Positions 1-64,000 of a stretch of 64,000 bases of DNA are shown in pieces. The notes beneath the pieces are model-generated. The model was not told the origin of the DNA and searched no databases. It worked only from the letters and a program-made list of their open reading frames with translations. How positions within the stretch are numbered: position 1 is the stretch's first letter; each line of letters begins with the position of its first letter. Location: NCBI GenBank assembly GCA_021851865.1, contig JAJZBU010000002.1:1-64000 (forward strand), given 5' to 3'. The stretch comes from Pseudomonadota bacterium. Its GTDB lineage: Bacteria > Pseudomonadota > Gammaproteobacteria > Pseudomonadales > Moraxellaceae. The position numbers and the translations under genes are program-made.

Positions 1-1
1 G

Positions 2-106
2 AAGCCGGTACTTTGGAGCCGCAGCTACTGCATTCTGACCTGCGGCGGTGCACCACTTGAAATCATCAAGCAATACATCCAGCAACAGGCCAGACTCGAA
101 AAGTAA
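2..106 (+). CDS. tnpA: IS200/IS605 transposase TnpA, C-terminal fragment (cut by window edge)
   Basis: The frame starting at base 2 encodes 34 residues before a TAA at 104-106. The peptide contains the segments LWSRSY, CGGAPLE and IKQYIQQQ, which match the C-terminal part of Y1 HUH transposases of the IS200/IS605 family. The tyrosine in KQYIQQQ sits where the family's catalytic tyrosine is, on the last helix, and performs single-strand DNA cleavage. The HUH motif lies upstream of the window, so whether the enzyme is intact cannot be judged. The gene runs left to right, toward the hairpin end of the element. Confidence 0.8.
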   Translation, partial: KPVLWSRSYCILTCGGAPLEIIKQYIQQQARLEK

Positions 107-134
107 CCGCCGCTACGCGCCGGGCGCTATCCCC

Positions 135-162
135 CTCCATCCAATCATAAAATTGGATGGAG
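135..162. repeat. 11-bp perfect hairpin at the IS right end
   Basis: CTCCATCCAAT (135-145) pairs with ATTGGATGGAG (152-162) around a 6-nt loop. There is no T-run on either strand, which argues against an intrinsic terminator. Its place 29 bp after the tnpA stop and about 15-20 bp inside the element boundary fits the subterminal hairpin that IS200/IS605 TnpA binds on single-stranded DNA. Confidence 0.7.
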
Positions 163-181
163 CCCCTCGCGTAAAAACGGG

Positions 182-233
182 TGGGCGAAGCGCTCGGGTT
201 TGGCGCTGGCCCCTAAGATGGCGACGGTCTGGC

Positions 234-237
<4 letters not shown>
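182..237 (-). pseudogene. CoA-binding-domain protein (YccU-like), 5' fragment interrupted by the IS
   Basis: An ATG at 237 opens a frame whose first 19 codons carry VAILGAS and KPERFAH, the typical N-terminus of small Rossmann-fold CoA-binding proteins of about 120-140 residues. After KPERFAH the family normally continues into a helix toward its HGH/IPVNP segment. Here the reading enters the IS end and stops at 145-147 after 30 codons. The start overlaps the stop of the upstream hybrid kinase (ATGA, 234-237), so it was the last gene of that operon. Upstream coupling plus a clean switch to IS sequence indicate insertional inactivation. The rest of the gene should lie beyond the other end of the IS, outside this window. 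Confidence 0.65.
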
Positions 238-2971
<2,734 letters not shown>

Positions 2972-2975
<4 letters not shown>

Positions 2976-4816
2976 GACTTGGAGTGTAGCATCTGCGCGT
3001 CATCGACCTGACGATAGTCAGGCAGATAACGCTCGAGCACATCGAGCAGACGATCGGGTGACAGGGGTTTGCCCAGCACTTCGTTCATGCCCGCCGCCAG
3101 GCAGTTGTGACGCTGCTCGCCCGGCGAATGCGCGGTGAAGGCGATGATGGGGGTGTCACGATAGCTGGCCATGGAGCGCAGAGCTCGCGTCGCCTCCCGA
3201 CCATCCATTTCCGGCATCTCGCAGTCCATGAGCACGAGGTCGAAGACGCGCGCCTGCGCCGCATTCAGCGCCTCCGCGCCGCTGCTGACCCCGTGTACGA
3301 GGCACCCCAGGCGTTCCAGGCTGCGTCGGCTGATCAGCAGGTTGACCGGATTGTCATCGACGATCAGGACGTGCCAGCCCTCATGCCGCCGCGCGGTGCG
3401 TTGCGCCGTACGTTGCTGGCGATGCAGTTCATGCAGATCGCTCAGGGTGATGAAGGCCGGCGGTGTTGCGCTATGTAGCCAAGCCAGGGTCGCCGCCAGG
3501 TGCTCGAGGCGCAACGGCCGGCGCAGCAAGGCGCGCGCCTGCAGGTGCTGCGCGGCGAGTTCCCGCTGCCATGACCAGCGGTCGCAGAGCAGGAGGCAGG
3601 GGGGGGTAGGATCATCGCGGCGTGGCAGGCGCTCGAAGTGATCGAGATCGCAGATCAGGACGTCGGCGGCGACGACGCCGCCGAGGCGTTGACCGCTGAC
3701 CACGGCATAGCCGGCGGCGCGCAGTTGTTCGCCGAGGGGGCCCGGTCGCTCTTCGATCAGGCCGAGACGGAGAGTGCCCTGTGCCGGTGTCGCCGGCGCC
3801 GGCCTCTCGGCCGTGAGCAGGGGCAGGGAGAGACCGAACACGGACCCGCGCTGTGGCATGCTGTGCACCCAGATGTCGCCGCCCATCAGGTGCGCCAGGG
3901 AGCGGCTGATGACCAGTCCGAGACCGCTACCACCGTACTGACGGTGGATGGCGGCATGCCCCTGGCTGAAACTGCGAAAAAGTCGTTCGATCTGCGCTTC
4001 GCTCATGCCGATGCCGGTGTCCTCGACGGTGATCGACAGGTGACAGACGGCAGCCTCGGTTCGTGTCGCGATGTCGAGATGGATCTGGCCATGTGCCGTG
4101 AACTTGAGGGCGTTGCCGAGCAGATTGAGCAGGATCTGACGTAGGCGTTGCGGGTCGCCGCGCAAGGCGAACTGCGTCTGTGGCGCAAAATGGACGCTGA
4201 GATCGAGACCTTTGTCGCGCGCCTTGGGGGTCAGGATATGGAGCAGGCCATCGATCAGTTCTTCGAGGTCGAAATCGCGCGTTTCGAGTTGCAGATGACC
4301 GAGATCGAGACGCGCGGCGTCGAGGATGTCATTGATCAAGGTGGTGAGTAGTTCCCCCGACTGAATCAGCGTACCGACATAGCCACGCTGTTCGGCGTCG
4401 AGCGTGGTGTCGCCGAGCAGTTGCGCCATGCCGAGCAGGGCGTTGAGCGGGGTGCGCAGTTCATGCGCGAGCATGGCGAAAGACTCCGCCTGATGCTGCA
4501 AGGCGGTTGCCGTCGCGTTGGCAGCAGTGTGAGTCGAAGTCGACGTCTGCAGTAGCAGCCAGCGTTGGCGCGAGGATGCGCGCAGAGACAGCGAACAAAA
4601 GTCAGCATGGTTGCGCACGCGCTGGCGTAGATACTGCCACGGCCTGCCGCGCAGGCTGTGCGCAAGACCGAGCCACCGCCGCAGTGTGGCGTCATCGGCG
4701 ACGATGCGGCCACGCGCATCCAGCGCGATGGACCACATCATCGTCTCGTCCGGTGGACCGCTACGCCGCTTGTGCGTCATGAGCTCCATCCCTGAGCCGG
4801 GTGACCGCGTTGTCAC
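2972..4816 (-). CDS. Soluble hybrid histidine kinase with pseudo-receiver and receiver domains
   Basis: This 614-residue protein has no membrane segment. Residues 25-100 form a short PAS-like region, followed by HisKA with its His in AHELRTPLNALLG (about 118) and a HATPase with NLLGNALKFT and GGSGLGLVIS. A receiver-like segment follows (about 350-450) that keeps an aspartate in LICDLDHF but has arginine in place of the conserved lysine. A complete receiver then follows (HVLIVDDNPVN, LMDCEMPEMDG, GKPLSP). It runs 10 bp after ilvD and overlaps the membrane kinase by ATGA, so the two are probably co-translated and may work in one relay. The assigned start is GTG at 4816, with GGAG four bases upstream; ATG at 4789 is an alternative. 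The sensed signal is unknown. Confidence 0.85.
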
Positions 4817-4825
4817 CCTGCTCCA

Positions 4826-6505
4826 TCAGTCGAACTTGTCCGTGACCCCCCCGAGAGAGGCGCTCGCCGCCGTCGCCGCATATTTGGCCAGGGCGCCGCG
4901 ACGGTAGCGCGGTGCCGGCCGTTGCCAGCGTGCCCGGCGCTGGTTCAGAACAGCGTCATCGACGAGCAGTTCGATGCGACGTGACTCGGCATCGATGTTG
5001 ATTTGATCGCCATTCTCGACGAGGGCGAGCAAGCCGCCTTCAAAGGCTTCCGGCGTGATATGGCCGACGACGAAGCCGTGCGATCCGCCGGAGAAGCGGC
5101 CATCGGTGATCAGCGCCACTTCCTTGCCCAGGCCCTTGCCCATGATCGCCGAGGTCGGGGACAGCATCTCACGCATGCCCGGACCGCCGCGTGGACCTTC
5201 GAAACGGATGACGACGACGTCACCTGCGCACACCTCGCCTTCGAGGATGCCGCTGAGGGCGAGTTCCTCGCTGTCGTAGACGCGCGCCGTGCCGTTGAAC
5301 TGCAAGCCTTCCTTGCCGGTGATCTTGGCGACGGCGCCTTCGCTGGCGAGGTTGCCGCGCAGGATGACGAGATGCGAGTCCTTTTTGACCGGCTGTGCAA
5401 AGGGCCGGATGATGTCCTGGTCGGCGGGATAGTCCGCGACATCGGCGAGATTCTCTGCCAGGGTGCGGCCGGTGACGGTCAGACAGTCACCGTGCAGCAT
5501 GCCGGCGTCGAGCATGCGCTTCATCAGCGGCTGTATACCGCCGATGGCGACCAGTTCGCTCATCATATAGCGCCCGGAAGGACGCAGATCGGCGAGTACC
5601 GGGGTGATGTCGCCGAGACGGACGAAGTCGTCGAGACTGATGTCGACGTCGACGGCGTGCGCCATGGCGATCAGATGCAGGACAGCGTTGGTCGAACCGG
5701 CCAGGGCGATGACGACACGGATGGCGTTTTCAAAGGCACGACGGGTCATGATATCGCGCGGCTTGATGTCGCGGCGCAGCAGTTCGAGCACGGCGGCGCC
5801 GGCGCGGTGGCAGTCGCTGCTCTTGGCGGCGGAGATGGCGTCTTGGGCGCTGCTGCCGGGCAGCGACATACCGAGAGCCTCGATCGCCGAGGCCATGGTG
5901 TTGGCGGTGTACATGCCGCCGCAGGAACCGGGGCCGGGGATGGCGACTTCCTCGATCTGCGCCACCTGGATGGCGTTGAGCTCGCCGCGTGCGTGCTGAC
6001 CGACGGCTTCGAAGACCGAGATGATGTCGGTATGACCTTCGCCGGGACGGATGGTGCCGCCGTAGACAAAGATTGCCGGTCGGTTCAGTCGCGCCATGCC
6101 GATGATGCAGCCGGGCATATTCTTGTCGCAGCCGCCGATGGCGACGAGGCCATCGAAGCCCTCGCAACCGGCCACCGCCTCGATCGAATCGGCGATGATC
6201 TCGCGCGAGACGAGAGAATATTTCATGCCCTCGGTGCCATTGGCGATGCCATCTGAAACGGTGATAGTGTTGAAGATGACGGCCTTGCCACCGGCCTCGT
6301 TGGCGCCTTGTTCAGCCTCGCGCGCCAGACGGTCGATGTGCATGTTGCAGGGGGTCAGCATGGCCCAGGTGGAGGCGATGCCGATCTGCGGCTTTTTGAA
6401 GTCATCGCCTTTGAAGCCGACGGCGCGCAGCATGGCGCGCCCGGGGGCGGCCTCGATGCCATCGACGACCTGGGAAGAGTATTTGCGAAGATCCTCATTG
6501 CTCAT
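4826..6505 (-). CDS. ilvD: Dihydroxy-acid dehydratase
   Basis: IlvD converts 2,3-dihydroxy-isovalerate or 2,3-dihydroxy-3-methylvalerate to the 2-oxo acid, the penultimate step of valine and isoleucine synthesis, using an Fe-S cluster and Mg2+. At 559 residues the protein has the usual length. It contains [10 protein letters not shown] and [14 protein letters not shown] (cluster cysteines) and the C-terminal TDGRFSGG and GHITPEA segments. The ATG at 6505 overlaps the stop of the START-domain gene (ATGA), so translation is probably coupled to it. Ten bases separate it from the downstream soluble kinase. No leader peptide or attenuator is visible, and no ilvBN or ilvC is nearby. Confidence 0.97.
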
Positions 6506-7290
6506 GGTTCATTTGCCTTCGTATCCGACGGGGGGGAGTTGGCGTCGTCGATCAGATCCTTCCAGAGATCCAGTACATCGCTGGGGAGTTTGGCGTCGAC
6601 GTATTCGGGGCGGTTGACGTGGTGCATGAGACCGCGCACCGAGTAATAAGGGGCATCGAGCTGGACCATGTTGTCGATCCAGCGCGGGATCCATCCACCC
6701 GGGTCGGCGTAGCCGAGCAGTTGGATATGGATGACGCCATTCGGCCGCGCAGTGAAGGTCCACTCCAGCTCTTCATGGATCATGCGCACCAAGTGCGGTT
6801 GCTCCGGCAGGACGTAGGGCTCTTCCCAGGTTTTGATCACCACGGCGTGATGCGCCGGGTCACGATAGGCCTTGCCATGGATGATGGTGTCGCGGTCGCT
6901 GACGCCGTAGGGGGCGCGGTGGATGATGTAGATCAGGTATTCGGTGTCCGAGATGCGTTTCAGAACGCGTGTCTCGCCGCAGCGGTAGATCCAGTCACAA
7001 AAATGATCGAAGTCGGTGAAGATGGCGCCGAGGGCGGGGGGCGTCGCGTTGACGTCGGCTTCGATGCGAAAGGATTTGAGGCGTTTGCCCGGGTCTTGGC
7101 GTAGATAGGTGTAGAGGTCGTGAGAGTGTCGCGCGGGTTTCCAGCCGCCCGCCAGAATGCTTGCTTCATCGCTCGGTGGTTCGGCGGAGCTGCTCAGGCA
7201 GGCGAAAACGAGCAGCAAGGTCAAGACGCTACGCGCCAGGAGGTGGCGGGAAGTTCTGGTGGCGACGTCATTCCTTTGTATCATCGACAT
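6502..7290 (-). CDS. Exported START-domain lipid-binding-like protein
   Basis: This 262-residue protein begins with a basic segment and a hydrophobic stretch ending SSSAEP, a plausible Sec signal peptide. The rest resembles START/SRPBCC proteins, with an N-terminal DPGKRLKSFRIEADV strand, the segment AIFTDFDHFCDWIYRC, DRDTIIHGKAY, LEWTFTARPNG, GYADPGGWIPRWIDN, and a long C-terminal helix with GLMHHV. Such domains bind a hydrophobic ligand in a deep cavity; no catalytic residues can be assigned. It lies between argA (45 bp upstream) and ilvD (ATGA overlap). The contribution to amino-acid synthesis is not obvious and the linkage may be purely positional. The ligand is unknown. Confidence 0.75.
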   Translation of the reverse strand: MSMIQRNDVATRTSRHLLARSVLTLLLVFACLSSSAEPPSDEASILAGGWKPARHSHDLYTYLRQDPGKRLKSFRIEADVNATPPALGAIFTDFDHFCDWIYRCGETRVLKRISDTEYLIYIIHRAPYGVSDRDTIIHGKAYRDPAHHAVVIKTWEEPYVLPEQPHLVRMIHEELEWTFTARPNGVIHIQLLGYADPGGWIPRWIDNMVQLDAPYYSVRGLMHHVNRPEYVDAKLPSDVLDLWKDLIDDANSPPSDTKANEP

Positions 7291-7335
7291 GTTTTCAAAG
7301 CTCTGGGTTGTTGTTCTTGGTCATGGATTGCGGAG

Positions 7336-8649
7336 TTAGAGTTTTTTGCTGAAGACCAGCGAGTTGCGCTGCAGATTGTAAAGCGCCTGCCGCGATGACG
7401 GTAGGTCATCGACGGAAGCTGGGGTGAAACCGTGCTCGATGAACCAGTGCGCGGTGCGCGTCGTCAGCACGAAGAGGCAACGCAAACCCTTGATGACGGC
7501 GCGGCGTTCGAGAAAATCGAGCAGTTCCGAGCCGCGGGCGGATTTGCGGTACAGGGGATGGATGGCGACGCAGGCGATCTCGCCGCAGGCGGGCAGGCCA
7601 TCGTCGATCGGCAGAGGGTAGAGCGCGCCACAACCGACGATCATGCCGTCACGCTCGATGACGGCGAAATGCTGGATCTCGTTTTCCAGTTTCTCGCGCG
7701 AACGCCGCACCAGGATGCCATCATCCTCGAGTGGGCGCAGCAGCTCCAACAGCCCACCGATATCCTCGATCTCGGCGCTGCGTATCTCCTCGTAGGGGTC
7801 CTGGGTGATCAGGGTGCCGGCGCCGTCGCGGGTGAAGAGCTCCTGCAACAGGGCGCCATCACGCCGGTAGCTGACGATGTGTATGCGCCTGACACCGCCG
7901 CGGCAAGCGGCGCGAGCCGCGTTGAGATAGCGCAGCAGTTCGTTGTCGAGGGGGCGGTCGCGCAGATAGCGATCGACTTCGTTGGGGATCATCTCGCGCA
8001 ACAGGTGCGAGTCTTCCTCGATGCCGTCGTACTCCGACAGGCAGATGAGCTTGTCCGCCTGCAGGGCCTCAGCGGCGCTGACGGCGACGTCTTCGGCGAG
8101 CAGGTTGAAGACCTCGCCGGTGGGCGAGTAGCCCATGGGACCGAGGATGACGATGTGGCGATTCACCAGCTGCTTTTGGATGGCTTCGGTATCGATCGAG
8201 CGTACTTCGCCGGTGAGGGCGTGATCGACGCCATCGCGCACGCCGTAGGGGCGCGCCGTGACGAAGTTGCCGGAGACGGCGTCGATGCGCGCGCCATACA
8301 TGGGCGAGTTGGCGAGCCCCATCGACAGCAGTCCTTCGATCTCGATGCGCACCGAACCGACGGCGTCGAGAACACAGCGCAAGGACTCGCGGGTGGTGAT
8401 GCGCAGGCTGGCATGAAAGGGGGTGTGCAGGCCATTTTCGATGAGGTTCTCATCGATCTGTGGCCGGGCACCATGCACCAGGACGAGATGGATGCCGAGC
8501 GAGTGCAAAAGAGCGATGTCATGGACGATGTTGTGAAAGCTCTCATGCATCACCGCCTCGCCACCAAAAAGAAGGACGAAGGTCTTGCCGCGGTGGGCAT
8601 TGATGTAGGGAGCAGAGTTGCGGAACCAGTGCACATACTGCTGGCTCAT
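7336..8649 (-). CDS. argA: N-acetylglutamate synthase
   Basis: ArgA transfers acetyl from acetyl-CoA to glutamate, the first committed step of arginine synthesis, and is normally inhibited by arginine. The N-terminal half is an amino-acid-kinase fold (HRGKTFVLLFGGEAV, LHSLGIHLVLVHGARPQID, GPMGYSPTGEVFNL). The C-terminal 150 residues are a GNAT domain with CGALYPL, GEIACVAIHPLYRKSARGSELLDFLE and WFIEHGF. I place the start at ATG 8649, where the protein (437 residues) aligns in length with the E. coli enzyme. An in-frame GTG at 8685 would add 12 residues. The neighbouring argE encodes a later step of the same pathway. Confidence 0.95.
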   Translation of the reverse strand: MSQQYVHWFRNSAPYINAHRGKTFVLLFGGEAVMHESFHNIVHDIALLHSLGIHLVLVHGARPQIDENLIENGLHTPFHASLRITTRESLRCVLDAVGSVRIEIEGLLSMGLANSPMYGARIDAVSGNFVTARPYGVRDGVDHALTGEVRSIDTEAIQKQLVNRHIVILGPMGYSPTGEVFNLLAEDVAVSAAEALQADKLICLSEYDGIEEDSHLLREMIPNEVDRYLRDRPLDNELLRYLNAARAACRGGVRRIHIVSYRRDGALLQELFTRDGAGTLITQDPYEEIRSAEIEDIGGLLELLRPLEDDGILVRRSREKLENEIQHFAVIERDGMIVGCGALYPLPIDDGLPACGEIACVAIHPLYRKSARGSELLDFLERRAVIKGLRCLFVLTTRTAHWFIEHGFTPASVDDLPSSRQALYNLQRNSLVFSKKL

Positions 8650-8772
8650 GCTCTCGGGAATGGGGAGATCATCAGACACGGACACGCTCGCTCAAGGATC
8701 GGTCGGGCCATTCTATGCCCAGAAGCGCGGGTGCGAAAGAGTCAGACGGGCAAGAGATGGCGCCGGCGCTCT

Positions 8773-9921
8773 TCAGGCTAGGCAAAAGCGTTCGATCAGA
8801 GACTGCAAAATGTGCTGCATCGGCGCCAAGCTGGCGCAGGCCAGATATTCGTCGGGCTGGTGCGCCACGGCGATATCGCCCGGGCCGAGCACGATGGTGT
8901 CGAGCGCGAGAGCGCTGAGATAGGGCGCTTCCGTGGCGAAGGCGACGGCGTGACCGGCATGGCCGGTGATTTCCTGGCAGGCGTGCAGTATCGCCGCCGC
9001 ATCGCGACAGTGAAAGGCCGGTGTACCAGCGGACAGGGCGCGCAAGCTCATCGCGACGTGATGGTGACGACAGGTGCTGAGCAGTCGCGCCTGCAGGTCG
9101 TGCAACAAGGCGGTGATCGGCATGTCGGGCAAGGGGCGCAGATCGAACTGCAAGCGGCACTGCGCGCAGATGCGATTGGGGTTGTCGCCGCCGTGGATGG
9201 CGCCGAGATTGAGGGTTGGAACCGGCACCTGAAAGATGTCCTGGCGATAGCGTGCCTGCAGCTCGCGACGAAACTCGAGCAAGGTCGCCAGACAAGCGTG
9301 CATCGCTTCGAGCGCACTGTGTCCGAGGCTGGGGTCGGATGAATGTCCGCTACGTCCTTGCAAGCACAATTCCTGCATGACGATGCCCTTGTGGCGGGTG
9401 ACCGGCCGCAGATTCGTCGGCTCACCGATGAGGGCCTGGCGCAGACCGTGCACGTCGTCCTGGACCAGGGCCTGCGCACCGCGCATGGAGCTCTCTTCGT
9501 CACAGGTGGCGAGGAGGACGAGCGGGGCACGCCAGCGTTGTCGCGGCAAGGTGGCGATGGCCTGCAGGGCGATGGCGAAAAAGCCCTTCATGTCGGCGGT
9601 GCCGAGTCCATAGAGGCGATCATCGCGGCGTGTCAGACAAAAAGGATCGGAGCTCCAGCCTTCGCGATCATAGGGAACGGTGTCGGTGTGGCCGGCGAGC
9701 AACAGGCCCTGCTCGCCGTCACCTAAGCGGGCGAGCAGGTTGAACTTGCCGGTGGCGACCTCGCGCAGCTGACAGCTGAAGCCGAGCGTCGTGCACCACT
9801 GCGCCAGGCATTCGACGACGGCGCGGTTGCTCATGTCGAGGGCGGGGTCGACGGAGCTGACCGAAGGCAGCGCGACCAACTCGCCGAGCATGCCTTCGAG
9901 GGAGGGCAGCTGCGAACTCAC
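8773..9921 (-). CDS. argE: Acetylornithine deacetylase
   Basis: ArgE hydrolyses N2-acetylornithine to ornithine and acetate, the linear route of arginine synthesis. The 382-residue M20 peptidase-family protein shows the metal-binding and catalytic landmarks LLAGHTDTVP, LYGLGTADMKGF, TCDEESSMRGAQ, IGEPTNL and HKGIVMQ, with the family's RSGHSSDP in the lid region. The start is a GTG at 9921 that overlaps the stop of the upstream EAL-protein gene as GTGA. Presence of both argA and argE implies the linear rather than the cyclic (ArgJ) pathway, although argJ elsewhere cannot be excluded. Confidence 0.95.
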   Translation of the reverse strand: MSSQLPSLEGMLGELVALPSVSSVDPALDMSNRAVVECLAQWCTTLGFSCQLREVATGKFNLLARLGDGEQGLLLAGHTDTVPYDREGWSSDPFCLTRRDDRLYGLGTADMKGFFAIALQAIATLPRQRWRAPLVLLATCDEESSMRGAQALVQDDVHGLRQALIGEPTNLRPVTRHKGIVMQELCLQGRSGHSSDPSLGHSALEAMHACLATLLEFRRELQARYRQDIFQVPVPTLNLGAIHGGDNPNRICAQCRLQFDLRPLPDMPITALLHDLQARLLSTCRHHHVAMSLRALSAGTPAFHCRDAAAILHACQEITGHAGHAVAFATEAPYLSALALDTIVLGPGDIAVAHQPDEYLACASLAPMQHILQSLIERFCLA

Positions 9922-12185
9922 GTCGCGGACGTCTGTTGGCGATAGTGTTGCAGCCAGAGGCGCAGTTCGGGGATGGGCATGGCGCGCGCATAGAGCCAGC
10001 CTTGCGCATCCGAGCAGCCGAGCTGGCGCAGCAGGCTGGCCTGTTCTTCGGTCTCGACACCTTCGGCGACGGTTTCGACGCCGAGTCGCTTGCTCATGCC
10101 AATGATGGTCTCGGCAAACAAGGCGCCTTGACCCTGCGCGATCTCGCGCACGAACATCTGATCGACCTTGATCGTGTCGATGGGCAGGGCGCGCAGCTGT
10201 CCCATCGAGGAGTAGCCAGTGCCGAAATCGTCGATGGCGATGCGCACGCCGATCTCTTTCAGGGCGTGAAAGCTGCGTTGCACGACCTTCGGTTCATCCA
10301 TGGCGATGCTCTCGGTGATCTCGAGTTCGAGGCGATCCGGCTGCAGGCCCTGCAGCTTGAGAACATCGATGACCTCGGCGACGTCATGGACGAAGCTCTG
10401 CGTACGGAACTGCGGCATGCTGACGTTGACCGCGACGCGACCGCCGAACAGCCCCTCTTCATCGAGTTGGATCAAGGCGTCGGCGGAACGCTCCAGCACC
10501 CATTGGCCGATATCGATGATGAGGCCGGAGTCTTCGGCGAGCGGGATGAAGACATTGGGCGGATGGACAAAGCCGCCATGCTCATTGGGCCAGCGGATGA
10601 GCGCCTCCATGCCGCTGACCCGGCCGTCGAACAGGTTGATCTGCGGCTGAAACCAGACGTCGAGCTTTTCGGCGTCGAAAGCCTGACGCAGGTCGCGAAT
10701 GATCTCGAGGTGGCGCTGGGTGTGCTCCTCCATCTCCGGTAAAAAATATTCGAAGTGGGTGACCACGCTCTTTTTGGCGCGACTGAGGGCGATGTTGGCC
10801 GATTTCAGCAGGCTGATGCCGTCACCGCCGTCGCTGTTCAGCTGCCGCAGGCCGAGGGTCACCGACACCGGGATATTGTTGTCGCCGACTTGGCAGGGCG
10901 TATCGAAAATATGCAGCAGGCTGCCGGGATTGGCCTCGCTCTCGGGGCCGACGACGGCGAAGACATCGCCGCCGATGCGTGCGATATGGCTGTGCGCCAG
11001 GCGCGTACTCAGGCGCTCGCCGACGCTGCGCAGCAGTTCATCGCCCAGCTCATCGCCGAGAGCGTCGTTGACTTCGGCGAAGTTGTTGATGTCGAGCAGG
11101 GCGAGCACGTCATGACGCCCCTCGCTGTGCGGATGCTCATCGAGGTGGTTGATCAGATGCTGACGATTCCAGAGCGAAGTGAGATGGTCGTGGGTCGCGT
11201 TGAAATGCAGCTGCTCGAACAGATTGGCGGTGGCGAAGGCGGTGTTGAGATTGGCGGCGAACAGGTGGATCGCCTGGCGTTCGACAGGAGAGGGCGGAGG
11301 TTGGATCTCGAGGAGCACGATGGCGACGAGAAATTCACCATAAAGATACAGTGTGCAGTGCTCGCCCTCGAAAAGGTGCTGTGCCAGATTGAGGCAATGT
11401 GTCACGCGATCGGTGGTGGCGGCCGGCAGACAGGCCCACTCGGCGTCACAGTGAGCCGCCAGACTGCCTTGGCTGGCGAGGATGCGTAGATGACCGGGAT
11501 CGTCGCCGACCACCGGGGTATCATCGCCGGCGGGTACTTGCGCCGCGAACAGACCGCCGAGCGAGCGGCCGAGGATGCTCTCCAGCGACGCCAGTCCCTG
11601 CTGCGACAGGCTCTGCAGGGTATGTTGGCCATTGAGCTTGGCGGATTCGCGCGCGATCCGCTCCATCAGCTCGGTGTTGCGACGATTGGTTTCGATCTGT
11701 TCGTAGGAGCGCAGAGCCGCGGTCATCGCCGTCATTAAACGTGCGTGCGTCAGCTCCGTCTTGGAGTGATAGTCATTGATGTCGTATTCGGCGAAGACCT
11801 CGAGCTCCGGCGCGTATCCGGGTTGGCCGGTGCGCAGGATGATGCGCGTCTCGAGCATGAACAATTGCGCCCGGATATGGGTGATCAGACGTAGACCGGC
11901 GTCGGGGGTCTCCATGACCACGTCGAGCCAGACGACGGCGAAGTCGCGATCCTCGGCGAGCAGGCTCATGCTCTCCGCCATGGAGTAGCTATCGACGATC
12001 TCGATCGGACGCCCGAGCAGACGGGCATTCTGCAGGACCAGGCGGGTCACCTGGTGCACTTCAGGATCGTCGTCCACCACCAGGACTCGCCACGGCGGCA
12101 GGGCGCTTTCTGCATCGACGACATCGCTATCGTCAAAGAGGAGGAGCTCATCGTCAGACATGCGATTCGGACTCAGGTTTTGCAT
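9918..12185 (-). CDS. REC-DUF3369-GGDEF-EAL protein, probable c-di-GMP phosphodiesterase
   Basis: This protein of about 755 residues starts with a receiver (WRVLVVDDDPEVHQ, phospho-acceptor in VVWLDVVME), then a DUF3369-type middle region (about 170-325), a GGDEF domain and an EAL domain. The cyclase signature reads GGDVF instead of GGDEF/GGEEF, so cyclase activity is doubtful; the domain may be regulatory. The EAL domain looks catalytic: GMEALIRW, VNVSMPQ, LELEITES, IDDFGTGYSS, IKVDQMFV and AEGVET are all present. I assign the start to ATG 12185, since the frame opened by TTG 12197 has no ribosome-binding site; ATG 12161 is also possible. It is translationally coupled to argE. Confidence 0.9.
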   Translation of the reverse strand: MQNLSPNRMSDDELLLFDDSDVVDAESALPPWRVLVVDDDPEVHQVTRLVLQNARLLGRPIEIVDSYSMAESMSLLAEDRDFAVVWLDVVMETPDAGLRLITHIRAQLFMLETRIILRTGQPGYAPELEVFAEYDINDYHSKTELTHARLMTAMTAALRSYEQIETNRRNTELMERIARESAKLNGQHTLQSLSQQGLASLESILGRSLGGLFAAQVPAGDDTPVVGDDPGHLRILASQGSLAAHCDAEWACLPAATTDRVTHCLNLAQHLFEGEHCTLYLYGEFLVAIVLLEIQPPPSPVERQAIHLFAANLNTAFATANLFEQLHFNATHDHLTSLWNRQHLINHLDEHPHSEGRHDVLALLDINNFAEVNDALGDELGDELLRSVGERLSTRLAHSHIARIGGDVFAVVGPESEANPGSLLHIFDTPCQVGDNNIPVSVTLGLRQLNSDGGDGISLLKSANIALSRAKKSVVTHFEYFLPEMEEHTQRHLEIIRDLRQAFDAEKLDVWFQPQINLFDGRVSGMEALIRWPNEHGGFVHPPNVFIPLAEDSGLIIDIGQWVLERSADALIQLDEEGLFGGRVAVNVSMPQFRTQSFVHDVAEVIDVLKLQGLQPDRLELEITESIAMDEPKVVQRSFHALKEIGVRIAIDDFGTGYSSMGQLRALPIDTIKVDQMFVREIAQGQGALFAETIIGMSKRLGVETVAEGVETEEQASLLRQLGCSDAQGWLYARAMPIPELRLWLQHYRQQTSAT

Positions 12186-12224
12186 CAGTGTAGTCAATAA
12201 TTTTTGAAATATGAAATCCTGAGA

Positions 12225-12872
12225 TCAGGGGAAAAGACGACTGCGCCGCCAGAGCGAGGCGGCTTCGGGCAGATAGAGCAGACGATCGTGCATGCGGCTC
12301 GGTCGCCCCTGCCAGAATTCAAAACGCCGGCCGTTCAGGACGTAGCCACCCCAGAAGTCGGGACGGGGAACTTGCAGTGGATAGCGCAGGCCTATCTGCG
12401 CCGCCTTGCTGATCATCTGTGTCCGGGAAAGCATCGGCGCGCTTTGGCGCGAGGCCCAGGCGCCGATGCGGCTGGCGTAGGGGCGCGAGGCGAAGTAGGC
12501 GTCCGACTCGGCGGCGGGCAGGCGGCTCACCTCGCCTTCGATGCGCACTTGGCGTTCCAGTTCCGGCCAGAAAAAGGTTGCCGCCGCCCGCGGTTGTTCG
12601 CTCAGCTGCTGACCCTTGCGGCTCGCATAGTTGGTATAGAAGAGCAGGCCGCGCGCGTCGATGCCCTTGCACAGAACGATGCGTCCGCTCGGGGCGCCGG
12701 TTGCATCGACGGTGGCGAGGTGCATCGCCGAGGGTTCGTTGACCCCGGCGGCGATGGCTTCTTCCATCCAGCGATGCAGTTGCTCGAGCGGATCTGCCGC
12801 CGCGCTCTCCGGGTCGAGCTCCTGTTGGCCATAGTCCTTGCGCAACTGGCTGAGGTCGGTTTTGCTGCGCAC
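12225..12872 (-). CDS. pdxH: Pyridoxamine/pyridoxine 5'-phosphate oxidase
   Basis: PdxH oxidises PNP or PMP to pyridoxal 5'-phosphate with FMN. The protein carries the family's ADPLEQ, AMHLATVD, GRIVLCKGID, FYTNYASRKGQQL, FFWPELERQVRIEG, SRP..SRIGAWAS.QS and the C-terminal FWGGYVLNGRRFEFWQG...RLHDR-like block (here SRMHDRLLY). The frame is open upstream to 13010, but similarity begins only at the region encoded from 12872. A GTG there is preceded by GAGGAG seven bases upstream and gives 215 residues, the family length. It is separated from the helical-protein gene at 12955 by 82 bp. Confidence 0.95.
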   Translation of the reverse strand: MRSKTDLSQLRKDYGQQELDPESAAADPLEQLHRWMEEAIAAGVNEPSAMHLATVDATGAPSGRIVLCKGIDARGLLFYTNYASRKGQQLSEQPRAAATFFWPELERQVRIEGEVSRLPAAESDAYFASRPYASRIGAWASRQSAPMLSRTQMISKAAQIGLRYPLQVPRPDFWGGYVLNGRRFEFWQGRPSRMHDRLLYLPEAASLWRRSRLFP

Positions 12873-12954
12873 GATCGGGCTCCTCGGGTCGACCTGGCGG
12901 ACGTAAGGATCAACATACCGGTAAAGCGCGCCAACGCCAAGTGCCGATGTGCTC

Positions 12955-13965
12955 TCAGGGGAGCAGTTGCGCGACCTCGGGGCTAGCGTAGAAGAGGCTG
13001 AGATGCGCACGCAGGCGCTGTTCCAGATGCCCCGATTGACGCAGCTGCGTCAATGCCGGCTCGATACAGGCGAGAATCTCGCGCCCGATCGTGGCGACAT
13101 CGAGGGCTTGCCGGGTGAGCACCTGTGCCAGGGGGAGGCTGCCGAGGCTGTCCGCAAGGGCATCGACGATAGCATCGAGCAAGGCGGCTGCGTAAGGCGT
13201 CTGGCGGACATCTTCCCAAAAAGTGTTCAGGATGCTCTCGGCGTCGATGAGTTCGCGTTCACCGATATAGGCGATGAAGCTGTCGAGATTGAGGTCGCAC
13301 GCCTTTTTCCAGGCTTCGATCAGCGCCTGGCGCAGGCGCGGCCCCTTGCAGGCTTTTTCGATCAGATGTTCGCTCAATTCGAGCGAGGCGCGCAGGTTTT
13401 TGGCGATGGTCTGCTTGATGGTGCGCTCGATACCCTCCTCGAGCCCACCCATGCGATTGACCATGCCTTTGCCCAGTTTCATCAGGGAAGACATGCCCGG
13501 GACTTTCTTGGTCAGGATGTTGTCTTCGAGGAGATAGTCACGGATGCCGTTGTAGAGCAGGTCCGACAGGACGTCGCTGTAGACTGGACTGGCGAGGACG
13601 GCGGTGACGACGTCGCGGCGCAGATCCTCGAGGTCGAGCAGACGATCAATCAGGCTTTCGACGTGGCGCGAATCGATCAGGTCTGCGGCGCGCGTCTGGC
13701 CTTGCAGTGGTAGGGCGAGCAGGCGCCGCGCCAGATCGAGGCTGGTCTGGCGCAGGAGCTCGGTCGCCGGCTGTTGCAGAATCTGCTGGCGCAACAGGCG
13801 TTTGATGGCTTCCAGGTCGACCAGGGTGGCGAGGGGTTGATCGGCGAGGGCGGTGACGAGCGCGTCGATTTCGCTGGGTACGGTCTGTTGTAGCTGCTCG
13901 GTCGACAGCTGTTGCAGCAGTTGTTGCGTATGCGCATCGAGCAAGGTTTGGGCGAGCGGATGCAT
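12955..13965 (-). CDS. Helical protein of unknown function, paralogue A
   Basis: This 336-residue protein appears almost entirely alpha-helical, with many Leu/Ala/Gln heptad-like stretches and no convincing signal peptide or membrane span. It shares clear features with the protein at 14954-15940: PLAQTLLDA at the N-terminus, a central HVESLIDRLLDLEDLR...SPVYSDVLSDLL block, and the C-terminal FYASPEVAQLLP. It also has a 50-residue insertion (KVPGMSSLMKLGKGMVNRMGGL and following) that the paralogue lacks. AGGAG lies eight bases before the ATG. The gene sits 18 bp downstream of the esterase gene. I recognise no enzymatic motif. Confidence 0.8.
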   Translation of the reverse strand: MHPLAQTLLDAHTQQLLQQLSTEQLQQTVPSEIDALVTALADQPLATLVDLEAIKRLLRQQILQQPATELLRQTSLDLARRLLALPLQGQTRAADLIDSRHVESLIDRLLDLEDLRRDVVTAVLASPVYSDVLSDLLYNGIRDYLLEDNILTKKVPGMSSLMKLGKGMVNRMGGLEEGIERTIKQTIAKNLRASLELSEHLIEKACKGPRLRQALIEAWKKACDLNLDSFIAYIGERELIDAESILNTFWEDVRQTPYAAALLDAIVDALADSLGSLPLAQVLTRQALDVATIGREILACIEPALTQLRQSGHLEQRLRAHLSLFYASPEVAQLLP

Positions 13966-13983
13966 CGGCGAATCTCCTTGGGG

Positions 13984-14877
13984 TCAGTTCAAGTGCGCGC
14001 GCAAAAACCGCAAGAGGTCTCGCTGGTCGGCGCGCGCTTCCGCGATGAAGGGATAAAAAATGGGCCAGACATGTGGCATGTCCGGTCTTTGCAGCAGATC
14101 GACCTGGACACCAGCGGCACGCGCTCGCCGTGCCACTTCCACGGCGTCATCGGCAAAACACTCGCTGGCGCTGCAGCTCAGCCATAGGGGCGGCAGGCCA
14201 TGATAGTCGCCGAACAGTGGCGAGGCGTAAGGATGGTGCGGGTCGGCGCCGGCGAGATAGACGTCGCGACCGGCATGCAGCATGTCGAGGGAGAGCATGT
14301 CGTCGCTCTCGCTGCAGCGGATACGGCTGTTCAAACTGTTGCTCAGGTCGGCATGGGGCGAGATGGCGATCGCCGCCGCCGGCAACGGCTGGCCTTCATC
14401 GCGCAGACGCAGGAGCAGGGAGAGGGTCAAGGCGCCACCAGCGGAATCGCCGGCGATGACCAGCTGTTGCGTCGGAAAATGCCTCAACATGGCGAGATAG
14501 ACGCTATGCGCGTCGTCGAGGGCGGCGGGGTAGGGATGCTCGGGCGCCAAACGGTAGTCCGGCAGCCAGACGGCGACATCGCAGTGGCGCGCCCAGGCCG
14601 CGCACAGGTTGAAGTAAGTGCGCGTGACACCGGCGATGAAGCCGCCACCATGCAGATAAAGGATGGCGGCGCGCGTCTGCCGCGGGCTCAACGAATCGAC
14701 GCCGATGCCCTCGACCTGGCGTAGACGATGGGTTACGCCCAAGGCCGGCAGTCGGGGCAAGAGCGAGGCATTGAAGTGGCGACGCAAATGCCGCACCAGC
14801 TGATGCGGTGTATCGGGGGACGTCTTGATCGTGTGCCGCACGAGGGTCTTGAGGACCCGGGCGCTAAGGCTGGGCAT
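13984..14877 (-). CDS. HSL-family alpha/beta-hydrolase (esterase/lipase)
   Basis: This 297-residue protein has the hormone-sensitive-lipase-family signatures: oxyanion-hole HGGGFIAG, WLPDYRLAPEHPYPAALDD, the nucleophile elbow GDSAGGALT, a probable catalytic Asp in SECFADDAVEVARR and His in DMPHVWPIF. Such enzymes hydrolyse short- to medium-chain acyl esters in the cytoplasm. No signal peptide is seen. AGGAG lies eight bases before the ATG. The gene is sandwiched between two paralogous helical-protein genes in the same orientation (77 bp after one and 18 bp before the other), suggesting a joint role, perhaps in lipid handling. The substrate cannot be told from sequence. Confidence 0.9.
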   Translation of the reverse strand: MPSLSARVLKTLVRHTIKTSPDTPHQLVRHLRRHFNASLLPRLPALGVTHRLRQVEGIGVDSLSPRQTRAAILYLHGGGFIAGVTRTYFNLCAAWARHCDVAVWLPDYRLAPEHPYPAALDDAHSVYLAMLRHFPTQQLVIAGDSAGGALTLSLLLRLRDEGQPLPAAAIAISPHADLSNSLNSRIRCSESDDMLSLDMLHAGRDVYLAGADPHHPYASPLFGDYHGLPPLWLSCSASECFADDAVEVARRARAAGVQVDLLQRPDMPHVWPIFYPFIAEARADQRDLLRFLRAHLN

Positions 14878-14953
14878 GGACGAAACTCCTGTGGTCAGCC
14901 AGGGATTTCCACACTCTAGCGGCTTGTCGGCAATTGACCATGTCTGGCCGGAC

Positions 14954-15940
14954 TCAAGGAGCGGGCGCGCCGGTCAGTAGCTGTTGCACTTCCGGGGACT
15001 CATAAAAGGGTTGCAGGATCTTGCGCAACATCGACTCGAGCATCTTCTTGCGGCGCAGCACGCGCAACACCGGTGGCGCGAAACGCAGGGCATCCTGCAG
15101 CATCATGGCGCGGGTGATGCCGAGGTCGTCGAGCAGGTCGCCGAGGAGGACCTCGCCATAGACCGAGAAAAAGGCGTCGACGCCGGTATCGAGAAGCTCA
15201 CTGTAGAAGTCGGTCTGACGCAAGTGCTGCCAGTACTGGTAGTAGATGACAAAGAAGTCCTCGACGTCGATCGGGGTGACGTAGTCGCTGATGCGGCCGA
15301 TGGCGCGATGGCGGATCTGTTCCCAGGCATCGAGCATGGAGTCCAGCCATTGCTGGTCTTCGAGGGTCTTCAGCTGTTCGCACAGATCCTGCAGGCTGGC
15401 GGTGATGAAGTGCAGCAGCAGATCGTGCATCCGGCCCTGCCAGAGGCTGCGTTTGAGCATCGGCCAGTTGCGCTGCAGGGTGTCCGGGGTATGGTTTTCG
15501 ACCCAGGTGCGCAGGCGGCGCAGCAGCATGTCGGTGAGCAGCTGAGCGAAGACCGGATTGTCCTTGATCTCATCCAGGGTGTTTTGTCGCAAGTCCTTGA
15601 GCTCGAGCGATTTCTGGAAGAGTTCGCGCACATGCGGACTGGGCAGGATGGCGTCGATACGGGTCTGCTTCTGCGCGATCTTCTCATGCAGCAGATGCGC
15701 CACGGCGCTGGCGATCTCGGGGATGGCCGAGCGCAGCTGCAGGTTGACGGCGTACTGCCGGAGCGTGGTCTTGATCATCTCCGGCGTGATGAGTTCATTC
15801 AAGCGCAGGCGCTGTGAACGGGCGAGCAAGTCGTCCAACCCATGTTCGATAAAAGCCTGCAGGCGAGGGCCCGAGAGGTCGCGCAGGATGAATCTGACCT
15901 GAGCGTCGAGCAATGCCTGGGCCAGGGGGGACGTCTCCAT
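14954..15940 (-). CDS. Helical protein of unknown function, paralogue B
   Basis: This 328-residue protein is predicted mostly helical and is a paralogue of the protein at 12955-13965. It has SPLAQALLDAQ at the N-terminus, IKTTLRQ, a central SPHVRELFQKSLELKDLRQNTLDEIKD segment with NPVFAQLLTDML, and a C-terminal FYESPEVQQLLTG. The open frame extends to an ATG at 15955. I choose ATG 15940 because GGAG lies seven bases upstream and the N-terminus then aligns with the paralogue. The C-terminal half has an aromatic stretch (DFFVIYYQYWQHL) and a basic LRVLRRKKMLESMLRK helix. No known domain is recognised. Confidence 0.8.
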   Translation of the reverse strand: METSPLAQALLDAQVRFILRDLSGPRLQAFIEHGLDDLLARSQRLRLNELITPEMIKTTLRQYAVNLQLRSAIPEIASAVAHLLHEKIAQKQTRIDAILPSPHVRELFQKSLELKDLRQNTLDEIKDNPVFAQLLTDMLLRRLRTWVENHTPDTLQRNWPMLKRSLWQGRMHDLLLHFITASLQDLCEQLKTLEDQQWLDSMLDAWEQIRHRAIGRISDYVTPIDVEDFFVIYYQYWQHLRQTDFYSELLDTGVDAFFSVYGEVLLGDLLDDLGITRAMMLQDALRFAPPVLRVLRRKKMLESMLRKILQPFYESPEVQQLLTGAPAP

Positions 15941-16221
15941 AGCGTAACTCCGCATAATCCATATCCATGGTGACGCCCATTCTATACAGGATCGAGGCGG
16001 CTGGCGACGAGGAGAGAGGCACTATCCGGGTCACGGAGAGGGACAAACTTTGTGGATTATTTAACAATCTGAAACAAATCTATCTTCTGCGTGGGGTGAT
16101 GTCGTGGTGGTTTGTGGCACACTCGGCTAAGTTTGATGCATCGGGAGCTGCGTTGTTCGGTGAGCAGCGACAGGATGTTCCGGTTGACTTCATTGACCGA
16201 CGAACGACGGAAGTAGAACCC
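15941..16221. other. 280-bp divergent intergenic region
   Basis: This is one of the longest non-coding stretches of the window, between paralogue B (minus) and the NlpC/P60 gene (plus). It contains an AT-richer patch around 16050-16085 (GTGGATTATTTAACAATC and beyond) that could host a promoter. I could not find a convincing -35/-10 pair with correct spacing for either direction. No RNA gene, riboswitch or repeat is recognised. Confidence 0.5.
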
Positions 16222-16782
16222 ATGATTCATCGTTGGCACACATCTTTCTTCACCGCTGTGATCTTGTTCGCGGCTTTGGGGTCTGCACGGGCGGATGTGG
16301 CGGCCGACGCCACGATCGGTCCGGCCGATGCGCCTGCCCTCAGCGTCAGTGAACTCGGCGCCGCCGATGTGGTCATGGAGACCCTGAGCCTGATTGGCAC
16401 GCCTTATCGTTGGGCCGGCGCCAGTCCGGAAGGCGGCTTTGATTGCTCGGGCCTAGTTTCCTATGTCTATCGTGACGTTTTGGCGCGTGATCTGCCGCAT
16501 TCGGCGGAGGCGCTCTTCCATCACGCCGGTGGCCAAAGGATCAGCCGGCAGGCGAACCTGCAACCCGGCGATCTGGTCTTCTTCCACATGGGGCGACATC
16601 ATCGCCGCATCGATCATGTCGCCGTCTACATCGGCGACGGTCGTTTCGTGCACGCGCCGACCACGGGCAGCACAGTGCGCGTCGATAACCTCGGTGATGC
16701 CTTCTGGCACGAGCATTATCGTGGCGCCGTGCGTCTGATCCCGGCACATCTCGCTCTCCGGCAAGCGTCTCCTCACGCCTGA
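16222..16782 (+). CDS. Exported NlpC/P60 cysteine peptidase
   Basis: This 186-residue protein has a signal peptide ending near GSARA and a single NlpC/P60 domain. The catalytic Cys is in FDCSGLVSYVY, the His in IDHVAVYIGDG and the third polar residue in FVHAPTTG. Enzymes of this family cleave D-Glu-gamma-mDAP bonds or cross-links in peptidoglycan. The frame is open from 15967, but only ATG 16222 places a signal peptide at the N-terminus; GGAAG lies eight bases upstream. The 3' end overlaps the convergent MFS gene by 10 bp. No substrate-targeting domain (LysM or SH3) is attached. Confidence 0.92.
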   Translation: MIHRWHTSFFTAVILFAALGSARADVAADATIGPADAPALSVSELGAADVVMETLSLIGTPYRWAGASPEGGFDCSGLVSYVYRDVLARDLPHSAEALFHHAGGQRISRQANLQPGDLVFFHMGRHHRRIDHVAVYIGDGRFVHAPTTGSTVRVDNLGDAFWHEHYRGAVRLIPAHLALRQASPHA

Positions 16783-17972
16783 GTCGTCGTACCCGAGTAG
16801 CGATGCATCTCGGGGAAATAGCGATACCACAAGGCGGCGATGAGTAGGCTGCCAAGACCACCGAGCACGATGGCTTTCTCGGCACCCAAGCATGCAGCTG
16901 TCACGCCTGACTCGAACTCTCCCAGCTGATTCGACGTGCCGATGAAGAGAAAATTCACCGCGCTGACGCGTCCGCGCATGTCGTTCGGCGTCTCCAGTTG
17001 CACCATCGCCGAGCGGATGACGACGCTGATCATGTCGCTGGCGCCGGCTGTCGCCAAGGCCAGCAGGGACAGCGGCATGCTGTGCGAGAGCCCGAAGACG
17101 ATGGTGCAGACGCCGAAGCCGCCGACGGCGACGAACATCCACCGACCGGCGTGGCGCAGGGTGTGGCGGCTGAGCCAGAGAGAGACGATCAGCGCGCCGG
17201 CCGCCGGAGCGCTACGCAGCAGTCCGAGGCCAAGAGGGCCGGCGCGTAGGATGTCATGCGCCACCATGGGGAGCAGGGCGGTGGCGCCGCCGAGAAGGAC
17301 GGCAAAGAGGTCGAGCGACAAGGTGCCGAGGAGGATGCGGCGCTCCCAGATGTAGCGTATGCCGGCCAGCATGGTGTGCCAGCGTGGCGGTGCGCTGACG
17401 CGCTGGCGTGGCCGGCGCAGAGGGGCGATGGCGGTGATGGCGCCGAGATAGAGGCTGGCGGCGCCGATGTAGACGGCCACCGGCGCGACGGCGTAGAGCA
17501 GTCCGCCGAGGGCGGGACCGGCGATGACGGCGACCTGCATGGCGGCGCTTGAGGCGCTGATGGCGCGTGGCAGGTGCTCGGCGTCGACCAGTTCCGGCAG
17601 CATCGCCGCCAGCGCCGGCGACTCGAAGGCCTTGGCGCTACCGAGCAGAAAAATGAAGGCGAACAAAAGATCGCGTCCGGGCGGCGCGCTGCGGCTGTGC
17701 CAGGCGAGGCCGAGGGCGAGCAGACAGGACACCACCTGGCAGGTCATGGCCAGTTTGCGCCGTTCGAAGTGATCGGCGGCCTGGCCGATGATCAGCATGA
17801 GCAGAACCGCCGGCATGAAGCTGATCAAGCCCACCCAGGCCAGATCCATGGCGCGGTGATGCAGCGCATAGACCTGCCAGCCGAGGGCGACGGCCTGCAT
17901 CTGGAAGGCCATGATGGTGCAGACGCGGGTGATCCAGAAACGACGGAAGGGAGCAAAGGCTGGGGCATTCAT
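16773..17972 (-). CDS. Major facilitator superfamily transporter (EntS-like)
   Basis: This 399-residue protein has about 12 hydrophobic segments. It resembles the MFS branch that includes EntS and macrolide/enterobactin exporters: an N-terminal FRRFWITRVCTIMAFQMQAVALGWQVY, a loop GQAADHFERRKLAM, a middle SAKAFESPALAAMLPELV, and a C-terminal MVQLETPNDMRGRVSAVNFLFIGTSNQLGEFESG typical of this branch. AAGGAG precedes the ATG by eight bases. The substrate is unknown; no siderophore biosynthesis genes are nearby. It is divergent from the gene at 18101 with a 128-bp gap. Confidence 0.9.
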   Translation of the reverse strand: MNAPAFAPFRRFWITRVCTIMAFQMQAVALGWQVYALHHRAMDLAWVGLISFMPAVLLMLIIGQAADHFERRKLAMTCQVVSCLLALGLAWHSRSAPPGRDLLFAFIFLLGSAKAFESPALAAMLPELVDAEHLPRAISASSAAMQVAVIAGPALGGLLYAVAPVAVYIGAASLYLGAITAIAPLRRPRQRVSAPPRWHTMLAGIRYIWERRILLGTLSLDLFAVLLGGATALLPMVAHDILRAGPLGLGLLRSAPAAGALIVSLWLSRHTLRHAGRWMFVAVGGFGVCTIVFGLSHSMPLSLLALATAGASDMISVVIRSAMVQLETPNDMRGRVSAVNFLFIGTSNQLGEFESGVTAACLGAEKAIVLGGLGSLLIAALWYRYFPEMHRYSGTTTQA

Positions 17973-18100
17973 CGGGGCGTCTCCTTGGCGATTCAGGATA
18001 TCGCAGTTGCGCCGCTTTGCCTAAAAAGCAAAATAGTGTTGGGCGGCGCGCACAAATAAGATTTAATCGCCATAGGAGGTGATGGCAAGGAGGGTGTCGG

Positions 18101-19291
18101 ATGACGCTGGCGCGGCCTTACGATGTGGTTCTGTATGGAGCCAGTGGCTATACCGGAGCGTTGGTGGCTGACTGCCTGGCGCAGTCTTGTGCCGGGGCGG
18201 GCCTGCGCTGGGCTCTCGCTGGCCGCCACCTCGACAAGCTCGAGGCGGTGCGTAGCCAGCTGCACCTGCACTCGGTGCGCGACATTCCCGATCTTCTCCA
18301 TGCCGAAAGCGGGGATGCGGGCAGTCTGCATGAGTTGGCGCGGCGCGCGCGTGTGCTCATCAACACGGTGGGCCCCTACGCCGCGCACGGCGACGCGCTG
18401 GTGCACGCCTGCATCGCCCAGGGCACGCATTATCTCGATCTTTGCGATGAGCCGCAGACGGTCGATCACCTGCGCCGCCATTGGCACCATCTGGCGGTGC
18501 GCAAAAAAATCTGCATTCTGCCTTGTTGTGGCTTCATGAGCCTGCCGGTCGATATCGGCGTGCTGCATCTGCTCGAAGGTTTGCGTCATGATTTCGGCGC
18601 CAGCTTGCGCCATCAACGGGTTGAGGTGTTCGCCGGTATCGAGGCCGACGGCGCCATCTCCGGCGGGACCTGGGCTGCCCTGTTGCAGTCTCTGGCCGAG
18701 AGCGGCTTGCCGCGCTTGCGTCGGTTTCAGGCGGCGCAGCAGCAGGCTTTGCCGGCGCGCCCACAATATCGTCAGGATCTGCAGCGCTGGGCTTTGCCCC
18801 TGGTGACCATCGATGGCGACGTCGTGCGCCAGTCGGCGCGTCTACGCGGCGATTACGGCGCCGACTTCCGTTATGGCCACTTCGCTTTGGGCGAGCATCT
18901 GCTGCCCATGCTCGGCTTGGCGGCGGGTATCGTCGGTCTGACCTTGGCGGCGCAGTGGTCACCGACGCGGCAATGGCTGCAAGGGCGTCTGCCGAGCGGT
19001 AGCGGGCCGAGCGCCGAAGAGCGTGCGCGCGGCTGGTTTCGTATCAGTCTCATCGCCCAGGTGCGGAATCGTCGCTGGCAGACGCAGGTGAGCGGTGGTG
19101 ACCCGGGCTATGGCGCCACCTCGCACATGCTGACGCAAGCCGCCCTGCTCCTGGCTGGCGGCGGTATCGCCGCCTATGGCGTGCTGACGCCGGCGTCAGC
19201 CCTCGGGCTGGCGATCATTCCGGCGCTCGAGCGCGGCGGCGTGCATTTTGCTCCGATAAGTCCCTGCCCGCCATCACCAGCGCTTTCCTAG
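18101..19291 (+). CDS. Saccharopine dehydrogenase-like NAD(P)-binding protein
   Basis: This 396-residue protein opens with YDVVLYGASGYTGALVADCLAQ, a Rossmann nucleotide-binding motif. It continues with RARVLINTVGPYAAHGDALVHACIAQGTHYLDLCDEPQ, the signature of the saccharopine-dehydrogenase/trans-acting enoyl reductase family (COG3268 type). A hydrophobic segment near 265-290 (LGLAAGIVGLTLAA) is common in this family and suggests membrane association. Family members include mycobacterial trans-acting enoyl reductases acting on lipid intermediates, and many of unknown role. GGAGGG lies six bases before the ATG. The 3' end overlaps the convergent membrane-protein gene by 4 bp. Confidence 0.88.
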   Translation: MTLARPYDVVLYGASGYTGALVADCLAQSCAGAGLRWALAGRHLDKLEAVRSQLHLHSVRDIPDLLHAESGDAGSLHELARRARVLINTVGPYAAHGDALVHACIAQGTHYLDLCDEPQTVDHLRRHWHHLAVRKKICILPCCGFMSLPVDIGVLHLLEGLRHDFGASLRHQRVEVFAGIEADGAISGGTWAALLQSLAESGLPRLRRFQAAQQQALPARPQYRQDLQRWALPLVTIDGDVVRQSARLRGDYGADFRYGHFALGEHLLPMLGLAAGIVGLTLAAQWSPTRQWLQGRLPSGSGPSAEERARGWFRISLIAQVRNRRWQTQVSGGDPGYGATSHMLTQAALLLAGGGIAAYGVLTPASALGLAIIPALERGGVHFAPISPCPPSPALS

Positions 19292-19923
19292 ATCCAGGCG
19301 AGAAGGTCGCCGAACACGTACAAAGCCAGGGCCACCGCTGTGGCGAGAGTGGCGACGACGGTGATTTGGCGGCGGCGCGAGGCGAGGTCGTGGACGGCAT
19401 AGGCGACGACGAAGAAAGGCAGGTAGCCGAGCAGCCAGATCAGCCAGGGACGGTTGGCATTCCAGCCTGACCAGGCCCACTGCAGGGCGCCGATGTGATG
19501 CAACCAGAGCTCGACCATGACGCAGGCGACGGAGGATGTCGCCGCCAGCGCCAGACGATTGGGCAGGCCGAACCAGCGCTGTTGCGCATCGTCCGGCAGG
19601 AGGCGGGTGGCGATCAGCCCCATCACGGCGAACATCAGGCTGATCTCGACATTGAGGCCGATGAGCACGGTATAGGCCGAGCTGCCGGCGGTGGACCAGG
19701 CCGGAGCAAAACCGGAGAAGTGAAAAAGGAGGCCATTGACGATTTCGTTGACCCAGTCCATGAGCCAGAAGGCGATGCCGCCGAGGACGACGTTCCAGCG
19801 TCCGGCGCGCGCCTGTTCGACATAGGCATGGAGCACGAGCAGAAGCAGGGTGATCACCGGCCACTGAAAATGATCGGGCGTTCTCAGTTGCGCGGCGGCG
19901 AGCAGCGCGGATGGAGCGAGCAT
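19288..19923 (-). CDS. Conserved-looking membrane protein of unknown function
   Basis: This 211-residue protein has about six predicted membrane helices separated by short loops. Conspicuous features are polar and aromatic residues within the first helices (HFQWPVITLL, FWLMDWVNEIVNGLLFHFSGFAPAW) and WLHHIGALQWAWSGWNANRPWL toward the C-terminus. Such Asp/Glu/His/Trp-containing helices can mark an integral-membrane enzyme, but I recognise no family motif. It starts at an ATG 110 bp before the oppositely oriented metallo-hydrolase and converges with the reductase gene. Confidence 0.7.
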   Translation of the reverse strand: MLAPSALLAAAQLRTPDHFQWPVITLLLLVLHAYVEQARAGRWNVVLGGIAFWLMDWVNEIVNGLLFHFSGFAPAWSTAGSSAYTVLIGLNVEISLMFAVMGLIATRLLPDDAQQRWFGLPNRLALAATSSVACVMVELWLHHIGALQWAWSGWNANRPWLIWLLGYLPFFVVAYAVHDLASRRRQITVVATLATAVALALYVFGDLLAWI

Positions 19924-20032
19924 GGCAGTCTCCCTAAGGCTTGCCGTTGGAAAAGACAGTGTCTATAGTCCGGATAGCGAAGATCTTGACCAAAGGCGCC
20001 AGGCGCAGATCGGCCTGTCCAGGGAGGGGAAT

Positions 20033-20935
20033 ATGTCGATGTGGCAGCGCTGCTTCAAACGTCCGGCGGCGACGGATTATCATCCGGAAGATTGTCTCGG
20101 TAGCGGCGACTGCGCCCCGGTGCAGTTGACCTATCTCGGTACGGCGGGTTTTGTCCTGCAAGGCTATGAGCGCACCTTGGTGCTCGACCCCTATCTCAGT
20201 CGCATTTCGCCCTGGCCCTTGCTGACCGCGCCCCTGTGCGCCGACGCCGCTAGGCTGGCGCGCTACATTCCCGTCGCCGATGACGTTCTCGTCGGACATG
20301 CGCATTATGACCATGTCCTCGACGCGCCCTGCCTCTGTCAGCAGACGGGGGCGCGGCTCATCGGCTCGAGCGCGACGGTCATGGTCGGTCGGGCGGCCGG
20401 TTTACCAGAGTCACAGATGCTCGCCACGCGTGGTGACGAGGACATCGCCTGTGGTCTTTGGCGTGTGCGCGGCCTGCCTTCGCGGCATGGACGGGTCTTT
20501 GGCCGCATCCCCTTTCCCGGCGACATCAGCGAGCCTCCCGCCTGGCCGCCGCGCCTGCATACCCTGCGCCATGGGCTGGTGTTGAACTGGGCGGTGGAAG
20601 TGGCGGGTTTGCGCATCCTGCACGTCGATTCCGCCGACTATATCGAGGCGTCGTTGCAAGGTCAGCGCGCCGACATCCTCTGTCTTTGCGCCGTCGGTCG
20701 CCAGTCGCGTCCCGACTACACGCGCGCGATCATCGAGCGCGTGCGGCCGCGCTGGGTCATCCCCTGCCATTGGGACACCATGATGACGCCCTTGGAGTCA
20801 CCGCCGGATCTGATACCCGGTGTCGATTTGCCGGGCTTTCTCGAGGAGATTCGCGAGGCCGGCGCCGAGCCTCTGCTCCTGCCCCTGCTCGGGCGCATGC
20901 GTTTTCGCCCAGCCGTAGAATCCGGTAGAGTGTGA
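20033..20935 (+). CDS. Metallo-beta-lactamase-fold hydrolase (UlaG/NAPE-PLD-like)
   Basis: This 300-residue protein has the zinc-binding GHAHYDHVLD motif, TYLGTAGFVLQGYERTLVLDPYL upstream, and a late HVDSADY and VIPCHWDTMM. These mark the UlaG/L-ascorbate-6-phosphate lactonase and NAPE-hydrolysing phospholipase-D-like branch of the fold. The longer frame from 19922 has no ribosome-binding site; AGGGAGGGG precedes ATG 20033 by a few bases, fixing the start. The substrate cannot be deduced. A cytoplasmic location is likely, as no signal peptide is visible. Confidence 0.88.
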   Translation: MSMWQRCFKRPAATDYHPEDCLGSGDCAPVQLTYLGTAGFVLQGYERTLVLDPYLSRISPWPLLTAPLCADAARLARYIPVADDVLVGHAHYDHVLDAPCLCQQTGARLIGSSATVMVGRAAGLPESQMLATRGDEDIACGLWRVRGLPSRHGRVFGRIPFPGDISEPPAWPPRLHTLRHGLVLNWAVEVAGLRILHVDSADYIEASLQGQRADILCLCAVGRQSRPDYTRAIIERVRPRWVIPCHWDTMMTPLESPPDLIPGVDLPGFLEEIREAGAEPLLLPLLGRMRFRPAVESGRV

Positions 20936-21047
20936 TGGCGGCGGCAAAATGCGACAGATGACAGCAGATTCATAGAACCTTTTTGTGGTAGCGGCGTTAT
21001 GCTGTGAGTAGAGGCAAGAAAACCTGTTGTTAGGAGGAGATGAGATC

Positions 21048-21497
21048 ATGAACTTACGCCAGATATCGATGGTCACCCTGTTGGGCTGCACGCTGGCGCT
21101 GCCAGTGCACGCCGATATGGGAGGGGCGATCGGGGCGGTCACCGGCGGTCTGTTCGGCAGTATGTTCGGAGAAGGCAACGGTCGTCTCGCGGCGACGGCG
21201 GCGGGTGCGGTTCTCGGCTATGCGGCGGGACAGCAGATGGAAGGGGGCTATGGTTATGGCCCGGCCTACGGCGCTCAGCCGATGTATCCGCAGGCTTACC
21301 CGCAAGCCTATCCGCAGGCTTATCCACAAGCCTATCCGCAGCCGGTCTACGTGCAGCAGCAGCCGGTCTATCCGTCACCGATGGTGGTCGTGCAACCGGG
21401 TTATGGCGGCGGCTACTATGGCGGTGGTGAAGATGGTGATCGCTGGGGCGGCGGTTGGGGTGGCGGATGGGGACGCTGGCATCACGATGATGACTGA
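21048..21497 (+). CDS. Exported glycine-zipper protein with YPQA repeats
   Basis: This 149-residue protein has a signal peptide (cleavage near PVHA-DMGG). It then has a glycine-zipper segment GAIGAVTGGLFGSMFGEG followed by AATAAGAVLGYAAGQQ, as in Rickettsia 17-kDa-antigen-like outer-membrane proteins. A tandem YPQA repeat (four copies and a YPQP), a Gly/Tyr-rich part and a WGGGWGGGWGRWHHDDD tail follow. It lacks a lipobox cysteine. AGGAGG lies just upstream. It probably associates with the outer membrane; the Trp/His/Asp-rich end may bind metal, which is inference. The CDF zinc exporter gene starts 11 bp downstream. Confidence 0.82.
   Translation: MNLRQISMVTLLGCTLALPVHADMGGAIGAVTGGLFGSMFGEGNGRLAATAAGAVLGYAAGQQMEGGYGYGPAYGAQPMYPQAYPQAYPQAYPQAYPQPVYVQQQPVYPSPMVVVQPGYGGGYYGGGEDGDRWGGGWGGGWGRWHHDDD
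21285..21344 (+). repeat. 12-bp tandem repeats encoding YPQA
   Basis: Four 12-bp units TAT/TAC-CC(G/A)-CA(G/A)-GC(T/C), then a fifth ending in CCG, run without interruption from 21285. They encode YPQA four times and then YPQP. Third-position changes (for example 21297-21308 versus 21309-21320) show the units are not all identical, but alternating units are. Copy number may vary by slippage. Confidence 0.9.
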
Positions 21498-21508
21498 GCG
21501 CGGGCTTG

Positions 21509-22423
21509 ATGCACGCGCATCATGAGCATTCCGTCCCTGCACACGGCGCTGCCTCGGGTTGGGGGCGGGCCTTTGTCATCGGCATCGCCCTCAATGCCGC
21601 TTTCGCTGCGATCGAAGCCGCGGTCGGCTGGTCTGTGCATTCCCTGGCCTTGCTCGCCGACGCCGGTCACAATTTAGGTGACGTCGTCGGTCTTCTTCTT
21701 GCCGCTCTAGCGGCTCTGGCGGCGCGGCGTAGCGCCGACGCGCGCCACACCTATGGCTGGCGGCGTGTCAGCGTCCTCGCCGGCTTTGTCAATGCCTTGT
21801 TCCTGGCCCTGGCCATGCTGGTCCTGATCTCGGTCGCGCTGCAGCGGCTGGCGCATCCGCAGGCTCTCGCCGCCGGTCTCGTCATGGTGGTGGCGGCGGT
21901 GGGGGTGTTGATCAATGGCGCCAGTGCCCTCCTTTTTCGCGCCCATGCCGACGATCTCAATGTCGCGGCAGTCTTCTGGCACCTGCTCGCGGACGCCCTG
22001 GTATCTCTAGCGGTGGTCGCCACCGGCGCCCTCTATGTGTGGCGGCACTGGACGTGGCTCGATCCAGTCGCCAGTCTGTTGATCGCCGCGGTGATCCTCT
22101 ATGGCGCCTGGCGTCTGCTGCGGCAGTCCCTGCATCGCCTCGTCGACGCCGTGCCCGAGCATCTCGACAGTGGTGCCATACGCGCGCGTTTGCTGGCGCT
22201 CGAGGGGGTGGTCGACATCCATGACCTGCACATCTGGCGACCGGGCAGCACGGAAGTGGCGTTGACCGCGCACATGGTGCTCAGCCGGCAGGCCAAGGGT
22301 GAGGAGGTGCTGCATCACGCCTTGCACCTGCTCGCCGACGAGTTCGCCATTCACCACGTCACCTTGCAGCAGGAGTCGATGGACTTTCATCATTCCTGCC
22401 AGGACTCCTGCCAGGTGTGCTGA
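21509..22423 (+). CDS. Cation diffusion facilitator (ZitB-type zinc/cobalt exporter)
   Basis: This 304-residue protein has a short His-rich N-terminus (MHAHHEHS) and six membrane segments. The two transport-site motifs are DAGHNLGD in helix 2 and HLLADALVS in helix 5, and there is a cytoplasmic C-terminal domain with VDIHDLHIWRPGSTEVALTAHMV. CDF proteins exchange cytoplasmic Zn2+ (or Cd2+/Co2+) for protons. The C-terminus ends in HHSCQDSCQVC, a Cys/His tail that may sense or bind metal. The start is ATG 21509, 11 bp after the glycine-zipper gene, with which it is probably co-transcribed. Confidence 0.95.
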   Translation: MHAHHEHSVPAHGAASGWGRAFVIGIALNAAFAAIEAAVGWSVHSLALLADAGHNLGDVVGLLLAALAALAARRSADARHTYGWRRVSVLAGFVNALFLALAMLVLISVALQRLAHPQALAAGLVMVVAAVGVLINGASALLFRAHADDLNVAAVFWHLLADALVSLAVVATGALYVWRHWTWLDPVASLLIAAVILYGAWRLLRQSLHRLVDAVPEHLDSGAIRARLLALEGVVDIHDLHIWRPGSTEVALTAHMVLSRQAKGEEVLHHALHLLADEFAIHHVTLQQESMDFHHSCQDSCQVC

Positions 22424-22427
22424 GACC

Positions 22428-22682
22428 TCAGCGTTCTGGCAGGGTGATGTTCAACTCGAGGATGGAGTAGTCGCCCTGATTGGCCATCTCGACCTGCACC
22501 TGATCGTCATCGATGGGGACGTATTTGCGGATCACCTCGAGCAGATCGCGCTGCAGGGCCGGCATGAAGTCGGGTTGGCCGCGCTGTTTTCGCTCGCTGG
22601 CCACCAGAATCTGCAATCTTTCCCGGGCGATGCTCGCCGAGCTCGGCTCCTTGCGCGCACGAAAGAAGTCGAGCAGATTCAT
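22428..22682 (-). CDS. minE: Cell division topological specificity factor MinE
   Basis: MinE stimulates the MinD ATPase and drives pole-to-pole oscillation so that the division ring forms at mid-cell. The 84-residue protein starts [28 protein letters not shown], the membrane-targeting and anti-MinCD helix, and ends with the beta-rich dimerisation domain (ISKYVPI-like [16 protein letters not shown]). Its ATG overlaps the minD stop (ATGA), so the two are translationally coupled. Only 4 bp separate its stop from that of the convergent CDF gene. Confidence 0.96.
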
Positions 22683-23497
22683 GTCCGAGCCCCCGCAAAC
22701 AGACGGTTGAACAAGCCTTTCTTTTCGGCATCGAGAAAGCGGTGTGGGCGCTCATCGCCGAGCAGGCGGGCGACGGCGTCCTCGTAGGCTTGGCCGGCCG
22801 GGCTCTCCTGATCGAGGATGACGGGAACGCCCGAGTTCGAGGCCTTGAGGACGGCGGTCGACTCGGGAATGACACCGAGCAGATCGACGGCGAGGATGTC
22901 CTGAACGTCGGTGACCGAGAGCATCTCGCCTTTTTGCACGCGCTCCGGGTTGTAGCGTGTCAACAGCAGGTGTTGGCGGATCGGCTCCAGGTTTTGTTCG
23001 GCGCGGCGGCTCTTGCTGGCGACGAGACCGAGCATGCGATCGGAGTCACGCACCGAGGAGACCTCGGGGTTGGTGACGACGATGGCGATATCGGCGAAAT
23101 ACATCGCCAGGTGCGCGCCTTTTTCGATGCCCGCCGGCGAATCACAGATGATGTAGTCGAACTGCGTCGACAACTCCTGCAGGATGCGTTCGACCCCTTC
23201 TTGCGTCAGGGCATCCTTGTCGCGGGTCTGGCTGGCGGCGAGGATGGACAGGTTCTCGTAGCGTTTGTCCTTGATCAAGGCCTGATGCAGGTGCGCTTCT
23301 TCACGCACGACATTGATCAGGTCGTAAACGACGCGCCGTTCACACCCCATGATGAGGTCGAGATTGCGCAAGCCGACATCGAAATCGATGACGACGGTGC
23401 GCTGACCGCGCTGCGCGAGGCCGGTGCTGATGGCGGCGCTGGTGGTGGTCTTGCCGACGCCACCTTTGCCGGAAGTCACAACGATGATCTTGGCCAC
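22679..23497 (-). CDS. minD: Septum site-determining ATPase MinD
   Basis: MinD is a ParA-family ATPase that binds the membrane and recruits MinC and MinE. The sequence has the deviant Walker [45 protein letters not shown] and the C-terminal amphipathic membrane-targeting helix ([17 protein letters not shown]). An upstream extension to 23593 is open. Homology starts at a GTG at 23497, with AAGGA nine bases upstream, giving 272 residues, the normal length. It follows minC by 43 bp and overlaps minE. Confidence 0.97.
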
Positions 23498-23540
23498 GTG
23501 TCGTAATCCTTGCCTGAGTCTGCCAAAGCTGAATTGTCCG

Positions 23541-24230
23541 TCAAAGCGCCACGATGTGCAATTGATCACCGTGCAATTGGATCTGCGCGGCATGGCCTGC
23601 CAGCGGGTGTTCCTGCAGCGTTTCAGCGATCAGGTAGCGGCCGGCGACGGCGACCAATTCGGCTTCCAGCTGACGGCAGTAGATGCGCGCCTGCTCATCG
23701 CCACCGACACCCGCCAGAGCGCGACCGCGCAAAGCGGCGTAGACGTGAATATGACCGTCGGCGACGACCTCGGCGCCGACGTTGACGGTGGCGGTGAGGA
23801 TGAGATCACAGCCTTGGGCATAGATCTGCTGGCCGCTGCGCACGGGCTGATCGATGACCAGGCTGGGACGCGGCAGCGTTGGCGCGACGTTGTTCTCCGG
23901 GCGTGGTGATGCTGGCGCCGGCGACAGCGCTAAGAGACCGAGTGCCTGTGCCGAGTCCTGCTCGTCGGCGCGCAGACCGCGGATACCCAGGGTCTGCAGG
24001 GCGCGGGCGCGCAAGAGCTCGATCAGGCTGGCGAGATCGGGGCGTGGCAGATGCTCAGGGTATTTGTCGAGGCTGAGGACGAGACCGGCGGCGCGCAGCA
24101 TCTGCGGCGCCTGGGCCAGTTTGGTGTCCAGCTCCTGTGCCCAGGCGTTCGGATCGGCGCTGAGGATCTCGAGACTGAAAGCGGCGATCTGGGTAGGGCG
24201 CAGGGCGAGAGAGGGTGATGGAGTGGTCAT
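23541..24230 (-). CDS. minC: Septum site-determining protein MinC
   Basis: MinC, recruited by MinD, blocks FtsZ polymerisation away from mid-cell. The 229-residue protein has an N-terminal FtsZ-inhibiting domain and a C-terminal beta-helix with VRSGQQIYAQGCDLILTATVNVGAEVVADGHIHVYAALRGRALAGVGGD, which is highly typical. The ATG at 24230 overlaps the stop of the upstream nuclease gene (ATGA). This is unusual, since minC more often opens its own operon. Confidence 0.96.
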   Translation of the reverse strand: MTTPSPSLALRPTQIAAFSLEILSADPNAWAQELDTKLAQAPQMLRAAGLVLSLDKYPEHLPRPDLASLIELLRARALQTLGIRGLRADEQDSAQALGLLALSPAPASPRPENNVAPTLPRPSLVIDQPVRSGQQIYAQGCDLILTATVNVGAEVVADGHIHVYAALRGRALAGVGGDEQARIYCRQLEAELVAVAGRYLIAETLQEHPLAGHAAQIQLHGDQLHIVAL

Positions 24231-25051
24231 GGATGCGTACCAGCGGGAGCGAGAGTGTCATTGAGCAGGTGTGCCAGACGCAGGCCAGCGCGTTGCAACT
24301 GCAGGGCGACGCTGTGACGAGCGAGAGACTGATAGTGGGCGTCGAGGAGAAGATCCTGTTCTGGCGCGGTGGCACAGTGGAAGCCGGGCAGGGCGCCATA
24401 GGCGACGTCGACGGCGAGAGCGTGCGACTGCGCGATCCAGGCGGGAATGTCATCGTCGATGGCGCCGATCTCCTGCGCACTTAAGGTCGGCGGATCGCGC
24501 AGAACCTGGCGGACCAAGGTCGTATCCCAGACATGATGCAGGCTGCGAACGCGTCCGCCGGGGCGCAGCCGAACCTTGAGACGGTTGCCGCCGGCGTCGT
24601 CATCGTCGCTGACGTGCAGGGGCTGGTGCAAGTCGGCGACCAGATGCACCACCCATTTCAGCGCCACCTCCCGTCGGGCATCGGACTGCTGGCGATCGGC
24701 GAGGAGGACGAGTTGTCGGTGCAGGGCCGCTTCCAGGCAGCGTCCGCGTGGGCAGGGGGGCGCTGCGCTGGTGCACACCGGCAGATCCTCGTAATGCCAA
24801 GCGGCGCGCTGGCGGCCATAGGCATGGCGTTTGATTTCGTCAGCCCAAGTGGCGATCTGCGCCAGATCATGGCGGGAAGAGGGGAGGCCGTTGGCGTCGA
24901 GGTCGCTGACGAGGAGACGATCAATCTCCTGTCGGGCGGCGCTCGACAGGTGCGCCTCGGCGATACGCGCTACTTCGCGATGACCGCGTGCGCCCCAGGT
25001 CCAGCCGGACAAGGACAGGCCGATGAGCAGCAGGACGAGCAGCCCCCTCAT
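24227..25051 (-). CDS. Exported S1/P1 nuclease-family protein
   Basis: This 274-residue protein begins with a signal peptide; cleavage before the tryptophan of WGARGHREVARIAEAHL would expose the N-terminal Trp whose amino group ligates zinc in this family. Further zinc-ligand regions are present: WADEIK, WHYEDLP, the central HLVADLHQPLHVSDDDDAGGN and HHVWDTTLV. S1/P1 enzymes cleave single-stranded DNA or RNA and remove 3'-phosphate from nucleotides in the periplasm or medium. The start overlaps the DODA-gene stop, and the stop overlaps the minC start, both as ATGA. Confidence 0.92.
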   Translation of the reverse strand: MRGLLVLLLIGLSLSGWTWGARGHREVARIAEAHLSSAARQEIDRLLVSDLDANGLPSSRHDLAQIATWADEIKRHAYGRQRAAWHYEDLPVCTSAAPPCPRGRCLEAALHRQLVLLADRQQSDARREVALKWVVHLVADLHQPLHVSDDDDAGGNRLKVRLRPGGRVRSLHHVWDTTLVRQVLRDPPTLSAQEIGAIDDDIPAWIAQSHALAVDVAYGALPGFHCATAPEQDLLLDAHYQSLARHSVALQLQRAGLRLAHLLNDTLAPAGTHP

Positions 25052-25845
25052 AGAATGGGTCCGGGTTGGAAGACGACGGCGTCCATGGCGAGCATGCCGT
25101 ATTGCACGCCGAGATCGAGAATCTCGACCGTGCTGTCGGGGCCGCCGGCGCCCATGCAGATGAAGAGCGGGTGCAGGTGCTCACTGCTCGGGTGGTTGGC
25201 TTTCGCCTCCGGCGCCTGTTGCTGATAGGCGAGCACTTGCTCCCATTGCCGCGCGCGCAGACGATCGTGCAGCCACTGTCGAAAACTGGCGACGAAGGGA
25301 AGGACCGGGCCCTGCTCGTCGATAAAGCCGAAATAGCTGAGGTTGTGGGTCAGACCGCCGGAACCGAGAAGAAGGATGCCCTGGGCAGACAGCGCGCTTA
25401 AGGCTTCGCCGACGCGGTGATGGACGAGGGGATCGTCGCTCTTGAGCAAGCTCAGCTGCAGCACCGGGACGTCGGCCAGCGGATACATCGACAACAGCGG
25501 CACCCAGGTGCCGTGATCGAGGCCGCGCACCGGCTCGAGGCGCGCCTCGAAACCAAACTCAGCGAGTCGCTCGACGATCGCCTGTGCCACCTGCGGAGCG
25601 CCGTAAGGTAGGTAGCGCTTTTGGTAAAGCTCGCGCGGGAAGCCATAAAAATCAAAGATTTGCCCGGGTTGTTCGGCGGCCGTGACAGACAGTCGCTCGC
25701 TCAACCAATGCGCTGAGATGCAGACGATGGCGCTCGGCGTCGGCCAGCGGGCGGCGAGCTCCTGCCAAGCACGGCCGACATCGCCTGGATGCGCGGCCAA
25801 CGCCGGCGAGCCGTGCGAGACAAAGACCACAGGTAGCGCGCTCAT
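25048..25845 (-). CDS. Extradiol ring-opening dioxygenase of the DODA/YgiD family
   Basis: This 265-residue protein carries the metal-site histidine segments VFVSHGSPALA, ISAHWLSE and GLDHGTWVPLLSMYP, with GSGGLTHNL and EHLHPLFICMGA. They match 4,5-DOPA dioxygenase extradiol-type enzymes such as E. coli YgiD, which open catechol rings of DOPA-like substrates. GAGGAG lies nine bases before the ATG. It is ATGA-coupled to the nuclease gene and follows the hydrolase gene by 61 bp. The physiological substrate is unknown. Confidence 0.92.
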   Translation of the reverse strand: MSALPVVFVSHGSPALAAHPGDVGRAWQELAARWPTPSAIVCISAHWLSERLSVTAAEQPGQIFDFYGFPRELYQKRYLPYGAPQVAQAIVERLAEFGFEARLEPVRGLDHGTWVPLLSMYPLADVPVLQLSLLKSDDPLVHHRVGEALSALSAQGILLLGSGGLTHNLSYFGFIDEQGPVLPFVASFRQWLHDRLRARQWEQVLAYQQQAPEAKANHPSSEHLHPLFICMGAGGPDSTVEILDLGVQYGMLAMDAVVFQPGPIL

Positions 25846-25906
25846 GCTGCAATCTCCTCAAAACTGAAGGATGGCGGTGATTATGACGCTGATTATGACA
25901 GAAGTG

Positions 25907-27046
25907 TCAGGTCGATGCTGCCGGTGTCGAGGCGAAGATGTATTGGCGCGGTCCCCAGGTTTGCGGCCAGCGGAAAAATGGCGCCACGTCGACGGCGGCG
26001 ACGTGGGCGTAACGCCAGCGCGGCGCGGGATCCTTGTCGATGAGGCGGGCGCGCACACCTTCGGCAAAATCGCCGAACTGACAGCAGTTCAAGGCGACGA
26101 CGAACTCCATCTCGAAGCACTCCTGCAAGGACAGATGGCGCGTCCGGCGCAGTTGCTCGAAGACGATGGCGGCGGTCAGGGGCGAGCCTTGCTGCAGATT
26201 CTGTCGTGCCTGATTCAGCCAGGCGTCTTCGCTGTCCAGGGCCAGGATCTGGCTGACCACCTCGAGAGCGCTGTCGCCACGCGCCAGTTGCGCGATGTGC
26301 GCGTAGCGCTCGTAGAGGGGAGAGGTCGGCAGCGGCTGAGCTTCGTTCTGCAAAGAGCGCAGGACATGACTGAGCAGGCGCTGGTTGTAGGCCGGATCGA
26401 TGTCGAACTCGGCTTCCTGCAAGACAGCGATCAGGGTCGATTTTTGCGCGTCTTCGAGATGAAAGTCGGCGAGACCGGCGAACAGCGCATCGGCGGCATT
26501 CATGGCGACGCCAGTCATGCCGAGAAAGCGCCCCAGGGGCGTCGGCAGACGATTGAGAAACCAGCTGGCGGCGACGTCGGGGAAGAGGCCGATGCTGATC
26601 TCCGGCATGGCCAGACGGCTGCTAGGGGTGACGACGCGATGGCTGGCGCCGACGAGCAAGCCCATGCCGCCACCCATGACGACGCCATGGCCCCAGACGA
26701 GGATGGGTTTGCGGTAGACATGGATCAGATGGTCGAGGCGATACTCGTGCGCGAAAAAGTCTTCTGCGCGGTGATTGCGCGCCCCCGCCGGCAGTTCGCG
26801 GATACTCGCCTGCAGCTGGCGCACATCGCCGCCGGCGCAGAAAGCGCGCTCGCCGGCGCCGTCGATGAGGACCATGGCGATGCCGGGATCGTTCTGCCAG
26901 TCGTGCAGGACGCGGGCGAGTTCATCGACCATGCCCAGGTTGAGCGCGTTGAGACTGCGTTCAGCCTGCAGGCGCAGATGGCCAAGGCGAAGTCCGCCGG
27001 GCAGGGGCAGGGTGTGCGCGGCGATCGATGTGCTCATGACGGCCAT
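25907..27046 (-). CDS. 3-Hydroxyisobutyryl-CoA hydrolase (enoyl-CoA hydratase family)
   Basis: This 379-residue crotonase-fold protein has GERAFCAGGDVRQL, ILVWGHGVVMGGGMGLLVGASHRVV, MPEISIGLFPDVAASWFLNRLP and a C-terminal extension of the ECH_2 type. That extension distinguishes the hydrolases of valine catabolism from ordinary enoyl-CoA hydratases. The enzyme releases 3-hydroxyisobutyrate from its CoA ester. The ATG at 27046 lies 7 bp after the mmsA stop; ATG 27037 is an alternative. The mmsA neighbour acts two steps later in the same pathway; a 3-hydroxyisobutyrate dehydrogenase (mmsB) would be the missing link. Confidence 0.88.
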   Translation of the reverse strand: MAVMSTSIAAHTLPLPGGLRLGHLRLQAERSLNALNLGMVDELARVLHDWQNDPGIAMVLIDGAGERAFCAGGDVRQLQASIRELPAGARNHRAEDFFAHEYRLDHLIHVYRKPILVWGHGVVMGGGMGLLVGASHRVVTPSSRLAMPEISIGLFPDVAASWFLNRLPTPLGRFLGMTGVAMNAADALFAGLADFHLEDAQKSTLIAVLQEAEFDIDPAYNQRLLSHVLRSLQNEAQPLPTSPLYERYAHIAQLARGDSALEVVSQILALDSEDAWLNQARQNLQQGSPLTAAIVFEQLRRTRHLSLQECFEMEFVVALNCCQFGDFAEGVRARLIDKDPAPRWRYAHVAAVDVAPFFRWPQTWGPRQYIFASTPAAST

Positions 27047-27053
27047 GCTCGCT

Positions 27054-28550
27054 TCATGCAAGGGTGGTGGATGATGGGCTGGAGGCTGGCGATGTCGGCT
27101 CCTGCCAACGGGTGGTGATGGTCTTGGTCTCGGTATAGAACTGTACCGCCTGCTGGCCATAGGCGTGCAGATCGCCATAAAAAGAGCGCCGCCAACCGGT
27201 GAAGCTGAAAAAAGGCAGCGGTACGGGAATAGCCAGGTTGATACCGATCTGGCCGACCTCGACATGATGGCTGAAGTGGCGGGCACTGGCGCCACTGCCG
27301 GTGAACAGGGAAGTGCCATTGCCGTAAGGGTTGGCGTTGATCAGGGCGATGGCGGCGTCGAGATCGTCCACTTCCAAGGAGCAGAGGACGGGGCCGAAGA
27401 TCTCTTCACGATAGATCGACATCGTCGGCTGCACACCGCTGAACAGGGTCGGTCCCAGCCAGTAGCCGCCGGCATGGCCGGCCGGTGGCGTCAGGGAACG
27501 GCCATCGAGACGGCAGACGGCGCCCTCCTGGCAGCCTTGTTCGATGAGCGCGTGCACGCGCGCCCGTGCGCTTGCCGAGATCAGTGGCCCGAAGGCGGCG
27601 TCGGTCTGCGCCGGGGGGCCTGGGCGTAGCTGGCGCAGGTGCTCGACCAGCTCTTCCTGCCAATGGCGCGCCGCGCCGACGAAGACGACCGCCGAGATGG
27701 CCATGCAGCGCTGGCCGGCGGCGCCGCAGGCGGCACCGGCGAGGGCGCGCAAGGCGGCATCGCGATTGGCGTCGGGCAGGATGACCATATGATTCTTGGC
27801 GCCAGCCAGACATTGGGCGCGCTTCAGCGCTTGGCCGGCGCGGCGGTAGACGGCTTGCGCCGCGGCGACCGAACCGACGAAGGAAACAGCGCGTACTTCG
27901 GCGTGGTCGATGAGCTGCTCGACCTGGGCGGCCTGACCGTGGACGACCTGAAGGACCCCGGCGGGCGCACCCGCCTGCAGCAATAGCGACGCTAGGCGCA
28001 AGGCGGTCTGTGCCACCTGCTCGGAGGGTTTGAGGATGAAAGTGTTGCCGCAGGCGATGGCCAGAGGGAACATCCACAAGGGAATCATGGCTGGAAAATT
28101 GAAGGGAGTGATGCCCAGGCAGACCCCGAGGGGCTGCTTCAGGGAATAGGTGTCGACGCCGTGCGCGACGTTCTCGCTGTAGTCGCCTTGCAGCATGCGG
28201 GCGATGCCGGCGGCCTGTTCGACCACTTCGATGCCGCGCCACAGATCGCCGTGCGCGTCGGCCAGGGTCTTGCCACTTTCCGTGGCGATCAGCGCCGCCA
28301 GCTCGTCGGCGTGTTCTTTGAGCAGTTGCTGATACTTCAACATCAGCCGCGCCCGTTGCGGTAGCGGCGTCTCGCGCCAGTCACGAAAGGCGGCGGCGGC
28401 GCCGGCCACGGCGCACTCGATCTCGGCGGCGGTGCTCAGGGGAACACGCTGACGCGCTTCTCCGGTGCACGGATCATAGGTCTGATGAAATTCATCGCTG
28501 CCGCTGACGAGGTGCTCGCCATCGATCAGCAGAGGGAGGGCTGTACTCAT
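27054..28550 (-). CDS. mmsA: Methylmalonate-semialdehyde dehydrogenase (CoA-acylating)
   Basis: MmsA oxidises methylmalonate semialdehyde (and malonate semialdehyde) to propionyl-CoA (acetyl-CoA) in valine and inositol breakdown. Aldehyde-dehydrogenase features are present: KPSEQVAQTALRLASLL, the family-specific GITPFNFPAMIPLWMFPLAIACGN, the nucleophilic Cys in AAGQRCMAIS and EIFGPVLC. The open frame continues to 28817, but the ATG at 28550 gives 498 residues, the normal length, and overlaps the SDR stop (ATGA). It is followed closely by the hydrolase of the same pathway. Confidence 0.94.
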   Translation of the reverse strand: MSTALPLLIDGEHLVSGSDEFHQTYDPCTGEARQRVPLSTAAEIECAVAGAAAAFRDWRETPLPQRARLMLKYQQLLKEHADELAALIATESGKTLADAHGDLWRGIEVVEQAAGIARMLQGDYSENVAHGVDTYSLKQPLGVCLGITPFNFPAMIPLWMFPLAIACGNTFILKPSEQVAQTALRLASLLLQAGAPAGVLQVVHGQAAQVEQLIDHAEVRAVSFVGSVAAAQAVYRRAGQALKRAQCLAGAKNHMVILPDANRDAALRALAGAACGAAGQRCMAISAVVFVGAARHWQEELVEHLRQLRPGPPAQTDAAFGPLISASARARVHALIEQGCQEGAVCRLDGRSLTPPAGHAGGYWLGPTLFSGVQPTMSIYREEIFGPVLCSLEVDDLDAAIALINANPYGNGTSLFTGSGASARHFSHHVEVGQIGINLAIPVPLPFFSFTGWRRSFYGDLHAYGQQAVQFYTETKTITTRWQEPTSPASSPSSTTLA

Positions 28551-29305
28551 GGCCGCGCCAGCAATTGCATGATGCGGCGATTGGCGGTATCGGGCAACCA
28601 GCGCGACAGCGTCGCCAGGACCTTGAACGGCAGCGTCATCGGATTGTGCAGATGTCGCTCCTGCGTCAGGCACCACACCTGTTCGGCGACGTCGGGCGCT
28701 TCCAGGTGGATGCCGAGGCGATCGATCATGCGGCTGTTCGAGCTTTCGTCGTGCAGCATCTGTGTGCGCACGAAAGGCGGCATCAGATCGCAGACGCGGA
28801 TGCCGACCGCGGCCCACTCGCTGGCCAGGGCCTCGGTCAGGCCGCGGACGGCAAATTTGGACGCCGAATAGCTGGCGAAATCAGGGGTGCCGAAGATGGC
28901 CGAGGCCGAACTCATATTGATCAGCAAGCCCTGGTTCTGGCGCAGATAGGGATAGGCCAGCCAGGCCGTTTGCAGGACACCGATGACATTGATCTCAAGG
29001 AGACGGCGGTGCTCGGCGAGGGCGATCTCGTGGAAGCTGCCGACGCGCAGGATGCCGGCGTTGTTGTGCAGGACGTCGAGGCCCTGGTCGGCACAAAAAT
29101 CCTGCAGAGAGGCGGCCAGCGCCTGATCGTCGCAGACGTCGAGCGCATAAAGGTGCAGTTCAGCGCTCGCCAGTTCGGCGCGCACACGATCGAGGGCGCC
29201 GGCATCGACGTCGGCGAGACCGAGGCGCCAGCCTTCGGCGGCAAAGCGTTGTGCGGTGGCGCGCCCTATGCCGGAAGCGGCGCCAGTGATGAAAATGGAG
29301 GGCAT
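28547..29305 (-). CDS. Short-chain dehydrogenase/reductase
   Basis: This 252-residue SDR has TGAASGIGRATAQRFA, the NNAGI motif, MSSASAIFGTPDFASYSASKFAVRGL with the Ser-Tyr-Lys catalytic set, and PPFVRTQML. GAGGAG lies nine bases before the ATG. The C-terminus contains MTLPFKVLATLSRWLPDTANRRIMQLLA, a hydrophobic/basic tail common in SDRs that act on lipid-like substrates. It is coupled to mmsA but is not a typical 3-hydroxyisobutyrate dehydrogenase, which belongs to another fold family. The substrate is unknown. Confidence 0.9.
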   Translation of the reverse strand: MPSIFITGAASGIGRATAQRFAAEGWRLGLADVDAGALDRVRAELASAELHLYALDVCDDQALAASLQDFCADQGLDVLHNNAGILRVGSFHEIALAEHRRLLEINVIGVLQTAWLAYPYLRQNQGLLINMSSASAIFGTPDFASYSASKFAVRGLTEALASEWAAVGIRVCDLMPPFVRTQMLHDESSNSRMIDRLGIHLEAPDVAEQVWCLTQERHLHNPMTLPFKVLATLSRWLPDTANRRIMQLLARP

Positions 29306-29317
29306 GCGGCGAACTCC

Positions 29318-30934
29318 TCAGGAACGGGGAAAGAGCTTGGGTAGTGCCAGTGCTGCGCGAACATCGATCGTCGTCGGCGACCAGGAGCCATTGCCCAAGT
29401 ATTGACCGGAAAATCCTCGCACGACAAGCCCCAATTGATCACCGCGATGCAGTTCGGTGGCGACCGCCGGCAGGGTCATCCGCCAGTGGCCTATGCCGGG
29501 CAAAGGCGTCCACTGATCGCTGAGGGCACGGTAGCTATGTTGCCCGGCGCGGCGCAGTCCCAGGGCGACGAAAAGATGGGTGTTGAAAACAGCGTGTGCG
29601 GCGGTGAGATCGATGTCGAGACCGGGCGAGGCGAAGAAATCGCCGTCCTGAGCCTGCGGCGGCAGGGGGAGAAAGAGAGCGCGACCGAAGCCGCCGCTCG
29701 CCGCCTGCAAAGGCGCAGCCTTGGGCAGGAGATGATCGGAGAGGCGCAGCAGCGGTTCGCTCCAGCCATCGAAAAAGCCGCTGATGAGGGGGCGCAAAGA
29801 GCCTTCCGGCAGCGACATGGGAGAGGCATTGCTCGGTGGACCGCTGAGAAGCAGGCCATGTCCGTGCCCGAGGTTGACGCAGAAGGCGGGCAGGAGCGTG
29901 GCGGTTTTGCGGCCACGCAGCTTGAGATCCCACCAGGCCAGGATGGTTTGCGTCATCGTCGCCGCCGGCCGGCTGCAGTCGACATGGCGATCCGTATGAA
30001 ACAGCGGCATGCCGGCGTGGACCTGGATCGGCCAGAACAGCATATGCCCGCCCTGGATGGCGAGCAGGCGGGCGTCGTGGTGAGCCGCCAGGATACAGTC
30101 GCGGTTGGCGAGAGCTTCATCGAGGGGAAACAGGCTGTCGTGCAGACCCTGAATGAGCAGGGCGTCGGCCTGCGGCGGATGCCCATGCTCACAGCCATAG
30201 GCTGGACTGTGCTGATAGAGGATGTCGCGCGCCTGGGCGTTGAGGTGGCCGGAGAGTAGATTGATATACGGCCGATGCAGGAGGATGCCAGCGTCGCCGT
30301 GGCTCATCAGCTCACCGCTGACGCCGAGGACGCCGAGCCAGGTCGTCTTGACCACCCCGTCGGGAGCGAGATCCTGAGGCAGGTCATACCAGGTGGCGAT
30401 GGGTACGATGGCGGTGATGCGCGGATCGCGCGCAGCCGCCAGCAGTTGCACGGCGCCGCCATAACTCTCGCCGATCATGCCGATGCGCGGATGCGCTGTG
30501 CCGCCTTGCAGTGCCTTCAGGTGCGCCAGCGACCAGTCGATGACGCTGCTGACGTCGCGGACTTCATAGCGCGGGTCCATCAGCATGACCTTGCCATGGC
30601 TTTCACCCCAGCCGCGCTGGTCGTAGCTGACCACCCAGTAGCCCGCCTTCCAGGCGGCCAGGGCGGCGCGACCGGAGATCATCACCCGGCTGTAGAATCC
30701 ATCGGGAGAGGTCATGCGCCAGCCGGCGAAAGCGTGGGCATGGATGATCAGGGGCGCGCTCTGCCCCGGCGCCAGAGCCGGCTGATAGACGGTGGCGGTG
30801 AGACGGGTGCCGTCGGCGGCGGGGATGTGCACGACGTAGTAGCGCGCCTGGCCGGCCTTGATAGGTGCGGCGGTACAGGCGGCCAGGATCAGGCCGGTGA
30901 GGAGGCAGGCTCCGCGGATCCAGAGTGAGCGCAT
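29318..30934 (-). CDS. Lipoprotein S15/CocE-type alpha/beta hydrolase with PepX C-terminal domain
   Basis: This 538-residue protein has an N-terminal lipoprotein signal (LILAACTA lipobox). It then has an X-Pro dipeptidyl-peptidase/CocE-like alpha/beta hydrolase domain with SYDQRGWGESHG, the nucleophile elbow IGESYGGAVQLLAA, and likely Asp and His in the QGLHDSLFP and GGHMLFWP regions. A C-terminal jelly-roll PepX_C-type domain follows (LFVALGLRRAG, GIGHWRMTLPAVATELHRGDQLGLVV). Members act on acyl esters or peptides; here the enzyme should be anchored to the outer or inner membrane. The start at 30934 has AAGGA seven bases upstream; the frame's upstream extension lacks a signal. Confidence 0.85.
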   Translation of the reverse strand: MRSLWIRGACLLTGLILAACTAAPIKAGQARYYVVHIPAADGTRLTATVYQPALAPGQSAPLIIHAHAFAGWRMTSPDGFYSRVMISGRAALAAWKAGYWVVSYDQRGWGESHGKVMLMDPRYEVRDVSSVIDWSLAHLKALQGGTAHPRIGMIGESYGGAVQLLAAARDPRITAIVPIATWYDLPQDLAPDGVVKTTWLGVLGVSGELMSHGDAGILLHRPYINLLSGHLNAQARDILYQHSPAYGCEHGHPPQADALLIQGLHDSLFPLDEALANRDCILAAHHDARLLAIQGGHMLFWPIQVHAGMPLFHTDRHVDCSRPAATMTQTILAWWDLKLRGRKTATLLPAFCVNLGHGHGLLLSGPPSNASPMSLPEGSLRPLISGFFDGWSEPLLRLSDHLLPKAAPLQAASGGFGRALFLPLPPQAQDGDFFASPGLDIDLTAAHAVFNTHLFVALGLRRAGQHSYRALSDQWTPLPGIGHWRMTLPAVATELHRGDQLGLVVRGFSGQYLGNGSWSPTTIDVRAALALPKLFPRS

Positions 30935-30994
30935 ACAGGCATCCTTGTCATGTGGGCGGCCAGCGATTATAAGGGTAAAGGCAGGAAAGGAGTC

Positions 30995-31951
30995 ATGATG
31001 CTGGCAGAAGCGTGGCGCACACAGACGCCGGACTGGGCGGGGACCGCCACAGCGGTCCATCCACAGGCGGCGGCCATCGCCGCGCTCTATGGGCTGCCGC
31101 CGCTGGCGCAGTGGCGTGTCGGCTATCGCGATCTCCTGCATTGGCGCATCGCCTGCTGGGGTTTTTGGCCAACGTTGCCGGCCGTCGGCACTTTATGGAT
31201 CTGGCATGGACTGTTTGATCATGTCGGTCTTTGTCGGCACCTCATCCGCGTCGCCTTGCAGTGCCGCTACGCCGTGTTCGCCATCGATCTCCCCGGTCAT
31301 GGTCTGTCGTCCGGGACGGCGGCGAGCATTGACGATTTCTCTGCGTATCAGAACTTGCTGCGCGCCGCCATCAGCGTCGCCGACGACGTCGCTCCGCGAC
31401 CGTGGAAGGCTCTCGGGCAGAGCACCGGTGGCGGCATCCTCATCGAATATCTGCTGCGCACGCCATCCCCGGTCTTTGCCGACGTCATGCTGCTGGCGCC
31501 GTTGGTGCGCCCGGCGGCGTTCTGGCAGGCGCGTGTCCTGCACCATTTGTTGCGGCGGCAGCTAAAGACCTGGCCGCGCAGTTTCCGCGTCAACAGCAGC
31601 GATAGTGATTTTCTGCGCTTCATCCGCGACCAGGATCCGCTGCAGGCGCGCGCCCTGAGCGTCGCCTGGGTGGGGGCGATGCTCGCCTGGGAACGTCGCC
31701 TGCGCCACCAGCGTGCGAGTCCGGCGCATGTCGTCGTGCTGCAGGGAGGGCGTGATAGCACCGTTGACGGACCGTACAACCTGCGCTGGCTGCGACGGCA
31801 TTTTCCCAGCGCCGATATCCAGCGTCTGGCGCAGGCGGGTCATCAGCTGGCCAATGAACGTGCCGATTTGCGCCAGCCGGTGGAACAGGCGCTGCACACA
31901 TTTTTAGCTGCCGCCCAAGCGAGCGGCCCCTGTGATGAGAGTGAAGCATGA
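30995..31951 (+). CDS. Alpha/beta-hydrolase, monoacylglycerol-lipase/serine-aminopeptidase type
   Basis: This 318-residue protein has IWHGLFDHVGLCRHLIRVALQ, FAIDLPGHGLSSG, the nucleophile elbow ALGQSTGGGILIEYL, LLAPLVRPAAFW, an acidic residue in LQGGRDSTVD and His in QAGHQLANE. This is the layout of S33-like lysophospholipase or monoacylglycerol lipase enzymes. No signal peptide is present. AGGAAAGGAG lies just upstream of two consecutive ATG codons (30995 and 30998); either may be used. The last four bases overlap the start of the EF-hand membrane protein gene (ATGA). Confidence 0.85.
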   Translation: MMLAEAWRTQTPDWAGTATAVHPQAAAIAALYGLPPLAQWRVGYRDLLHWRIACWGFWPTLPAVGTLWIWHGLFDHVGLCRHLIRVALQCRYAVFAIDLPGHGLSSGTAASIDDFSAYQNLLRAAISVADDVAPRPWKALGQSTGGGILIEYLLRTPSPVFADVMLLAPLVRPAAFWQARVLHHLLRRQLKTWPRSFRVNSSDSDFLRFIRDQDPLQARALSVAWVGAMLAWERRLRHQRASPAHVVVLQGGRDSTVDGPYNLRWLRRHFPSADIQRLAQAGHQLANERADLRQPVEQALHTFLAAAQASGPCDESEA

Positions 31952-34038
31952 GCGACAAGTCCTATGTTTGGCGTTTCACCCGTTCCGGGGGTTTTGATCA
32001 GGTGCGTATCGACGGTCCCGAGGATCTCGTGCATCTGGCGGAACTGGATCCGAAATTGTGGGCGGCCCTGGCCTGTCCGACGCAGGGCCTGGTCTTTGAT
32101 CAGGCGACCCTCGACGCTCTCGATGGGGACCATGATGGGCGCATCCGTATTCCGGAAGTCCTCGCCGCCATCGATTTCGTGCGCGCTGCCCTGCGCGACC
32201 TGCACATGCTCTTCGGGCCGGATCGCTTGCCGCTGGCAGCTTTGCGTGACGATACGGAGACCGGGCGTCGTCTCGCCGCCGCCGCACAACAGCTGCTCAA
32301 GGCCCTGGCGCTGCCGGCCAATACGGCCTTGAGTCTCGAACACGTCGCTGATCGTTCCGCCATCTTCCCACCTGGACACGCCAACGGCGATGGCCTGATC
32401 ACCGTCGCCGACCTGCGTGTCGCCGGGCAGGACGATCTTTTGCAGGTGATCATCGACGCGCAGGGCTCACGCCTCGATCGCAGCGGTGATCCGGGGGTCG
32501 GTACCGAGGAGGTGGCGGCTTTTTTTGCGCGCGTCGAACAGCAACTCGCCTGGTGGCAGGCGCAGCCCGTGCATCCGGCGATCGACCTGGCGCGCGCCTG
32601 GGCCTTGACGGAACCGCTGCTGGCCAAGATCGATGACTATTTTGCCCGTTGTCGTCTCGCCGCTTTCGATGCACGCGCGGCGGTCCTGCTCGATGCGCGC
32701 GAAGATCAGCTCAGCGCTCTTGCCACGACCCTCATCGCGGAAGACTCGCCGCAGGCACGCGACCTGCCCCTGGCGCACATCGACGTGGCGGCGATTTTGC
32801 CTTTGTCCGACGCGCTCAATCCGGCCTGGAGCGAAGCCGTGCTGCAGCTCGCCGAGGTCGTCTGGCGTCCTTTGCTCGGTCCGATCGAGGTGCTCAGCGC
32901 CACCGATTGGAAGTCGGTGCGCGGTGTTGTCAGCGCCTATGGCGATTGGCTGCAGCAACAGACGCAACCCTCCCTAGACTTGGCGGCAGCTGATCTGGCG
33001 CGCTACGCCGAGGGCGATCGGCGCCTCGCTCTGGAGCAGGCCATCGCCGCCGATCTCGCCGTCGCCGACGCTGCGGACAGCACCCTCGAATTGCTGACCT
33101 TGCTGCACTATCAGCGCTATCTCGTGCAATTTCTCCATAACTTCGTCTCTTTTCGTGATTTTTATGAGAGGCGGCGAGCCGCTCTGTTTCAAGCCGGCCG
33201 GCTCTACATCGATCGACGTAGTTGCGACCTCTGCGTCGAGGTCGGGCATCTCGACAGCTATACCGCTCTCGCTGCCCACAGCCGCACCTATCTCGTCTAC
33301 TGTCGGTGCACCCGCGCCGGCGCCAAGGACAAGATCATCGTCGCCGCCGTCAGCGCTGGCGACGCCGGCCAGATCATGCTCGGGCGGCATGCGGTCTTCT
33401 ACGATCAGCAGGGATGTGATTGGGACGCCACGATCATCAAGCTCGATGAGAATCCGATCAGTGTGCGCGAGGCCTTCTGGACCCCCTATCGGCGCATGGG
33501 CAATATGGTGGCGGAGCAGATGCAGAAGATGGCCAAGGCCAAGGAGGCCGGTGTGCAGGCGCAGGCGATGCAGGACGTGACGGCGCTCGGCAAAGGCAGT
33601 GCGCCGCCGGCTTTTGACGTCGGCCGGTTTGCCGGCATCTTCGCCGCCATCGGCCTGGCGCTGGGCGCCATCGGTACCGCCCTGGCGTCGGTGGCGACCG
33701 GCTTTTTGTCGCTGCACTTCTGGCAGATGCCCCTGGCCGTGCTCGCCATCCTCGGGCTGATCTCGGGGCCGAGCATGGTGCTCGCCTGGTTCAAGCTGCG
33801 CGCCCGCAACCTCGGTCCCATCCTCGAAGGCAATGGCTGGGCGATCAACTCGCAGGCGCGCATCAACATCGTCTTCGGCACCACCTTGACGCAGCTGGCG
33901 ACCCTGCCGCCTGGCGCCGATCGCACCCTGGTTGATCCCTACGCCGCGCCGCGTCGCGCTGACCTCTGGTGGTGGGCGGCGCTGCTCGTGGCGGCGGGCG
34001 GTGGCGTGTTTTTTTGGCTATGGCGGCGGCACGCATGA
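31948..34038 (+). CDS. Large membrane protein of unknown function with EF-hand-like loop
   Basis: This 696-residue protein has an N-terminal region with a canonical 12-residue EF-hand calcium loop (DGDHDGRIRIPE, about residues 58-69) and a second degenerate one (HANGDGLITVAD, about 145-156). A long helical middle follows, then a conserved-looking block about 400-520 (GRLYIDRRSCDLCVEV, YLVYCRCTR, GRHAVFYDQQGCDWDATIIKLDENPISVREAFWTPYRRMG). Three hydrophobic segments in the C-terminal 150 residues would anchor it, ending WWWAALLVAAGGGVFFWLWRRHA. I recognise no enzyme family. ATGA coupling to the lipase-like gene suggests a linked role, perhaps calcium-responsive, at the inner membrane. Confidence 0.75.
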   Translation: MSDKSYVWRFTRSGGFDQVRIDGPEDLVHLAELDPKLWAALACPTQGLVFDQATLDALDGDHDGRIRIPEVLAAIDFVRAALRDLHMLFGPDRLPLAALRDDTETGRRLAAAAQQLLKALALPANTALSLEHVADRSAIFPPGHANGDGLITVADLRVAGQDDLLQVIIDAQGSRLDRSGDPGVGTEEVAAFFARVEQQLAWWQAQPVHPAIDLARAWALTEPLLAKIDDYFARCRLAAFDARAAVLLDAREDQLSALATTLIAEDSPQARDLPLAHIDVAAILPLSDALNPAWSEAVLQLAEVVWRPLLGPIEVLSATDWKSVRGVVSAYGDWLQQQTQPSLDLAAADLARYAEGDRRLALEQAIAADLAVADAADSTLELLTLLHYQRYLVQFLHNFVSFRDFYERRRAALFQAGRLYIDRRSCDLCVEVGHLDSYTALAAHSRTYLVYCRCTRAGAKDKIIVAAVSAGDAGQIMLGRHAVFYDQQGCDWDATIIKLDENPISVREAFWTPYRRMGNMVAEQMQKMAKAKEAGVQAQAMQDVTALGKGSAPPAFDVGRFAGIFAAIGLALGAIGTALASVATGFLSLHFWQMPLAVLAILGLISGPSMVLAWFKLRARNLGPILEGNGWAINSQARINIVFGTTLTQLATLPPGADRTLVDPYAAPRRADLWWWAALLVAAGGGVFFWLWRRHA

Positions 34039-34100
34039 GCGTCATGCTGGAGATTTCATGAAAATCACCTTAACTGGAGGGTATTGACGGGAGGGGTGGC

Positions 34101-35108
34101 ATGAGCAGTCGTATTCTGATTTGCGACGATTCGGCGATGGCGCGCAAGCAGCTGTCGCGCGCCCTGCCGCCCGATTGGGACGTGGTGCAGGATTTTGCCG
34201 AGCACGGCCGGGAGGCGTTGGAGAAGATCCAGACCGGCGGCGTCGATGTCATGTTCCTCGACCTCAACATGCCGGTGATGGATGGCTACGAGACGTTGGC
34301 GGCGATCAAGGCCGCCGATCTGCCGGTCATCGTCGTCGTCGTTTCCGGGGATGTGCAGCCGGAGGCGGTGGCGCGCACGCGCGCTCTGGGGGCCTACGAT
34401 TTCATCAAAAAGCCGGTCAGCAGCGAACGGCTGGAGCAGATCCAGGCTGATTTTGGTCTATTTTCCCTGCGCAGCAAGTCGGCGCCGCCGCCGCCGCCCA
34501 TCGTCAGTTCGCGGATTCATCCGCAAGGCTTTGATGCCCTGCAGGAGGTGGCCAATGTCGCCATGGGGCGCGCCGCCAGCCTGCTGGCGCAGCTGCTCGG
34601 CGTTTTTGTCGAATTACCCATACCGCGCATCAATATGCTGGCGCCGAGCGAATTGCGCATGGCTCTCGATCTTGCCGCCCACCATGAGACCTTCTCGGCC
34701 GTCTGCCAGGGCCTGATCGGGGAGGGGATCGCGGGTGAGGCCCTGCTCATCCTGCACGATTCCTCCTACAGCGACATCGCCAAACTCCTGCATCGGCAGG
34801 ATGGTGAGCTGCCCAGTGTGCAGGCGGAGATGGTCATGGACATCGCCAGCATCCTCATCGGTTCTTTCGCCAAGGGGCTGGCTGATCAGCTGGACATGAC
34901 GTTCAGTGCCGGGCATCCGATGGTCCTCGGGCGCCATTTCGAACTCGAGGAATTGCTACGGCAACAACCACGCTGGCGCCAGACCCTGGCCATCGAGGTC
35001 GGCTACCGTATCGAGGCGCATCCCATCGATTGCGCCCTGCTGCTCCTGCTGACCGAGGAATCGGTGCCGATCCTGCAGCGCAAGGCCAGCTATCTGGAGG
35101 TCGTCTGA
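34101..35108 (+). CDS. Response regulator with CheC/CheX-like phosphatase domain
   Basis: This 335-residue protein joins a receiver (ILICDDSAMARKQ, phospho-Asp in MFLDLNMPVMDGY, KKPVSSERL lysine), a Pro-rich linker (PPPPP at about residue 130) and a CheC-like domain. The CheC active-site pattern D/S-x3-E-x2-N is matched by DALQEVAN early in the domain. The second copy (SVQAEMVM) has Met in place of Asn, so only one site looks complete. CheC/CheX domains dephosphorylate receivers such as CheY. The gene is joined to the diguanylate cyclase gene by a TGATG stop/start, so it probably controls that enzyme or its kinase. No chemotaxis genes are visible in the window. Confidence 0.85.
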   Translation: MSSRILICDDSAMARKQLSRALPPDWDVVQDFAEHGREALEKIQTGGVDVMFLDLNMPVMDGYETLAAIKAADLPVIVVVVSGDVQPEAVARTRALGAYDFIKKPVSSERLEQIQADFGLFSLRSKSAPPPPPIVSSRIHPQGFDALQEVANVAMGRAASLLAQLLGVFVELPIPRINMLAPSELRMALDLAAHHETFSAVCQGLIGEGIAGEALLILHDSSYSDIAKLLHRQDGELPSVQAEMVMDIASILIGSFAKGLADQLDMTFSAGHPMVLGRHFELEELLRQQPRWRQTLAIEVGYRIEAHPIDCALLLLLTEESVPILQRKASYLEVV

Positions 35109-36064
35109 TGAGTGGTGTCGATCTGGGTGAGCTGCACTGGATGATGGGTTTGTTGCAGAACATCGACGTCGGGCTGTGTGTCCTGGATCGTGACTTCAGG
35201 ATCCATCTGTGGAATTCCTTCATGGAAAACCACAGCGCGCGCAAGGCGCAAGATGTCAAGGAAAAGGTGCTGTTCGACTTGTTTCCGGAGATCGACAGGG
35301 ATTGGCTGAAACAGAAGTTGCGACCGGTTCGCCAGCTTCATACCCAGGTCTTCACCCATTGGGAGCAGCGTCCCTATCTTTTCCGCTTCGCCAGCTACCG
35401 CCCGATCACCGGACGGGTAGACTTCATGTACCAGAATGTGACGATGATTCCGCTCAGTTCCACCCACGCTGAAATCGAGTATGTCGGTATTTTGGTCTAT
35501 GACGTCACCGACGTCGCCGTCAATCGCCTCGCGGTCCTCGCCGCCAACCGCGAACTCGAACGCCTCAGCCGTACCGACCGGCTGACCCAGCTCTACAATC
35601 GCGGCTACTGGGAAGAGTGCCTGCAGCGCGAATTCAAGCGTGTCCAACGCAACCGCGCGATGGTGGCGACTTTGGTGATGTTCGACATCGACCATTTCAA
35701 GCGCGTCAATGACAGCTATGGTCATCCCGCTGGCGATGAGGTCATCCGTGCCACTGCCTCGGCGCTGATGCAGCAGCTGCGCGAGACCGACATCGGCGGA
35801 CGCTATGGCGGTGAGGAGTTCACCGCCATCCTGGTCGGGGCCGACGCGCAAGGCGGGATGATCTTCGCCGAGCGCCTGCGCCAGTTCGTCGCCGAGCATA
35901 CGGTCATGTACGAGGGCGGTGAGATCGCCTACAGCATCAGTCTCGGCGTCGCCCCTTTGACGGAGGACGTCGAGGACATCAAGACCTGGATTATGCGCGC
36001 CGATCAGGCCCTCTATCGTTCGAAGGAAGGTGGTCGTAATCAGGTGACCCTGTTCGAGACCTGA
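35108..36064 (+). CDS. PAS-GGDEF diguanylate cyclase
   Basis: This 318-residue protein has an N-terminal PAS-like sensor domain (DVGLCVLDRDFRIHLWNSFMENHSA) and a C-terminal GGDEF domain. The active site is intact: FDIDHFKRVNDSYGHPAGDEV and RYGGEEFT. A product-inhibition I-site RETD lies five residues before GGEEF, so c-di-GMP feedback is expected. The start is ATG 35108, coupled by TGATG to the CheC-type response regulator gene. The 3' 74 bp overlap the convergent glycosyltransferase gene. Together with the EAL protein at 9918 it is the second c-di-GMP enzyme of the window. Confidence 0.93.
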   Translation: MSGVDLGELHWMMGLLQNIDVGLCVLDRDFRIHLWNSFMENHSARKAQDVKEKVLFDLFPEIDRDWLKQKLRPVRQLHTQVFTHWEQRPYLFRFASYRPITGRVDFMYQNVTMIPLSSTHAEIEYVGILVYDVTDVAVNRLAVLAANRELERLSRTDRLTQLYNRGYWEECLQREFKRVQRNRAMVATLVMFDIDHFKRVNDSYGHPAGDEVIRATASALMQQLRETDIGGRYGGEEFTAILVGADAQGGMIFAERLRQFVAEHTVMYEGGEIAYSISLGVAPLTEDVEDIKTWIMRADQALYRSKEGGRNQVTLFET

Positions 36065-37169
36065 GCAGATCGAAGTAGAGCGACTCCAGGCGCCGGGCGA
36101 AGTGCTCGGCGTCGTAGATTGTCGCCGCCTGTTGGGCGGCCTGGGGTCGGCTGCGGTCGCTGCAGCGCCGCGCGTTCATGGCGGCGATCAGGGCGCGGCG
36201 CAGATCCTGGGCGTCGCCGCTGCTAAAGAACCAGCCGGCGTCTGGCGGGAGCAGCTCACGAAAAGCCGGCAGATCGCTGAGCACCAGATAGCGTCCGGCG
36301 GCGGCGGCTTCCATGGCGGCGAGACCGAAGCTCTCGCTCAAAGAGGGCAGGAGAACGATGTCGGAGTCGCCAAGCAGGCGCAGATAGGCGGGGCGATCGA
36401 GGTAGGGTAGAAGCTGCCAGCGCGGGTCGTCGTCGGCGCCAGCGGCGAGGTCGCGGCCACACAGGCGCAACGACCAGTCCAGGGCGTCGTCGAGTTCTTC
36501 GGCCAGGGCCGCGCGCAGCAGGTGCAGGCCCTTGCCGGCTTGTCCGCCACCGCTGAACATGAGCCGCGCTGGTCCTTGCGCGGTGGTCGGCAAGGCGGGC
36601 AGGGCGAAGGCCGCGGCGGCGACGGGGTTGGCCAGAACCTGCCAGTGGCCGTGACTGCCGAGGCGCTCAAAATGTTGCTGCGAGGCGGCGCTCGGCACCA
36701 GACAGAGATCGGCCGCCGGCAAGGCCGGCTGGCGAAAGTGCCGATGATAGTGCAGGACGCTGATCGGTCGATAAGTGAGACGTCGCAGCACCTCCGGCAG
36801 ACACTCCTGACGATTGTGCAGGTGCAGGATGTCGGGTCGCCAGGCCTCGATCAAGCGCGGGAGCTGACGAAAGGTGAAGACGTTCAGGCCGAGGATCTTG
36901 TTGAAGCAGCGATTGCGCCAGCGGTCTTCACTGAAGCTGAAATAGTCGATGCCGGCGATCTCGGCCGACGCTTGCGCCGCGCCGACGTGGGCGACGGCGA
37001 TATCAAAGCCCTGCAGATGACGGCACTGCGTGTCGATGATCTGCTGCACGCTACCGCGCAGATCGTGCAGCGTCCCCCAAAAGTGCACCAACATCAGGCG
37101 TGGACGCGGCGCGCTGTCGTGGGGGCTTGCCGATCTGCTGCTAAGTTCGCTACCCTTGGTCATCTGCAT
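35991..37169 (-). CDS. GT4-family glycosyltransferase, LPS region
   Basis: This protein of about 390 residues has PRLMLVHFWGTLHDLRGSVQQI, WRPDILHLHNRQE, LHYHRHF, LMFSGGGQAGKGLHLLRAA and the donor-binding DIVLLPSLSESFGLAAMEAAAAGRYLVLSDLPAFREL, with the E-x7-E signature of retaining GT-B (GT4) enzymes. Nearby LPS genes suggest core or O-chain assembly. The start is ATG 37169 or 37163; both lack a strong ribosome-binding site. It diverges from the O-antigen ligase gene, and its 3' end overlaps the diguanylate cyclase gene by 74 bp. The sugar donor and acceptor are unknown. Confidence 0.85.
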   Translation of the reverse strand: MQMTKGSELSSRSASPHDSAPRPRLMLVHFWGTLHDLRGSVQQIIDTQCRHLQGFDIAVAHVGAAQASAEIAGIDYFSFSEDRWRNRCFNKILGLNVFTFRQLPRLIEAWRPDILHLHNRQECLPEVLRRLTYRPISVLHYHRHFRQPALPAADLCLVPSAASQQHFERLGSHGHWQVLANPVAAAAFALPALPTTAQGPARLMFSGGGQAGKGLHLLRAALAEELDDALDWSLRLCGRDLAAGADDDPRWQLLPYLDRPAYLRLLGDSDIVLLPSLSESFGLAAMEAAAAGRYLVLSDLPAFRELLPPDAGWFFSSGDAQDLRRALIAAMNARRCSDRSRPQAAQQAATIYDAEHFARRLESLYFDLLRSRTGSPDYDHLPSNDRGPDRRA

Positions 37170-37184
37170 GCTCTGGTATTTATC

Positions 37185-38426
37185 GTGCCGTTGTCCTTCC
37201 CCGCTGCTCGCTGGCGTCAGCCGCAAACGCTCGTCGCTTTTTTGCTCTTGTTCGGTCTGCCATGGTATCACTTCCTCGGTTGGCAGCGTTCCACCGCCTT
37301 TGTCCTCCTGGCTCTTGGGTTTTCCGGGGTCGGCGCGGCCATACGCCGGCAGAGCTGGTCGTGGGCGCTGTACCTCTGGTGGTCGCTGTTGTTTCTCGGA
37401 CTGGCGGCTTCGGTGCGTCCGGGCGAGTCCCTGCAGATCATATTGTGGAATGTTGTCCTGCCGGTGCTGGTGTTTGCTGTGCTGGTGTCGCAACGACAGC
37501 ACTTCGACGTTCTGTTGCAGGTCTTTCTGGTGGCCATCCTGCTCCTGGTGTCGACGCTGAGCCGGATGGTCTGGCTCGGGATTGACCCGCAGGTTGGAGG
37601 CCTTCCCGGCTGGCGCTACTATCCTGGACCGGGCCTGAGCAGCACCTTTTTGGTTCTGGCCTTGCCGGTGGCGTGGGCTCTTTATCGCCGCGCCAAGTCA
37701 TATGGGCAGCGGGTGTTGCCGGTCGCCGTCCTTCTGGCCATTCCCTGGGGGGTCTATCTGACCCTCAATCGCATGGCCTGGGTCGTGCTGGCGCTGAGCG
37801 GTGCGCTTCTGCTTTTCGTGACGATGCGCGCTTCCCTGCGCCGCCCGCACCGCCTGGCCTTGCTCGTCGTCCTGATGGTGTTCGCCTGCGCCGGTCTCGC
37901 CTGGAAGACGACGCAGGTGCGCATGGGCGCGATGAGCCTGGGTCAGGTCTATACGCAGGACGCACGCCATGGTGTCTGGCGCTATTGGTGCGAGCGTATC
38001 CCGTCATCGCCGTGGTGGGGGCATGGCTATGGCATCCGTGTCGAGCAGGCCTATTATCGCGATCTCGGTGGCCCCGCCTCCGTCCCGCCCGCCCTGCGCC
38101 CGGAAGAGGGTGCGATACGCGCGCACGCGCACAACCTGCTCATCGACCAGATGGTGCAGACTGGCGTCACCGGCACGCTCTCCTGGCTGATCTTGATGAT
38201 CGGTCTGTTGTGGCATTTCCTGCGCCTGGCGCGCGCCGGCGAGGATTTGGCCTGGGCCGCCATCGCTCTGATCTTGGCGCTCATCATCAAGAACATGAGC
38301 GACGATTTCGTCGAGTTCTCCGTCAGCCTCACCTTCTGGAGTCTGCTGGCCCTGCTTCAGGCCGGCATCGACGGCGGCAGGATGGACGCCAAAAAGCTGG
38401 CCAGTTCCGCCGCCAAGGCGGGATAG
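37185..38426 (+). CDS. O-antigen ligase/Wzy_C-family membrane protein
   Basis: This protein of about 413 residues has around ten hydrophobic segments. It has the Wzy_C-type loop with YGIRVEQAYYRDL and RAHAHNLLIDQMVQTGVTGTLSWL, where the HAHN histidine matches the conserved periplasmic His of WaaL-like ligases. It would transfer undecaprenyl-linked O-chain onto lipid A-core in the periplasm, or polymerise it. The start is uncertain: GTG 37185 gives a hydrophobic N-terminus but has no clear ribosome-binding site. It is the only plus-strand gene within the minus-strand LPS chain, and its 3' end overlaps the downstream GT4 gene by 70 bp. Confidence 0.82.
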   Translation: MPLSFPAARWRQPQTLVAFLLLFGLPWYHFLGWQRSTAFVLLALGFSGVGAAIRRQSWSWALYLWWSLLFLGLAASVRPGESLQIILWNVVLPVLVFAVLVSQRQHFDVLLQVFLVAILLLVSTLSRMVWLGIDPQVGGLPGWRYYPGPGLSSTFLVLALPVAWALYRRAKSYGQRVLPVAVLLAIPWGVYLTLNRMAWVVLALSGALLLFVTMRASLRRPHRLALLVVLMVFACAGLAWKTTQVRMGAMSLGQVYTQDARHGVWRYWCERIPSSPWWGHGYGIRVEQAYYRDLGGPASVPPALRPEEGAIRAHAHNLLIDQMVQTGVTGTLSWLILMIGLLWHFLRLARAGEDLAWAAIALILALIIKNMSDDFVEFSVSLTFWSLLALLQAGIDGGRMDAKKLASSAAKAG

Positions 38427-39478
38427 CTGCGTTTTTCCAGCACGGCGATGCGGGCGCGTTGTCCCATCGCCCGCAACAGCGGACGCGGTGTGGCGAACAG
38501 GCGGTCGAGGCCAGCATTGAGTCCAGCGCTGTCGAAGCTGCAGTAGATGGCGTCATCCTCGGCCAACACGGCGACGTGCTCGGGCAGGGGATTGAGCAGG
38601 ACCGCCAGTCCGAGCGCAGCGTATTCGAAAGTCTTGGTCGGCGAGGCGACGCGGTAGAGGGCGTCGTCAGGGATGAGGGCGATGCCGACGTCATAGTCTT
38701 GCAGTCGCTGGAATAGCGTCCGTCGCGGCAGGGCCGGCAGAATACGGATACGCGCATCGCCGAGCTGATGCAGGGCGAGCAGGCTGTCGTTGTCGCTTGA
38801 AGTGTAGAAATCGAGCTGAAAGTCTTCCGTGCGCGCGTGCAAGGCGGCGGCGAGAAGATCGACGCGGCGCAGTGCGTCGATGGTGCCGATATAGACCAGG
38901 CGCAAGGGGCCGCGATGTGGAGCCGCTGGCTGACTGGGTAGATCGTGCAGATCGACGCCCATGGGCAAGGCCAGCCAGGGGCGCTTCACCTGTGGACGTA
39001 TCTGTCGCTGAAAGCCGGTGCTGATGAAAAGATGGAAGTCGACCTGGGCGAGGAGACGCTCTTCCCACAAGGTCTTGAGTTTGACTTCGATGGTCTTGCG
39101 CCAGAGAGCGCGACCTTCGCTGCGCGCTTCGTGCAGACGTCGGTAAGTGTGCGGGAAAGACTCCCACATACCGAGGCGCAGATGCGGGAAGTCCTGACGC
39201 AGGCGCAGGCATTGGCGCAACAGGGAGAACCAGTTGCGGACGATGACGATGTCGATCTCGGTGAAGTCGATCAACGGTTGCAGGGCGGCGATGATGCCAT
39301 GCCGTCGACAGCTCAAAGGTAGACGGATCAGGTCGCCATCGCGCTGTGGCGTGGCGAGCCGGCGTTCGAAGTAGACGCGCCACACCTGACCGAGGCGGGC
39401 GGCCTCGGTATGAAACAGACCCTCGACAGAAGAATGCTGGCTTGGGTACATCTGGTCGGTGAGGAGCAGGATGTTCAT
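38357..39478 (-). CDS. GT4-like glycosyltransferase, end of LPS core operon
   Basis: This 373-residue GT-B protein has MNILLLTDQMYPSQHSSVEGLFHTEAA, LRLVYIGTIDALRRVDLLAAAL, and YDVGIALIPDDALYRVASPTKTFEYAALGLAVLLNPLPEH, which is the donor-site region. The ATG overlaps the stop of the heptosyltransferase-like gene (ATGA). It is the last gene of the chain lpxL - waaQ-like - waaG-like - deacetylase - GT9 - GT4. Its C-terminus is encoded on the strand opposite the end of the O-antigen ligase gene. The specific sugar is unknown. Confidence 0.85.
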   Translation of the reverse strand: MNILLLTDQMYPSQHSSVEGLFHTEAARLGQVWRVYFERRLATPQRDGDLIRLPLSCRRHGIIAALQPLIDFTEIDIVIVRNWFSLLRQCLRLRQDFPHLRLGMWESFPHTYRRLHEARSEGRALWRKTIEVKLKTLWEERLLAQVDFHLFISTGFQRQIRPQVKRPWLALPMGVDLHDLPSQPAAPHRGPLRLVYIGTIDALRRVDLLAAALHARTEDFQLDFYTSSDNDSLLALHQLGDARIRILPALPRRTLFQRLQDYDVGIALIPDDALYRVASPTKTFEYAALGLAVLLNPLPEHVAVLAEDDAIYCSFDSAGLNAGLDRLFATPRPLLRAMGQRARIAVLEKRSYPALAAELASFLASILPPSMPA

Positions 39479-40545
39479 GTCAGCATGGCCTCGGCGGCGG
39501 CGAACACTTCCGCCACGGGAATCTTGTGCATGGCGACGTCGCTGCGCTCTTTTTTCGCCAATTTCTGCACTTCGAGGCCATCATGAAAGATGACGCGGTG
39601 CTTGTCGAGGTCCTGGTAGGGGCCGATACGAGCGGGGTCGGTGGCGGCGAATAGACAGAGCGTCGGCACGCCGAGGGCGATGGCTAGATGCATGGGACCG
39701 GTGTCGTTGCTGATCAGCAGATCGAGCGAGCGTAGCGCTGCCGGCAGTTCCTCGACGCTATAGCGGCCGCAGTCCATGCTCACGCCGCTATGATCGCTCA
39801 GGTGGGCGAACACCGCCTCGGCGCGGGTGATTTCCTGGGCGCTGCCGACGAGGTGGATGCGTCGGCCCGGACGCTGCAGCAGTTGTTCGGCCAGGGCGGC
39901 GAAGCGCTCGCCCGGCCAGCATTTGTAGACGTCAGCGGCGCCGAGCTGCAAGCCGATATGCACCAGGCCATCGTGCCTGCGCGCGCCGTCGAGATGACGC
40001 TGCCCCGGCTGCATGCGCGTGCTGGTGATACGGGCGCCGAGTTGCCGTAGGGTGTCGAGCTTGTCCTCGATGACGTGTTGCCGCCGTTCGGGCAGGCGCG
40101 CCGAGAGCAGATCGGCCCATTCGCTGTGATTATAGGGTTTGAGCACGATGCGGGCGCCGCTGAGGACGGCCGTCGGCACGTCCTGGGGGCCGTTCGAGTG
40201 CAGGAGCAGGGCAAGGTCCGGCTTTTCGCGGCGCAGGCGCAGCAGGGTTGGCAGGATGCCACGCCAGCCGCCAGCGTGGCGCAGCAGCACATCGATCGCC
40301 TCATGGCCGACGAACAGGGGGGCGAAGCGCTGATGGACGAAAAAAAGAATACGCGCCTGCGGCCAGTTGTCGCGGATGACCTTGAGCGCCGGGGTGCAGA
40401 GCAGGGTATCGCCGAGCGCCGTGTTGGCGACGACGAGGACGGTCGCCGGCGCCGGCGTCAGGGGGGCGGGCGAGGGCCACGGCTGCGGCCGATCAGGGTG
40501 TCGCCAGCGATAGATACGGAGCCACAACAAGATCCACCAACGCAT
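39475..40545 (-). CDS. GT9 heptosyltransferase-family protein
   Basis: This 356-residue protein has VLVVANTALGDTLLCTPALKVIRDNWP, LLLHSNGPQDV and LLISNDTGPMHLAIALGVPTLCLFAATDPARIGPY, the signature of ADP-heptose:LPS heptosyltransferases (WaaC/WaaF/WaaQ family). A GTG at 40551 overlaps the previous stop as GTGA, but ATG 40545 with GGAG five bases upstream is the better start. It is not clearly orthologous to WaaC or WaaF, so the acceptor position (or even a non-heptose sugar) is open. Confidence 0.85.
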   Translation of the reverse strand: MRWWILLWLRIYRWRHPDRPQPWPSPAPLTPAPATVLVVANTALGDTLLCTPALKVIRDNWPQARILFFVHQRFAPLFVGHEAIDVLLRHAGGWRGILPTLLRLRREKPDLALLLHSNGPQDVPTAVLSGARIVLKPYNHSEWADLLSARLPERRQHVIEDKLDTLRQLGARITSTRMQPGQRHLDGARRHDGLVHIGLQLGAADVYKCWPGERFAALAEQLLQRPGRRIHLVGSAQEITRAEAVFAHLSDHSGVSMDCGRYSVEELPAALRSLDLLISNDTGPMHLAIALGVPTLCLFAATDPARIGPYQDLDKHRVIFHDGLEVQKLAKKERSDVAMHKIPVAEVFAAAEAMLT

Positions 40546-40547
40546 GA

Positions 40548-41309
40548 TCACTCCGGCTTGAATCGGGCATAGAGTCGGGCCAGAGGCGCGTGCCGAGCAA
40601 TCCAGAGATTGCGGTGCAACCAGCGCTGACCTTCTTTTGCCGCCAGACGGTGGAGGCGACGCCCATCGCCGTCGTCGACATTGGCACCGCGTTCGGTCGT
40701 ATAGAGCATATCAAAGCCGATGCTCTGCGCCAGATCAAGCTGCTCTTGCGCGTAGACGCCGCGCGGCCAGCACAGATGCGTGCTGCGGTGGCCGAGCTCG
40801 GCTTCGATGCGCGCGCGTGAGCGCAGGAGGTCCTCGCCCCAGTCGAGACTGCCGAAATAGTCGTCACGGTGGGTATGGGTGTGCGGGTGAATATCGAAGA
40901 CATCCTGCATGGCGGCGAGCTCTTCCCAGTTGAGCAATACGGCGCGCGGCGCGACCGGCGCCAGGCGTTTGCACTCCTTGTGCTGGCGTGGCTGATAGTC
41001 GGCGGCAGCGGCGCTGGCGGCGTCGATCCAGCCGGTGACGACGAAGAGCGTGGCGCGCAGCCGCAGAGCTTTTAGGATGGGGTAAGCGTAGATCAGATTG
41101 TCGCGCCAGCCATCGTCGAAGGTGATCAGTAGCGAGCGTTCGGGCAGGGGCCGGCGCTGCAGCTTGTAATCGCGAAAAGTGGCGCTGTCGAGGGTGTGCC
41201 AGCCGTGATCGACCAGCCACTGCATCTGTTCGCCGAACTGTGCGACGCTGCTGCTGATGAATCCCGCCGTCGGCAGCACATGATGATACATGAGGATGGG
41301 AACGCTCAC
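40548..41309 (-). CDS. Polysaccharide deacetylase (NodB/CE4 fold) in LPS core operon
   Basis: This 253-residue protein has MYHHVLPTAGFISSSVAQFGEQMQWL, LLITFDDGWRDNLIYAYPIL with the catalytic/metal aspartates, FDIHPHTHTHRDDY with metal-binding histidines, and HLCWPRGVY. The family removes N-acetyl groups from hexosamines. Placed between the waaG-like and GT9 genes, with ATGA overlap to the former, it likely deacetylates a core HexNAc. A comparable arrangement is known for WabH/WabN of the Klebsiella core. No signal peptide is seen, so it would act in the cytoplasm. Confidence 0.88.
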   Translation of the reverse strand: MSVPILMYHHVLPTAGFISSSVAQFGEQMQWLVDHGWHTLDSATFRDYKLQRRPLPERSLLITFDDGWRDNLIYAYPILKALRLRATLFVVTGWIDAASAAAADYQPRQHKECKRLAPVAPRAVLLNWEELAAMQDVFDIHPHTHTHRDDYFGSLDWGEDLLRSRARIEAELGHRSTHLCWPRGVYAQEQLDLAQSIGFDMLYTTERGANVDDGDGRRLHRLAAKEGQRWLHRNLWIARHAPLARLYARFKPE

Positions 41310-42433
41310 GCTGCCTCCTGCAGCAGTCGCCCATAGAGCGATAGCAGCTGTGCCGTCATGCTGTCATAGTCGAGTTTCTCGGCGAGCTGCCGGCCGTGCT
41401 GGCCGAGGCGGCGCCGGCGTTCGTCGTCATACAGGCTCATCATGTGTAGGCGCAGCATCTCGTCATCGCGCGCTGGCGCCACCAGACCGGCCTGATCGGC
41501 GATCAGTTCGGCGCCACCGCAGGTGTCGCTGGTGATGATCGGCAGACCACTGGCCATGGCTTCGAGGATGACATTGGGGAAAGGGTCATAGAGGGTGGGC
41601 AGCACAAAGGTGTCGGCCATGCCATAAAGCGCCGGCAGGTCGTGCCGAACGCCGAGGAAGTGCAGGCGATGCGCGATGCCGAGGCGGTGGGCGCGACGCT
41701 GGTAGGAGGCCAGATGACTGTCACGGCCGACGACGGCGGCCTGATGCTCGGTCGGCAGGCGCGCCAGGGCGAGCATCAGGGTCTCCAGATTCTTGCGCTC
41801 GAAGCCGGAGCCGACGAAAAGGTGCAGCAGGGCCGCCTGTGGAATACCGAGTTGTTCGCGCAGGGCGGCGCGGCCGGCCTGGCGGCGGGGATGAAAAAGA
41901 TCGCTATCGACGCCGCTGTAGATGACTTCGAGACGCTCGCTGGCGACGCCGTAGTAGTCGATGATCTCCTGTCGCACCATGGCCGAATTGCAGATCACCG
42001 TGCGCAGCCGGCTGTCGCTGAACATGGCGCGCTCGGCGGCGATGACGTAGCGATGATAGGCGCTGTGCTCCTGCCACCAGCGCGCCGCCGGAAACAGGAT
42101 CTGGCGGCGGAGGTCGAGCCAGCGCCGATGCACGCCATCACCGGCACGATAGAGGCTGCAGCCGGGGATGCGCTCATGCGACTGGACGATGTCGAAGTTC
42201 TCGTGCGCGCAGATGGCGCTCGCCTGACGCGCGAAGTCGCGTTCGCGCGAGATGCGGTTGCGGATCGGCGGGTCGCAGGGATAGACCTTGAAGGGCCCCT
42301 CATCCAGCCATTGCCGGGTGATCAGCGCCAGTTCGACGCCGTGCTGCGACAAGGCCTGCAGAGCGCGACTGACGAAACGCTCGGCGCCGCCATCGGGGCG
42401 GTACTGCTGGCGGATGAGGGCGATGCGGGTCAT
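41306..42433 (-). CDS. waaG: WaaG-like LPS core glycosyltransferase (GT4)
   Basis: This 375-residue protein matches the E. coli WaaG length (374). It has IALIRQQYRPDGGAERFVSRALQAL, FDIVQSHERIPGCSLYRAGDGVHRRWL, VICNSAMVRQEI, VIYSGVDSDLFHP, FVGSGFERKNLETLMLAL and LPTLYDPFPNVILEAMASGLPIITSDTCGGAELI. WaaG adds the first hexose (glucose, GalN or GlcNAc, depending on species) to inner-core heptose. The start at 42433 overlaps the waaQ-like stop (ATGA). The frame upstream has no homology. The adjacent deacetylase hints that the donor could be a HexNAc. Confidence 0.9.
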   Translation of the reverse strand: MTRIALIRQQYRPDGGAERFVSRALQALSQHGVELALITRQWLDEGPFKVYPCDPPIRNRISRERDFARQASAICAHENFDIVQSHERIPGCSLYRAGDGVHRRWLDLRRQILFPAARWWQEHSAYHRYVIAAERAMFSDSRLRTVICNSAMVRQEIIDYYGVASERLEVIYSGVDSDLFHPRRQAGRAALREQLGIPQAALLHLFVGSGFERKNLETLMLALARLPTEHQAAVVGRDSHLASYQRRAHRLGIAHRLHFLGVRHDLPALYGMADTFVLPTLYDPFPNVILEAMASGLPIITSDTCGGAELIADQAGLVAPARDDEMLRLHMMSLYDDERRRRLGQHGRQLAEKLDYDSMTAQLLSLYGRLLQEAA

Positions 42434-43518
42434 GGGCGTAACTCGGCGATGGCTTGAGTGACGGCGCTGACCGGAATGGCGCTGAGGCAATCGGCGTGTT
42501 TGCTGCCGGCGCAGCCATCGAGGCCACAGGGCCGACAAGGGAAACGATCGGCGTCAGCGGTGAGGATACGCTTTTTGTCGGCCGAGGTGTACGGCCCCCA
42601 TTCGAGATCTCCGCTCGGGCCGAACAGGGCGATGCAAGGTGTGCCGAGGGCCGCCGCCATATGCATGGGCGCGGAGTCGACGCCGATGAATAGTTCGGCG
42701 CGAGCGATCAGCGCCGCCAGCTCCGGCAACTGCAACTGTCCGCCGAGGTCGAGGCGCGGCGGCTGCCGCAAGGCCCGCTGCAAGCTCGCCAGACTGGCCA
42801 GCTCGCGGGCGTCGGGGGCGCAGCTGAGAACGACGGCGTGACCGTCGGCATGCAGGCGGTCGATGAGCTGCACCAGCTTGTCCTCGTCCCAGCATTTGAA
42901 CATCCAGCGTGAGGTTGGATGAATAAGGATAAACGGCTGATCGTTGAGACCGGCGGCGCTCAGCTGTGCGTCGATGCGCGCGCGCGCGGCGTCCTGCAGG
43001 GTGAGGATGAGTTGGCGTTCGGTGACGGCCGGCTGCAGGCCGAGCACGCGCAGCAGGTCGAGGTGTTTCTCGACGGTGTGGCGCAGGCGTCCGGGGATGG
43101 CGGCGTGGTGGCTGAAACTGTTGCGCCAGAAGCGGCTGTGGCGGCGGCGCGGATAGGCGGCGACGGCGGCATAGGGCGCTTGCAGCAGGCGGCAGAGCGC
43201 AGCGCCACGCCAGGACTCGGTGAGATGTAGGATCAGATCATAGCGGCGCGACCTGAGCGTTTGCAGCAAGGTCCACTCCTGGCCGAGCTGGGTGCGCCAG
43301 CCCTGCTCACGCCAGCGCTTGTCGATGACGTGCAGTCGCTGCAGGTCGGGATGGCCGGCGAGCATCGGAGCGGTGTCGGCATAGACCAGGGCGTCGACCT
43401 CGAGATGCGGATGCTGCGCGCGCAGGGCGTGCGGTAGCGGCGAACAGAGCAGAACGTCGCCGTGATGCCGCAGCTTGATCAGCAGGACGCGCTGGATGCT
43501 GGTGAAGTCAATCGCCAT
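42430..43518 (-). CDS. waaQ: Heptosyltransferase III-like protein (WaaQ)
   Basis: This 362-residue GT9 protein has RVLLIKLRHHGDVLLCSPLPHALR, LILHLTESWRGAALCRLL, HTVEKHLDLL, ILIHPTSRWMFKCWDEDKLVQLID and FIGVDSAPMHMAAALGTPCIALFGPSGDLEWGPY. The LIKLRHHGD and HPTSRWMFKCWD segments are distinctive of WaaQ, which adds the third heptose of the inner core. ATG 43518 is chosen: AAGGA lies 11 bases upstream, and the alternative ATG 43530 has none at proper distance. It overlaps the 3' end of the acyltransferase gene by 11 bp. Confidence 0.9.
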   Translation of the reverse strand: MAIDFTSIQRVLLIKLRHHGDVLLCSPLPHALRAQHPHLEVDALVYADTAPMLAGHPDLQRLHVIDKRWREQGWRTQLGQEWTLLQTLRSRRYDLILHLTESWRGAALCRLLQAPYAAVAAYPRRRHSRFWRNSFSHHAAIPGRLRHTVEKHLDLLRVLGLQPAVTERQLILTLQDAARARIDAQLSAAGLNDQPFILIHPTSRWMFKCWDEDKLVQLIDRLHADGHAVVLSCAPDARELASLASLQRALRQPPRLDLGGQLQLPELAALIARAELFIGVDSAPMHMAAALGTPCIALFGPSGDLEWGPYTSADKKRILTADADRFPCRPCGLDGCAGSKHADCLSAIPVSAVTQAIAELRP

Positions 43519-44452
43519 AGCGTCGTCCATCCTTGCGCCGGTAGAGTTCGGGCATGCCCGGTGGGCGGGTCTTGAACTTGCGATGCACCCAGAGATATTG
43601 ATCGGGATGCTGACGGATGGCGTGCTCAAGGAAGTCATTGATGCGGCGGGCGTCCTTCTCGCTGTCGCCGGTTGGAAAATCGCCGGCGGATTCGAAGGTG
43701 ATGCCATAGCCCAGCGTCTGCTCCAGGCGGTGGTAGTGGATGAAGACGACCGGGGTGTCATAAAAACTTGCGATGCGCGCCAGGGCGGTCACCGTCGCAG
43801 CCGGGACGCCAAAAAAGTTTGAGAAGACGCCGTGTGTCAGGCCGTGGTCCTGATCGGGGGCGTACCAGACAATGTGTCCCTGGCGCAGACAGCGGCGCAG
43901 ATGGTGCGTGGCTTTGCGCTCGATGGCCTCGTTGAAGTAGCGGCGCCGCGCCCGCGTCGTCACCGCGCGCAAAAGAGGATTACGCCGCTCCTGCTCGAGA
44001 TAGTCCATGTGGTAACGGGCGTTGATCAGGCGGCCGATGATGTCCAGGCAGGTCATGTGCAGGCCGACCAGCAGCACGCCGCGTCCTTGCGCCATGGCCG
44101 CCTGCAGGATCTCCTCCCCCTGCCACTCGATCGTCTGTGGTGGATTTCGTCCCCAGCAGGCATAGAGGGATTCGACGATGCCCATGCCGGTGCTGCGGGC
44201 GTTGGCGCGCAGCATCGCCGCCCGTTGTGTGGCGTCGAGCTCGGGGAAACAGAGTTCGATGTTGATCTCGGCGATACGCCGTCGCGATGGCGCCAGAAAG
44301 AAGAAGAGCCGCCCGAGAGCGCTGCCGAGAGGCATCAGCCAGCGGTAGGGCAACAGGACGAGCAGGCGCAAGCCGGCCAGCAAAAACCAGATGGGCCAGA
44401 AACGAGGCGCGGCCAGTTTCAGTTCATAGGTGGGCAGATCGCTCGGCGACAT
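43508..44452 (-). CDS. lpxL: Lipid A biosynthesis (Kdo2-lipid IVA) acyltransferase
   Basis: This 314-residue protein of the LpxL/LpxM (HtrB/MsbB) family has one N-terminal membrane anchor. It carries the catalytic HX4D motif HMTCLD, YHMDYLEQERRNPLL, IVWYAPDQDHG, VFSNFFGVPAATVTALARIA, and the C-terminal HPDQYLWVHRKFKTRPPG. It adds a secondary acyl chain to lipid A at the inner membrane. ATG 44452 is used; a longer frame to 44482 adds polar residues with no homology. It opens the LPS minus-strand chain, divergent from hldE by 71 bp. LpxL rather than LpxM is a judgement on likeness only. Confidence 0.88.
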   Translation of the reverse strand: MSPSDLPTYELKLAAPRFWPIWFLLAGLRLLVLLPYRWLMPLGSALGRLFFFLAPSRRRIAEINIELCFPELDATQRAAMLRANARSTGMGIVESLYACWGRNPPQTIEWQGEEILQAAMAQGRGVLLVGLHMTCLDIIGRLINARYHMDYLEQERRNPLLRAVTTRARRRYFNEAIERKATHHLRRCLRQGHIVWYAPDQDHGLTHGVFSNFFGVPAATVTALARIASFYDTPVVFIHYHRLEQTLGYGITFESAGDFPTGDSEKDARRINDFLEHAIRQHPDQYLWVHRKFKTRPPGMPELYRRKDGRRYGD

Positions 44453-44523
44453 GGGATCTCGATACTCGTCAGCTGTGCACACGGGTCATTATGGTATCAT
44501 TCCCGGCTTTGGAGGGCTAAAGG

Positions 44524-45951
44524 ATGAAGCTGAGTTTGCCGGATTTCTCGCGCGGCCGTGTGCTGGTGCTGGGTGATGTCATGCTCGATCGCTATTGGAC
44601 AGGGACGACGGCGCGGATTTCACCGGAAGCGCCGGTGCCGGTGGTCAGCATCGATGGCCTCGAGGATCGCCCCGGCGGGGCGGCCAACGTCGCCCTCAAT
44701 GTCGCGACGCTCGGCACGGCGGTGAGCTTGTGCGGCCTCGTCGGCGCTGACGCCAATGCCGGCATCCTGGAGAGCACTCTGGCTGCGGCCGGCGTCGACT
44801 GCCATCTGTCGGTGGTGCAGAGCAAGCCGACCATCACCAAATTGCGCGTCCTCAGCCGCCATCAGCAGCTCCTGCGTCTCGACTTTGAACAGCGCTTCGA
44901 TGCGCATGAGGCACAGCTTCTGCAGGATGATCTGGCGCGTCGGCTGACCGGGGTGTCGGTGCTGGTGCTGTCGGACTATGCCAAAGGCAGCCTGCACGAC
45001 TATCCCGCCATGATCGCCTTGGCGCGTGCGCGCGGCATATCGGTGCTGATCGATCCCAAAGGCCGCGACTTCTCGCCTTACCGTGGCGCCACCCTGCTGA
45101 CGCCCAATCTCAGTGAATTCGAGGCGGTGGTCGGGCCGTGCGTGGACGAGGCCAGCCTCATCGACAAAGGCCACGCGCTGATGCGCGAGCTCGCCATGTC
45201 GGCTCTGCTCATCACGCGTAGCGAACAGGGCATGACACTGCTGCGCCAGGATGAGGAGCCTTTGCATCTGCCGACGCACGCGCGCGAAGTCTTCGACGTC
45301 ACCGGTGCCGGCGACACCGTCATCTCGGTGCTGGCGGCGGCACTCGCCAGCGGACAGGATCTGGCGACGGCGGTGGCCTTGTCGAACGTGGCGGCGGGCG
45401 TCGTCGTCGGCAAGCTCGGCACTTATGCGATCAGCGCCGAAGAGCTGGCGGTGGCGATCGCTCCAGTCGAGCGCGCCGAAGATGGCGTGCTCAATGTCGA
45501 GCAACTGCAGGTGGCCTTGCGCGCAGCGCGCCTGCGCGGTGAGCGCATCGTCATGACCAATGGCTGCTTCGACATTCTGCACGCCGGCCATGTCAGCTAT
45601 CTGCAGCAGGCGCGGGCGCAGGGCGATCGCCTCATCGTCGCGGTCAATGACGACGCATCGATCACCCGCCTCAAAGGAGACGGGCGTCCGATCAATCATC
45701 TCGCCCGGCGCATGGCGGTGCTGGCGGGACTGAAATCGGTCGACTGGGTGGTGCCTTTCAGCGACGACACGCCGGAGGCGCTGCTGCACCTTTTTCGGCC
45801 GGACATCCTCGTCAAGGGCGGCGACTATCAGGTCGATGGCGTCGTCGGCGCCGACATCGTGCGCGCCTATGGCGGCGAGGTCAAAGTGCTCGGATTGGTG
45901 CCACAGCTGTCGACCACGGCCATCGTCGACAAAATTCGCCAGCCGCAGTGA
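44524..45951 (+). CDS. hldE: Bifunctional heptose 7-phosphate kinase / heptose 1-phosphate adenylyltransferase
   Basis: HldE makes ADP-D-glycero-D-manno-heptose for the LPS inner core by phosphorylating heptose-7-P at C1 and then adenylylating the heptose-1-P. The N-terminal 320 residues are a PfkB-type kinase ([30 protein letters not shown]). The C-terminal part is a nucleotidyltransferase ([27 protein letters not shown]-like IVDKIRQ). The 475-residue length matches the fused enzyme. It is divergent from lpxL and overlaps rsmE by GTGA. Confidence 0.97.
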
Positions 45952-46661
45952 ACCTTCTGCTCGTCGAGGCGCATGAGCTGTTGGCGCCGGATCATGCCTG
46001 TGTGCGCGGTGAGCGGGTCCGGCATCTGCAGCAGGTGCTTGGTCTGCAGGCCGGCGATAGCGTGCGTGCCGGCCTCGTCGGCGGCCGCATCGGTCAGGCG
46101 CGCTTGCTGCGTGTCGACGCAGCGCAGGCGGAACTGTGTCTCGATCTGACGCAGCCGCCGCCGCCGCTCTTACCCTTGACCCTGCTGCTCGCCCTGCCGC
46201 GACCGAAGATGCTCCGTCGTATCCTGCAGATGAGCGCTGGGCTCGGCGTCGCCCGTCTCGTCCTGATGCAGACCTATCGCGTCGAAAAGAGCTACTGGAG
46301 CAGCCCCTGGCTGAGTGAGGCTGCCATCCATCGCGAGCTGCTGCTCGGTCTGGCGCAGGCGCGTGCCACCTCTTTGCCCGAAGTCGTGTTGGCACGACGC
46401 TTCCGGCCTTTTGTCGAGGATGAGTTGCCCCTGTCCTTGCAAGGAGCGCAGGGCTGGGTGGCGCATCCGGGTGGCGCCGCAGCGCCGGCCTGCCCGCGCG
46501 ATCTCTCCGGGCGCGTCGTCCTGGCGGTGGGTCCCGAGGGTGGCTTCATTCCCTTCGAAGTCGAACTGCTCCGCGCGCAAGGCCTCGGCGACATCGATCT
46601 TGGGCCGCGTATCCAACGGGTGGAATGGGTGTTGCCGAGCCTGATCGCGCGCTTGTTCTGA
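45948..46661 (+). CDS. rsmE: 16S rRNA (uracil1498-N3)-methyltransferase
   Basis: RsmE methylates N3 of U1498 in helix 44 of 16S rRNA with SAM. The 237-residue SPOUT-family protein has an N-terminal PUA-like domain ([20 protein letters not shown]), [21 protein letters not shown], and the knotted SAM-binding site [36 protein letters not shown]. The usual RILRxET reads RIQRVEW, a small deviation next to the active site. The start is GTG 45948, sharing GTGA with the hldE stop. Confidence 0.93.
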
Positions 46662-46716
46662 GCGCAGTGGCGGGATTCGGGCTATCCTGTGCCGGTGTTG
46701 GCGAGGTGGAGTGGGC

Positions 46717-47631
46717 ATGCACGAATTATCGCAGATCATCGCTGTTCTGGAAGGAATCATTCTCGGCAAGCCACGTCAGATCCGTCTGGCGCTGGCCTGT
46801 CTGCTGGCGCGCGGACATCTGCTCATCGAGGATCTTCCGGGCATGGGCAAGACGACCCTGGCCGAGGCCTTGGCGCGCGTGCTCGGGCTCGATTACCAGC
46901 GCATCCAGTTCACCAGCGATCTGTTGCCGGCCGACATCATCGGGGTGTCGATCTTTCATCCGGCCGAGCAGGTGTTTGAGTTTCATCCCGGCCCGCTCTT
47001 CACCCAGCTCGTCCTCGCCGATGAGATCAACCGCACGACGCCGAAAACGCAAAGCGCGCTCCTCGAGGCCATGGCCGAAGGGCAGGTCAGCAGTGACGGT
47101 GTGACACGTCGTCTGGCGACGCCTTTTTTCGTCGTCGCTACCCAGAACCCGGTCAGTCAGGCCGGCACCTATCCCTTGCCCGAGTCGCAGCTCGATCGGT
47201 TTCTCATGCGTATCGAGCTCGGTTATCTCGACGCACGGGCTGAACGTGAGCTGTTGCGCGCCGGTGGACGGCGGCAGGCGGCCAGCGACTTAGTCGCCGT
47301 CGCCACGGCGGCCGAGGTTCTGCGCTGGCAGGAGCAGGTCGACGCCGTGCATGTCAGCGAAGCCCTCCTCGACTATCTGCAGCGGCTGCTGCACTACACG
47401 CGCACACAAGCGGACTTTCCGCAAGGGCTGTCGCCGCGCGCCGGTTTAGCCTTGCTGCAGGCGGCGCGCGCCTGGGCCTACGTCGATGGACGATCCTATG
47501 TCCAGCCCGAGGACCTGCAGGCGGTGTTGCCCGCGGTGGCGGAACATCGTCTGCGTGCCGGCCTCGAGCACCCGGGCGAGGCGCACAGCCTCAGTCGGCG
47601 CCTGCTCGCCAGCGTCGACGTGCTCGGTTGA
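46717..47631 (+). CDS. MoxR-family AAA+ ATPase
   Basis: This protein of about 304 residues has Walker A in EDLPGMGKTTLAEALA, Walker B LVLADEINRTTPKTQSALLEAM, sensor 1 FFVVATQNPVSQAGTYPLPESQLDRFLM, and the lid domain with LSPRAGLALLQAARAWAY. MoxR proteins act as chaperone-like ATPases. Here the downstream DUF58 and transglutaminase genes form the classical three-gene set. ATG 46717 has GGTGGAG upstream; GTG 46711 is an alternative. VWA-domain partners, often present, are absent. Confidence 0.95.
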   Translation: MHELSQIIAVLEGIILGKPRQIRLALACLLARGHLLIEDLPGMGKTTLAEALARVLGLDYQRIQFTSDLLPADIIGVSIFHPAEQVFEFHPGPLFTQLVLADEINRTTPKTQSALLEAMAEGQVSSDGVTRRLATPFFVVATQNPVSQAGTYPLPESQLDRFLMRIELGYLDARAERELLRAGGRRQAASDLVAVATAAEVLRWQEQVDAVHVSEALLDYLQRLLHYTRTQADFPQGLSPRAGLALLQAARAWAYVDGRSYVQPEDLQAVLPAVAEHRLRAGLEHPGEAHSLSRRLLASVDVLG

Positions 47632-47634
47632 GCC

Positions 47635-48585
47635 ATGCGCGACGACCTGCGCGGGTGGTGGCAGCGCTGGCTCACCAGGCGCCTGCCGGCGAGCCGCGAC
47701 ATCACCCTCGACCGCCGGCGCATCTTCATCTTTCTGACCGGTACCGGCGCCACCTTGCTGTTGATCAGTCTGGCGATCTTTGTCGCGGGCATCGATTACG
47801 GCAACAACCTCCTGCTCGGTCTGAGCTTTGTCCTCGCCAGCGTCCTCCTGCTCAGCATCTATCACACCTACGTCAATTTCTCCGGTGTGCGCATCCAGGC
47901 CTTCGCCGGTGATCCGGGCTACGCCGGGGCACACGCCAGCTTTCATCTGCAGCTGTCGGTTCAGGATGCCCGGCGTCAGCGCGCTTGTCTGCGCTGCGAC
48001 TGGGCCGGTAGCGAGGTCGAGGTGGCCGCGGTGGGGGAAGGCGAGCGCGTCGACTTTTATCTTCCGGTCGCCCGCCGTGGCCGCTATCGACCACCGCGCC
48101 TGCATTTGAGCTGCGTCTACCCGCTCGGTCTGCTGCGCTGTTGGACCTGGCTCGATCTCGATCTGTGCACTTTGGTCTATCCGGCACCGCGCGCCGCCGT
48201 CGCGCTGCCGGTCGGTGGCGCCGGTGAGCGTCGCGGTGACCGGCAGGTGTTGCCGGGGCAGGAGGATTTTGCCGGCTTGCGCGCCTATCACGCCGGCGAC
48301 TCGCGCGCCCAGATCGCTTGGCGGCAGGCGGCGCGGGCGCAGACCTTGTTGAGCAAGGTGCTCGCCAGCGAAGCGGCGCCGGCGCCCATGCTCGACTGGT
48401 ATTTTTATCAGGGTGTCGAGCGCGAGCAGCGCCTGTCGCATCTGTGCTGGTGGGTTTTGACCCTGTCGCGCCAGGAACGCGCCTATGGTCTACGTCTGCC
48501 GGGTGTGGAGATCGCCATCGCCGCCGGGGCGCGGCAGCAGCAGCTCTGCCTCGAGGCCCTGGCCTTGTTCGAGCTAGCCCGATGA
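47635..48585 (+). CDS. DUF58-domain membrane protein
   Basis: This 316-residue protein has two adjacent hydrophobic segments near residues 35-80 (IFIFLTGTGATLLLISLAIFVAG and LLLGLSFVLASVLLLSIYHTY). The cytoplasmic DUF58 part follows, with the family hallmark VLPGQEDFAGLRAYHAGDSRAQIAWRQAAR (usually REY..GD..R.I.W). It starts 4 bp after the MoxR gene and overlaps the transglutaminase gene by ATGA. The DUF58 function is unknown, although it accompanies MoxR and TgpA in many proteobacteria. Confidence 0.92.
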   Translation: MRDDLRGWWQRWLTRRLPASRDITLDRRRIFIFLTGTGATLLLISLAIFVAGIDYGNNLLLGLSFVLASVLLLSIYHTYVNFSGVRIQAFAGDPGYAGAHASFHLQLSVQDARRQRACLRCDWAGSEVEVAAVGEGERVDFYLPVARRGRYRPPRLHLSCVYPLGLLRCWTWLDLDLCTLVYPAPRAAVALPVGGAGERRGDRQVLPGQEDFAGLRAYHAGDSRAQIAWRQAARAQTLLSKVLASEAAPAPMLDWYFYQGVEREQRLSHLCWWVLTLSRQERAYGLRLPGVEIAIAAGARQQQLCLEALALFELAR

Positions 48586-50522
48586 AAGAAGAGGATATTC
48601 ACGCCGCCCGCCCTTGGCTGCTGGGGGTGCAGATCGCGACGATGTTGCCGCAGTGGCAGCGCCTGCCGTCGTGGTTGCCGTGGCTCCTGCTGCTGGCTTG
48701 TGCGTGGCGTCTGCCGAGCGTCGAACGGCGCCTGACCCTGCCGCCAGCGATTGGGCGTTGGCTGATCTTTCTGTTCGCGCTGATCGCTTTATGGAACTCC
48801 TACCACAGCTTTGTCGGTGCCGAGGCAGGATCGGCCTTTCTGGTCGTCTGCATGGTCGTCAAGCTGCTCGAGATGCGACGCCGTCGTGACGTCTACGTCC
48901 TGTTGCTCATCGGCTGTTTCGTGCTGGCGACGGACTTTCTTTTCGACACTTCGCTCTGGTTGAGCCTCTACGGCCTAGCGGTCATCGTGTTGATTCTCGC
49001 CGGCCTGCTCGCCCTGCAGCGCGACGAGCGACGTATCGTAGTCCTGCGGCGGGCGGCGCTGCTGTTGCTGCAGGCGCTGCCGCTCACCTTCATCCTCTAC
49101 CTGCTCTTTCCGCGCTTGCCGCCGCTGTGGGCCCTGCGGACACACGCCGGCACGAGCGTGACCGGTTTGTCTGCGCTGATGGCGCCGGGCGACTTGGCGC
49201 ATCTCAGTGAATCGGACGATCTGGCTTTTCGTGTCGAGTTTCATGGTCGGCGGCCGGATCGCAGCCAGCTCTACTGGCGCGGCATCGTGCTCAGCCGATT
49301 CGACGGTCGCGCCTGGCAGCCCGGCGCGCTGGATGAGCAGCCACGGCCGCCAGCGCCACCGGTGCCGGCGCTGCGTGTCGACTATCGCGTCACGCTCGAG
49401 GCGACGGGGCAGCGCTGGCTCTTCGCCCTGGCGCGGGCACGCAGCGACGCGCCCGACATCTTTAGAACCCGCACCTACACCCTGCGCACGCGCGATCCGA
49501 TCGTCCGCACACGTCGCTATGAGGTCAGCAGCCGCCTCGCCGGTCGCATGGATCGGGACTTGTCGGCGGCGGCGCGGCAGCGCAATCTGCAGCTACCGGC
49601 GGGTAATGAGCGGACGCGCTGGCGCGCTCTCGCCTGGCGCGCGGCAGCGGGCGGAGATGAGGCCTATCTGCAGCGGGTCCTGCTCTGGTTCCACCGCGGT
49701 GGTTTTGTCTACACCCTCGATCCTCCCCGGCTGGAGGGCCAGCAGATCGATGATTTTCTCTTTCATACCCGGCAGGGTTTCTGCGAGCACTACGCTTCCG
49801 CCTTCGTCTTCATGATGCGGGCGGCGGGCATTCCGGCGCGTGTGGTGATCGGATACCAAGGCGGTCAGCCTGGCCTCAGTGGCGGCTACTGGGAAGTGCG
49901 GCAGATGGATGCGCACGCCTGGGCCGAGGTCTGGTTGCCGCAGCGTGCCTGGGTGCGCGTCGATCCGACCGCCGCCGTCGCGCCGGAGCGGATCATGCAG
50001 GGGGCGACCACCCTATGGCGGCATCAGGCCGATGAATCGGCGGGGCGTTTTCTTGCCGGGCGCGTCTTCGGCCTGCGCCTGCATCTGCGCGCCTGGCTCG
50101 ACGACCTCGATTTTCGGTGGCGGCGCGACGTTTTAGCTTACGACGTGGCACAGCAGAATCGCCTGCTGCAGGCTTGGCTCGGGGGCGCGGATGCTCTCCG
50201 TCGCGCTTTGGTCATGGTCGCGGCCATCGCTGCCGTTTTTGGCGCCATGGTGTTGCTGCGTCAGGTGTGGCACCGGCCAGCGCTACCGGCGGCGGAGCGC
50301 CACTATCGTCGCTATGTCCGGCGCATGGCTCGCCTCGGGCTGGCGCGTCGCGTCGCGGAAGGGCCGTGCAGTTATGCCGAGCGTATCGCCCGCCGTCGTC
50401 CCGATCTCGCCGCCGAGGCGCGCGCGATCGCCGAGCTTTACATCGGCCTCTCCTACCAGGCGGACGCGGTGGACGCCGCGCAGCGTCTGGCGCAGCTAGC
50501 TCGCCTCGCCCGCCGGCGCTGA
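48582..50522 (+). CDS. TgpA-type membrane transglutaminase (DUF3488-transglutaminase core-DUF4129)
   Basis: This 646-residue protein has about six N-terminal membrane helices (DUF3488) and a periplasmic transglutaminase-like domain with the triad Cys in TRQGFCEHYASAF, His in QMDAHAWAEVW and Asp in WVRVDPTAAV. A further membrane helix (LVMVAAIAAVFGAMVLL) and a cytoplasmic DUF4129-like tail (YRRYVRRMARLGLARRVAEGPCSYAERI) follow. Pseudomonas aeruginosa TgpA of this architecture is essential; its substrate is not established. The ATG at 48582 overlaps the DUF58 stop. The 3' end overlaps the convergent aldo/keto reductase gene by 27 bp. Confidence 0.93.
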   Translation: MKEEDIHAARPWLLGVQIATMLPQWQRLPSWLPWLLLLACAWRLPSVERRLTLPPAIGRWLIFLFALIALWNSYHSFVGAEAGSAFLVVCMVVKLLEMRRRRDVYVLLLIGCFVLATDFLFDTSLWLSLYGLAVIVLILAGLLALQRDERRIVVLRRAALLLLQALPLTFILYLLFPRLPPLWALRTHAGTSVTGLSALMAPGDLAHLSESDDLAFRVEFHGRRPDRSQLYWRGIVLSRFDGRAWQPGALDEQPRPPAPPVPALRVDYRVTLEATGQRWLFALARARSDAPDIFRTRTYTLRTRDPIVRTRRYEVSSRLAGRMDRDLSAAARQRNLQLPAGNERTRWRALAWRAAAGGDEAYLQRVLLWFHRGGFVYTLDPPRLEGQQIDDFLFHTRQGFCEHYASAFVFMMRAAGIPARVVIGYQGGQPGLSGGYWEVRQMDAHAWAEVWLPQRAWVRVDPTAAVAPERIMQGATTLWRHQADESAGRFLAGRVFGLRLHLRAWLDDLDFRWRRDVLAYDVAQQNRLLQAWLGGADALRRALVMVAAIAAVFGAMVLLRQVWHRPALPAAERHYRRYVRRMARLGLARRVAEGPCSYAERIARRRPDLAAEARAIAELYIGLSYQADAVDAAQRLAQLARLARRR

Positions 50523-51284
50523 AAAGGCGGCGGCATTGCTGCGCAGGTGCTGCGGATTGAGGGTGCCGACGACGATGCAACTGGTGGCGGGATGATCCCA
50601 GATGAAGCGCAGTTGCTCCTGCGCTTGGCGCGCCGGGTCGCCGCCGAGATGACCGGAACTGAGCGCTTTCTTGATCAGCACGCCGATGCCCTGTTCCTGA
50701 CAGGCGCTGAGAACTGGGGCCTCGACGAGATGATCGGGACGATAACTCAGCATCATCACATCCGCCTGCGCTAGGCAGGCGAGGGCGCCGTCGACGGTCT
50801 TGCTGGAAACACCGACGGCGACGACCTTGCCCTCTTCGCGCAGGCGCACCAGGGTGGCGAGGGCGCCTTCGGCGAGCAGCTTGAGGTCGTTGCCATCGGA
50901 GTGCAGCAGCAGCACGTCGAGGCGGTCGGTGCGTAGACGGCGCAGGCTGCGCTCGACGCTGGCGCGCAAGCCGGCGGCGCTGAAATCAAAATGCGACTGA
51001 CCGGCGCTGAAATCCTCGCCGGCCTTGCTCACCAGCACCCAGCGCTCGCGGTCGTGCAGCAGTCGCCCCAGGCGCTCTTCGCTGCTGCCGTAGGCGGGGG
51101 CCGTATCGAGAACATTGATGCCGAGTTCGCGTGCGCAGTCGAGCAGGGTCAGCACCTGACGATCGTCGGGCAGATCGAAGCCCTGGGGGTATTTGATGCC
51201 CTGATTGCGGCCGATCTTGACCGTGCCGAGGCCGAGGGCGCTGACTTCCGGGCCGTGGCGGCCAAGGCGGCGGCGAGGCAGCAT
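50496..51284 (-). CDS. Aldo/keto reductase
   Basis: This 262-residue TIM-barrel reductase is slightly short for the family. The catalytic tetrad is visible: Asp and Tyr in VLDTAPAYGSSEERLG, Lys in VLVSKAGED and His in LLLHSDGND. NADPH-binding IVVGTLNPQHL lies near the end. The start is at the FAD-oxidoreductase stop (TGATG, one shared base), so the two are probably co-translated. The substrate is unknown. Pseudomonas has, from memory, an equivalent pair beside waaA. Confidence 0.92.
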   Translation of the reverse strand: MLPRRRLGRHGPEVSALGLGTVKIGRNQGIKYPQGFDLPDDRQVLTLLDCARELGINVLDTAPAYGSSEERLGRLLHDRERWVLVSKAGEDFSAGQSHFDFSAAGLRASVERSLRRLRTDRLDVLLLHSDGNDLKLLAEGALATLVRLREEGKVVAVGVSSKTVDGALACLAQADVMMLSYRPDHLVEAPVLSACQEQGIGVLIKKALSSGHLGGDPARQAQEQLRFIWDHPATSCIVVGTLNPQHLRSNAAAFSAPAGEAS

Positions 51285-52483
51285 CAGATCGGCTCCCGGC
51301 GGTCCCAGATCGGCGTCGCGATCTCAGGGAATGGCAGGGGCAGAGGCGAAGGCGGCGGCGTCAACGGCTCGATCTGGTGCTCCTTGAGCAGGGCACTGAT
51401 CTGTTCGGCGAGGTTCGGGGCGAGGGCCAGCTTGGTCGGCCAGCAGATGATGTTGTTGCCGACCCAGGAGGCGTAGGCGTGATCGGGTTTGACCAACTGT
51501 TCCTGCTGTGGCTCGGCGCGATCGACGCGCAAGGTTGACCAATGGGCACCGCGCACGTCGATCCAGGGGAAGAGCTCGTGGATCTCGCGCTGAGCGACGT
51601 CGATCTGCAGACGGGCATCGCGCTCGACGCCGGACTCGGCGAGTTCACCGCCGAGATACCAGACCGTCTCACCCGCCGCCGTCGTGTGCGTGGTGATGGT
51701 GATGCGCGGTTTGCTGCTGGTGCCGACACAGTGCGCATAAAGCGGCGGCAACTGTGGGTGTTTCATCAGCACCATGTGTAAGGGGCGCAGCTGCATGCGT
51801 TGCTGGGTCAGGCCGATGTCGTCGAGCAGTTCGCGATTGCCGGCGCCAGCGGCGAGGATGACGACGCGCGGATGGATGCGCAGGGGCTCGGTGCCGGCGG
51901 CGGTGATGAAGATGGCGCGGGTACGATGCTGGTCGTCGGCTTCGATGCGGCAGTTGTGATGCGATATCTGGTAGATATGATTTTTTTGCCGTTGTGCCAG
52001 GGTTTCGATCAGGCTGTGGGTGTCGACGACGATGTCGTCGAGACGATAAACGCTGCCTTTGAATGCGCGATCACGCAGGGCTTCGGGGCGCTCATCGCCG
52101 TGCACCTGGGCGATGCGGCCGCGCAGCATCTTGCTGCCAAAAAAAGTAGTGAGGCGCGAGGCTAAGCTCGACTGTGACCACATGTAGTGGTGATCGCAGA
52201 GGACGCGGACGCCGCTCAGATCAATGTCACCTTCACCGCGCAGGGCGCGCCGCCAGCGCTCCGGCATGCCGGCGATGGCTTCGGCTTCGGCGTTGAGGAT
52301 GCCGGACAGGGCGTATTTCATGCCGCCATGGATGATGCCTTGTGAGCGCAGGGTCTGGCCGTCGCCGAGCTGCCCATTCTCCAGGAGCAGCGCCGCATAG
52401 CCGAGATGGCGCAGATGGTGGAGCGTCCAGAGACCGGCGATGCCGCCACCAAAGATGACAATGTCAGTATCGAGAGTCAGCAT
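51284..52483 (-). CDS. FAD-dependent oxidoreductase (DAO / glycerol-3-phosphate dehydrogenase-like fold)
   Basis: This protein of about 399 residues starts with a dinucleotide-binding DIVIFGGGIAGLWTLHHLRHLGYAALLLE. It continues with QTLRSQGIIHGGMKYALSG, typical of the DAO superfamily, and VVILAAGAGNRELL. Trp/His-rich WYLGGELAESG and SWVGNNIICWPTKLALAPNLAEQI follow. The reaction is unknown. Neither candidate start (52483, 52498) has a good ribosome-binding site; 52483 gives the shortest lead into the FAD motif. Divergent from waaA by 77 bp and coupled to the aldo/keto reductase. Confidence 0.87.
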   Translation of the reverse strand: MLTLDTDIVIFGGGIAGLWTLHHLRHLGYAALLLENGQLGDGQTLRSQGIIHGGMKYALSGILNAEAEAIAGMPERWRRALRGEGDIDLSGVRVLCDHHYMWSQSSLASRLTTFFGSKMLRGRIAQVHGDERPEALRDRAFKGSVYRLDDIVVDTHSLIETLAQRQKNHIYQISHHNCRIEADDQHRTRAIFITAAGTEPLRIHPRVVILAAGAGNRELLDDIGLTQQRMQLRPLHMVLMKHPQLPPLYAHCVGTSSKPRITITTHTTAAGETVWYLGGELAESGVERDARLQIDVAQREIHELFPWIDVRGAHWSTLRVDRAEPQQEQLVKPDHAYASWVGNNIICWPTKLALAPNLAEQISALLKEHQIEPLTPPPSPLPLPFPEIATPIWDRREPI

Positions 52484-52560
52484 GACGAGATGATACATTC
52501 CGTGCAGAGGGGCCGTGGTGCGCATGTTACCATGAGCATGCCGCTCCTTCGGAGATGTTT

Positions 52561-53817
52561 GTGCTACGACTGTATTCCTGGCTCTATCCGCTGTTTCTGC
52601 CGCTACTGCTGCTGCGCCTGTTGCTGCGCAGCCGGCACGCTGTCGACTATCGCCGGCGTCTGCCGGAACGTCTCGCCCGGCATTTACCACAGCCCTGCGA
52701 CCTCTGGGTGCACGCCGTCTCGGTGGGAGAGAGCGTCGCCGCGGCCCCCCTCATCCAGGCGCTGCAGCAGGCGCATCCGGGGCTGCGCGTGCTCGTCACC
52801 GGCATGACCCCGACCGGCGCCGAACGTGTCCGGACCTTGCTCGGCGCCAGCGTCGAGCATCGCTATCTCCCGTGGGACCATCACCGCTGGCAGGGACGCC
52901 TGCTCGACGCCGCAAAGCCGCGCCTGCTGCTGATCATGGAGACGGAGTTGTGGCCCTGTCTGATCGCCGAGGCCGGGCGACGTGCCATTCCGGTGGTGCT
53001 CGCCAACGCCCGCCTGTCGCCGCGCTCGGCAGCAGGCTATGCGCGTCTGCCGGCGCTGGTGCAGCCGATGCTGCAAGGACTGCAAGGCGTCCTGGCGCAG
53101 GATGCGGCGACGGCGCAACGATTCGCCGCTCTCGGTGTCGCGGCGGCGCGGCTGCAGGTGTGCGGTAGCCTGAAATTCGACATGCCGGTGGCGGCCCTGG
53201 ATCGTGCCTCCTTGCGCGCCCAGTTTCAGTTGGGCGAGCGCCCGATCTGGGTGGTCGGCAGCACGCACGCCGGCGAGGAGGCGCTCATTCTGGCGGCGCT
53301 GCCGGCGCTGCGCTCGCTCCTGCCCGACCTGCTGTTGATCCTGGTGCCGCGACACCCGGAGCGTTTCGCCAGCGTCGCACGCGCGATCCAGGCTGGCGGT
53401 TGGGGCGACTGCCGGCGCAGCCGCGGCGAACGGCCGTCGGCGACGACGGCGGTTTGGCTGGCGGACAGCATGGGCGAGCTGAATCAGTGGTACGCCCTCG
53501 CTGACGTCGCCCTGGTGGCCGGCTCCTTGCTACCGCATCTGGGTGGGCACAATGTGCTCGAGCCCATGGCCTTTGGCGTGCCGACCCTGTGCGGTCGGCA
53601 TGTCATGAATTTTCAGCAGATCGTCGACACCGCCTGTGCCGCTGGAGCGCTACGCACGGTTGCCGCCGGCGATGAGCTGGTCGCCGCCGTCACCAGCGTC
53701 TTGCAGGATGAGGAAGAGGCAGGGCGCCTGCGCTTGGCAGCGCAGCGCCTGCTCGCCGCCAACCGAGGTGCCTTGCAGCGACAGCTGCAGGCGATCGACG
53801 GCTTTCTGGTTCAGTGA
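52561..53817 (+). CDS. waaA: 3-Deoxy-D-manno-octulosonic acid (Kdo) transferase
   Basis: WaaA transfers Kdo from CMP-Kdo to lipid IVA on the cytoplasmic face of the inner membrane. This protein of about 418 residues has an N-terminal membrane anchor, the catalytic Glu in VSVGESVAAAPLIQAL, TGMTPTGAERV, YLPWDHHRW, METELWPCLI and, in the C-terminal domain, GSTHAGEEALILAAL, LVPRHPERF, VAGSLLPHLGGHNVLEPMAFGVPTLCGRH. The frame opens at ATG 52555, but GGAG sits directly against it and six bases before GTG 52561, which I prefer. Its last 7 bp overlap the convergent tolC gene. Confidence 0.95.
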   Translation: MLRLYSWLYPLFLPLLLLRLLLRSRHAVDYRRRLPERLARHLPQPCDLWVHAVSVGESVAAAPLIQALQQAHPGLRVLVTGMTPTGAERVRTLLGASVEHRYLPWDHHRWQGRLLDAAKPRLLLIMETELWPCLIAEAGRRAIPVVLANARLSPRSAAGYARLPALVQPMLQGLQGVLAQDAATAQRFAALGVAAARLQVCGSLKFDMPVAALDRASLRAQFQLGERPIWVVGSTHAGEEALILAALPALRSLLPDLLLILVPRHPERFASVARAIQAGGWGDCRRSRGERPSATTAVWLADSMGELNQWYALADVALVAGSLLPHLGGHNVLEPMAFGVPTLCGRHVMNFQQIVDTACAAGALRTVAAGDELVAAVTSVLQDEEEAGRLRLAAQRLLAANRGALQRQLQAIDGFLVQ

Positions 53818-55214
53818 TGGGGCGGCAGCGCCGGGATGGTGGCCGGCGGCTGATGGATCTCAGGATTGAGGGTGTCGACGTCGAGCCGGCCCTTGGCGTC
53901 GAGCCAGGTATTGAGCCGAGCGATGTCGACGTCGCGCAACTGGCCGGCGGCGGCTTTCAGGCGCAGGCTGTCGATGACGTAGTCATAACGGGCATTGGCG
54001 TAGGCCGATTTGGCGGCGTAGAGATCGCGTTGCGACTGCATGACCTCGACGATGTCGCGGGTGCCGACGTCGTAGCCGGCCTGCGTGGCGACCAGGGCCG
54101 AGGCGCTGGAACTCACCGCCTGCTTGCGCGCCTTGACGCGTGCGGCGTCGGTGGCGACGGCGAGATAGCTGGTGCGCGTCGATTGCAGGGCGACGCGGCG
54201 CGCCAGATCGAGCCGATCACGCGCGGCGTTTTCCTTGTCGAGGGCTTGACGGACCTGTGACTGGGTGAGCCCGCCTTCGTACAAGGGCACCGACAATTGC
54301 AGTCCGACCGAGGTCGTGCGCCCATCGATGAAAGGATTGGCGCCACCGGTGTTGGCGTCCTGCCAACTGCCGACCAGGGCGAGCGAGGGCAGGTGGCCGG
54401 CGCGTGCGGCGACGGTCTGCTGATGCGCCGCCTGCACCTGGAAGGTGGCGGCTTCGATGGCCGGATTCTGTTTTTGTGCCAAGCTCGACCAGTCGTTCTC
54501 ACTGTGCGCCGGCACCTGATCGACGGGGGCGTCGGTACGCAGGACGGCGAGCGTGGCGTGGTCCTGGCCGGTGAGCGTGGCGAGATTGAGCTCGGCGCTG
54601 GTGACGTCGGTTTCGGCGCTGATTCGGTCGGCGACGGCGCTGTCGTAGGCGGCCTGCGCTTCGTGCACTTCGGTGATCGCGACCAGGCCAACTTCGAAGC
54701 GTTTTTGTGTCTGCTCGAGCTGGCGCCCGATGGCCTTCTCCTGCGCCTGCTCGTAAGCTAGGTTCTCCTGCGCGCGCAGGACGCCGAAATAGGCGGTGGT
54801 GACTTTGAGCATGAAGGTCTGGTGATCGACCTCGAACTGCGCCGCCGCCGCCGAATGCGCCTGTTGCGCGGACTTGTAAGTCGCCCACGCCGGACCATTG
54901 AACAAAGGTTGCATGGCCTGCACGGCGGCGAGTTTGTTGGTATAGGTGCGGTCATAGAGACCGAACGCTGGAAATTGCTCGGACGGCGCCATGCGCACCG
55001 AGCTCAGGGTGCCGCTGGCGTTGACCTGGGGCAGCAGAGCGGCTTCCGCCTGCACGCTGTCTTCCGTCGTGGCAGCATATTGCTCCCGTGTCGCCGCCCA
55101 GCCGGCGTCATAGCCGAGGGCGTCCTGATAAGCCTGTTGCAGGTCCATGGCTTGCGCTGCGGCCATCGGCAACAGCAGACAGCAACCGAGGGAGAATCGC
55201 CGTTTCATGAGCAT
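53811..55214 (-). CDS. tolC: Outer-membrane efflux channel TolC
   Basis: This 467-residue outer-membrane factor has a signal peptide (ending AAQAMDLQQAYQDAL) and two OEP repeats: LNLATLTGQD marks the first half and LAVATDAARVKARKQAVSSSASALVATQAGYDVGTRDIVEVMQSQRDLYAAKSAYANARYDY-type sequence the second. VGLQLSVPLYEGGLTQSQVRQA is also diagnostic. TolC trimers form the outer duct for RND, MFS and type I export systems. Neighbouring waaA and thiC/nudF match its usual genomic setting. The start could be ATG 55214 or 55208. Confidence 0.94.
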   Translation of the reverse strand: MLMKRRFSLGCCLLLPMAAAQAMDLQQAYQDALGYDAGWAATREQYAATTEDSVQAEAALLPQVNASGTLSSVRMAPSEQFPAFGLYDRTYTNKLAAVQAMQPLFNGPAWATYKSAQQAHSAAAAQFEVDHQTFMLKVTTAYFGVLRAQENLAYEQAQEKAIGRQLEQTQKRFEVGLVAITEVHEAQAAYDSAVADRISAETDVTSAELNLATLTGQDHATLAVLRTDAPVDQVPAHSENDWSSLAQKQNPAIEAATFQVQAAHQQTVAARAGHLPSLALVGSWQDANTGGANPFIDGRTTSVGLQLSVPLYEGGLTQSQVRQALDKENAARDRLDLARRVALQSTRTSYLAVATDAARVKARKQAVSSSASALVATQAGYDVGTRDIVEVMQSQRDLYAAKSAYANARYDYVIDSLRLKAAAGQLRDVDIARLNTWLDAKGRLDVDTLNPEIHQPPATIPALPPHH

Positions 55215-55232
55215 GCGTCACTCAATCTATAG

Positions 55233-57227
<1,995 letters not shown>

Positions 57228-57229
57228 TC

Positions 57230-57841
57230 ATGGCGGCAACGACTCGTCGTTTCGAGGTCCTGCGGCGCGATCGCCTCTACGAGGGTTTCTTTCGCGCCGA
57301 ACGCGTGCACCTGCAGCACGAGCTCTTTCATGGTGGCATGAGTCCGCCCATCACGCGCGAGGTGATGATCAAGCCGCCGGCGGCGGGCGTCCTGCCTTAC
57401 GATCCGCAACGCGATGAAGTTCTCCTGATCGAGCAGTTTCGCGTCGGTGCCTTGCAAGCGGCGCGTGGTCCCTGGCTGCTCGAGATCATCGCCGGCTATA
57501 TCGAAGCGGGAGAGAGCGGCGAGGACATGGTCCGCCGCGAGGCTCAGGAAGAAGCCGGGCAAAGCCTGCTGCGCGTCGAGCACGCCATCGACTTTTTGCT
57601 CAGTCCGGCTTCCTGCGATGAGGTGTTCAGCCTCTATGTGGCGCAGGCCGACCTCACCCAGGCCGGTGGCGTGCATGGCTTGGCCAGTGAAGGTGAAGAC
57701 ATCCAGGTGCACGTCATGCGCCTCGAACAGGCCTGGCAGGCGGCGCTACATGGGCGGGTGAACAATGCCCCGGCGCTGCTCGCGCTGCAGTGGCTGCGCA
57801 GTGAAAAACCGCGTCTGCTCAAGCGCTGGCAGGTGCCATGA
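57230..57841 (+). CDS. nudF: ADP-ribose pyrophosphatase
   Basis: NudF hydrolyses ADP-ribose to AMP and ribose 5-phosphate. The 203-residue Nudix protein carries the complete Nudix box GYIEAGESGEDMVRREAQEEAGQ in its regular G-x5-E-x7-RE-x2-EE-x-G spacing, preceded by YDPQRDEVLLIEQFRVGAL. The order thiC-nudF-yqiB-cpdA is typical of Pseudomonas, and nudF-yqiB-cpdA of E. coli. It overlaps the yqiB start by ATGA. Confidence 0.95.
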   Translation: MAATTRRFEVLRRDRLYEGFFRAERVHLQHELFHGGMSPPITREVMIKPPAAGVLPYDPQRDEVLLIEQFRVGALQAARGPWLLEIIAGYIEAGESGEDMVRREAQEEAGQSLLRVEHAIDFLLSPASCDEVFSLYVAQADLTQAGGVHGLASEGEDIQVHVMRLEQAWQAALHGRVNNAPALLALQWLRSEKPRLLKRWQVP

Positions 57842-58239
57842 TCGATCTCCTCGCCCTGCAGGAGCTGTGCACCCTCAATTATCAGCGCATGCGCCTGCTG
57901 CTGCAGGAGCGTAGTTCGCTGCAAGGGCGTCTGCCCGGCGCCTGGGGCGAGATTCGCCTGCAGATAGAAAAACTTTCGCCTTATACCTCGACCATCACCC
58001 TGCACTGGCGACGCCCCGACATCGTCTGGTGGCCACAGGCATGCTGGCGTCTGCACATGTATCACGATGCCGGCATGCTCGAGGTGCAGGCAGTGGGTGA
58101 TCGCCGCGGCTTCCTCGTCCGCCACGTACAGCCGCATGCGCGCGGCTATGCGCGTGACGAAAAATGGCAGGTGAACCACTTTCTCGCCGAAATGCTGCAT
58201 CAGGCGCTGCGTCAGGACGTGGTCGCCTCTCTCGCCTGA
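57838..58239 (+). CDS. yqiB: DUF1249 family protein (YqiB-like)
   Basis: This 133-residue DUF1249 protein has LLALQELCTLNYQRMRLLL, SPYTSTITLHWR, RLHMYHDAGMLEVQAVGD and DEKWQVNHFLAEMLHQAL, which match the YqiB family. The biochemical function is unknown. It is coupled to nudF by ATGA and followed 85 bp later by cpdA, the same order as in enterobacteria and pseudomonads. No membrane segment or metal-binding motif is seen. Confidence 0.9.
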   Translation: MIDLLALQELCTLNYQRMRLLLQERSSLQGRLPGAWGEIRLQIEKLSPYTSTITLHWRRPDIVWWPQACWRLHMYHDAGMLEVQAVGDRRGFLVRHVQPHARGYARDEKWQVNHFLAEMLHQALRQDVVASLA

Positions 58240-58324
58240 GGCCGCTGAGGAATGCGAACGGTACGACAAAGCTGCGTCTAAGACTGGTCAGGCGGCCAGC
58301 TCTGGGTTATGGTGTTGATTAGTC

Positions 58325-59149
58325 ATGGTCGACGGACGGCGGGCGGTGACAAGGGCGCAGAGCTGGCATCTCGTACAGATTACCGATACCCATCTCTTTG
58401 CAGAGCCGGGGGGTAAGTTGCTGGGGTTGGATACGGACCTCAGCCTGCAACGCGTTCTCGACCATATCCGGCAGCGTGACGCCGCCGCCGATCTGTTTCT
58501 CGCGACTGGCGATATCGCCCAGGACGGCAGTCTCGCCGCCTATCAGCGCTTCCATGCCATGCTGGCGCCAGTGACGCAACAGCGCCCCTGTCTGTGGATG
58601 CACGGCAACCATGATCTGCAACAACCCCTGCGCGCCGCCGTCGGTCAGACGGCGTTGGTCAGCCCCTGCGTCTATCAGCTCGGGACGTGGACGATCATCC
58701 TGCTCAACTCCGCCGTCGAGCATCAGGTGCACGGTCTTTTCGTGCCGGCGCAGCTGCAGTTTCTCGAGCAGGCGCTGGCCGCCGCCGGCGAACACGTCCT
58801 CGTCGCTCTGCACCATCACCCGGTGGCCGTCGGCAGTCGCTGGCTCGATCAGCAGGTGGTGGAGAACGCGGCCGCTTTCTGGCGCGTCATCGACACCTGC
58901 CGACGCGTCCGGGCAGTGCTGTTCGGGCATGTGCATCAGGTCTTTGAAACGCAGCGCGGCGCGGTGCGCCTGCTGTCGACGCCCTCGACTTGCGTCCAGT
59001 TCGCCGTCGGCAGCGATGCCTTCGCCGTCAGCGCCGAAGCGCCGGGCTACCGCTGGCTGCGATTGTTCGCTGACGGCGAGCTTACGAGCGGCGTCGAACG
59101 CGTCGCCGCCTTCCGCTTCGCTCCCGACTTCAGTGTGCGTGGTTACTGA
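58325..59149 (+). CDS. cpdA: 3',5'-cyclic AMP phosphodiesterase
   Basis: CpdA hydrolyses cAMP to AMP. The 274-residue calcineurin-like phosphoesterase shows all metal-site motifs in order: QITDTHLF, TGDIAQDG, MHGNHDLQQ, ALHHHPVAVGS and FGHVHQVFE. Its position between yqiB and the par genes supports orthology. The ATG at 58325 has a weak upstream site. The yqiA esterase gene that commonly lies between cpdA and parE is absent. The downstream neighbour, parC, is convergent with 12 bp between stops. Confidence 0.93.
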   Translation: MVDGRRAVTRAQSWHLVQITDTHLFAEPGGKLLGLDTDLSLQRVLDHIRQRDAAADLFLATGDIAQDGSLAAYQRFHAMLAPVTQQRPCLWMHGNHDLQQPLRAAVGQTALVSPCVYQLGTWTIILLNSAVEHQVHGLFVPAQLQFLEQALAAAGEHVLVALHHHPVAVGSRWLDQQVVENAAAFWRVIDTCRRVRAVLFGHVHQVFETQRGAVRLLSTPSTCVQFAVGSDAFAVSAEAPGYRWLRLFADGELTSGVERVAAFRFAPDFSVRGY

Positions 59150-59161
59150 ACTGATCGACGG

Positions 59162-61366
59162 CTACTGATCGACGATAAGCTGCTCGGCTTTCTGAAAACC
59201 GCGCGGCAGCAAATGGCCGCGGCGTCCGCGTTCGCCGCGATAGTGCTCGAGATCCTGGCCTTTGAGAACGACGTGGCGCGCCCCGGCGATGATCTTGAGC
59301 GGCGCCCCCGAAGGCAGCACGGCCATCATCAACAGGCGTTCATCGCCGCCGAGATTCATCAGCTTGTTGCCTTTCCCTTTGCTCAATTGCGGCAGTTCCG
59401 CGGTGCCGATGATGAGCAGGCGGCCGAGGGAGGAGAGCAGGGCGAGATGATCGTCGTCGGGGTGCTGTACGCGTAAGGGCGGCATCAGACGCGCCTCGCC
59501 GAGGTTGATCATCGCCTTGCCCTGGCGATGATTGGTCTCGAAGTCGCTGCTGTGGGTGATGAAGCCATAGCCCTGATCGCTGGCCAGAAGCCAGCTCTGC
59601 TCGGCATCGCCCATGATCAGGGCGACGAAGCTGGCTCCCGAAGGCGGGCTCAGACGGGTGGTCAGGGGTTCGCCCTGGCCACGCGCCGAGGGCAGGCTGG
59701 CGGCGTTCAGGGAATAGCTGCGGCCGCTGCTGTCGAGGAGATGCAAGCGCTGCTGACTACGACCTTCGATCTGGGTGAGCAGGGCGTCGCCGGAACGATA
59801 GGAGAGGCCGGCGGCGTCGACCTCGTGGCCTTTGGCGGCGCGTATCCAGCCATTGCTGGAGAGGATCACGGTCAGGGGCTCGTTCGGAAGAAGCTCGCTC
59901 TCGGTGAGCGCGCGCGCCTCGGCACGGTTCACCAGGGGCGAGCAGCGCTCATCGCCATAGGTCTGCAGGTCACGGCGCAATTCGTCGATCAGCAGTTGTT
60001 TGAGCGCGCTGTAAGAGGCGAGCAGATGCTCGAGCTCCTGTCGCTCCTGCGCCAGGGCGTCCTGTTCGGCACGAATCTTCATCTCCTCGAGTCGGGCGAG
60101 GTGGCGCAGCTTCAGTTCGAGGATGGCCTCGGCCTGCAATTCGCTCAGCGCGAAGCGCGCCTGCAGCACGGGTTTGGGGTCCTCATGCTCACGGATGATG
60201 GCGATGACTTCGTCGATGTTGAGAAAGGCGATGAGCAGGCCGGCGAGGAGATGCAGGCGCGCCAGCACCTTGTCGAGGCGGAACTGCAGACGCCGGGTGA
60301 GGGTGCGCAGGCGGTACTCGAGCCATTCATTGAGCAGGACCGGCAGGGGCTTGACCTGTGGCTTTCCATCAAGACCGATGAGGTTGAGGTTGACGCGGTA
60401 GCTCGATTCGAGATCGGTGGTCGCGCAAAGATGCGCCATCAGCGCCTCGACGTCGACGCGCTGCGAGCGCGGCACGATGACCAGACGCGTCGGATTCTCA
60501 TGATCCGATTCATCGCGCAGATCGGCGACCATGGGCAGCTTCTTCGCCTGCATCTGCTCGGCGATCTGGGTCAGCACCTTGGCGCCGGAGACCTGGTGCG
60601 GCAAGGCGGTGACGATGATGTCGCCATCGTCTTCGCGCTCCCAGGTGGCGCGCATGCGAAAGCTGCCACGGCCGCTGGCATAGATGGCGACGAGTTCATG
60701 GCGCGGGGTGATGATCTCGGCGTGCGTCGGCAGGTCGGGGCCGGGCAGGATCTGGCACAGATCATCGACCGACATGCCGGGGTTTTCGAGCAGGGCGATG
60801 CAGGCCGCTGTCACTTCGCGCAGATTATGCGGCGGGATGTCGGTGGCCATGCCGACGGCGATGCCGGTGCTGCCGTTGAGCAGCACATTGGGCAGGCGCG
60901 CCGGCAAGGTCAGCGGCTCTTCCAGCGTGCCGTCGAAGTTGGGCCCCCATTCGACGGTGCCTTGCTCGAGCTCGGCGAGCAGGACGTCGGCATAGGGCGA
61001 CAGGCGCGCTTCCGTATAGCGCATGGCGGCGAAGGACTTGGGATCGTCCGCCGATCCCCAGTTGCCCTGGCCGTCGATGAGCGGGTAGCGGTAGCTGAAG
61101 GTTTGCGCCATCAGGACCATGGCTTCATAGCAGGCGCTGTCGCCATGCGGGTGGTACTTGCCGAGCACGTCACCGACGGTGCGCGCCGATTTTTTGTGCT
61201 TGGCGCTGTTTCTCAGGCCGAGTTCGCTCATGGCGTAGACGATGCGCCGCTGTACCGGCTTCAGGCCATCGCCGATGTGCGGCAGGGCGCGATCGAGGAT
61301 CACATACATCGAGTAGTCGAGGTAGGCGCGTTCGGCATAGGTGTGCAGGGGCAGCTGTTCGGTCAT
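59162..61366 (-). CDS. parC: DNA topoisomerase IV subunit A
   Basis: ParC carries the DNA-cleaving tyrosine of topoisomerase IV, which decatenates replicated chromosomes. The 734-residue protein has [37 protein letters not shown] (ParC-type N-terminus), [30 protein letters not shown], and the active-site Tyr in [16 protein letters not shown] shorter C-terminal beta-pinwheel than GyrA ends in [11 protein letters not shown]. The quinolone-resistance region reads GDSACYEA, with Ser and Glu at the positions where resistance changes usually fall. Twelve bp separate it from parE. Confidence 0.97.
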
Positions 61367-61378
61367 CGTCTCTCTCGA

Positions 61379-63268
61379 TCACGCCGGCGAGGCGAGGTTG
61401 CCTTTGCTTTCCAGCCACTCTTTGCGGTCGCCGGCACGACGCTTGGCGAGCAGCATGTCCATCAGGGCATGGGTCTCGGGCGCGGCTTCGAGGACGAGTT
61501 GCACGAGGCGGCGGGTGTCCGGATTCATGGTGGTTTCACGCAGTTGCGACGGGCTCATCTCGCCCAAGCCTTTGAAGCGCGTCACTTGCGCCTTGGCGCG
61601 CTTGCGTTCGGCGTAGAGGCGATCGAGCAGGCCTTGTTTTTCGGCTTCATCGAGGGCGTAGTAGACCTCTTTGCCGAGATCGATGCGAAACAGGGGCGGC
61701 ATGGCGACGTAGACGTGGCCACGCTCGACCAGGCTCGGGAAGTGCTTGAGAAACAAGGCGCAGAGCAGCGTGGCGATGTGCAGGCCATCGGAGTCGGCGT
61801 CGGCGAGGATGCAGATCTTGCCGTAGCGCAGGCCGGACAGATCGTTCTGGCCGGGGTCGACGCCGATGGCGACGGCGATGTCGTGCACTTCCTGCGAGCT
61901 GAGCACGTCCTCGGCGGCGATTTCCCAGGTGTTGAGAATCTTGCCGCGCAGCGGCATGATCGCCTGAAAGACGCGATCGCGCGCCTGTTTCGCCGAGCCA
62001 CCGGCGGAGTCGCCCTCGACGAGAAATAGCTCGGTGCGTTCGAGGTCGCTGGCACTGCAGTCGGCGAGCTTGCCGGGCAGGGCCGGCCCCTGGGTGATCT
62101 TTTTACGCGCCACCTGCTTGCTGGCGCGCAGACGCTTTTGTGCGTGACTGATGGCCAGTTCGGCCAGCCTCTCGGCAACTTCGACGTGGGTGTTGAGGTA
62201 GAGCGAGAAGGCGTCCTTGACGATGCCGGCGACGAAGCTGGCGGACTCGCGCGAGGACAGGCGCTCCTTGGTCTGGCCGGCGAATTGTGGATCACGCATC
62301 TTCAGCGACAGCACATAGGCGAGGCGCTCCCAGACGTCTTCCGGCGCCAGCTTGATGCCGCGCGGCAGCAGCGAACGGAACTCGCAGAATTCACGCAGTG
62401 CTTCGAGCAGACCGGTGCGCAAGCCGTTGACGTGGGTGCCGCCGAGCACGGTCGGAATGAGGTTGACGTAGGACTCGCAGAGCAGCTCGCCGCCCTCGGG
62501 TAGCCACATCAAGGCCCAGTCGACGGCCTCGCGCTCACCCTGGAAGCTGCCGACGAAAGGCGTTTCCGGCAAGGTGGCGCCAGCGCAAGCCTCGACCAGA
62601 TAGTCGCGCAGGCCGGCTTCATAGCACCAGACCTGGCGCTCGCCGCTGTGCTCCTCGAAGAAACTCACCTGCAGGCCGGGGCAGAGGACGGCCTTGGCCT
62701 TGAGCACATGTTTCAGGCGGCTCACCGAAAAGCGGGCGCTGTCGAAGTAGCGCGCATCGGGCCAGAAATGCACGGTCGTGCCCGTCTGCCGGCGCGGGCA
62801 GGTGCCGACGGCGCGCAGCGGCGTCACTACATCGCCACCGGCCAGCTCCATCTCCCAGATCTGCGCGTCGCGGCTGATGCGGACGACGAGACGTTGCGAG
62901 AGGGCATTGACCACCGACACGCCGACGCCGTGCAGACCACCGGCGAAGCCATAACTGTCGTGCGAGAACTTGCCGCCGGCGTGCAATCGGGTGAGGATGA
63001 GCTCGACCCCGGAAACACCGTGTTCGGGATGCAAGTCCACCGGCATGCCGCGGCCGTCGTCACTGACGCGCAGGGAGCCGTCGCTGAACAGATCGACGCT
63101 GATGCTGTGCGCGTGGCCGGCCAGGGCTTCATCGACGGCGTTGTCGATCACTTCCTGGGCGAGATGGTTCGGGCGCTGCGTGTCGGTGTACATGCCGGGG
63201 CGCTTGCGCACCGGATCCAGGCCGGAGAGAACCTCGATGGCTTGGGCATTGTATTCTTGGGCGCTCAT
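61379..63268 (-). CDS. parE: DNA topoisomerase IV subunit B
   Basis: ParE is the ATPase subunit of topoisomerase IV. The 629-residue protein has the start YNAQAIEVLSGLDPVRKRPGMYTDT, VSDDGRGMPVDLHPEHG, the ATP-lid GLHGVGVSVVNALS and TOPRIM segments LFLVEGDSAGGSAKQARDRVFQAIMPLRGKILN and LADADSDGLHIATLLCALF. ATG 63268 gives the family length (E. coli ParE 630). It sits upstream of parC, so both subunits are made from one transcript. Divergent from the small membrane protein gene by 126 bp. Confidence 0.97.
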   Translation of the reverse strand: MSAQEYNAQAIEVLSGLDPVRKRPGMYTDTQRPNHLAQEVIDNAVDEALAGHAHSISVDLFSDGSLRVSDDGRGMPVDLHPEHGVSGVELILTRLHAGGKFSHDSYGFAGGLHGVGVSVVNALSQRLVVRISRDAQIWEMELAGGDVVTPLRAVGTCPRRQTGTTVHFWPDARYFDSARFSVSRLKHVLKAKAVLCPGLQVSFFEEHSGERQVWCYEAGLRDYLVEACAGATLPETPFVGSFQGEREAVDWALMWLPEGGELLCESYVNLIPTVLGGTHVNGLRTGLLEALREFCEFRSLLPRGIKLAPEDVWERLAYVLSLKMRDPQFAGQTKERLSSRESASFVAGIVKDAFSLYLNTHVEVAERLAELAISHAQKRLRASKQVARKKITQGPALPGKLADCSASDLERTELFLVEGDSAGGSAKQARDRVFQAIMPLRGKILNTWEIAAEDVLSSQEVHDIAVAIGVDPGQNDLSGLRYGKICILADADSDGLHIATLLCALFLKHFPSLVERGHVYVAMPPLFRIDLGKEVYYALDEAEKQGLLDRLYAERKRAKAQVTRFKGLGEMSPSQLRETTMNPDTRRLVQLVLEAAPETHALMDMLLAKRRAGDRKEWLESKGNLASPA

Positions 63269-63356
63269 GCGGAAATTCGATTCGCTCGCGGTAAAGCGCA
63301 AGTCTGCCGCAAATCGTCAGGATAATGAAGCCTGGTGTGCGTGCGGCGCTGACTAC

Positions 63357-63385
63357 TTGCTGCTACCAGGGACTTGGCATAGCAT
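63357..63385 (+). promoter_or_regulatory. Weak candidate promoter ahead of the 63395 gene
   Basis: TTGCTG (63357-63362) and TAGCAT (63380-63385) are 17 bp apart, but they match consensus only at three and four of six positions. Position between divergent par genes and the small membrane protein makes a promoter likely somewhere here, yet this one is only a guess. No Fur or Zur palindrome was noted. Confidence 0.25.
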
Positions 63386-63394
63386 GTCGGCTCG

Positions 63395-63718
63395 ATGGAT
63401 CGACAAGTGAGTTCTGTGATCAGTTCATTGCGGGTGCTACGGTGGCGGATTCAACGCCCGATCGGCTTGCTGGTGCTGACCCTGCTGCTGGCGATGCAAC
63501 TCGTCTTGAGTTGTCTACACCACCATGAAGCGATGTCGGCCCAGGATGATCATTGCGTTGCCTGCGAGATCGCGGCCCTGATCTCTGGCGGCGTGCCGCC
63601 GACCTTGTTCATCGCCTGTTTGCCGATCCTGCTCACTGCCTCCTGGCACGACCTGCCCCTGCGCACGCCGACCCGGCGCCTGCCGCGCTATCGCCTCGCC
63701 TGGTCGGCGGCGCCCTGA
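63395..63718 (+). CDS. Small membrane protein with Cys/His motif (DUF2946-like)
   Basis: This 107-residue protein has a hydrophobic segment (IGLLVLTLLLAMQLVLSCL), then CLHHHEAM...DDHCVACEIAALISGG and a second hydrophobic stretch (TLFIACLPILLTASW). The HHH and CxxC pattern near the membrane resembles DUF2946 proteins, which often precede copper or cobalt-related TonB receptors. It lies 62 bp before such a receptor gene, supporting a role in metal binding or delivery. The ribosome-binding site of the ATG is weak. Family membership is tentative. Confidence 0.6.
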   Translation: MDRQVSSVISSLRVLRWRIQRPIGLLVLTLLLAMQLVLSCLHHHEAMSAQDDHCVACEIAALISGGVPPTLFIACLPILLTASWHDLPLRTPTRRLPRYRLAWSAAP

Positions 63719-63780
63719 GCCGCTGGCGTTTGCCATAGGATCGAATCGATCGTATCGGGTCTTTGTCGAGGTGATGCGTC

Positions 63781-64000
63781 ATGTTTTCGTTGCAGCGTTA
63801 CGCGCCTTTGCTGGGCGCCTGTCTCCTCTGCCTGCGCGGTGTGCCCGCCGTCGCCGCGACCGCCGTCGAGGATGGCGGTCTGAGTGGTGTCGTCCGTGAC
63901 GCACTGGGGCAGCCCGTGGCCGGCGCCCATCTCGATCTCGAGGATGCGCACGGGCGGCACTGGCGGGTCGACAGCGACGCGCAGGGGCGTTATCAGTTCG
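63781..64000 (+). CDS. Probable TonB-dependent receptor, N-terminal part (cut by window edge)
   Basis: GAGGTG lies seven bases before the ATG. The frame encodes a signal peptide (about 27 residues, ending VPAVAA) and a carboxypeptidase-regulatory-like domain start (GLSGVVRDALGQPVAGAHLDLEDAHG...VDSDAQGRYQF) before the window ends. Such N-terminal domains commonly sit ahead of TonB-dependent plug and barrel domains. The following sequence is not visible, so a receptor is inferred from this domain order and from the preceding DUF2946-like gene. Confidence 0.55.
   Translation, partial: MFSLQRYAPLLGACLLCLRGVPAVAATAVEDGGLSGVVRDALGQPVAGAHLDLEDAHGRHWRVDSDAQGRYQF

Follow-up and report, generated by a model that had tools for sequence, protein, structure and literature searches.

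Three genes occupy positions 12955 to 15940 of the window (the whole 64,000-nucleotide stretch analysed), all on the minus strand and transcribed in the order B, esterase, A. Gene B (14954..15940, the ATG start lying at 15940 or alternatively at 15955) encodes a protein of 328 residues, the esterase gene (13984..14877) one of 297 residues and gene A (12955..13965) one of 336 residues. GGAG-type stretches precede the three starts, and the intergenic gaps measure 76 bases between B and the esterase gene and 18 bases between the esterase gene and A; co-transcription is plausible. Counts of promoter-like sites in the region (1 against 0.8 expected) and of terminator-like sites (6 against 2.4 expected, standard deviation 1.7, every one inside genes) carry no weight, and Rfam gave no match at gathering score. 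The central product is an HSL-like member of Abhydrolase_3 (E 8.5e-53; 179.7 bits against a Pfam gathering score of 25) with a GDSAGG nucleophile motif and no signal-like start in its sequence. Among NCBIfam models it scores best against NF058651, the HSL subfamily with a GESAG motif, but stays well below the cut-off (201.7 against 430 bits), its own nucleophile motif reading GDSAG. As the original prediction held, A and B are paralogues that flank a single esterase gene in the same direction: aligned over their full length they are 28% identical (E 4e-27), profile-profile comparison relates them with a probability of 100%, and both the coordinates and the shared motifs quoted for them proved correct.

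That these proteins match no described family was also borne out, as neither A nor B reaches any Pfam or NCBIfam cut-off. PDB sequence searches gave nothing convincing with A and B singly (best E 0.16) or with a 39-row profile (best E 0.0028). Each of 43 members from two alignments was also run by itself against Pfam with an E limit of 1. The matches were weak and scattered: DUF445 came up most often (2 of the 20 B-type sequences, 4 of the 23 A-type ones, best E 2.7e-5), and GerD matched 4 of those 23 (best E 0.0017). DUF445 (PF04286) resembles the family in being a helical protein with weak profile similarity across about 160 columns (hhalign against the family profile: probability 38.5%, 159 columns). 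The case for membership was judged too weak; of the two query proteins from the locus, P0003 scores 12.6 bits, where the gathering score is 33.8, and P0001 does not appear among the matches. Two true DUF445 genes, distinct from A and B, stand elsewhere in the window genome (G000:C10:65289-66407 and G000:C22:60950-61219). GerD (PF17898; PDB 4o8w), a spore germination protein, shows weak helical similarity and accounts for the PDB profile match at E 0.0028, but only a short stretch is concerned (profile positions 73-147) and most members have no match to it. The lipase foldase Lif (PF03280, Lipase_chap) is a helical protein whose gene adjoins that of a lipase; however, neither P0001 nor P0003 matches it within an E limit of 5, and separate PF03280 genes stand near family members in two cases (L031 and G254).

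In proposed role the family can be compared with phasins and perilipin-type surface proteins, helical coats of storage inclusions, although no Pfam or NCBIfam model of theirs is listed for A or B (with an E limit of 5, neither query protein matches a Pfam phasin model). A second comparison, by proposed role rather than by sequence, is with MLDS, in Rhodococcus jostii the major protein of lipid droplets (PMC5504291); none of the library families searched connects MLDS with A or B. AlphaFold models, obtained with an input alignment of 7 sequences only, are all-helical but weak (A: pLDDT 66, pTM 0.35; B: pLDDT 73, pTM 0.42). The B model has no Foldseek match in the PDB at E 0.001 or better, and its best VIA-align score is a Z of 5.6, which may mean nothing for helical models; the absence of a structural match to this model need not indicate a new fold. 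Neither protein contains a stretch resembling a membrane helix, the highest 19-residue mean hydrophobicity being 1.41 for A and 1.09 for B against a threshold of about 1.6 for such helices. Self-comparison for internal repeats returned a single further alignment, with a probability of 2.1%. No description of the family, which lacks a name to search by, was found in the literature titles and abstract openings searched, and the passages used of PMC10351704, a paper on WS/DGAT gene contexts, do not name it. The family is nameless in the catalogues searched, and its members appear as hypothetical protein in the named records read.

The best-conserved internal stretch of the A-type proteins, overlooked by the original prediction, is KKVPGMSSLMKxGKG, in which G157, K163 and G165 are invariant among 23 sequences and which also occurs in many members of other families. 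In the window this signature is kept in A (KKVPGMSSLMKLGKG, residues 153-167, 13465..13509, minus strand) and lost in B, where the aligned site (residues 154-164, 15449..15481, minus strand) is shortened. Single-copy genomes carry the signature in 23 of 30 cases and miss it in 7. Among the 30 two-copy genomes for which both copies were read, exactly one copy bears it in 24, both in 1 and neither in 5, whereas about 15 of 30 would be expected to have exactly one if the copies were independent (p 0.0005, relatedness ignored); this count rose from 20 to 24 when the motif pattern, written after the alignment had been viewed, was loosened. The two-copy list was assembled by hand and comprises 35 entries, of which 5, with one copy fetched, were left out of the split; the L069 and L073 pieces (<250 aa) enter no motif count, and L031, L161, L162 and L163 stand outside the signature counts. 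That one copy usually keeps the stretch while the other has lost it suggests a division of labour between the two.

Matches to A were found in 30 of 58 relatives, most of them at two places, and the family is present in 69 of 390 genomes of the order and in 6 of 229 genomes of the class (Gammaproteobacteria). A tblastn search of a plasmid collection picked up Gordonia polyisoprenivorans, Tsukamurella tyrosinosolvens and six records of Acinetobacter baumannii, the last with two places each; throughout, the gene is annotated as hypothetical protein where it is listed. Three A. baumannii records (NZ_CP077849.1, NZ_CP064203.1 and NZ_CP104448.1), filed as plasmids, have 3.7 to 4.1 Mb and by that size look like chromosomes. 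Viral contigs, searched with P0001 only, gave no match, and a phage collection gave 4 matches, all under one Acinetobacter phage name. In a tree of 51 rows the division between A and B is fully supported. A second tree, widened to 88 rows, was built by a quicker method and rooted at the midpoint; in it the two copies of the f1 genomes (the family of the window genome) and of the f29 genomes fell on opposite sides, whereas both copies of the f43 genomes fell on one side, and duplication therefore probably occurred more than once. To judge by the Acinetobacter matches and the similarity of the lipase, f1 is probably Moraxellaceae. One record titled as a Pedobacter MAG (L032, JAVHYE010000026.1) has both paralogues in the gene order of G014, and its title is probably wrong.

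The arrangement at the locus had been taken to denote a dedicated esterase-partner system, and this did not hold up. Only in three genomes of one genus (G000, G001 and G002) do B and A have the HSL esterase immediately between them; in two further loci (G014 and L032) it is present with genes interposed. Within the 58 genomes, 24 of the 30 that bear the paralogues have no close match to the esterase, which was the outcome named beforehand as counting against such a system; a match of at least 45% identity over nearly the full length is found in the other 6, window genome included, and in two of these 6 (G003 and G029) that match lies away from the family genes. The HSL esterase is an occasional neighbour, not a constant partner. 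Of 27 A-clade loci, 12 have a different hydrolase gene as the immediate upstream neighbour of A (L033, a duplicate of L034, was left out of this count and of the wider tree): it encodes an Abhydrolase_1 protein whose best PDB match is 4opm (E 4e-122), an entry named lipase. This lipase opens with a signal-like stretch in its sequence, whereas A shows none. The same layout is seen in A. baumannii, where an alpha/beta hydrolase gene is followed 26 bases further by that of a hypothetical protein.

Counted over 53 members in 50 loci, alpha/beta hydrolases make up 11 of 104 genes at ±1 and none of the 85 genes at ±4 among the families listed (25 of 122 families). The enrichment has p 0.001 by gene and 0.026 by group, and p 0.007 if one hydrolase is hidden among the unlisted ±4 families (1 of 85), for loci that were hand-picked with the intention of one per lineage and a category, 'alpha/beta hydrolase', that was chosen after the tally had been seen. 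The 11 genes fall into six groups: HSL, the 4opm-type lipase (six genes), a dienelactone-type protein (L037:11377-12261, motif GYCFGG), a BAAT thioesterase, a PF09994-type protein and a GFSLGG protein; the groups of L037 and L178 were assigned from motif and sequence reading, L178 being without a PDB match. A further neighbour, L059:8496-9296, was considered as a dienelactone hydrolase and rejected as PhzF-like. Gene calls in all fetched loci follow a simple choice of open reading frames, and starts and gaps are approximate.

Other enzymes of lipid metabolism also adjoin family genes. Fatty-acid desaturases account for 3 of 104 genes at ±1 and 0 of 85 at ±4 (p 0.16, not significant alone). In G440, a divergent TetR gene, a 2Fe-2S/FAD reductase gene and a desaturase gene precede the family gene, which begins about 270 bases further on; the nearest NCBIfam model of the TetR product is FabR, below cut-off. 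G042 and G084 have BLAST relatives of these genes arranged alike, except that a single small gene separates them from the family gene. The G440 layout resembles that of the DesT/DesB system in Pseudomonas aeruginosa, a system treated in PMC10634369. In G527, genes for WS/DGAT (wax-ester/triacylglycerol synthase, PF03007), a GGDEF protein and lumazine synthase precede the family gene, all on the same strand; the successive gaps measure about 113, 21 and 6 bases. Numerous other neighbours (NAD synthase, DEAD helicase, pdxH and pyruvate kinase among them) play no part in lipid metabolism, which counts against a function at lipid surfaces. A B-type gene directly follows that of NAD synthase, near-touching or overlapping, in L070, L071, L072, L068, L122 and L163, A. 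baumannii included.

The distribution of the family was then compared with that of WS/DGAT, counted in the class sample over the cut-off. WS/DGAT is present in 12 of the 229 class genomes, namely 5 of the 6 with the family and 7 of the 223 without it (p 9e-7); leaving out the window genome, the figures are 4 of 5 and 7 of 223 (p 1.5e-5). The five best WS/DGAT scores in the class belong to the five genomes that have both. In the order sample, a match at E 0.001 was found in 65 of 69 genomes with the family and 86 of 321 without it (151 genomes in total, 149 of them over the cut-off), and counting by genus gave 20 of 23 against 39 of 119 (p 1.5e-6). Conversely, 86 of the 151 WS/DGAT genomes of the order sample lack the family. 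PHA synthase, taken as a control in the class, gave a much weaker signal (4 of 6 against 53 of 223, p 0.035). All these Fisher tests ignore relatedness, and the cross-counts assume that repeat searches of one group cover the same genomes, totals and handles being equal.

Together with the hydrolase, desaturase and WS/DGAT neighbours, the basic conserved stretch and the lack of a membrane helix, this co-occurrence favours a role in lipid handling. We propose, with a probability of roughly one in three, that A and B belong to an uncatalogued soluble all-helical family that handles long-chain lipids, likely at the surface of membranes or inclusions. The role in polymer or lipid storage put forward as a possibility in the original prediction survives on its lipid side, where the correlation suggests a link, and the family makes a promising target, not a system already explained. 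Shared lifestyle is the strongest objection to this reading. PF10118 is present in 19 of the 229 class genomes, with 6 of 6 against 13 of 223 in genomes with and without the family, and since it co-occurs at least as well as WS/DGAT, a shared lifestyle could explain the statistics. The family might then have some other intracellular role and simply be common in bacteria of oily substrates that carry WS/DGAT and PF10118. Such an account, which we hold to be quite possible though on balance doubtful, agrees with the many neighbours unrelated to lipids and with the family-bearing genomes that have no WS/DGAT match (G057, G097, G068 and G069 in the order, G624 in the class), which likewise count against a lipid-surface role. 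However, among PF10118 genomes the family still tracks WS/DGAT (5 of 6 with the family against 2 of 13 without, p 0.0095), and lipid enzymes adjoin the family genes, beyond sharing their genomes.

The same neighbourhoods could reflect a soluble acyl carrier with no role at surfaces: binding fatty acids or acyl-CoA, it would shuttle them through the cytoplasm among desaturase, thioesterase, lipase and WS/DGAT. The desaturase genes that adjoin the family in several lineages speak for it, as do the eight fetched f20 loci, which have directly upstream of the family gene PF10118 and DegV in 5, PF10118 alone in 1, DegV alone in 1 and neither in 1; a DegV-type gene is thus present in 6 of 8, and the DegV fold is known for fatty-acid binding. 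A BAAT-type thioesterase gene adjoins the family gene in Gordonia, and genes for a 3-hydroxyacyl-CoA dehydrogenase and a thiolase lie near it in Tsukamurella. A carrier nevertheless seems unlikely: no known acyl-binding family matches A or B, no pocket is visible in the weak models, and the conserved basic stretch would be left without a reason. Very improbable is a dedicated partner that folds, inhibits or positions the adjoining hydrolase, despite the 4opm-type lipase upstream of A, the HSL esterase beside A in 3 loci (2 more with an interposed gene), the A. baumannii pair and the other hydrolases that adjoin other members, as most fetched members have no recognised hydrolase, the hydrolases belong to unrelated groups, the signal-like stretch of the lipase has no counterpart in A, the window esterase is missing from most family-bearing relatives and A and B fall outside the lipase-foldase family.

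If the family does handle long-chain lipids at a surface, A and B would bind the surface of membranes or of neutral-lipid inclusions, with the basic KKVPGxxSxMKxGKG stretch as the likely contact, although no lipid site can be made out in such weak models. There they would keep in place acyl substrates or enzymes that act on lipids (a synthase, desaturase, lipase or esterase), and the two copies, one with and one without the stretch, would divide the labour. Enzymes would have been recruited lineage by lineage, the HSL-type esterase having arrived between the copies in the window genus as one more lipid enzyme. Paralogy, the motif split, the co-occurrence and the neighbourhoods were observed directly, whereas lipid binding, the place in the cell, any contact with the esterase and the mechanism are what we infer. 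More specifically, the family might be a bacterial counterpart of the perilipins. In Acinetobacter-type bacteria and their relatives it would then coat or organise inclusions of wax ester and triacylglycerol through motif-bearing and motif-less partners, with lineage-specific recruitment of lipases, esterases, desaturases and WS/DGAT; this elaboration we consider unlikely as it stands. To our knowledge, the organiser of neutral-lipid inclusions in Gram-negative wax-ester producers is poorly known, and the family offers a concrete candidate for it through its co-occurrence with WS/DGAT, its same-strand links to a WS/DGAT gene in one genome and to desaturase genes in several, and a conserved stretch open to mutation.

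In loci of f20 and f43 genomes (L045:6985-7842, L104:8688-9554 and L110:7786-8625), a gene for PF10118, a predicted metal-dependent hydrolase, lies beside that of the family, and its product may be a second partner of the family. Finally, a saccharopine-dehydrogenase-like gene lies three genes away from B in the window (18101-19291, plus strand). Its product is related (26-30% identity over about 195 aa) to those of two Sacchrp_dh_NADP genes, L099:1912-3249 and L100:5224-6363, which in G068 and G069 immediately precede the family gene.
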